32,351 nucleotides of DNA from Anaerolineae bacterium (GTDB taxonomy: Bacteria > Chloroflexota > Anaerolineae > SpSt-600): the NCBI GenBank assembly GCA_025062375.1, contig JANXAG010000004.1, forward strand, positions 74,542 to 106,892. Direction: 5' to 3'. The notes under the pieces are model-generated. The model ran no database searches. It saw nothing but the letters and a program-made list of their open reading frames with translations, and had not been told where the DNA came from. Below are positions 1 to 32,351 of the stretch, one piece after another; the first letter of the stretch is position 1, and the number at the start of each line of letters is the position of its first letter. The position numbers were made by a program, and so were the translations under genes.

Positions 1-1
1 C

Positions 2-178
2 GAAGAGCTTTTTGAGGGCATATCCTTCTGCTGGCGAAGCAATCTTCGACTGGCTTATGAGCCTTTAAGCCTTGAAGGTATTGAAAGGGAGCACCACGGA
101 TTGCACAGCTTTCGCAGGCCTGAGGTTTCGGATTCTCTCACTGGCAGATTTAAAAGGTTGCCCTTTACCTTCGGGTAG
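2..178 (+). CDS. possible 3' end of an unidentified gene cut by the window edge
   Basis: One plus-strand frame is open from the left edge for 58 codons and ends with TAG at 176-178. The residues (start EELFEGISF, end RLPFTFG) match no family I recognise. The frame lies just before the promoter of the next operon, where the tail of an upstream gene could be. The stretch is short and its codon use is not clearly that of the neighbours, so it may be non-coding. The overlapping minus-strand frame at 55-273 looks even less likely. Confidence 0.2.
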   Translation, partial: EELFEGISFCWRSNLRLAYEPLSLEGIEREHHGLHSFRRPEVSDSLTGRFKRLPFTFG

Positions 179-208
179 CGACCCCCCTGGCGCAAGAGTT
201 CTTTCGTC

Positions 209-237
209 TTGCAATATCTACTCCTTGGGGCTATAAT
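209..237 (+). promoter_or_regulatory. sigma-70-type promoter of the surface-protein operon
   Basis: TTGCAA at 209-214 and a perfect TATAAT at 232-237 are separated by exactly 17 bases. The predicted transcript would start near 244, about 20 bases before the first start codon at 267, with a GGAG ribosome site at 255-258. No comparable promoter was seen between this gene and the end of the operon at 9954, so it may drive the whole run. Confidence 0.7.
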
Positions 238-266
238 TGAAAAAAGCCTGAAACGGAGTCCAAACC

Positions 267-1157
267 ATGGCAAAGGTCTGGTTTTTTATTTTAACCTTAG
301 CCCTTTTCCTGAGCGCCTGCGCACCTGAGCCCATCCCTACTCCCTTTCCCCTCCCTACACCAACCCCCTCCCCACTTCCACAGGATGTAGTTGCCTTAGT
401 TAATGATCAGCCCATATTTCGGAAAACTCTGGAAAAGCACCTTATGCTCCTGCAGAAAGCTATGGAGGCCTCCGGTGAAACGCCAGACCCTCAGACCGTG
501 GAACAGATGCGCTATCAGATTCTGGAAGGGCTTATAGATCAGGCCATAATGGAACAGGCGGCGGCAAAATTGGGAATAAAAGTAACCGCTGAAGAGTTAG
601 AGGAGCATGTTCAGAGAACTATTCAGGAGGGTGGAAAGGAAGATTTTAACCGATGGCTTGAAGAGAGCGGGCTTACTCTGGAAGAGTTCAGGGAAATGAC
701 CCGAATGCAACTGTTAAGCCTTAAACTCTTTGAGGCTGTTGTTCCACCACCTCCTCAAACTATGGAGCAGGTCCGTGCTCGCCATATCCTCCTGACCAGC
801 GAGGAAGAGGCTGAAAGAATTCTGAAAAGGATTAAAAATGGTGAGGATTTTGCTTCCTTAGCCCGGCAGTATTCGCAGGACGAATTCACCAGAGAATCAG
901 GAGGCGACCTGGGGTTCTTCCCCAGAGGGCTTTCTGGGCTTCCCCCCGAGTTGGAACAGGTGGCTTTCTCTCTAGCTCCCGGACAGGTAAGTGGAGTAGT
1001 AAAAAGCTACTACGGTTACCACATAATCCAGGTTCTGGAAAGAGATCCTACTCATCCGCTTTCCGAAGAAGCTAAAAGGCTTTTCAGGGAATGGAAATTC
1101 AAGGAATGGCTGGAAAAAGAGAGGGCCTCCGCACGTATCCAAAGGTTTTTAAAATGA
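267..1157 (+). CDS. lipoprotein peptidyl-prolyl cis-trans isomerase (parvulin/PrsA-SurA type)
   Basis: Predicted extracytoplasmic foldase that helps exported proteins fold by proline isomerisation. Residues 1-18 form a lipoprotein signal ending in the lipobox LSAC, so Cys18 would be lipidated and the mature protein membrane-tethered. A Pro/Thr-rich spacer (about 20-38) follows, then a SurA_N-like helical chaperone region (about 40-160). A parvulin rotamase domain (about 165-265) shows the family hallmarks ARHIL, the GGDLGFF block and the closing GYHIIQVLE. Its 296 residues fit the PrsA family. It is first in an operon of secreted proteins, which suggests it helps fold them. The ATG at 267 follows GGAG with good spacing. 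Its stop overlaps the next start as ATGA. The class is secure; the client proteins are inference. Confidence 0.9.
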   Translation: MAKVWFFILTLALFLSACAPEPIPTPFPLPTPTPSPLPQDVVALVNDQPIFRKTLEKHLMLLQKAMEASGETPDPQTVEQMRYQILEGLIDQAIMEQAAAKLGIKVTAEELEEHVQRTIQEGGKEDFNRWLEESGLTLEEFREMTRMQLLSLKLFEAVVPPPPQTMEQVRARHILLTSEEEAERILKRIKNGEDFASLARQYSQDEFTRESGGDLGFFPRGLSGLPPELEQVAFSLAPGQVSGVVKSYYGYHIIQVLERDPTHPLSEEAKRLFREWKFKEWLEKERASARIQRFLK

Positions 1158-2344
1158 AGATATTCTGGGGCTGGTTCCTCATAGCCTTGGGCGCCCTGCT
1201 CCTGGGAGCTGTGCTTTTTGTGGGGGTTCGTTTCTGGCTTTCCCACAGACCCTTTGAGCTTTACCCTAAGGGCGATATCCTCACAAGCTTTTCCCCCAGG
1301 GACGTGAACCCCTCTCTGGCCCTTCTTTCCCTGGCCGGCTACAGCGATGCTCAGGTCCTTCAGAGAGCTCTAGAAGAGGGAGAGCTGGAAACCGCATACG
1401 TAACTCTGGTTTTTTCCACATCCCTGAAAGATCAGGAAAAACTTGGAGGGTGGATCCACCTTGCTGATGCCTTCAGCACAAAGGGGCTGCGTCGGAAAGC
1501 CCTTCTTTCTTACGGCCAGGCTTACAACATAGCTACCCTTAGCCCATACCTCTCCGATTCCGAACGGGCTGAAGCCCTTATCGCAATTGAAAATGGTCTG
1601 AAAAGGCTCGGGGAAAAGGAGAAGGCTCTCTTCGTGCTGCGCCAGGTTGAGGCCCTGATCGCTTTCAGCCCTTACCTCAAGAAGGCTCAGCGGCTCGCTC
1701 TGGTCCAGAAGCTGGGAAAAGAGGTGAACCTTGAGGAAGTACCACCGGAATCCCCACAGCCAGCCTTGGTCATCAAGGACTTCGCTTTATTGCCGGCTCA
1801 GTATTACGACCCAAAAGACAGGGAAATTGCCGTTCTCTCCTTCGCTTCATCGCCTGGAGAGAAAAAGGCGCAAGCTCTGAGGGAAATCCTTAAAAATGAG
1901 GATCATGCCAGGCTTTCCCTCTATCGGGAGAAGATCTCTTCCGAAGGAGCCCTCGCCCAGAAGGCAGGGTGGGTTCTGGAAAAGATATCCTGGCTTACCC
2001 TAAAATACCGAATAGCAGTAAGAGGGTTTGGGGTTAGCCTTATGCCCGAATGGGAAAGGAATGCTGGCGCTATAAGGAGGGAACTTTCCCGCTCCTACGA
2101 AGAGCTTTTCGCCCTGTATGCCGAAGAAGCAGTCTCTTTCCCCCAGCCTCAGGAAACGGCGAAAGCCTGGATTGAAATAGCAACCCTTAAAGCCTATTAC
2201 GTCCTGAATGGCTTTTACGCTGACGTTCCCCTGGAAAAGATTGCAGTTGAATTGAAAGAAGCCTACTCCCGGGGACAACCGGGGTCTTTACAGCTTGTTT
2301 TCCTGGAGGATTCACGGATCTTCGCCTACCATAGTGCAGAATAG
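1154..2344 (+). CDS. membrane-anchored helical-repeat (TPR-like) protein of unknown function
   Basis: No named family recognised. An N-terminal hydrophobic segment (about residues 3-28) looks like a membrane anchor or uncleaved signal. The rest is mainly helical, with Ala/Leu-rich amphipathic stretches around 90-200 that resemble tetratricopeptide repeats (for example ALLSYGQAYNIA and EKALFVLRQVEAL). These suggest an extracytoplasmic binding scaffold. I chose ATG 1154 rather than the longer in-frame start at 1091: it overlaps the preceding stop as ATGA, which is typical of translational coupling, and it places the hydrophobic segment at the N terminus, giving 396 residues. It sits between a foldase gene and stalked surface-protein genes, so a role in building the cell surface is plausible but unproven. 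Confidence 0.7.
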   Translation: MKIFWGWFLIALGALLLGAVLFVGVRFWLSHRPFELYPKGDILTSFSPRDVNPSLALLSLAGYSDAQVLQRALEEGELETAYVTLVFSTSLKDQEKLGGWIHLADAFSTKGLRRKALLSYGQAYNIATLSPYLSDSERAEALIAIENGLKRLGEKEKALFVLRQVEALIAFSPYLKKAQRLALVQKLGKEVNLEEVPPESPQPALVIKDFALLPAQYYDPKDREIAVLSFASSPGEKKAQALREILKNEDHARLSLYREKISSEGALAQKAGWVLEKISWLTLKYRIAVRGFGVSLMPEWERNAGAIRRELSRSYEELFALYAEEAVSFPQPQETAKAWIEIATLKAYYVLNGFYADVPLEKIAVELKEAYSRGQPGSLQLVFLEDSRIFAYHSAE

Positions 2345-2347
2345 GCC

Positions 2348-2354
2348 AAGGAGG
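2348..2354 (+). promoter_or_regulatory. ribosome binding site fixing the start at 2360
   Basis: AAGGAGG lies five bases before the ATG at 2360, a full Shine-Dalgarno match that decides the start of the stalk protein. Confidence 0.7.
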
Positions 2355-2359
2355 CACTG

Positions 2360-3055
2360 ATGCTGAGGAAAGTGAAAGTCAGCGACGCTTTGCTGAGGGG
2401 TTTAGCTTTGTTCTTTCTGATGCTGAGCTTTCTGGTAGGAGGTGTATATTTCATCATCTTCCTTAACCCCTATGTCCCCATCAACCCATTTCCTCCCCCT
2501 TCGGCCCAGCCGGTGGGCAAACTCACCCCTGAGAGCCCCATAGTGGAAATAACCTTTCCTCCAACCTGGACTCCTACCCCAACTTTCACCCCATCGCCAA
2601 CTCCCACCCCAACCTCTACTCCAACTCCTACCCCCACCCACACTCCAACTCCCACACCCACATTTACTCCAACCTTCACCCCGACCCCACGTCCTCCGGC
2701 GCCGACTCCTACTCCTGTACCGCCACCTCCTTACGAACCAATAAACTGGGGAGTGAGGACCAACTGCTCCTGGCGTGGGGTCCATGGAACAATATGGGGA
2801 GCTCACGGTTTGCCCCTGGCCGGAATTTACGTTAAAATCTGGGACGATGCCGGGCGTTCGGTTATGGCAGGCCCTACCAATGCCGATGGAATTTACTCGC
2901 TTTATATACCCCACTCAGCTCTCCCGGATGGAAGGTGGTGGCTTCAGGTCATAGAAGACGGTCGGCCGGCTTCCGCCCCCTGGGGAGTTTACGTAGGTGG
3001 AGGATGCATAAACGGCATCCATGAAGTCAAGGCCGACTGGCGCAGGAGATTTTAA
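2360..3055 (+). CDS. membrane-anchored protein with Pro-Thr stalk and small C-terminal beta domain
   Basis: One hydrophobic anchor (about residues 13-36) is followed by a Pro-Thr stalk (about 68-127, mostly TP repeats with Ser and Phe). A compact C-terminal domain of about 100 residues resembles the carboxypeptidase-regulatory or transthyretin-like fold: a small-molecule-like loop (GTIWGAHGLPLAGIYVKI), then TNADGIYSLYIP and a Trp-rich strand. Such domains usually act as adhesive or structural modules outside the cell. The 231-residue protein is probably displayed on the surface with the stalk as spacer. It shares the stalk style with its neighbours, which suggests a co-expressed set. No enzymatic motif is visible. 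The domain assignment is moderate; function is unknown. Confidence 0.75.
   Translation: MLRKVKVSDALLRGLALFFLMLSFLVGGVYFIIFLNPYVPINPFPPPSAQPVGKLTPESPIVEITFPPTWTPTPTFTPSPTPTPTSTPTPTPTHTPTPTPTFTPTFTPTPRPPAPTPTPVPPPPYEPINWGVRTNCSWRGVHGTIWGAHGLPLAGIYVKIWDDAGRSVMAGPTNADGIYSLYIPHSALPDGRWWLQVIEDGRPASAPWGVYVGGGCINGIHEVKADWRRRF
2561..2718 (+). repeat. low-complexity ACTCCNACC-type repeat coding a Pro-Thr stalk
   Basis: A degenerate run of C-rich hexamers encodes Pro-Thr dipeptides within the stalk protein. It is a coding repeat prone to slippage, not a CRISPR or regulatory array. Similar runs recur at about 3464-3618 and 3684-3810. Confidence 0.7.
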
Positions 3056-3066
3056 GAGGCTTGAAC

Positions 3067-3684
3067 ATGGGTAAAAAGCTTTTACCGATTGCTCTGGTTT
3101 TTGCCGTTCTGGCAATAGCTTTCCTCCTGGCAAGAGCTTCTTCGGCTCAAACCCCTGAACCAACCCCCAGACCAACGCCTACCCCCCAGCCAGGTATATT
3201 CATAACCTCCGTCAACCCCGAAGAAGGAGTAGCAGGAACCCTTGTTACGGTAAGCGGAGAAACCTACTATGTCCCCATAGGAAGCGTGGTAACCATAAAG
3301 TGGGATACAGCGGTGGTGACCACTACCAGGACCTATGGTGTAGGCCTTTTCACCGCCTCTTTTACCGTCCCCATAACCGCTACCCCCGGGGTTTACACTA
3401 TCCGGGCTGAAGTTACCGTAGATACCACCACCTACTACGACACCGCCACCTTCAGGGTGCTGGTCCCGACCCCAACTCCCACTCCCACCATAACTCCGAC
3501 CCCTACTATAACTCCCACTCCTACCCCATCCCCGACTCCTCCCACTCCCACCCCAACTCCAACCTTTCGTCCAATAACCCCTGTGCCCTGGCCCGCAACT
3601 CCGACACCAACCCGTCCTCCCCCCCTTTCACTCCTCCTGCTCCTACTCCCACTCCTATCCCTCCGGGGGCAACCCCCGTGGTAA
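3067..3684 (+). CDS. TIG/IPT-domain secreted protein, N-terminal part before a frameshift
   Basis: Residues 1-28 form a cleavable-type signal peptide ending ASSAQT. A short Pro-Thr spacer is followed by an Ig-like TIG/IPT-type domain (about 41-130: FITSVNPEEGVAGTLVTVSG, strands, then TPGVYTIRAEV), then a second Pro-Thr linker. ATG 3067 is chosen because AAGAGG at 3054-3059 is seven bases before it; the TTG at 3061 would be only one base away. After the C7 tract at 3619-3625 the reading turns into an unnatural Leu-rich end (PLSLLLLLLPLLSLRG) and stops at 3684. The other frame carries on the Pro-Thr pattern to a wall-sorting-type C terminus. The intact gene is therefore probably 3067-3917, broken by one base. 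See the next entry. Confidence 0.75.
   Translation: MGKKLLPIALVFAVLAIAFLLARASSAQTPEPTPRPTPTPQPGIFITSVNPEEGVAGTLVTVSGETYYVPIGSVVTIKWDTAVVTTTRTYGVGLFTASFTVPITATPGVYTIRAEVTVDTTTYYDTATFRVLVPTPTPTPTITPTPTITPTPTPSPTPPTPTPTPTFRPITPVPWPATPTPTRPPPLSLLLLLLPLLSLRGQPPW
3619..3625 (+). other. C7 homopolymer at which the reading frame shifts
   Basis: Seven C residues. With eight, the frame from 3067 would run unbroken through PPPPFTPPAPTPTP into the frame that ends at 3917. With seven, it falls into a Leu-rich out-of-frame tail. The cause could be a sequencing or assembly indel, a real mutation, phase variation, or slippage during expression. Confidence 0.7.
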
Positions 3685-3917
3685 TTTACACCCCAACCTT
3701 TACCCCAGTCCCCGGCACGCCACCTCCCACCCCGGTTCTCAGAACTCCTTCGCCCACTCCTACACCGGCGTTCTTCCCCATTGCTACGCCAACACCCACC
3801 CCAGCTCCGTCCTCTCTTGCAGCCACCGGGTGGCCTGGCCTTGTTTTCCTGGCAGGGGGAACGGTGCTTGCATTACTTTTGATAGCCGTCCGCTGGTTCA
3901 GGGGAAGGGTGGCTTAG
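3678..3917 (+). CDS. C-terminal part of the TIG/IPT surface protein, with LAATG sorting-type signal
   Basis: Read from the frame that continues the Pro-Thr linker, this piece has no signal peptide of its own. It ends with LAATG (codons at 3816-3830), a hydrophobic span (GLVFLAGGTVLALLLIAV) and a basic tail RWFRGRVA. That tripartite order is the layout of a cell-wall sorting signal, and LAxTG is the variant linked to class E sortases. It starts at most at a GTG at 3678 with no convincing ribosome site, and it lies one frame from the upstream TIG protein. I therefore read it as the detached end of that gene rather than a separate gene. No sortase gene is in the window. Confidence 0.6.
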   Translation: MVIYTPTFTPVPGTPPPTPVLRTPSPTPTPAFFPIATPTPTPAPSSLAATGWPGLVFLAGGTVLALLLIAVRWFRGRVA

Positions 3918-3944
3918 TCCTACTTTATCCCGGAGGACAGGCGG

Positions 3945-6929
3945 ATGAGAGAAAGGCTAATGGTTATAGCTTTTACAGTGGGAATTTTTCTGGTATTGAG
4001 CCTGATAGGAGGGATAAGCGAGGGAGAGAGCCCTCGCCCCACCCCTACTCCAGGAATCCCTGAGGAGGGCGAAATCTCAGCCCAGAGCGGATGGCCTGAC
4101 CTCATCGTTAGCTCTATCAGCGTTACGCCTTTAACCCCTACGGTGGGGTCAAAGGCCATAATCCAAGTGACTATCACAAACAGGGGAGGCGACGTCCCTT
4201 CAGGCAACAACTTCTACGTTGACCTTTACATTGACCCTCCACACCCCCCCATCAAGTCGGAGCCTGGAATTTCCGCTACAGTGCCAGCCGAGACCTGTGG
4301 CATTCGGGTCAACAGTATTCCCTGGCCCGTCCAGTGGTATCAGGTTAGAGCAGGGAAAAGTTGCGTCCTTACCGCTGAATGGGTTTTCACCGATACAAAA
4401 TCCTACGAATTATGGGCTCAGGTGGATACGGATAATAGAGTTATAGAGATGAATGAGGACAACAACATAAGCCGGCGCTATATAGTTTTTGTGGACACAA
4501 ACCGCCGCATCGTCCACACAAGCCACGAGGATTTCATGAAAGGCCTGGCCAATTCCCTGGTGGTCTGGAGTATGAAAAGCGATGAAGTTAACCCATTAAA
4601 GCCACCTTATGTATTAGGTGATGGTGCAGATGCCACCTTAACTCTGGGCTTGTTCCGGGAGCCACCCTTTTACAGCCAGCCGCCTTTTGTAAATGGAGTG
4701 GTCAGCCCCACCATTAAGGACTACAACGCCATAAACCCCGACACACAAATTAACATTCGGGGCACGGGCGTTTACACCGATTACGATGCCCTCAACGCCT
4801 CCGTTGCTACGCCACGCATGCCTGCGGAGGAGTTCATTATAACCAGAGCCAATTTTGCCGTAGTGGTTTGGGAAGATGGCCGCAATGGTCCAATTTACAA
4901 CAGGGACATTTATATGCGCTGGACATGGGATGGAGGAGCTACCTGGAGCGGGGAGATAAAAGTGAACGATGATCTGCTGAGCGAGTGCGGAAAATCTGGC
5001 ACCGCTCAGGCGAATCAGCTTTCGCCCGTGGTGGCTATAAGCAAAGATGGAGTTGTGGTAGTGGCCTGGGCCGATAACCGGTGTGGGGATTATGATGTCT
5101 TTGTCCAGCAGTATCAGATCAATTTCAGTGCCCCCTCCCTAACTCCAATGGGGCAGAACAGACGCATAATAGCCGCCGCCGCTGACCAGAAATATCCGGA
5201 TCTTACTGTGGATGAAGAAGGGATTTTCTACCTGGTGTGGGAGGACCACCGTCATGGCAACCCTGATATCTTTTTCACCCGCTCTATAACCTCTGGCGGG
5301 GTTCTGTTATGGAAACCTGAAACAAAGGTGAGCGATCCCACGGGTCCCACCTCCCAGGAAAAGCCTGCGGTGGAAGTCCTCAAAACCGAGGTGATTTCAG
5401 AGGTGCAGGTTATTTATTGTGATTGGGGACCACCACCTCGGGCAGAAGTTAGGATTATTACCAAAATCCTCTGGGTTGTAGCTGTGGCCTGGGAAGACGA
5501 CCGGAATAACCCTTCACAAAATATGCATGACGTTTACATGGCTTTCTCCACCGACAGAGGCGATACCTTCAGCGAGGATAAAAGAGTTGATGATGACCTC
5601 AGTGGTGCTGAGCAAAAAGATGTTGATATTGCAATCTCTCAAGGCTATAAAGTGGTTGAAATATTGGTCAGCACCCCGTGTGGGCTTGCCGAGGTGCAAT
5701 TGCTTGCACCAGTGGCAGATATGCATGTAGTTTGGCAGGATTTCCGCAATGGCCCCGATAATCCCGATATTTACTATGCGCCCATACACTACGAACCCTC
5801 CCCTGAGAATCCTACGTTTTACGTTCTAACCTTTGAACCCAATGAAAAAATAAATTGGGGCGATGAACTAGTATGGCTAAAGGGACGTAAACCCTGGCAA
5901 GGCGAGCCCACGGTTGCTGCTCGGCCCTCATGCCCCGAAGAGGGGGATTACTACTATGATGTTTACATAGCTTGGGCTGATGGGAGAAATTACGACGATT
6001 TCAACACGGACATCTTCATGGCTATGAAGAGCACATGCCCAGTTCCTCCGTGGCGAGATTGGAACACCGGCAACGGCTGGCTCAACTGGAACCTGAACAG
6101 TGGAGCCAGGATGCGAGCTGCCAATCTGCCTATCTACTCCAGATACACCCCCGATAACCCACCCCACGCCCAACAGAGACGGCCCGCTATAGCCGCTGCT
6201 ACCCTTAACGCATGGCCTTCAACTCCGTGGGGTAAATTGTACCTGGCCTGGGACGATAACCGGAACGGGGGCAGGACAGGCTTGTGGCGGGAAAACAGGG
6301 ATGTGTTTGTGGCCGCATCTTCCCTTAGCTTCGTGGATTATCTGCCTGAATCTCCTGGCTATACTTCCTCCGGCACCTACATTTCCCCTATAATAGACGC
6401 TGGCGAGCCAGTAACTTGGTATATCATATCCTGGACGGGTATACTGCCGGAATATACTTACATGACCATTCAAACCCGGGTTGGCAATGACCTTGCTGTG
6501 TTTACGGGGGATAGAAACTGGGTGCCATGGGATTTCCCGTGTGCCTCAATCCCCGTTTGCCTAGAGCGTCGCCCGTGCGGTGAGCCTATCCCGGGAGCAT
6601 GCGGGCGTATATGCCCATATCCACCCAGCCCTGATGACTGCACCGGGAGGGAATCGGGAGCACCATTGCAGGGATACAAGGGCCCCGGACAGCGCATAAG
6701 GCTTCTGGGAATTCTGGCTGACGGTCAGAAGATCTACGACGTGGAAAATCAGGCGAACATCAGGGCAGCCGATGGTTCCTTCTTCCCGAGAGCCAGGTAT
6801 ATCCAGTATAAAATCAACTTCTGGACCCGACATTGGTCCCAGACGCCCTTTTTGAAAGAGGTGGTGCTTCACTATCAGGCTCCTTACAGGGTATACCTTC
6901 CGCTTGTCCTCAAAAACTACAGGCCTTAA
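3945..6929 (+). CDS. large exported protein: CARDB-like domain, seven W-x-D-x-R repeats, YLPLVLKN tail
   Basis: A 994-residue secreted protein. Signal peptide at about 1-27, short Pro-Thr spacer, then a CARDB-like adhesion domain (about 48-182: PDLIVSSISVTP, ending NRVIEMNEDNNISRRY). From about 300 to 800 there are seven copies of a unit built on hydrophobic-x-W-x-D-x-R-N/H followed some ten residues later by D-I/V-Y/F, with the Trp at 309, 375, 432, 516, 597, 677 and 769. Two units carry Asp-box-like SxDxGxTF or DGGATW turns. This looks like a seven-bladed sialidase-type beta-propeller, but no sialidase catalytic set could be confirmed, so a binding role is as likely. A Cys-rich C-terminal domain and the tail VYLPLVLKNYRP follow. 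GGAGG at 3932-3936 supports the start. Substrate unknown. Confidence 0.8.
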   Translation: MRERLMVIAFTVGIFLVLSLIGGISEGESPRPTPTPGIPEEGEISAQSGWPDLIVSSISVTPLTPTVGSKAIIQVTITNRGGDVPSGNNFYVDLYIDPPHPPIKSEPGISATVPAETCGIRVNSIPWPVQWYQVRAGKSCVLTAEWVFTDTKSYELWAQVDTDNRVIEMNEDNNISRRYIVFVDTNRRIVHTSHEDFMKGLANSLVVWSMKSDEVNPLKPPYVLGDGADATLTLGLFREPPFYSQPPFVNGVVSPTIKDYNAINPDTQINIRGTGVYTDYDALNASVATPRMPAEEFIITRANFAVVVWEDGRNGPIYNRDIYMRWTWDGGATWSGEIKVNDDLLSECGKSGTAQANQLSPVVAISKDGVVVVAWADNRCGDYDVFVQQYQINFSAPSLTPMGQNRRIIAAAADQKYPDLTVDEEGIFYLVWEDHRHGNPDIFFTRSITSGGVLLWKPETKVSDPTGPTSQEKPAVEVLKTEVISEVQVIYCDWGPPPRAEVRIITKILWVVAVAWEDDRNNPSQNMHDVYMAFSTDRGDTFSEDKRVDDDLSGAEQKDVDIAISQGYKVVEILVSTPCGLAEVQLLAPVADMHVVWQDFRNGPDNPDIYYAPIHYEPSPENPTFYVLTFEPNEKINWGDELVWLKGRKPWQGEPTVAARPSCPEEGDYYYDVYIAWADGRNYDDFNTDIFMAMKSTCPVPPWRDWNTGNGWLNWNLNSGARMRAANLPIYSRYTPDNPPHAQQRRPAIAAATLNAWPSTPWGKLYLAWDDNRNGGRTGLWRENRDVFVAASSLSFVDYLPESPGYTSSGTYISPIIDAGEPVTWYIISWTGILPEYTYMTIQTRVGNDLAVFTGDRNWVPWDFPCASIPVCLERRPCGEPIPGACGRICPYPPSPDDCTGRESGAPLQGYKGPGQRIRLLGILADGQKIYDVENQANIRAADGSFFPRARYIQYKINFWTRHWSQTPFLKEVVLHYQAPYRVYLPLVLKNYRP

Positions 6930-6938
6930 GGAGGTCAG

Positions 6939-7730
6939 ATGCCCAAGATAGCTATAAGTGGAAAAGGAGGTGTGGGGAAAAGCACTCTTGCGGCCCTACT
7001 GGCCTACATATACGCTCGCAAAGGCTTTAAGGTTATAGCAGTGGACGCCGACCCGGATGGGAACCTGGCTGTGGCTTTGGGTTTCCCCCAGGAAGTTGTG
7101 GCTAAGCTAACCCCCATAGCCAGGATGGAAGATCTCATTGAAGAGCGCACTGGTGCCAGGCCCGGTTCCTATGGCGTTTTCTTCAAGATGAACCCCAAAG
7201 TGGATGATATCCCCGACAGGTTTGCGGTAGAACATCGGGGAATTAAACTTCTGGTCATGGGCACCATTGAAAAAGGCGGCTCAGGGTGTGTATGTCCGGA
7301 GAGTGTGCTCCTAAAGAACCTGGTGGCTCATCTCCTCCTTCAGCGCCAGGAAGTTCTCATCATGGATATGGAAGCCGGGGTTGAGCATTTGGGGCGAGCT
7401 ACCGCCAGAGCTGTTGATGCTTTCATCATCGTAGTTGAGCCAGGCCTCCGCAGCCTTCAGACCGCTCATGCCGTCCGGAAGCTTGCTGCTGACATAGGCG
7501 TGGAAAGGGTCTTTGTGGTGGGAAATAAAATCAAGGGTGAGGAAGATAAGGAGTTCCTCAAGGCCCATCTCCCGGGCTTCCCCTTCCTGGGATTTCTATC
7601 CTACAGTCCCCTGGCTCTGGAGGCTGATAAACTCGGGAGGCCTGTTTTTGAACTGGATGCGAACTTGGTTAAGGAAGCTGAAGAAATCGTAAAAAATCTG
7701 GAGGAGAACTTCCATGCAAGCGAAAATTAA
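6939..7730 (+). CDS. cooC: CooC-type nickel-insertion ATPase (P-loop, MinD/ParA superfamily)
   Basis: CooC proteins are ATP-dependent dimers that help load nickel into carbon monoxide dehydrogenase. The protein begins with the deviant Walker A GKGGVGKST (residues 8-16), followed by VDADPDGNLAVALG. The CooC hallmark Cys-x-Cys lies in GGSGCVCPE (Cys117 and Cys119), then the Walker B-like MDMEAGVEHLGR and the EPGLRSLQTA region. The 263-residue length matches. AAGGAGG overlaps the preceding stop and fixes the start. No CO dehydrogenase or acetyl-CoA synthase gene is in the window, so the client enzyme must be elsewhere, or this paralogue matures another metalloenzyme. Linkage to surface-protein genes is unusual. 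Family confidence high; exact client uncertain. Confidence 0.88.
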   Translation: MPKIAISGKGGVGKSTLAALLAYIYARKGFKVIAVDADPDGNLAVALGFPQEVVAKLTPIARMEDLIEERTGARPGSYGVFFKMNPKVDDIPDRFAVEHRGIKLLVMGTIEKGGSGCVCPESVLLKNLVAHLLLQRQEVLIMDMEAGVEHLGRATARAVDAFIIVVEPGLRSLQTAHAVRKLAADIGVERVFVVGNKIKGEEDKEFLKAHLPGFPFLGFLSYSPLALEADKLGRPVFELDANLVKEAEEIVKNLEENFHASEN

Positions 7731-9954
7731 ACTGAAAACTATTCCTCCAATCCCTGAAGACCCCCTTCTGCATGCTAACCTTCTCTCGGAAACCATTGGA
7801 GGGGGCACCAATGCCATCGCTGCCCTCTCAAATGGGCGTCTCTCGGTGAGCATATCGCCCTGGGGTGAATTAACCCATCTCAGATGGCCTTCCCTCTCAT
7901 GCTGCGATCATCTCCGCTACTTCACCGCCTATAAAGTCTTTAGTTTAATGGACCTTGCGGGTTTGCTTCGCGAAGAGGTTGCCCGGCCCTCTGAAGTTCG
8001 TTGGGGAGAAGAAGCCCCTTGCGAGGAGTGGAAAATCTACGGCAGGCCACTGGAGCCTTATCCGGAGCTGGGTTCCAGAGCTGGCGTCCTCACCCCCGGA
8101 GCTAACAGGCCTTTCTGGCTTAACGATCCAGTCTGGAGTTCACGGCGCAACTATGCCAGCGAGGACTCAGCGATCCTTATCACAACCCTTTCAGGCCCCG
8201 CTAACCTGGAGATAATGGATTGGATCGACCCGGAATGGGACCTGCTGGTCAGGGTGCACAGGGTAGAGGGAGCAAACCGATTTTTCTATCACTCCACCTT
8301 TGCGCCCTTTCTCAAACCTGTAAAGGGCCTCTTTGCTTCCCGGGATCCCAAAGGAGCGGGCTTTGGTGCCGTTTACTATCAGGATGAAGGCATCGTAATC
8401 CATTTCCAGCCCCGCCAGAAGAGGTGGGCATCGGGCGATTGGAGCCCGAAAAAACTGGATAGCTTTTACCCTGAAGGGGGAGTTTTCCTGGCATGGGGTT
8501 TTGATTCCCTCCCTTCTTCCTTCCAGATTGGGGCGGATAGAGCTGGCAGGAGGGTTCCTCCAGACGCTCCTCCCGGGGGAAGGCTTGACGCTGAAGACGG
8601 TATGCTCCAGGGGAATCCTGCATTCCGGGGCCCTGTGGATGCTGCCCTTTCCCTGGATCTGCCTGATTTGCGCGGCACTGTGGTGGTTTTCATCGCCCTT
8701 GGCAGCACTGCAACGGAAGCCGTTTCCCTCATACGTCAGGCCCGCGAGCTCGGAACTGAAGCCTTAATCCAGAGGGTGGAAAAAGTTTGGAAAGAAACAG
8801 GACGCAGGGTGTTTCTGCCGCTTGAGGAGAAGGATAAGACTATCCTCAGAGTGGCAAAGCGTTCCGTGCTCTCCCTCCTCATGGGCCAGGATGCAAGCTC
8901 AGGAGCTATTGTGGCTTCCCTCTCACGCCAGCCTGCCTACTATTTTGATTTCCCCCGGGATAGCGCTTTCTTTGACCTGGGCCTGGATGTGGCCGGCTTT
9001 CCGGAAAGAGTAGACCGCCACCTGGATTTCCTCATGAAGGTCCAGATGCGGGGTAAATGGGCTTTTGGGTGGATGTGGCTGGTGAACTTGAGGTGGCCTT
9101 TCTACCGCCCCGAAGGTCACTTCAAAGCCAATTACTCTGCCGATGGCTCCCCGGGTTCAATGCCTCACCCCTTTGAGATTGATTCAACGGGCCTGGCTAT
9201 CTGGAACCTCTGGCGCCACGAGGCTTTCGTCCCGGACGAAAGGAAAGAGGGCTACCAGAAGAAAGCCTGGGAGGTCATTAAAAGGGGAGCTGAAGCGCTT
9301 ATGGATTACGTGGACTTGCGCAACGGTTGGGTTCGCCCGGCTTTTGAGGATGACTCTTCAAGGCCTTCAGCTACTTTTCACGGGGCCAGTTCCACCCTTA
9401 CAGCCCTTATGGCCGCAGCCGATGCCGCTCGCCGCTGGGTAAGAGAGGAAGAAAAAGCGCTGGTGTGGGAGAAGGCTGCCTCAGCTTTGAGGCGGAGCAT
9501 GCTCAGAAAGCTTGAAGGGAAAGTCACCCGGGAGATTTTAGGCTGGCGAGGCCTTCACTGGTCCCTCTGGCCTGCCCCTCTTTTCAGGCCTGGCGACCAC
9601 CGTTGCTATCTCCTTATGGAAATGCTGGCAAAGGAGATAACGGAGAAGGTGGAAGGCAAGAGGCCGGGTTTCTCCTACCTGGCTGAGCAACTTTTCGCTT
9701 TAGCTCTTGCTCCCGGCCGCACCCCCGAGCACGAGGCCCTGATCCGCAGGGGGCTTGAGTTTCTGGCCTACAGGGTAGCGACGCCAGGCACCGACCACTT
9801 CGGTGAAATTGCGCTGCGAAAGGGCGAATTCTATCAGAACCGCACTGCTATCCCCCATCTCTGGAATGGTATCCTCTTCTATCTGGCCTTCTTAGCCTTG
9901 CATAACCCTGAAATCTTCCACCGCCAGCGCCCTCCGTATCCTCCCGAGGATTAA
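7714..9954 (+). CDS. glycoside hydrolase family 15-like protein (glucoamylase/glucodextranase type)
   Basis: A 746-residue protein with no signal peptide, so probably cytoplasmic. Residues about 1-330 form a beta-rich N-terminal domain. From about 380 an (alpha/alpha)6-barrel begins with the GH15-like signature GAIVASLSRQPAYYFDFPRDSAF, then KANYSADGSPGSMPHPFEIDSTGLAIWNLW. The segment around Glu545 (RPAFEDD) sits where the general acid of GH15 is expected. The usual second catalytic Glu near the C terminus is not obvious: that place reads IPHLWNGILFYLAFLAL. Activity on starch-like or other glucosides is therefore plausible but not certain. GGAGGAG at 7700-7706 supports ATG 7714, and the start overlaps cooC by 17 bases, showing translational coupling. 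Confidence 0.75.
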   Translation: MQAKIKLKTIPPIPEDPLLHANLLSETIGGGTNAIAALSNGRLSVSISPWGELTHLRWPSLSCCDHLRYFTAYKVFSLMDLAGLLREEVARPSEVRWGEEAPCEEWKIYGRPLEPYPELGSRAGVLTPGANRPFWLNDPVWSSRRNYASEDSAILITTLSGPANLEIMDWIDPEWDLLVRVHRVEGANRFFYHSTFAPFLKPVKGLFASRDPKGAGFGAVYYQDEGIVIHFQPRQKRWASGDWSPKKLDSFYPEGGVFLAWGFDSLPSSFQIGADRAGRRVPPDAPPGGRLDAEDGMLQGNPAFRGPVDAALSLDLPDLRGTVVVFIALGSTATEAVSLIRQARELGTEALIQRVEKVWKETGRRVFLPLEEKDKTILRVAKRSVLSLLMGQDASSGAIVASLSRQPAYYFDFPRDSAFFDLGLDVAGFPERVDRHLDFLMKVQMRGKWAFGWMWLVNLRWPFYRPEGHFKANYSADGSPGSMPHPFEIDSTGLAIWNLWRHEAFVPDERKEGYQKKAWEVIKRGAEALMDYVDLRNGWVRPAFEDDSSRPSATFHGASSTLTALMAAADAARRWVREEEKALVWEKAASALRRSMLRKLEGKVTREILGWRGLHWSLWPAPLFRPGDHRCYLLMEMLAKEITEKVEGKRPGFSYLAEQLFALALAPGRTPEHEALIRRGLEFLAYRVATPGTDHFGEIALRKGEFYQNRTAIPHLWNGILFYLAFLALHNPEIFHRQRPPYPPED

Positions 9955-9957
9955 AAC

Positions 9958-10047
9958 ATGAAAGCCTACTGCCTTAGAACTTTGGCAGGCCATGCACAGA
10001 ACGAGCCAAAGGCTTTCAGCTTTTCGGTGAAAACGAAGTTAAGGTAA
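9958..10047 (+). CDS. possible 29-residue small ORF
   Basis: Three bases after the glycosidase stop, an ATG preceded by GAGGA (9946-9950, seven bases away) opens a 29-codon frame ending TAA at 10045-10047. The product (start MKAYCLRTL, end VKTKLR) is basic and matches nothing known to me. It fills most of the gap before the transporter gene. It may be chance; it is noted because the ribosome site spacing is right. Confidence 0.15.
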   Translation: MKAYCLRTLAGHAQNEPKAFSFSVKTKLR

Positions 10048-10067
10048 AATAAAGCTAAGGAGGAGGT

Positions 10068-10826
10068 ATGAGCCCCGGCATTTTCTTGCTCCTGATGGTA
10101 GCAGGTTTTGTGGCGGGATTTGTAAACACCTTAGCTGGCAGCGGCTCACTCGTTTCCCTTCCCGCCCTTATGCTGGCGGGTCTTCCGGCCAACGTGGCCA
10201 ATGGCACCAACAGGATATCCATCCTTCTACAGAGCCTCACCAGTTCCGGTGAGTTCAGGAGGCTGCGGGTTTTAGACCTCAGAGGTTCTCTCTACCTTGG
10301 CCTCCCTGCTACCTTAGGAGCCGTTGTGGGAGCTCAAATTGCCGTCAGTGTGCCTGAAGATATTATGCGCAAGGTTATAGGATTGGTGATGCTGGCCATG
10401 CTGGGGTCCATTATCTTCAACCCCGAGCAGTGGATAAAGGGGAGAGTTCAAAAGATGGAAAAGAGCCCCGGCTGGAAAGAGCTCCTTATATTTTTCGCCA
10501 TAGGTGTTTATGGAGGTTTCATACAAGCAGGGGTGGGCATTTTCCTGCTGGCGGGGCTTGTTCTGGGGGTGGGTTACGACCTTGTAAGGGCCAATGCGGT
10601 AAAGATGGCTATCGTTCTAATCTATACCACCGTAGCTCTCCTGATATTTGCCGGAAACCATCAGGTTGAATGGAAATCCGGTTTAGTCTTGGCGCTGGGA
10701 AGTATGATAGGGGCCTGGGTGGCGACCCGTTTCAGTGTTGAGTGGGGTGCCGTTTGGGTGCGCCGGTTCCTTATCCTGGTTGTTTTATTTTCTGTCGTTT
10801 ATCTTTTTGGTTTATTCAAAATTTAA
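10068..10826 (+). CDS. TauE/SafE family membrane transporter (sulfite/anion exporter type)
   Basis: A 252-residue polytopic membrane protein with about eight hydrophobic segments in two similar halves. The first helix carries the family signature [21 protein letters not shown], and the second half opens with [22 protein letters not shown], the matching repeat. TauE/SafE proteins are thought to move sulfite, sulfoacetate or other organic anions; the substrate cannot be told here. AAGGAGGAGG directly before the ATG is a very strong ribosome site. Its stop codon overlaps the stop of the convergent gcvPB gene, and no intrinsic terminator is seen between them. Confidence 0.85.
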
Positions 10827-12253
10827 CCCGTCCACCGCAGTTTGGGCTGGCGGGCTGCTCTTACCTCGTCAAGCCTCCGGACTGGAGCAGTATGGGGTGC
10901 CTGATGTAAAAGTTCTGGATTCTCTTTGCCTTCCTGCGCGATCTTAAAGAGGGCTTCCACAAAAGCATCCAGCGTTTCCTTGCTTTCAGTTTCGGTGGGC
11001 TCAATCATTATGGCTTCGGGAACTATGAGGGGGAAGTAAATAGTTGGGGGATGGAAGCCGTAATCTATAAGCCGTTTAGCAATGTCTATCGTTCTAATAC
11101 CGGGCGCATCGGGGAGCTTGCCGGAGAGGACAAACTCATGTTTGCAGAGGCGGTCGTAGGGCAGTGGGTAAACTTCTTTGAGGCGAACCCTCAAGTAATT
11201 AGCGTTGAGCACCGCGTTCTCGGCTACTTCTTTGAGGCCTTCAGCTCCCATCATCCGGATGTATACATATGCCTTGATGAAGACCAGGAAGTTACCGTAA
11301 AAGGCTTTGATTCTGCCGATAGATTTGGGAGGCCAGACAAATTTATATTTTTCTCCTTCCTTAGCCACGATAGGACCTGGCAGGAAATCCACCAGTTTCT
11401 CCGAAGCCCCCACAGGGCCAGCTCCAGGTCCCCCGCCCCCGTGGGGAGTGGAAAAAGTTTTATGGAGGTTAAAGTGGAGGACGTCAAAGCCCAGATCTCC
11501 GGGCTTCGTTATCCCTAACATGGCGTTGAGGTTGGCTCCATCTCCGTAAAGGAGCCCGCCTGCTTCATGGACAATTCTGGCCACCTCCAGAATCTGTTCC
11601 TCAAAGAGGCCAAGGGTGTTCGGGTTGGTGAGCATCAAGCCTATGAGGGTATCATCGCAGTGGCGCTTGAGCTCTTCCAGGTCAATATTTCCTCTTTCGT
11701 CGGATTTTATCTCCACCACAGTGCAGCCGCTCATGGCTGAAGAAGCGGGGTTTGTTCCATGGGCCGAGTCGGGGATGAGGACTTTGTGGCGTTTTGTGTC
11801 TCCTCTGGCCCAGTGGTAGGCTCTCATCATCAGTACGCCGCTGAATTCTCCGTGAGCTCCGGCTGCAGGCTGAAGGCTAACACCAGCAAAGCCCCCGATT
11901 TCCTTAAGGTATTCCTGGAGTTCGTACATTAACTTCAAAGCGCCCTGGACTGTGGACTCATCCTGATAGGGGTGAATGCGGGTGAAACCTGGCAGGGAAG
12001 CAGCTTCCTCATTCACTTTGGGGTTGTATTTCATAGTACAGCTACCGAGGGGGTAAAACCCTTTATCCACAGCGTAATTGAGCTGGGAAAGCCGGAGGTA
12101 ATGGCGCACTACATCTACCTCGGAAACCTCGGGTAAGGGCAGTTCGTCCCGGAGGTACTCTTCAGGTAAATCCGAGGGAGGAACATCTAAAGCGGGAAGA
12201 GTAAAGGCCCTTCGGCCGGGTGAACTCAGCTCAAAAATTAAAGGCTCGCCCAT
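10823..12253 (-). CDS. gcvPB: glycine dehydrogenase (decarboxylating) subunit 2, P-protein beta
   Basis: PLP enzyme subunit of the glycine cleavage system: with GcvPA it decarboxylates glycine and passes the aminomethyl group to the lipoyl H-protein. The PLP lysine is Lys265 in [17 protein letters not shown]. Other family blocks are [25 protein letters not shown] and [14 protein letters not shown]. At 476 residues it matches the two-gene type of P-protein rather than the fused type. The expected partner gcvPA and the gcvH and gcvT genes are not adjacent. AGGAGGG (12259-12265 on the plus strand) lies five bases before the ATG. A good minus-strand promoter lies upstream. Very confident. Confidence 0.95.
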
Positions 12254-12280
12254 GGCTGCCCTCCTGATGTTGCTGATAGA

Positions 12281-12309
12281 AGTTTACCAGAAAGCAGCGA
12301 AAGGGTCAA
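12281..12309 (-). promoter_or_regulatory. sigma-70-type promoter of gcvPB
   Basis: On the minus strand TTGACC (plus 12304-12309) and TAAACT (plus 12281-12286) are 17 bases apart, with the gcvPB ribosome site 15 bases further on. It faces away from the promoter of the Mth938-like gene. Confidence 0.6.
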
Positions 12310-12333
12310 ATTGGCTGCAGATGGTTGACGAAC

Positions 12334-12349
12334 AACGCAACTTTGCGTT
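12334..12349. promoter_or_regulatory. 16-bp inverted repeat, candidate operator
   Basis: AACGCAA and TTGCGTT are perfect inverted 7-mers around a 2-base centre. The right arm covers the presumed -35 region of the plus-strand promoter, and the left arm lies about 25 bases upstream of the gcvPB -35 box. A repressor or activator bound here could govern one or both genes. The regulator is unknown. Confidence 0.45.
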
Positions 12350-12372
12350 AAGCAACGGTTAGGCCTTATAAT
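12343..12372 (+). promoter_or_regulatory. promoter of the Mth938-like gene and operon
   Basis: A perfect TATAAT at 12367-12372 is preceded after 18 bases by TTGCGT at 12343-12348. The -35 box is weak, which fits control by a factor at the overlapping inverted repeat. GGGGGAGG at 12387-12394 is the ribosome site of the first gene. Confidence 0.55.
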
Positions 12373-12402
12373 TATCCAGAACCTTCGGGGGAGGTTTTAG
12401 CT

Positions 12403-12744
12403 ATGATTGAGCATTATGAGTTCGGCCGCATCGTGATCGGTGGGAAAAGTTATTCTTCTGATGTTATCATTTATCCTGATCGCGTTGATTCCGAATGGTG
12501 GAGGGAAGAAGGCCACAGGCTTTCCCCTGTAGACCTCTGGGATGTGGTTCAGGCTAAGCCGGAAATCCTGGTGGTGGGCACAGGCTATTCAGGGGTGATG
12601 GAAGTCCCAGCCGAAACCATCCGCTACCTGGAAGAAAAGGGGATAAAAGTGCTGGTGTACCGGACGGGAGAAGCCTGGAAGATATACAATCAGCTTTTGA
12701 AAGAAGGGAAAAAGGTGGTAGCTGCCCTCCACCTTACCTGTTGA
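12403..12744 (+). CDS. Mth938-like (DUF498/NDUFAF3 fold) protein
   Basis: A 113-residue single-domain protein of the Mth938 family. Recognisable blocks are EFGRIVIGGKSYSSDVIIYPDRV, the central ILVVGTGYSGVMEV and the ending KKVVAALHLTC. The family has a compact fold without known catalytic residues. Eukaryotic relatives (NDUFAF3) assist respiratory complex I assembly, but the bacterial role is not established. It is first in a plus-strand run, 15 bases before the glycosyltransferase gene. The start follows a strong ribosome site and a promoter. Confidence 0.85.
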   Translation: MIEHYEFGRIVIGGKSYSSDVIIYPDRVDSEWWREEGHRLSPVDLWDVVQAKPEILVVGTGYSGVMEVPAETIRYLEEKGIKVLVYRTGEAWKIYNQLLKEGKKVVAALHLTC

Positions 12745-12759
12745 TGAAACGGAGGACTT

Positions 12760-13872
12760 ATGAAAAGTGCTATTATCTTCATGGCTGATTCAGGAGGTGG
12801 TCACAGAAGTGCTGCCGAAGCTCTGAAAGAGGCCTTTGAAATCCTTGAACCAGACAAATGGCGCATCCATTTCATTGACGTTTTCTCTATACTCCCCTTT
12901 CCCTTAAACAAATCTGGCGGCTCTTACCGTCCTTTGGTCAGCTATACTCCCTGGCTCTGGTCTTTCCTCTGGACCCTCGCCCAGAAGGCTTGGTTCCTGA
13001 ATTTAGCGTTTGGCTTCTTTACCCCTTTAGTCCGCGGAGCACTGCTCAAACTCATAAAGGACTATCAGCCAGATTTAGCTATTTCAGTGCATCAATTTTC
13101 CAATGTGCTCCCGGTTAAAATCTTTCGGGAAGGGGGATGGAAAGGCTTTTTCGCCACCGTTGTTACTGACCTGATCACCACTCCTTTTGCCTGGTTTTAC
13201 CCTGGGGTTGACGCCTGTTTTGTGGCCACCTCCGAAGCCCGGGAAATGGCCATTAAAGCAGGCATTCATCCCGATAAGATTTACCTGAAGGGTTTCCCAG
13301 TTAGCCTGCGTTTCCGTCCCCCTGAGGATAAAAGAGCTGTAAGAAGAGCCCTCAGCCTTGAGGAGAATACTCCCACTCTGCTCCTGATAGGAGGCGGGGA
13401 AGGGATGGGAAAGATTTTCCCTGTGGCTTTAGCCATAAACGAAGCTTCCCTTTCCGCTCAGCTTCTAATCGTAACTGGAAGGAATGCGGGTTTACGCAGG
13501 GCGCTGGAACGAGTGAAGTGGAGAATACCCTGCCGGATTTACGGCTTTGTGAATTTTGTTCACCTTCTTATGCAAGCTTCGGATGTTGTGCTGACGAAAG
13601 CGGGCCCAGGGACTATCTACGAAGCCCTGACAGTAGAGGTGCCCATCCTGCTCATTGATTTTGTCCCCGGCCAGGAAAAGGGCAACGTGGATTTTGTGGA
13701 AAGAAATGGGATAGGGGTCTTCGCCTCCATCCCTGAAAGGGCCGTAATGATCCTCAGGGAATGGCTTGAGAATCCGGGGGTTTTAGAGGAAATGAAAGCA
13801 AAGGCCAGGCTTCTGGCAAACCCCCGCGCCTCTCTGGAGATCGTCTCAACGCTCCTGGAGAAGGTCCATTAG
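12760..13872 (+). CDS. MGDG-synthase-like glycosyltransferase (GT28 type)
   Basis: Predicted membrane-associated, GT-B-fold transferase that moves a sugar from a nucleotide donor to diacylglycerol or a related lipid. The N-terminal half begins IIFMADSGGGHRSAAEAL (SGGGH at 11-15), the signature of the MGDG synthase/UgtP branch. The C-terminal half has the nucleotide-sugar site: LLLIGGGEGMGK (about 207-218), then LTKAGPGTIYEAL (about 278-290) and VPGQEKGN. Its 370 residues fit the family. GGAGG (12751-12755) precedes the ATG. In Chloroflexota such enzymes make membrane glycolipids. Sugar and acceptor cannot be read from the sequence. Confidence 0.85.
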   Translation: MKSAIIFMADSGGGHRSAAEALKEAFEILEPDKWRIHFIDVFSILPFPLNKSGGSYRPLVSYTPWLWSFLWTLAQKAWFLNLAFGFFTPLVRGALLKLIKDYQPDLAISVHQFSNVLPVKIFREGGWKGFFATVVTDLITTPFAWFYPGVDACFVATSEAREMAIKAGIHPDKIYLKGFPVSLRFRPPEDKRAVRRALSLEENTPTLLLIGGGEGMGKIFPVALAINEASLSAQLLIVTGRNAGLRRALERVKWRIPCRIYGFVNFVHLLMQASDVVLTKAGPGTIYEALTVEVPILLIDFVPGQEKGNVDFVERNGIGVFASIPERAVMILREWLENPGVLEEMKAKARLLANPRASLEIVSTLLEKVH

Positions 13873-13904
13873 CCTGGCCCCGGTAAAAGGCCTGAGGGAA
13901 AGAA

Positions 13905-14504
13905 ATGGGTCAGGGAAGCCCCCTCTTGGTCATAATATCTGGCCCATCGGGAGCCGGGAAGGATAGCGTCATCCGGAGGATGAGGGAGCTCGGGTTCCCT
14001 TTCCATTTCGTGGTTACCATGACAACGCGTCCTCCTCGCCCCGATGAAGTGAACGGCAAGGATTACTTTTTCGTTTCAGAAGAAGAGTTTGAAAGCCTTC
14101 TCCGGAGAAATGGTTTTCTGGAGAATGCTCTGGTTTACGGATACCGCTATGGTGTTCCGAAAGAGCAAGTGAAGAAGGCTCTGGAGAGTGGCAAAGACGT
14201 AATAATGAGGGTAGATGTGCAGGGGGCCAGAACCCTGCGCCGCCTTATCCCCGATGCTGTTTTTATCTTTCTGATTCCCGCTTCGGAAGAGGAACTGGCC
14301 CGAAGGCTGAGGGCGCGCCACACAGAAGGGGAAGAGGCATTGAAAACAAGGCTCGCCACGGCCAGGGAGGAAATGATGAGCATCGGAGAATTTGATTACG
14401 TAGTAGTCAACGCCGATGGCCACTTGGACGAAGCTGTCCAGGATATAATAGCCATAATAACCGCTGAGAAGTGCCGGACTAAGCCGAGAAGGATCTCCCT
14501 GTAA
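13905..14504 (+). CDS. gmk: guanylate kinase
   Basis: Catalyses GMP + ATP to GDP + ADP in the cytoplasm. The P-loop GPSGAGKDS is at residues 13-21. The GMP-binding region follows with TTRPPRPDEVNGKDYFFV, the ENALVYGYRYGVP segment and VDVQGA. The lid has RLRARHTEGEEALKTRL, and FDYVVVN sits near the end. The 199-residue length is standard. GAGGG about seven bases before the ATG supports the start. It follows the glycosyltransferase by 32 bases and leads by 43 bases into the sigma-factor cassette. Confidence 0.96.
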   Translation: MGQGSPLLVIISGPSGAGKDSVIRRMRELGFPFHFVVTMTTRPPRPDEVNGKDYFFVSEEEFESLLRRNGFLENALVYGYRYGVPKEQVKKALESGKDVIMRVDVQGARTLRRLIPDAVFIFLIPASEEELARRLRARHTEGEEALKTRLATAREEMMSIGEFDYVVVNADGHLDEAVQDIIAIITAEKCRTKPRRISL

Positions 14505-14547
14505 CTTTTCCCCCCACTCGCACGTATATTCCTATGGGGAAGCTCCA

Positions 14548-15081
14548 ATGGAGAAAGATCTGAGCCCTGTTATCCAGCGGGTTCTTGCAGGGGAATTTGA
14601 GGCTTTTGAAGAGATTGTGGAAGCTTGCCAAAAACCCGTGTACAATCTGGCTTTCCGTTTGCTACAGGACCATGAAGATGCCAAGGATGTGGCTCAGGAG
14701 GCGTTCCTCCGGGCTTTCAGAAACCTCAGCTTTTACGATTCAAAAAGACCTTTTATCCGATGGCTCCTGGCTATAGTTTACAATCTTTCCATGGATTGTC
14801 TGCGCCGGCGGACAAAGGAGAAGAAGGCGATGAAGGCGGCTTCATTTATGGCCAGGCATAAGAGCCAGAGCTTCAATCCTTCCGGGATAGAATGGCAGGA
14901 ATTGCTCAATAAACTTGAGGAAGGGGATAGGGCTATCGTGATCCTTAAATACTGGCACGGATTTACCTGCAGCGAGATAGGGGAAATCGTGGGATTGGGG
15001 GAAGAAGCTGTTAAAGCGAGGCTTCACAGGGCAAGGCTTCGCCTGGCGGATGAGCTCAGGAGGGAAGGGTGGCTGCCCTGA
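14548..15081 (+). CDS. ECF-type RNA polymerase sigma factor
   Basis: A 177-residue group IV sigma factor. Region 2 (about 20-90) includes YNLAFRLLQDHEDAKDVAQEAFLRAFRN and FIRWLLAIVYNLSMDCLRRR, the -10 recognition part. Region 4 (about 115-172) carries KYWHGFTCSEIGEIVGL and AVKARLHRARLRL, the -35-binding helix-turn-helix. It overlaps by 13 bases with a zinc-finger anti-sigma gene and is followed by two exported repeat proteins and an ABC ATPase, so it probably controls a cell-envelope response. No GGAAC-type ECF promoter was found just upstream. GGGGA at 14536-14540 is the likely ribosome site. Confidence 0.92.
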   Translation: MEKDLSPVIQRVLAGEFEAFEEIVEACQKPVYNLAFRLLQDHEDAKDVAQEAFLRAFRNLSFYDSKRPFIRWLLAIVYNLSMDCLRRRTKEKKAMKAASFMARHKSQSFNPSGIEWQELLNKLEEGDRAIVILKYWHGFTCSEIGEIVGLGEEAVKARLHRARLRLADELRREGWLP

Positions 15082-15593
15082 TATCCTGCCGGGAAGCTGC
15101 TGAAAAAATGATGGAGGCTTTAGAAGGGTTCCCAGCTACGGAACTCCTGCATCACCTGGCCTGCTGCGGAGATTGCCTCGCCCGCTGGAAAGCCCTTGAA
15201 AGTGTGCACGCCTTGTTGCAAGAATCTTACCCCGCTGTTGAGCCTCCTCCAGAACTCAAAGCCGGAGTGATGGCTGCCGTCAGGAGGGAAATGGCGGCAA
15301 GGAAAGCCTTCAGGATTCTGGTGGCTTTGGTGTTGATTCCCTTCGCTGGAATAACCCTGGCACTCATTCTATCCAGCGCAGCTTTTAGGTTCTGGACCAT
15401 CCTGCCGGCCGTTAAGGTCATGTTGGAGATAGCTTCGGACTGGTTCTGGCGGTGGGCAGAGTTAATAGCGCTGATTTTGGGGATAGTCCAGCTCATCCCC
15501 GGGCTTGCCCTATATCCCGTTGCAGCCTTATTGCTTTTTCTGGCAACTCTTGTCAATCTTATCAAGAGGAGGACAAGACATGAAATGGCTTAA
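15069..15593 (+). CDS. zinc-finger (zf-HC2-type) transmembrane anti-sigma factor
   Basis: The N-terminal 45 residues carry the anti-sigma zinc motif: Cys7, then His29-x3-Cys33-x2-Cys36 in HLACCGDC. The rest has hydrophobic spans at about 82-105 and 120-165, so the zinc domain would sit on the cytoplasmic face and hold the sigma factor. The GTG start at 15069 lies inside the sigma gene after AGGAGGG at 15058-15064. The 13-base overlap implies coupled translation, the usual way to keep the two in balance. Its own end overlaps the next start by 14 bases. Confidence 0.85.
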   Translation: MAALISCREAAEKMMEALEGFPATELLHHLACCGDCLARWKALESVHALLQESYPAVEPPPELKAGVMAAVRREMAARKAFRILVALVLIPFAGITLALILSSAAFRFWTILPAVKVMLEIASDWFWRWAELIALILGIVQLIPGLALYPVAALLLFLATLVNLIKRRTRHEMA

Positions 15594-16863
15594 AGTGTTG
15601 CTCACAATCGCCGTCATCCTTTCCCTCGGTATGAGCATTGGCCCCGCCTTCGCCTTTGAAGGGCGAGGAGGGGAAAGGGTTGTGATTGAGGAGGGGCAGA
15701 CTGTTGAAGATGATCTCTTTGTCGGCGCCCGCGAGTTTGTCCTAAAGGGTGTGGTCAAGGGTGACCTGATAGTTGCTGCCCAGGAAATAAAAATAGAAAA
15801 GTCAGGGGTTGTGGAAGGCGACCTTTTTGCTGCGGGTCAAACTATAGAGGTCAACGGGAAGATCACGGATGACATCATAGCGGCAGGGTATGCCATTTTT
15901 GTAGACGGGGATACAAGCGGTGATTTCATAGGAGCAGGCTTCAGTGTCAGTCTCACGGGCCGTCTTGGCCAGGATTTCCTGTTCATGGGCTATCAGGCCT
16001 TAGTAGCTGGCGATGTGGCGCGTCACCTTCGCTTCAGTGGCAATGGGATAAAGCTCTCGGGCCGCATAGGAGGTGATGCCGAAATAAGTGTAGGTGAAGC
16101 TGAGGAAGGAATTCCTCCTGGTCTCACCTTCTATTCAGACCTTCCCCCTGTCCCTCATGTTCCTCCGGGGCTCACCATTCAGGAGGGGGCTCGCATTGAA
16201 GGCCATCTGCGCTACACAGCTGTGGAGGAAGCCTCAATACCTCCGGGTGCAGTGGGAGGAAAAGTGGAGTTCAAGAAGCATGAGCCTCCCAGGAAAGAAG
16301 CTCCTCCTACCCACGCAAGGGCGATAAACTGGGGCCTTGACCGCCTGCGCTACCTTGTGAGCCTTCTCCTCATCGGGACATTAATGCTCCTTATAGCCCC
16401 AAACTGGACCCAGCAGCTGGCGGGAAACATCAGAGCGAAGCCCTTGCCCAGCCTCGGATGGGGCATAGTGACCCTGGTAGCTTTCGGGCTTTCAGTGTTG
16501 GTATTGGTTATTGCGGTTGTGATAGTAAGCCTGCTTTTGGGGCTTCTTACCATAAGGGAGCTTGTCGGTTGGTCCCTCTTTACCGGTTTTATGGCGGGAG
16601 CTGCGGCGCTCTGGGGTATGGGGCTGACCTGGATTTATTTGACAAGGGTTCTGGTGGGATTTGCCCTGGGAATGGGGATTTTCCGGGCTTTCAGGAGCCA
16701 GGTTACAGGCCGTGGGTGGTGGCCTTTGATCGTAGGGGCTGTAATTCTGGTGCTCATTACTTCGGTCCCTATCCTGGGGAGGCTTCTGGCCTGGGCAGCA
16801 TCGCTGGTGGGCCTTGGAGCTTTCTGGCTATGGGCCAGAGAAAAACCCTCTCTCGCTGGTTAG
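15580..16863 (+). CDS. exported polymer-forming (bactofilin-like) repeat protein with membrane C terminus
   Basis: A 427-residue protein. Signal peptide at about 1-25 (ending PAFA), then a right-handed beta-helix-like region (about 26-200) of short repeats with the pattern G-D-hydrophobic-x-hydrophobic-x-G, for example VKGDLIVAAQEIKI and VEGDLFAAGQTIEV. A Pro-rich stretch follows. The C-terminal 170 residues hold about five transmembrane helices. Bactofilins self-assemble through such repeats, but this version would be outside the membrane. ATG 15580 is chosen because AGGAGG at 15567-15572 is seven bases before it and it begins a proper signal peptide; the longer start at 15505 does not. It is probably a target or partner of the ECF system. 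Role unknown. Confidence 0.8.
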   Translation: MKWLKVLLTIAVILSLGMSIGPAFAFEGRGGERVVIEEGQTVEDDLFVGAREFVLKGVVKGDLIVAAQEIKIEKSGVVEGDLFAAGQTIEVNGKITDDIIAAGYAIFVDGDTSGDFIGAGFSVSLTGRLGQDFLFMGYQALVAGDVARHLRFSGNGIKLSGRIGGDAEISVGEAEEGIPPGLTFYSDLPPVPHVPPGLTIQEGARIEGHLRYTAVEEASIPPGAVGGKVEFKKHEPPRKEAPPTHARAINWGLDRLRYLVSLLLIGTLMLLIAPNWTQQLAGNIRAKPLPSLGWGIVTLVAFGLSVLVLVIAVVIVSLLLGLLTIRELVGWSLFTGFMAGAAALWGMGLTWIYLTRVLVGFALGMGIFRAFRSQVTGRGWWPLIVGAVILVLITSVPILGRLLAWAASLVGLGAFWLWAREKPSLAG

Positions 16864-16900
16864 AAAACCTATTGTTTCGCTGGGAATAAAGGAGGTAAAA

Positions 16901-17839
16901 GTGGTAAGGAAAGTGGCTTTGAGCTTGATTTTAGCCCTCTTTCTCTGGAGTCTGGCCCAGCCAGCCTTCGCCGAAGGGGGGAAAATGCTTTTCGGCGAGG
17001 ACTTTACCCTCAGAAGCGGTGAAACATACCGAGGCGATGTGCTCATCTTCGGTGGAAACCTGGTCCTTGAAGAAGGAAGCCACCTTGAAGGAAACGTTGT
17101 TGTATTCGGGGGACGGGCAAAAGTAAGCGGTACCCTGGAGGGGGACCTGGCTGTTTTTGGAGGGGATGTAAAGGTTGAGAGCACCGGGAAAATAGAAGGC
17201 GACGTAGTCGTAATGGGCGGGAGGCTGGTTAAAGAAGAGGGGGCTGTTATAGAGGGGGAAGTTACAGAAGAGGCACCTTTCCTGCTGCCCCCTGTAGCAC
17301 CCCCTTACTCATCCCTTAGAGACTTTGTTAACTGGCTGTTGTGGGGAAGTGTTCGTTTTATGCTCACCCTCATTGCCCTTATAGCGGCTTCAATCCTCAT
17401 AATAAGCCTCTGGCCCGAGCAAGTCAAAGTTATCGCCGAAACGATAAACAAAGCCCCCTTAGAGAGCGGAGGAATAGGCCTGGGAGCCGTTGTCCTGGGT
17501 GTCCCGGCTGGGCTTGTGCTTCTTCTCTTCGCCTGTCTGGGCCTTCTGGTGTGGCTTGCGCTCCTTATCGCGGGGCTTTTCGGCCTTACAGCTCTGGCAT
17601 ACAGGCTGGGTGAAAAGGTCTTTGAATCAGCTGGGAGTCAAGGGCTTTCCCCTCTTTTGCAGGTTATACTGGGTGTTGCCTTGATCCAGCTTTTGGGCTT
17701 GATCCCGTGTCTGGGCTTTCTCTTGCAGCTTGTGATATACTCTCTCGGGATAGGAGCGGTGATCCTGAGCCGAGCTGGAACTTATCGGGGTTACTGCGAG
17801 AAAGGAGGACCGGTTGAGGCAAGCAGCAGTAGTAGCTGA
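16901..17839 (+). CDS. second exported polymer-forming (bactofilin-like) repeat protein with membrane C terminus
   Basis: A 312-residue relative of the preceding protein with the same order: signal peptide (about 1-24, ending PAFA), beta-helix repeats (about 30-120: GDVLIFGGNLVL, GNVVVFGGRAKV, GDLAVFGGDVKV, GDVVVMGGRLV), then about four transmembrane helices. The repeats are shorter and more regular than in the first copy. The GTG at 16901 follows AAGGAGG (16889-16895) by five bases, so I reject the earlier ATG at 16814, which lies inside the previous gene. It overlaps the ABC ATPase gene by 26 bases. The pair may form a mixed surface assembly or sense envelope stress. Confidence 0.8.
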   Translation: MVRKVALSLILALFLWSLAQPAFAEGGKMLFGEDFTLRSGETYRGDVLIFGGNLVLEEGSHLEGNVVVFGGRAKVSGTLEGDLAVFGGDVKVESTGKIEGDVVVMGGRLVKEEGAVIEGEVTEEAPFLLPPVAPPYSSLRDFVNWLLWGSVRFMLTLIALIAASILIISLWPEQVKVIAETINKAPLESGGIGLGAVVLGVPAGLVLLLFACLGLLVWLALLIAGLFGLTALAYRLGEKVFESAGSQGLSPLLQVILGVALIQLLGLIPCLGFLLQLVIYSLGIGAVILSRAGTYRGYCEKGGPVEASSSSS

Positions 17840-18821
17840 GAACCTCACTAAAAAGTTCGGCGATTTCACAGCGGTTGACCATATAAGTTTCACTATAAAG
17901 CGAGGGGAAATTTTCGGCTTTCTGGGGCCAAATGGGGCAGGCAAGACTACCACCATAAGGATGCTTCTGGGACTGCTTCGCCCCACCGAGGGCCGGGCCT
18001 GGGTTCTGGGCTTTGATTCTCAGAGAGAGACGGAAGAAGTCCGCAAGCGCATCGGCTACATGACCCAGAAATTTAGCCTTTACAATGACCTTACAGTTGA
18101 AGAAAATTTGCGCTTTTACGGACGCGTCTATGGTCTTAGGGGTAAAGCGTTGGAAGAGAGGATAGATTATGCAGTTGAAATGGCCGGATTAAAGGGGAAA
18201 GAGAAAATGCTAACCGCTAACCTTTCAGGCGGATGGAAGCAGCGTCTGGCCTTCGGTTGTGCTATCCTCCATCAGCCTGAAATGCTTTTTCTGGATGAAC
18301 CCACCGCGGGAGTCGATCCCATATCCAGAAGGGCTTTCTGGGACTTGCTCTACGAGCTGGCTGATAGGGGCATAACCATACTGGTGACTACCCACTACAT
18401 GGATGAAGCCGAACACTGCCACAACCTGGTTTTGATCTACAATGGGCGTATAATTGCTCAGGGTTCTCCCCGGGAGCTGAAGGCCGAGATGAAAGGGTGG
18501 GTTCTGGAGATACGCTGCGATAAATACCAGGAAGCTCTAACGGCATTGAGGGAAAGGGCCCTGCCCGCAGAACCGGTCTCTCCCGAGCACCCGTTTTTGG
18601 CTCTGGGAGGCGAGGTCGCCCTTTACGGTTCAGCTATTCACCTTGTAACTCCCGAAGCTGAAAGTTACCGGGCCACCGTTGAGGAAATCCTCAAGAAGAA
18701 AGGCCTGAAGATTCACAGCATTGAAGCAATTGTTCCCTCTCTGGAAGATGTGTTCATTGCCAGAATCAGAGCCATTGAGGCCGCCCGGATCTACGAAAAA
18801 GCGCAATCCACAAAGGGTTGA
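17814..18821 (+). CDS. ABC transporter ATP-binding protein (ABC-2/DrrA type)
   Basis: A 335-residue ATPase with all motor motifs: Walker A GPNGAGKTT (38-46), Q-loop region YMTQKFSLY, signature LSGGWKQR (137-144), Walker B LFLDEP (158-163) and switch His194 in TTHYMDEAEH. A C-terminal extension (about 215-335) is typical of exporters of the ABC-2 class. The TTG start at 17814 is set by AAAGGAGG at 17801-17808. A permease gene normally follows, but after the stop there are only 112 bases and then a minus-strand gene, so the partner must be encoded elsewhere or the preceding membrane proteins take its place. That last idea is speculative. Confidence 0.9.
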   Translation: MRQAAVVAENLTKKFGDFTAVDHISFTIKRGEIFGFLGPNGAGKTTTIRMLLGLLRPTEGRAWVLGFDSQRETEEVRKRIGYMTQKFSLYNDLTVEENLRFYGRVYGLRGKALEERIDYAVEMAGLKGKEKMLTANLSGGWKQRLAFGCAILHQPEMLFLDEPTAGVDPISRRAFWDLLYELADRGITILVTTHYMDEAEHCHNLVLIYNGRIIAQGSPRELKAEMKGWVLEIRCDKYQEALTALRERALPAEPVSPEHPFLALGGEVALYGSAIHLVTPEAESYRATVEEILKKKGLKIHSIEAIVPSLEDVFIARIRAIEAARIYEKAQSTKG

Positions 18822-18834
18822 GGACGGCGAAAGC

Positions 18835-18903
18835 CCCTTCCCACACCGGACGCTCACCTTACAGATAGGCCTCTTCAACGCCCTGCCCCGTGTGGGGGGA
18901 AGC
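18835..18903. other. imperfect inverted repeat between two converging operons
   Basis: CTTCCCACAC near 18838-18847 can pair with GTGTGG-GGGGAAG near 18890-18903, with a three-base bulge and a loop of about 43 bases. There is no T-run after it on either strand, so it is not a clear intrinsic terminator. The 112-base gap 18822-18933 holds no other feature that I can see. Confidence 0.25.
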
Positions 18904-18933
18904 CAGGGCACCTCAAGTTCGGCGGGGCAAATT

Positions 18934-19476
18934 TTACGGAAGCCTGGTTAAAACGGCATAGAAATCCTCTCCGAGGTGGTGGAGGGGCTTCAATTCATCG
19001 TTCTCCAACTTCCACACCTTATCAAAGGCTTCTTCCACAACCGAAGCAGCCACAACCTGGCCCACGAAGAGAGTGTGATCCCCTGTGGTGAAGGCATCGG
19101 TGAGCACACATTCTATGTGTCCGATGCACTCCTCCACCAGGGGCACGTCAATTTCCAAGGCATCAACGGGGGTTATTCCGGCCCTGGCAAATTTATCCAC
19201 ATCCCGGCCCGAGTAAGTCCCGCATATTTCCACAGCTTTAAGAAGGGAAACGCTGGGGATGTTCAGGGCAAATTGTTCGCTTTTTTTGATGAGATCGTGG
19301 GTGAAACGGACGGGGTGTATGGCTACCCCTATAAGGGGCGGAGAGAAACTCAGGGGGGTAATCCAGGAAGCGCTCATCACATTCTCCTTATCCTTGTAAT
19401 GGGAGGTCACCAGAACTACCCCACCGGCGTTTATAAGCCTAAAGGCATGGGAAACAGGAATTTCAACCTTCTTCAT
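18934..19476 (-). CDS. flavin-reductase-like FMN-binding split-barrel protein
   Basis: A 180-residue protein of the flavin reductase-like family. Typical blocks are VVLVTSHYKDKENVMSASWITPLSFSPPLIGVAI near the start, where FMN phosphate and ring contacts lie, then FALNIPS, a GRDVDKF segment, HIECVLTDAFTTGDHTLFVGQVV and a closing region. Such proteins bind FMN; some reduce it with NAD(P)H for partner oxygenases, others have unknown substrates. It is last in the minus-strand unit behind the aldolase-Fae fusion and the acetyltransferase, with only three bases separating it from the GNAT stop. A GGGGGAG ribosome site precedes the ATG. Partner enzyme unknown. Confidence 0.85.
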   Translation of the reverse strand: MKKVEIPVSHAFRLINAGGVVLVTSHYKDKENVMSASWITPLSFSPPLIGVAIHPVRFTHDLIKKSEQFALNIPSVSLLKAVEICGTYSGRDVDKFARAGITPVDALEIDVPLVEECIGHIECVLTDAFTTGDHTLFVGQVVAASVVEEAFDKVWKLENDELKPLHHLGEDFYAVLTRLP

Positions 19477-19479
19477 GAC

Positions 19480-19935
19480 TCACTCCCCCTCGTTCTTTCC
19501 CCTCTCCAGAAGTATCCCAACTTCGTAAAAACCAAGCTTGTGGTAGAATCCTCTGGCGGCGAAGTTGTCTGCTTCCGTTATAACCTCTACCTCAATGCAA
19601 CCCCTTCGGAAGCAATGGTTCACCACGTATTTAAGGAGACAGGTGCCTACACCTTTACCTCTTTCGCCTTCAGTTACCACGAATTCATCAATGAGGGCGA
19701 CCAGGCCTCCGTGGGATAAGCTTTCCCGATACCAGACAGTGGCTAACCCTTTGATGTCCCCTCTTTCCTCGGCTACAAAGGCTTCAAAGTTCGGAGAATC
19801 AAGGGCTTCCTCCCAACGCGGCGCAAATTCCTCATACGGAGAAGATTCCAGCCTCAGGAACTCCTGCAACTGAACGATAAGGTTCCAGACTCCTCTGGCA
19901 TCCTCGCGGTTTGCTTTACGGATTTTAAGGTGCAT
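19480..19935 (-). CDS. GNAT family N-acetyltransferase
   Basis: About 151 residues in the GNAT fold. The opening HLKIRKANREDARGVWNLI is the usual first strand and helix. The acetyl-CoA pyrophosphate loop is seen in VTEGERGKGVGTCLLKYVV (R/Q-x-x-G-x-G/A), followed by ITEADNFAARGFYHKLGF, the conserved end. The substrate is not predictable. I favour the ATG at 19935, which fits the family N terminus and overlaps the end of the upstream fusion gene by 11 bases; a start at 19968 is also possible and no strong ribosome site decides it. Translational coupling to the fusion gene is likely. Confidence 0.85.
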   Translation of the reverse strand: MHLKIRKANREDARGVWNLIVQLQEFLRLESSPYEEFAPRWEEALDSPNFEAFVAEERGDIKGLATVWYRESLSHGGLVALIDEFVVTEGERGKGVGTCLLKYVVNHCFRRGCIEVEVITEADNFAARGFYHKLGFYEVGILLERGKNEGE

Positions 19936-21397
19936 ATTTGAAGGGATGGCGAGCGGCATCTTTTTCATTCAGGATTTCTTCCAGTACCGGGCGCCCTTCA
20001 ATGGCCTTGCGTATGGCCGCCCGCATGGCTTTGAAATTGTTGAGCTCAATGCGCTTTTCTATCGCCGCCGAAGGATGGACAAAAGCGTTCACTATCATGA
20101 TGATTTTATCCAAAAGGGCCTCGGGCAGGGTCCCATCGTTAATCATCCAGTCAATGGCCCTGTTTATACCCCTGGCCGCCACCTCGTAAATCTGATGGCG
20201 CTGCCGGTCAGTGCGAACGGTTACCGTTGGAACCAAGATGACCATGGGACGGTCCCTGATTACGGCCAGTTCGTGGCCGGGCCGCTCCTCTTTAAGGGCT
20301 CGCGCAGCAGCTCTCCCCACGGGGCCATCCTTAGTCCCCATTACCAGGTCAATGTGAGCGATCTCATGGAAAGGAGGCCCCGAAAAGCCCTCACCCACCG
20401 CAAAGGTCAGGTCAAAGGTCCTCTTGTTCACCTGATACGCTACGGGGAAAGAGGTCCTTATAGTCTCATTGCCCAGGTGATATTCCACTTCCCGGCGGGG
20501 TATTTTGCCCAGAGCTTCCAGTTCAAACCGCATTTCCTCCTGATCTTCCCGCCGGAAAGCATCCCCCGGCATCATGGGAAGACGGGAGTCGCCCACCCTG
20601 AGGCCCATCATCATAAGGCCTTCTTTCACCGCCTGGGTAGAACCCTGCCTCACTATGATGCGAATTATTTTCTGAATCTTCCTCTGCCATTCTCTGGCGG
20701 TATCCAGGTCACCGGATTTCACTGCTCTGTAAATTTTTTGCCAGATGTCGGGCACAAGGTTGGCCGATGCCAGGATAGCTCCATCGGCTCCGGCCGCCAG
20801 GGCCGCAACTACCGTCTCATCGTGACCGGTGAAAATACCCACTTCGCCCCACACTTTCTCTATAAGGGCCATCAGGAACGGTATATCTCCGGATGAATCT
20901 TTTATGCCTATTACGTTTTCCAGGTCCAGCAGGGAGCCCTCGGCTGTCCACCATTCGTGGTGGGTGCCTGCGCACTGAGGTATGTTGTAAATGATTATGG
21001 GGATCCCCACTCTATCCACAGCCCGGTAGTGGTCGTAGATTTCGTTGTAGGTGGGCTTAAGGTAGAAAGGGGTAACCACCAGGGCGGCATCGGCTCCCGC
21101 ATCTTTGGCGAAGCGGGTTAGCTCCAGAGTCTCCCTTGTAGAAGGGGCTCCCGTGCCCGCTATTACAGGCACTTTCCCCCCGGCTTCCTCCACCGCTATC
21201 TCTATGATTCTCTTCCTTTCTTCCGGCGCAAGGTAGACGAATTCACCGGTGGTGCCAGCCACCAGAAAGCCATCCACATCGGGCAGGAGAAACCGGATGA
21301 GTTCCCGGTAAGCTTCCTCATCCAGGGAGCCATCCTTCTTAAAAGGTGTTACCAAAGCCGGAATGATCCCTTTAAACCAGGCCGGTTTTTTCCCCAT
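19925..21397 (-). CDS. DapA/NAL-family aldolase fused to a formaldehyde-activating enzyme (Fae) domain
   Basis: A 490-residue two-domain protein. Residues about 5-300 are a TIM-barrel class I aldolase of the DapA/N-acetylneuraminate lyase family: GTTGE (48-52), Tyr112, Tyr137 in IIIYNIP and the Schiff-base Lys166 in GIKDSSGD. The arginine that grips aspartate semialdehyde in true DapA (E. coli Arg138) is replaced by Cys142, so lysine synthesis is unlikely. Residues about 330-487 match Fae, which joins formaldehyde to tetrahydromethanopterin: EIAHIDLVMGTKDGPVG with catalytic His348, then VILVPTVTV, IVNAFVHPSA and the terminal EKDAARHPF. The fusion implies an aldolase whose product or substrate is formaldehyde, handed to the Fae part. 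It leads a unit with a GNAT and a flavin reductase. AGGTGAGG precedes the ATG. Domains are secure; the reaction is inferred. Confidence 0.9.
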   Translation of the reverse strand: MGKKPAWFKGIIPALVTPFKKDGSLDEEAYRELIRFLLPDVDGFLVAGTTGEFVYLAPEERKRIIEIAVEEAGGKVPVIAGTGAPSTRETLELTRFAKDAGADAALVVTPFYLKPTYNEIYDHYRAVDRVGIPIIIYNIPQCAGTHHEWWTAEGSLLDLENVIGIKDSSGDIPFLMALIEKVWGEVGIFTGHDETVVAALAAGADGAILASANLVPDIWQKIYRAVKSGDLDTAREWQRKIQKIIRIIVRQGSTQAVKEGLMMMGLRVGDSRLPMMPGDAFRREDQEEMRFELEALGKIPRREVEYHLGNETIRTSFPVAYQVNKRTFDLTFAVGEGFSGPPFHEIAHIDLVMGTKDGPVGRAAARALKEERPGHELAVIRDRPMVILVPTVTVRTDRQRHQIYEVAARGINRAIDWMINDGTLPEALLDKIIMIVNAFVHPSAAIEKRIELNNFKAMRAAIRKAIEGRPVLEEILNEKDAARHPFKYAP

Positions 21398-21431
21398 GGT
21401 AACCTCACCTTAAACCAGGTTGGACGTGGGT

Positions 21432-21459
21432 ATTATATCATACCGGGAGTTAAAGACAA
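21432..21459 (-). promoter_or_regulatory. sigma-70-type promoter of the aldolase-Fae unit
   Basis: On the minus strand TTGTCT (plus 21454-21459) and a perfect TATAAT (plus 21432-21437) are 16 bases apart, about 35 bases before the start codon at 21397. Confidence 0.6.
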
Positions 21460-21503
21460 AACACCATCCAGATATGGGCTGGCCATCAGTTTAGGATCAT
21501 TCC

Positions 21504-21532
21504 TGGCAAATCCGAGGGTTTTGTGCTAAAAT
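21504..21532 (+). promoter_or_regulatory. promoter of the site-2 protease operon
   Basis: TGGCAA at 21504-21509 and TAAAAT at 21527-21532 are 17 bases apart, 29 bases before the TTG start at 21562. It is divergent from the aldolase-Fae promoter within a 164-base gap. Confidence 0.45.
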
Positions 21533-21561
21533 TGAAAGTGAAAACGTAAAGGAGGAAGCTC

Positions 21562-22686
21562 TTGGTAGGTTCTATAAGGCTTGGTAAAATTTTCGGCATA
21601 CCTATAATGGTCCATTATACCTGGTTCATCGTCTTCACCCTGATAGCCCTTTCCCTTTCCACCCAGTATTTCCCCTCTCGCTACCCCAATTGGAGCCAAT
21701 GGATGTACTGGACAATGGGCATAGCTACAGGCCTACTGCTGTTCTTATCGGTCCTTGCGCATGAACTCGCTCACAGCCTGCTCTCCTCCTTGCAGGGCAT
21801 ACCGGTCCAGCGCATTACTCTTTTCCTCTTCGGAGGTGTGGCCAGCATCTCCAGGGAATCTGCTACCCCCCTGGGAGAGTTCCTGATGGCTTTATCCGGC
21901 CCCGTCGCCAGCCTTCTCATATCCGGAATATTCGGCTTCCTCTGGCTCTTTGCCAATTTCATCCTCAAAATTCAGGCCCTGGCGGCTCTGAGCGCTTACC
22001 TGGGTATTATAAACCTCAGCCTCGCCCTGTTTAACCTCATCCCCGGATTCCCCCTGGATGGCGGAAGGCTCCTGCGCTCTTTCCTCTGGGGAATAACCGG
22101 AAATTTCCGGAAAGCTACGGAAATAGCCATAACGGCGGGAAGGATAATAGCTTTCGCCTTTATCGTAGGGGGGATAGTCTGGGCTCTCACAGGCCACTGG
22201 CTCGATGGGATCTGGCTGGCTTTCATCGGGTGGTTCCTGGATAACGCTGCTACCCAGAGTTACAGGCAACTTGTGAGCAAAGAAACCCTCAAGGGCGTTA
22301 AAGTAAGGGAGCTGATGAGCCAGGAGTGCCCCATTGTCCCCGCCTCCCTCACCATCAACGACCTTGTTTACAACTATGTCTTACCCCACAGCACCCGATG
22401 CTTTTTCGTCCAGGAAGGGGAAAAGCTCAGGGGAATGGTCACCCTCCATCACCTTAAACTGGTCCCGCAGGCCAGGTGGTCCTCGGTAAAAGTGGCAGAG
22501 ATTTTAACGCCTCTGGAAAAGTTGCTCAAAATAAGCCCGGACGATGACGCCCTGGACGCTCTGGAACTTATGGTGGAGAACGATGTGAACCAGATACCCG
22601 TTGTTGAGGGGGAAGAGGTTGTAGGACTTATCCGCCGGGATCATCTCCTCCAGTTTATCCGAACCAGGCTGGAGCTGGGGATTTAA
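21562..22686 (+). CDS. site-2 protease family zinc metalloprotease with CBS domain pair (M50)
   Basis: A 374-residue intramembrane protease. Zinc motif HELAH at 67-71 in one membrane helix, and the second metal-ligand motif NLIPGFPLDGGRL with Asp166. Five to six membrane spans lie in residues 10-225. The C terminus (about 245-372) holds two CBS domains (REL MSQECPIV and VAEILTPLEKLL), which in this subgroup bind adenine nucleotides and may tune activity. Such proteases cut membrane proteins, often anti-sigma factors. The TTG start follows AAAGGAGG at 21548-21555. An ECF anti-sigma factor in the same window is a conceivable but unproven substrate. It leads an operon with an Fe-S protein. Confidence 0.9.
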   Translation: MVGSIRLGKIFGIPIMVHYTWFIVFTLIALSLSTQYFPSRYPNWSQWMYWTMGIATGLLLFLSVLAHELAHSLLSSLQGIPVQRITLFLFGGVASISRESATPLGEFLMALSGPVASLLISGIFGFLWLFANFILKIQALAALSAYLGIINLSLALFNLIPGFPLDGGRLLRSFLWGITGNFRKATEIAITAGRIIAFAFIVGGIVWALTGHWLDGIWLAFIGWFLDNAATQSYRQLVSKETLKGVKVRELMSQECPIVPASLTINDLVYNYVLPHSTRCFFVQEGEKLRGMVTLHHLKLVPQARWSSVKVAEILTPLEKLLKISPDDDALDALELMVENDVNQIPVVEGEEVVGLIRRDHLLQFIRTRLELGI

Positions 22687-22689
22687 AGC

Positions 22690-23874
22690 ATGGTGGAAAT
22701 GGACCTCTTTGACCTCCTGGAACAGGGCTCAGGGAGCCGACCCGTTTTCCATCGCGAACGTTGCCTGCGCTACCGTTATCACTTAAACCGCTGTAACCTA
22801 TGCCTCAATAGCTGCCCTGCCGGGGCCATAAAGGAAAGTTTTTACTTTGAACTGGATGAGGAAAAGTGCACAGGTTGCGGAATCTGCTGGCAAATTTGCC
22901 TTACCGAAGCCTGGGCTTTCCCCAGAAATCCGGAGAAAATCCTGAGGGAAACCCTCCTTTCTCTGAAGGCCCCGGCGTTAGAACTTCTCTGCCACCGCAG
23001 TGCATCCGAAGGCCAGGTCCTCTCCAGAGCCCCTATCGCAATGAACACGAAACGATGTCTCGCCTCCCTTTCCCTGGCCTTCATCTTGGAAGCAGCCTCC
23101 ATCACCTCCAGAGAACTCTGGCTCAACGAAGAATCATGCCCCCATTGCCCGATGGGTTCCGTGCATAATTTGATCCGGGAACAGGCCCGAAAGGCTAACT
23201 CCATCCTCAGGGCCTTTGGGAAAAAGGAGCTTGTTTTCCTTAAGTCCTCCCTATCCCAGAGAGATGGCCTTACTCCTGCCAGAATCCACCAGGGGGATGA
23301 GCCTCTGCTGGACCGCAGAGAAGCTTTTTCTTTACTCAGCGGGGAACTAATGGGGCTGGTCAGGAAAGTGCTGGGGGAAGGCCTGGAAAGCCTCTTCGGC
23401 CAGTTCATCCCGCCGGAGGGCTTACCCAGACATTTGCCCGAACACCGACTGAGGCTTGCAAGAATCCTGGCCCGCCTTGGCCCGCCAGAAGATGGGGAGT
23501 TTTCCACTTCAGAACTGCCTTTCGGGCTCCTGACCGTAGAAGGCCAGTGTACGGCCTGTGGCCTCTGCGCTCATCAGTGCCCCACGGGCGCTTTGCTCTT
23601 CCTGCAAGATGCGGAACGCTTTGCCCTTGAGTTCGTTCCCTTAGCCTGTATCGGGTGCAAAATATGCGAAGGCCTATGTCCCACAAAAGCTCTAAGGGTT
23701 AAGCCCTCTTTTTCCTTTTCCTCTCTCCTCAGGGCCTTGAAACTCAGGCTTCTGGAAGGGAAACTGAAGATATGTCAGCGGTGCAGCAGGCCCTTCAATC
23801 CTTTGGGCGAGGGGGAATTTTGTCCAGCCTGCCAGAAAATTTTCTACCCTTCCGGCGAAAGCCTTGCCGGGTAA
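22690..23874 (+). CDS. multi-cluster 4Fe-4S ferredoxin-type protein with C-terminal zinc ribbon
   Basis: A 394-residue soluble protein with two ferredoxin-like modules. The N-terminal module has Cys25, 35, 38 and 42 (first cluster with altered spacing) and Cys60, 63, 66 and 70. The second has regular CxxCxxCxxxCP sets at Cys287, 290, 293, 297 and at Cys320, 323, 326, 330. Between them lies a region of about 200 residues with CPHC at 150-153. The C terminus has a CxxC...CxxC knuckle at Cys362, 365, 378 and 381, probably zinc-binding. It could carry electrons for a membrane or metabolic enzyme, partner unknown. It starts three bases after the protease stop; no strong ribosome site is seen, and Met4 is an alternative start. 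Confidence 0.82.
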   Translation: MVEMDLFDLLEQGSGSRPVFHRERCLRYRYHLNRCNLCLNSCPAGAIKESFYFELDEEKCTGCGICWQICLTEAWAFPRNPEKILRETLLSLKAPALELLCHRSASEGQVLSRAPIAMNTKRCLASLSLAFILEAASITSRELWLNEESCPHCPMGSVHNLIREQARKANSILRAFGKKELVFLKSSLSQRDGLTPARIHQGDEPLLDRREAFSLLSGELMGLVRKVLGEGLESLFGQFIPPEGLPRHLPEHRLRLARILARLGPPEDGEFSTSELPFGLLTVEGQCTACGLCAHQCPTGALLFLQDAERFALEFVPLACIGCKICEGLCPTKALRVKPSFSFSSLLRALKLRLLEGKLKICQRCSRPFNPLGEGEFCPACQKIFYPSGESLAG

Positions 23875-23898
23875 ACCCTATGGCAAGGAGGTGCTGCT

Positions 23899-24891
23899 AT
23901 GAAGCTCCTTATGCTTTCGGCAGAAGAAGTGCGCAAAGCGGTTCCAATGGCTGAAGCGATAGAAATAGTGAAAGATGCCTTCGCCCAGCTTTCTACAGGA
24001 AAAGCCCACGTCCCTCTGAGGACCCAGCTTCCAGTGGAAAAACACGGAGGGGTTACCCTCTTCATGCCTGCCTACCTTTCGGAAAGCGATGCTCTGGGAG
24101 CAAAGGTTGTCTCCGTTTTCCCCAGGAACCTGGACAGAGGCCTTCCCACCATATTCGCCATCGTCATAGCGGTGGACTCAGAGACCGGTTGCCCAGTAGC
24201 TCTTATGGACGGAACTTACCTCACCGCTTTGAGGACAGGAGCGGCCTCGGGGGCAGCTACCGATCTACTTGCCCGCAAGGATGCCAGGGTGGCGGCCATC
24301 TTCGGAGCTGGCGCTCAGGCCAGGACTCAACTCCTGGCTGTGTGCGAGGTCAGGAAGATAGAAAAAGTGTGGGTCTACGATGTGGTAAGGGAAAGAGCCG
24401 AAGCTTACGTAGCTGAGATGAGAGGCTCTGGCCCCATCCCCATGGATTTAAGAGTTGCCTCCTCTCCCGAAGAGGCTGTCCGGGAAGCCGATATCATCTG
24501 CACAGCCACCACTTCTTCCACCCCTGTCTTCAATGGGGAAGACCTCAAGCCAGGAGCCCATATAAACGCCATTGGGTCTTTCACCCCCCAGATGCAGGAG
24601 GTGGATGAAATCACCATCCGGCGGGCAAATAAGATTGTGGTGGATTCTCGCCCGGCTTGCATGGCTGAAGCGGGTGATCTAATCATCCCCATAAGCAAAG
24701 GGATAATCTCCGAAAAGGACATCTACGCCGAACTTGGGGAAATAGCCGCTGGCCTTAAGCCCGGCCGGGAAAGGGACGATGAAATTACTTACTTCAAATC
24801 TGTAGGCAACGCTGTCCAAGATGTATCTGTTGCCAAGCGGGTTCTGGAGAAAGCCCGGGAGATGGGGCTCGGAAAAGAGGTGGAAATCTAA
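23899..24891 (+). CDS. ornithine cyclodeaminase / mu-crystallin family NAD-dependent enzyme
   Basis: A 330-residue member of the family that includes ornithine cyclodeaminase, alanine dehydrogenase (archaeal type) and imine reductases. Lys69 in [10 protein letters not shown] corresponds to the substrate lysine; [12 protein letters not shown] (109-120) and the Rossmann motif FGAGAQA (135-141) follow. The region [15 protein letters not shown] and [12 protein letters not shown] carry the rest of the site, with [10 protein letters not shown] near the end. AAGGAGG at 23885-23891 supports the ATG. It could act on an amino acid or imine; the precise substrate cannot be read. It sits between an Fe-S protein and a YfhO-flippase fusion, neither of which explains it. 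Confidence 0.9.
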
Positions 24892-24909
24892 ACCGCAAGG
24901 AGGGGCTCG

Positions 24910-27900
24910 GTGGAAAAGCTCAAAAGGCTCGGGCCGGACCTGCTGGTAGCCTTTTCCCTTTTATTGCCCCTGATTATCCTCTTCTGGCCTGTTACCTTCG
25001 GAGGTAAAACCCTCATCCCGGTTGATAACCTTTTCACCTTTGAACCCTGGAAGAGCTTCGCCAGGGATGTGGGGGTATCGGTGCCCCACAATGAACTTTT
25101 GAGCGACCTCATCCTGGAAAATTACGTCTGGAAGAAGTTCATTCTGGAATGCATCCAGAACGAGGAGCTTCCCCTCTGGAACCCTTACATTTTCACGGGG
25201 ATGCCTTTCCTGGCCACAGGCCAGCACTCGGCGCTTTATCCTTTTTCCCTCATCTTTTACATCGTCCCTCTGCCCAGAGCTTACGGGCTTTTCACCCTGA
25301 TCCAGCTCTGGATTGCGGGACTTTCCATGTACTTCCTGGCCAGGGTTCTGGGGATGAGCCGCTTCGGCAGCGTAACGGCTTCTCTGGCCTACGAACTCAG
25401 CGGGTTCTTCGTGGTAAGCGTCGTTTTCCCGATGATAATAGCCGCTGCGAGCTGGCTTCCCGCCATCCTGGCCTGCATTGAGATAACTTTACGCCGCCTT
25501 CAGGAAGGCCAGAAGTCGCCTGTACCCTTCGTTATCCTGGGTTCCCTCTTTATTGGCCTCCACTTCCTCGCCGGGCACCCCGAAATTTCCTACTACGTGG
25601 CAATGGTCGCAGCTTACTTCGCCCTGGTCAGAGTTCTAACCTTCTATTTCCGACAGCGCCAGCCCTCTTTTCTGTTGAAGTCTATTCTGGCCCTTGGAAC
25701 AATGGCCATCACCGGAGCAGGCCTCGGAGCTGTCCAGCTTATACCCCTCTACGAAGTAGCAAGGCTCAACTTCCGGCAGGGAATGGTGACCCTCAAGGAC
25801 GTATTAGGGTGGGCCTATCCAATCCGCCAGGTAATAACTTTCCTTATTCCCGATTTCTTCGGCAACCCCAGCCATCACGCCTACTTTGATCTGGTCACAA
25901 AAAAGTGGCTTCCCGTGACAGTGAACTATCGGGGGGAACCGATAAACTTCATTTTCTGGGGGATAAAAAATTACGTGGAAGCCGGAAGCTACATGGGCCT
26001 TCTGACCCTGTGCCTGGCCCTGGCCGGGATTCTCCTGGGCAAGGATCGGGGGATAAAATGGACCTTCTCAGCCCTGGCTGTTCTATCCCTTCTTTTCGCC
26101 TTCGGCACTCCGCTGTATGCTCTTCTCTACTATTTTTTGCCCGGCTACAACCAGCTTCACTCCCCCTTCCGCTGGGTTTTCCCCTATACTTTGAGCGTGG
26201 CTGTATTGGCGGGGATTGGCGTTGAAGAGCGGGGTAAACTAAAGCCCCTTTTCCCCTTAGCTTTAACCATCTTGGGTCTGCTGGGCCTTCTCTTCTGCCT
26301 TGTTTCCTTCCTCTACCCGGAACCCTTCTTCGCCCTGGCCGATCGCTTTCTCGCCCACTCGGACCTTGCCCAGGGAGCTTTTTCCGACGGGAGGATGTTT
26401 TTCTCCTATGAGTGGTGGAATTTCCTGCGTTTCTCCATCTTCCTGACCCTGGCAGGCGCAGCTCTGACGATAGCCGGCAGAGAACGCCTCAAAGCCTTTA
26501 TCCCTGCCATCATCGCTGCCGACCTCCTCTGGGCATGGTGGGGATTCAACCCTGCCTCTGACCCTACCCTCCTCCAGTTCACCCCGCCGGTGGTGAATTT
26601 CCTGAAAAGTGACCCGGAACTTTACCGCATAACTTCCTTCAACCTTCCGGGAGAAAAGACCTTCTGGCCCAACGTGGGAATGCTCTTTGGGATCCACGAT
26701 GTCCGGGGCTACGATTCCATAATCCTCAAACAATACGCCAGATTCATGGAACTTCTCTCCCCCCAGTGGGACTTGCTCTATAACCGCATCTCCCCCATAT
26801 ACACCCCCTTCCGGGAAGCTCTGAACTCCCCGCTGCTGGACCTTCTGAACGTTAAATACATCATAACCACCCAGGAGATAAATAACCCGGGCTATACCCT
26901 GGTTTACGAAGGTGAGGTGCGGGTCTACCGCAACGAAGATTACCTTCCGAGAGCCTTTGTTTCCTCCTGCGCCCTGACAGTTGAGGAAACGGAGCTTCCC
27001 CACGTCCTGCAGAAAATGACCTCTCCGAAATGCGTTGTTCTGGAAAAGGGCCCCAAGCCCTGGCAGTATAGTCCGGAAGATCCGCCTCTGCCCGAGGCAT
27101 CCGGAGAAATAGAAAAAGCCCAGATTGTCTCTTACTCCCCAACTGAAGTGGTTGTATCCGCCACATTAAAGGAAAGGGGCCTGCTGGTTTTAACGGATGC
27201 CTTCTTCCCGGGCTGGAAGGCTCACGATGGAAAGAAAGAGCTAAAACTATTCAGGGCTTATGGCAATTTCCGGGCCGTAATCCTGGACTCTGGCACCCAC
27301 CTGGTCCGCTTCAAATATAGCCCAATGTCCTTCAAACTGGGGCTTTACACCTCCTTCATAGCCTCCAGCGCGCTCCTTTTCCTCTTCCTCTACTGGCTGT
27401 GGCACAGGATTTACCGGGAAAAAGATGAGACAACCCTCAGCCGCGTGGCCAAGAACACCTTTATCCCCATGGGACTGGCCTTCGCCAATAAGCTTATTGA
27501 CATGGCCTTTGCCATGCTCATGCTCCGCATTCTGGCTCCGGAAGGCGCAGGCCGCTACCAGTTCGCAGTTATATTCATCGGCTACTTTGAAATCCTCACC
27601 CGCTTCGGCCTGGGAGTACTCCTCACCAGAGAGGTCGCCAAAGACAAATCCCAAGCCAACCGCTACATCACCAATGTCACGCTTCTGAGGATTTTGCTTT
27701 GGCTTTCCTCCTGGCCTCTGATGGCTTTCATCCTGTTCTTATACGTCCGCTACGCTGGCCTGACCATGGATACGGCCTTTACCGTTGGCCTGTTCAGTCT
27801 GGCCCTGCTTCTGAGCCTGCTTTCCGATGTTATAAGCTCCGTTTTCATGGCCTGGGAGAAAATGGAATACCCCGCCTGGATAACCACCGTCACAACCCTT

Positions 27901-28881
27901 ATGAGAGTTACTCTGGGGGCGATAGCACTTCTGGCGGGGTTTGGATACGTGGGCCTGGCTGGGGTCTCAGTGGTGGTAAATGCCATCACATTGGCCATCC
28001 TCTTCTACCTCATGGTCAACAAACTTTTCACGCCCCGCCCCGAACCCGACCTTTCTCTGGTTAAAGGCCTGTTGCGCCCGGCCTTCCCTCTCATGATAAA
28101 CCACTTCCTGGCCACGGTCTTCTTCAGGATTGACATCCTCATCCTCCAGCCCTTGAAGGGGGATGCGACAGTGGGCTACTACACCGCTGCCTACAGATAC
28201 ATAGATGGCCTCAATATAATTCCCTCCTACTTCACCATGGCCCTCTTTCCCATGCTTTCCCGTTACGCCGAATCCTACAAGGAAGAGTTCATGCGGGTCT
28301 ATAACACTGCCCTACGACTTTTAATCCTGGTAAGCATGCCCATATCAGTGCTCTTCACCTTCACTGCCCGGGAGCTTATCCTGCTTCTGGGGGGATCCGA
28401 ATACCTGCCCCATTCCATGATAGCCCTGCAGCTTCTCATCTGGTTCTTCCCCTTCAGCTGTATAAACAGCGTAACCCAATACGTGCTCATAGCAATAAAC
28501 CAGCAGAGCTTCCTGACCAAAGCCTTCCTCATCGGGGTAGCGTTCAACATCATCGGCAACCTTATCTTCATCCCACCTTATAGCTACAAAGGAGCGTCCG
28601 TAATGACAGTGCTTTCAGAGCTGGCTCTTTTTGCCCCCTTCTACTACTGCGTTCGGAAGAATCTGGGGCCACTGCCCTTGAAGGAACTTCTCTGGCGTCC
28701 GGCTCTGGCCTCCGGGCTCATGGCCCTCACCTTCTGGGCCGTTCAGAAGGTGAACCTCGTGCTGGCCATTACGGCCTCTATGGTAGTCTACCTTTCAGTA
28801 GTAGTAGCGTTGGGAGCTTTCACCAGGGAAGAGATAGAAAGAGTCATTGGAGGACTGCGCCGCCGGCTGGCGAGGGGGTAA
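24910..28881 (+). CDS. YfhO-family membrane protein fused to an oligosaccharide flippase
   Basis: A 1323-residue fusion. Residues about 1-835 resemble YfhO proteins: about a dozen hydrophobic spans, an early loop with VDNLFTFEPW and NPYIFTGMPFLATGQ, then an outer domain (about 550-800) and one more span. From about 845 (SRVAKNTFIPMGLAFANKLID) to the end is a complete polysaccharide-exporter/MATE-like flippase of about 480 residues with 12-14 spans (GLGVLLTREVAKD, FFRIDILILQPLKGDATVGYYTAAYRYID). YfhO relatives take part in glycosylating surface polymers, so the fusion would couple sugar transfer to lipid-linked sugar export; that is inference. The GTG start follows AAGGAGG at 24897-24903. The stop is in the convergent dehydrogenase gene (38-base overlap). 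Confidence 0.85.
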   Translation: MEKLKRLGPDLLVAFSLLLPLIILFWPVTFGGKTLIPVDNLFTFEPWKSFARDVGVSVPHNELLSDLILENYVWKKFILECIQNEELPLWNPYIFTGMPFLATGQHSALYPFSLIFYIVPLPRAYGLFTLIQLWIAGLSMYFLARVLGMSRFGSVTASLAYELSGFFVVSVVFPMIIAAASWLPAILACIEITLRRLQEGQKSPVPFVILGSLFIGLHFLAGHPEISYYVAMVAAYFALVRVLTFYFRQRQPSFLLKSILALGTMAITGAGLGAVQLIPLYEVARLNFRQGMVTLKDVLGWAYPIRQVITFLIPDFFGNPSHHAYFDLVTKKWLPVTVNYRGEPINFIFWGIKNYVEAGSYMGLLTLCLALAGILLGKDRGIKWTFSALAVLSLLFAFGTPLYALLYYFLPGYNQLHSPFRWVFPYTLSVAVLAGIGVEERGKLKPLFPLALTILGLLGLLFCLVSFLYPEPFFALADRFLAHSDLAQGAFSDGRMFFSYEWWNFLRFSIFLTLAGAALTIAGRERLKAFIPAIIAADLLWAWWGFNPASDPTLLQFTPPVVNFLKSDPELYRITSFNLPGEKTFWPNVGMLFGIHDVRGYDSIILKQYARFMELLSPQWDLLYNRISPIYTPFREALNSPLLDLLNVKYIITTQEINNPGYTLVYEGEVRVYRNEDYLPRAFVSSCALTVEETELPHVLQKMTSPKCVVLEKGPKPWQYSPEDPPLPEASGEIEKAQIVSYSPTEVVVSATLKERGLLVLTDAFFPGWKAHDGKKELKLFRAYGNFRAVILDSGTHLVRFKYSPMSFKLGLYTSFIASSALLFLFLYWLWHRIYREKDETTLSRVAKNTFIPMGLAFANKLIDMAFAMLMLRILAPEGAGRYQFAVIFIGYFEILTRFGLGVLLTREVAKDKSQANRYITNVTLLRILLWLSSWPLMAFILFLYVRYAGLTMDTAFTVGLFSLALLLSLLSDVISSVFMAWEKMEYPAWITTVTTLMRVTLGAIALLAGFGYVGLAGVSVVVNAITLAILFYLMVNKLFTPRPEPDLSLVKGLLRPAFPLMINHFLATVFFRIDILILQPLKGDATVGYYTAAYRYIDGLNIIPSYFTMALFPMLSRYAESYKEEFMRVYNTALRLLILVSMPISVLFTFTARELILLLGGSEYLPHSMIALQLLIWFFPFSCINSVTQYVLIAINQQSFLTKAFLIGVAFNIIGNLIFIPPYSYKGASVMTVLSELALFAPFYYCVRKNLGPLPLKELLWRPALASGLMALTFWAVQKVNLVLAITASMVVYLSVVVALGAFTREEIERVIGGLRRRLARG

Positions 28882-30088
28882 AATCAAAAACAGCCTTCAC
28901 CAGATTCTTCCGCCCTTTCCCCGTCACCCACTCCAGAGCTTTCCGGTAATCATCAATCCTGAACTTGTGGGTTACAAGAGGTGCAAGTTCCACCTCCTTT
29001 CGGGCCATGAAATCCAGAGCCATCTGGAAGGTATGCGCCCTTCTGCCTTCATAGTCCTCCACAGCGTAAGAGTAGGTCCCCACTATCTTGAGCTCCTTCA
29101 ACCATACAGGAGTCCAGTCAATTCTGCCTGGAATGGAAGCCAGTCCCACCAGCACAATCCTGCCCCCCGTCCCTGTCAGGCGAAGGGCCAGATCGAGGCT
29201 TGCCCTGGAGCCCACACAGTCAAAGGTAATGGCTGGTCCGGATAGGGAGATGGGAGCCCCGAGAAGGGGCTTGAGGAACTTTGCTCCCGTTGCGTGAGCT
29301 AACTCCTCTTCCTGGCCCAGCTTCACCGCTGCATCTGCACCATAGTGGCGGGCCAGATCAGCCTGGAAGGGATATTTGTAGAGCACGATGATCCTGGCCT
29401 TTGAGCCCAGCACCCTTAAAGCAGCCACAGTGCAAATCCCTATAGTCCCTCCGCCTATGATGAGGACCGTATCCGTATCCCTGGGAAAATTGTTCCAGAC
29501 GGCGTGAAGGGCCACAGCGAAAGGTTCCACCATGACCGCCTCTTCATCACTGACCCCATCGGGGACTGGGTAGACCTTGGAGTAATGGGCTACAAAATAC
29601 TCTCCCCAGCTTCCTCCTGTATCCTGGCAGCTTCCTATCAGCAGGCCAGGAGCCAGATTGCCTTCGGTAACCCTGTGGCACAAGTTTTCTTTCCCCTCCT
29701 TACACATGGGACAGCGGTCCAGAAATCCTCTTGTCTCACAGGAAAGAGTGGGATCCACCACCACCCTCTGGCCCAGCTCCACCTCCCCTGCCTTCTCCCC
29801 TTTCTCTACCACTACTCCCACGTTTTCATGCCCCAAAACGAATACAGGCGATGAAATAGCTGAAAGCACAGGACTTGTATGTAGGGTAATAACTCCAAGG
29901 TCGCTCCCGCATATTCCCCCGTATGTGGTCTTGACTCTAACCCATTCCTGAGAGGGCAAAGAAGGCTCCGGAATTTGGCCGTACTGAAGGCAGGAGAGGG
30001 CACTCCAGAAAAAGCGTTTATCCAGACTTCCTGAGATTTTGGTCAGAACATAGCGGGGAATACTGGCGATAAAGTAGAGGGCTCGCAT
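28844..30088 (-). CDS. zinc-dependent medium-chain alcohol/threonine dehydrogenase family protein
   Basis: A 414-residue MDR-superfamily oxidoreductase. Catalytic zinc ligands Cys60 (GGICGSD), His87-Glu88 (GHENVG) and Glu188. Structural zinc cysteines Cys117, 126, 129 and 137; the first gap is longer than usual. Rossmann motif GGGTIG (212-217). It resembles sugar-alcohol and threonine dehydrogenases more than simple ethanol dehydrogenases, and the substrate is uncertain. ATG 30088 follows GGGAGGTG by five bases; the longer start at 30157 lies among the groEL terminator bases and is rejected. Transcription is probably separate from groESL because a strong terminator stands between them. Confidence 0.88.
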   Translation of the reverse strand: MRALYFIASIPRYVLTKISGSLDKRFFWSALSCLQYGQIPEPSLPSQEWVRVKTTYGGICGSDLGVITLHTSPVLSAISSPVFVLGHENVGVVVEKGEKAGEVELGQRVVVDPTLSCETRGFLDRCPMCKEGKENLCHRVTEGNLAPGLLIGSCQDTGGSWGEYFVAHYSKVYPVPDGVSDEEAVMVEPFAVALHAVWNNFPRDTDTVLIIGGGTIGICTVAALRVLGSKARIIVLYKYPFQADLARHYGADAAVKLGQEEELAHATGAKFLKPLLGAPISLSGPAITFDCVGSRASLDLALRLTGTGGRIVLVGLASIPGRIDWTPVWLKELKIVGTYSYAVEDYEGRRAHTFQMALDFMARKEVELAPLVTHKFRIDDYRKALEWVTGKGRKNLVKAVFDFTPSPAGGAVLQ

Positions 30089-30155
30089 AATAACACCTCC
30101 CGATAAACTGTTTGCTAAATTAATTAACCCGGAAAGAAAGCCCCGGATTTTGGCC

Positions 30156-30189
30156 AAAACAAAAAGCCCCCTCCCGGAAGGGAGGGGGC
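30156..30189 (-). terminator. intrinsic terminator of groESL
   Basis: On the minus strand a perfect 10-base-pair G+C-rich stem (plus 30166-30175 with 30180-30189) with a four-base loop is followed by TTTTTGTTTT. It lies 10 bases past the groEL stop and should end the heat-shock transcript before the dehydrogenase gene. Confidence 0.92.
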
Positions 30190-30199
30190 CTCTGTGGCT

Positions 30200-31840
<1,641 letters not shown>

Positions 31841-31852
31841 TTACCAGAGATT

Positions 31853-32143
31853 TTATTCTTCAATCACGGCCATAATATCGGACTCCCTCAGGATAAGGTA
31901 TTTCTTATCGTTCAGCTTAACCTCAGTTCCGGCATATTTAGCGAAGATAACCCGGTCGCCCTCTTTTATATCAAGGGGTATTCTCTGGCCCTGGTCGTTG
32001 AGGCGTCCGGGCCCAACGGCAATAACCTTTCCCTCCTGGGGTTTCTCCTTAGCCGTTTCAGGGAGAATAATTCCGGAAGGAGTCCTTTCCTCCCTTTCAA
32101 TAGGCTCCACCACGACCCTATCGCCGAGCGGTCTGAGCCTCAT
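31853..32143 (-). CDS. groES: co-chaperonin GroES (Hsp10)
   Basis: A 96-residue lid of the GroEL chamber. Starts [13 protein letters not shown] and has the mobile-loop segment [12 protein letters not shown] that docks on GroEL, then GKVIAVGPG and the ending [12 protein letters not shown] chose the ATG at 32143, after GGAGGTGGC; the longer frame from 32173 starts inside the CIRCE element and is not a plausible start. First gene of the heat-shock operon. Confidence 0.97.
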
Positions 32144-32166
32144 AGTGCCACCTCCTTTCCGAAGAT

Positions 32167-32193
32167 TTAGCACTCTTGCCTTGAGAGTGCTAA
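32167..32193 (-). promoter_or_regulatory. CIRCE element (HrcA operator)
   Basis: The perfect consensus inverted repeat TTAGCACTC, nine bases, GAGTGCTAA stands between the groES promoter and its start. HrcA binds CIRCE and represses groESL until heat or misfolded protein frees it. No hrcA gene lies in this window. Confidence 0.97.
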
Positions 32194-32351
32194 ATAATAT
32201 ATAGCATAAACTTGGGGAAAACGCAAATCCAGGCTCTCTCCATCAAGCAACTCCCAAGCCTCAAAAATCGGAGACAATCCGACAATCCTTCCAAAGGGCT
32301 TCTGGCTTTCGAGAACAGGCGTTAGCAGAAATCCGAGAACTGGAATTTGCT
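32167..32351 (-). CDS. possible C-terminal end of an upstream minus-strand gene, cut by the window edge
   Basis: One minus-strand frame is open from the right edge for 61 codons, ending with a TAA formed by plus 32167-32169, inside CIRCE. The residues (for example [12 protein letters not shown] and IFEAWELL) are protein-like, but the last 20 codons lie in the AT-rich groESL promoter, and I recognise no family. It may be chance. Confidence 0.2.
32198..32226 (-). promoter_or_regulatory. sigma-70-type promoter of groESL
   Basis: On the minus strand TTGCGT (plus 32221-32226) and TATATA (plus 32198-32203) are 17 bases apart, directly upstream of CIRCE, so bound HrcA would block the transcription start. 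Confidence 0.7.

Follow-up and report, generated by a model that had tools for sequence, protein, structure and literature searches.

Paired DapA-family aldolase–Fae fusions in Anaerolineae: a possible two-component system for PanB-like C1 transfer

Fae is a homopentamer whose active site lies between subunits, and PanB, or ketopantoate hydroxymethyltransferase, is a vitamin-pathway enzyme that works as a single metal-dependent transferase. The fusion of Fae to an aldolase is already known in principle from the archaeal Fae–Hps proteins. The joining of pyruvate and formaldehyde to give 4-hydroxy-2-oxobutanoate is known for other aldolases, for example YfaU/RhmA (PMC8879981, PMC7918591). The locus described here encodes a Fae-type domain fused to an aldolase of the DapA family, and it compares with these systems as follows.

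Gene A lies on the minus strand at 19925–21397 of the window, by which we mean the whole 32,351-nucleotide stretch analysed, and runs from an ATG at 21397 to a stop at 19925 through 490 codons with no break. Its product consists of a DHDPS/DapA-family class I aldolase barrel (residues 8–280, 20558–21376; Pfam E 2.8e-77, with agreement in the residue table and the fold match), a linker (residues 281–333, 20399–20557; helix 283–295 and strands 301–318 in the predicted model) and a Fae-type domain (residues 334–486, 19940–20398), all on the minus strand. The Fae-type domain covers profile positions 1–158 of 159 in Pfam (E 1.3e-31), matches 1y5y and agrees with the residue tables. The score against PF08714 is 110.2 bits for a cut-off of 27, the Fae half is just above the NCBIfam cut-off for TIGR03126 (123.3 bits, cut-off 118.05), and the barrel barely passes that of the NCBIfam dapA equivalog (208.1, cut-off 206.15). 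Both domains are predicted with confidence (pLDDT 88, pTM 0.87), and the modelled barrel fits DapA/NAL-family structures at 1.6–2.4 Å. The unbroken aldolase–Fae frame reported in the preliminary description, which gave no strand, is therefore real, as shown by the Pfam matches for both domains and by 29 further loci. The residues named there are likewise all present in the translation: GTTGE at 48–52, Tyr112, Tyr137, Cys142, Lys166 (codon 20900–20902), His348 in EIAHIDL (codon 20354–20356) and the C-terminal HPF. The region 5′ of the gene (21398–21459, minus strand) holds an extended −10 sigma-70-like site, a candidate promoter by consensus match only (−35/−10-like, with extended TG, at 21459–21432), and a AAGGTGAGG stretch that resembles a ribosome-binding site on its sequence alone.

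Fusion A is not an assembly accident, because scanning 84,980 species genomes brought up 29 further loci that encode the same fusion, which rules out chance as well. The copies are 57–67% identical to gene A, and 27 of them span residues 1 or 3 to 490. By label, 27 of the 29 loci belong to Chloroflexota (Anaerolineae, Anaerolineales, Thermoflexia), and the other two, labelled Proteobacteria (L067, 70% identical to a Chloroflexota copy) and Brocadiia (L073, at most 60% identical to every other copy), may reflect misbinning or transfer.

The same genome carries a second DapA–Fae fusion, B, of 488 aa, which is located beyond the window at C4:64517–65983, at a distance of 28 kb from A. In 23 of the 29 loci, B immediately precedes A on the same strand, and in 11 of these 23 tandem loci the two genes are separated by about 40 bases or less, or overlap; in the remaining six loci, the contig is cut or B is found on a different one. 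In a census of 199 genomes of the same class (completeness at least 85%), Fae was found in 27, with exactly two matches in 26 of them, and all matches were fused frames except for two contig-end pieces. The stand-alone bifunctional enzyme of the preliminary description is thus not borne out, as A is half of a conserved A+B pair. The barrels of A and B are approximately 50% identical and cluster together against the few available outgroups (support 0.997), a grouping that suggests, from the sequences, that fusion came first and duplication into A and B later. Elsewhere in Chloroflexota, the same pair occurs in one genome (G217), and short stand-alone Faes occur in four genomes of other classes (L177, L178, L179 and L181). 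These stand-alone Faes retain His, Asn–Lys and Gln, and two of them (L177 and L179) adjoin alcohol-dehydrogenase-like genes.

Residues were tabulated for 29 A and 32 B sequences, with a separate invariance check on 27 A sequences, among which GTTGE, Tyr137, Lys166 and His348 do not vary. In DapA numbering, Thr44, Tyr133 and the Schiff-base Lys161 are kept in 29/29 A and 32/32 B. The DapA substrate arginine (Arg138, the Cys142 column) is replaced, as had been claimed, by Cys (27) or Thr (2) in all A and by Val (21) or Thr (11) in all B. The Tyr112 column corresponds to DapA Tyr107, which in DapA extends into the site of the neighbouring subunit; 26 of the A sequences have Tyr there and the other 3 have Phe, as do 30/32 B. 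The Fae domains were aligned to Methylorubrum Fae (1y5y, whose index is used here) and the four stand-alone Chloroflexota Faes. In the UniProt Fae entry, His17 (catalytic), Asp19, Leu48, Lys66, Thr68 and Gln83 are active-site or pterin residues, and a constant offset of 4 between this numbering and the 1y5y index fits the letters. The catalytic-position His is present in 29/29 A but in just 3/32 B, 24 of which have Gln there, and the Asp is kept in 29/29 A. Among positions invariant in the five stand-alone Faes, A alone retains Glu10, His21, Ala86, Gly89 and Asn133, and B alone retains Pro57, Gly84 and Gln87, the last being kept in 32/32 B and changed to Ala, Val or Thr in A. The five-residue PNLPC loop of canonical Fae is absent in A and kept in B, the C-terminal HPF segment is missing from B, and in A a WW motif follows YNIPQCAGTH. 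Lys70, Asn69 and Leu52 are gone from both: the Leu is mostly Arg or Lys in A and Thr in B, and the Lys is Thr in A and Thr, Val or Ala in B. These tables show that Fae residues are split between A and B and that the pterin pocket is also remodelled. The idea that A and B fully complete one Fae site therefore holds only in part, given the three residues lost from both. Neither partner retains the pterin-contacting Leu and Lys, so pterin binding by the Fae fold may have been lost. The pterin-loading site proposed earlier is not canonical by this comparison, since the Leu and the Asn–Lys motif are gone from A and B, the His is in A but in few B, and the Gln is only in B.

A look for H4MPT genes in the genome had also been proposed as a check, and its outcome is negative: MCH was not found, and no match to beta-RFAP synthase exceeded the cut-off. 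Among 16 genomes with the pair (A/B+), beta-RFAP synthase above the cut-off was found in none and MCH in four. A plain H4MPT-dependent Fae is not supported, because the marker genes are absent from this genome and the Fae pterin residues are lost. The genome does encode an SHMT–GcvT fusion in a 1190-aa frame (L162:1315–4887, equivalent to C15:39814–43386). Taken together, the missing H4MPT markers and the presence of SHMT(–GcvT) make folate the likelier pterin in this organism, and the cofactor of A/B would probably be tetrahydrofolate rather than H4MPT. SHMT matches in frames of about 1050–1300 aa are common across the class, which suggests a widespread SHMT–GcvT fusion. SHMT is present in 24 of the 27 A/B+ genomes, which rules out A/B as an alternative C1 supply for a missing SHMT.

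The commonest regular neighbour of the pair is a 316-aa protein, X (L033:7354–8304; C50:8762–9703 in the genome of gene A), mostly 73–92% identical across families. Sequence searches with protein X gave no match in Pfam or NCBIfam and none of use in the PDB, and its model is a low-confidence TIM barrel (pLDDT 59) with weak matches to many aldolases. A remote X paralogue group (37–45% identity) is found in other clusters, e.g. near AOR-like genes. An X orthologue is present in 21/27 A/B+ genomes compared to 5/172 A/B− genomes (Fisher p 1e-18, kinship ignored), leaving six A/B+ genomes with no close X and five X-bearing genomes with no A/B, and by coordinates the genes run X–B–A in 13 of the 21 genomes that have both. 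X adjoins PanB in only three A/B− genomes, and we refer to these copies as PanB2: in G035 its frame overlaps that of X (L142:6039–6959), in G006 it lies beside X (L143:304–1077), and in G060 one frame separates the two (L163:5134–5985). Between G035 and G060, PanB2 is 74% identical. Because G035 and G006 hold a second PanB plus PanC elsewhere in the genome, there is no obvious case for the X-linked PanB as a CoA enzyme. In genomes having both, the PanB2 group is separate from the PanC-linked PanB. PanB as a whole is scarce where A/B occurs, with 4/27 A/B+ compared to 104/172 A/B− genomes (p 1.3e-5; draft genomes, kinship ignored). PanB is missing in 13/16 A/B+ relatives compared to 13/44 A/B−, and PanC was found in none of the 16 A/B+ genomes. 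Pantothenate auxotrophy or another route is possible in these 16 genomes. Genes for aldehyde ferredoxin oxidoreductase (AOR) adjoin A in two genomes (G083 and G104) and other PanB-like genes in two more (G030 and G065); the one at L165:10699–12690 is Pfam-confirmed, and those at L166:11329–13290, L173:8018–9976 and L151:1504–3480 were assigned from N-terminal sequence.

Several genes in the window recur in this context. A CooC/MinD-like P-loop ATPase (6939–7730, plus strand) has homologues of 61–64% identity in five X regions (L142, L149, L150, L171 and L172) and one A/B locus (L078), and an ornithine cyclodeaminase/mu-crystallin family protein (23899–24891, plus strand) has a homologue (58%) beside PanB2–X in G035 (L142). 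A Flavin_Reduct-domain protein (18934–19476, minus strand) is the third gene of the minus-strand run that contains A, and a distant homologue (38%) adjoins X–PanB2 in G060. Between it and A lies a GNAT-like acetyltransferase gene (19480–19968, minus strand; assigned by eye from the translation), which overlaps A downstream and is possibly co-transcribed with it; no homologue of this gene was found near A in related loci. A 746-aa protein at 7714–9954 has no Pfam match and looks by eye like a glycoside hydrolase (glucoamylase-like).

A formaldehyde- or C1-handling aldolase is the best functional class for A/B. Within this class, our main reading, which we regard as plausible but far from secure, is that A and B form a two-component aldolase/C1-carrier complex for PanB-like 2-oxo-acid hydroxymethyl transfer. 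The two proteins would assemble as subunits of one enzyme, in which the class I, Schiff-base barrel would form or split, depending on direction, the C–C bond that links a 2-oxo acid to formaldehyde, and the Fae-type domains would pass formaldehyde to or from tetrahydropterin with none set free. Overall, this would amount to the transfer that PanB achieves in a single unrelated protein, so that A/B would do the task of the X-linked PanB with a Schiff-base aldolase and a Fae-fold C1 carrier. Candidate substrates include 4-hydroxy-2-oxobutanoate and ketopantoate; the earlier suggestion of the former is not directly supported, and context points to PanB-like transfer, for which that acid is one possibility. 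Against the main reading stand the loss of the pterin Leu and Lys, the restriction of the X–PanB arrangement to three genomes, the A/B+ genomes with no close X and the X-bearing ones with no A/B, the use of draft genomes and of PanB statistics that ignore kinship, MCH in 4/16 and the dapA cut-off being passed. A more elaborate version, somewhat on the unlikely side, would have A and B build a hetero-oligomer with composite sites (His from A, Gln and the loop from B, possibly an A tyrosine reaching into the B barrel site), making it a novel non-orthologous counterpart of PanB that couples aldol cleavage to channelled formaldehyde capture on folate.

The loss of the catalytic His from most B, and of Lys70, Asn69 and Leu52 from A and B, would also fit a barrel that acts as a 2-oxo-acid aldolase on a sugar- or amino-acid-derived substrate, with the Fae domain merely an oligomerisation or ligand-sensing module. 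We consider this unlikely, as A retains His and Asp and B retains Gln in every sequence, both domains are strongly constrained (mean identity 66% within A, 62% within B), and PanB, which may take the place of A/B beside X, is a C1-transfer enzyme. The version in the preliminary description, where each fusion is self-contained and channels formaldehyde from 4-hydroxy-2-oxobutanoate onto H4MPT, draws on a real fusion with real catalytic His and Lys and on the aldol chemistry of YfaU/RhmA (PMC8879981, PMC7918591). It is nevertheless improbable in view of the obligate pairing with B, a genome that is devoid of H4MPT marker genes, and the absence of the Fae Lys and Gln from A.

The distribution of PanB bears on a further reading, in which A/B is a non-orthologous ketopantoate synthase for coenzyme A biosynthesis. 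The scarcity of PanB among the A/B+ relatives favours it, but it is weakened because none of the 16 A/B+ genomes has PanC, which acts at a later step, and because the X-linked PanB of G035 and G006 coexists with a separate PanB and PanC; we rate it as very improbable. Equally slight is the prospect that A is an ordinary DapA of lysine synthesis with a neutral Fae tail. The dapA equivalog cut-off is passed by B (242.2) as well as A, but Arg138 is replaced throughout both families, Tyr107 is Phe in nearly all B, and a neutral tail would hardly remain conserved in every copy.

We found no paper combining Fae, DHDPS and fusion, nor Fae with Anaerolineae, in the literature covered, which takes in few subscription journals; the preliminary description likewise knew of no described DapA–Fae fusion, and within that coverage we found no earlier description of a DapA-family partner, of two obligate diverged copies or of the Fae residue split. 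If the main reading is true, Fae chemistry reaches beyond H4MPT, and uncultured Anaerolineae have an undescribed C1 route. An enzyme for hydroxymethyl 2-oxo acids that does not release formaldehyde would also be what synthetic homoserine-cycle designs aim at with promiscuous aldolases (PMC8879981).

Compared with PanB, A/B belongs to an unrelated protein family, and the likeness, drawn solely from genomic context, lies in the proposed net reaction (2-oxo acid plus C1-tetrahydropterin) and in a possibly shared slot beside X. With the DapA/NAL (DHDPS) superfamily, A/B shares the barrel fold, Lys161, Tyr133, Thr44–Thr45 and GTTGE, and differs in the lost Arg138, the paired paralogues and the C-terminal Fae domain, to which A adds the WW motif. 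A is homologous by sequence to Fae (PF08714, TIGR03126; Methylorubrum extorquens 1y5y/1y60; phmmer E 1e-17), keeps the catalytic-position His and the Asp and passes both curated cut-offs; unlike Fae, A and B are fused to an aldolase, always occur as two diverged copies, have lost Lys70, Asn69 and Leu52, and are found here in an organism with no H4MPT marker genes. The archaeal Fae–Hps proteins (PRK13307) likewise join a Fae domain to a formaldehyde-handling aldolase barrel and share the same channelling logic. However, their Fae domain is N-terminal and its partner is 3-hexulose-6-phosphate synthase, whereas in A the Fae domain is C-terminal and the partner is a DHDPS-type Schiff-base barrel (PF00701); PRK13307 matches A with 91 bits (cut-off 274) over the Fae part only, and A has no Hps domain. 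If our main reading holds, A/B would thus join archaeal Fae–Hps as a second, independent case in which Fae is coupled to a formaldehyde aldolase, now in two subunits.
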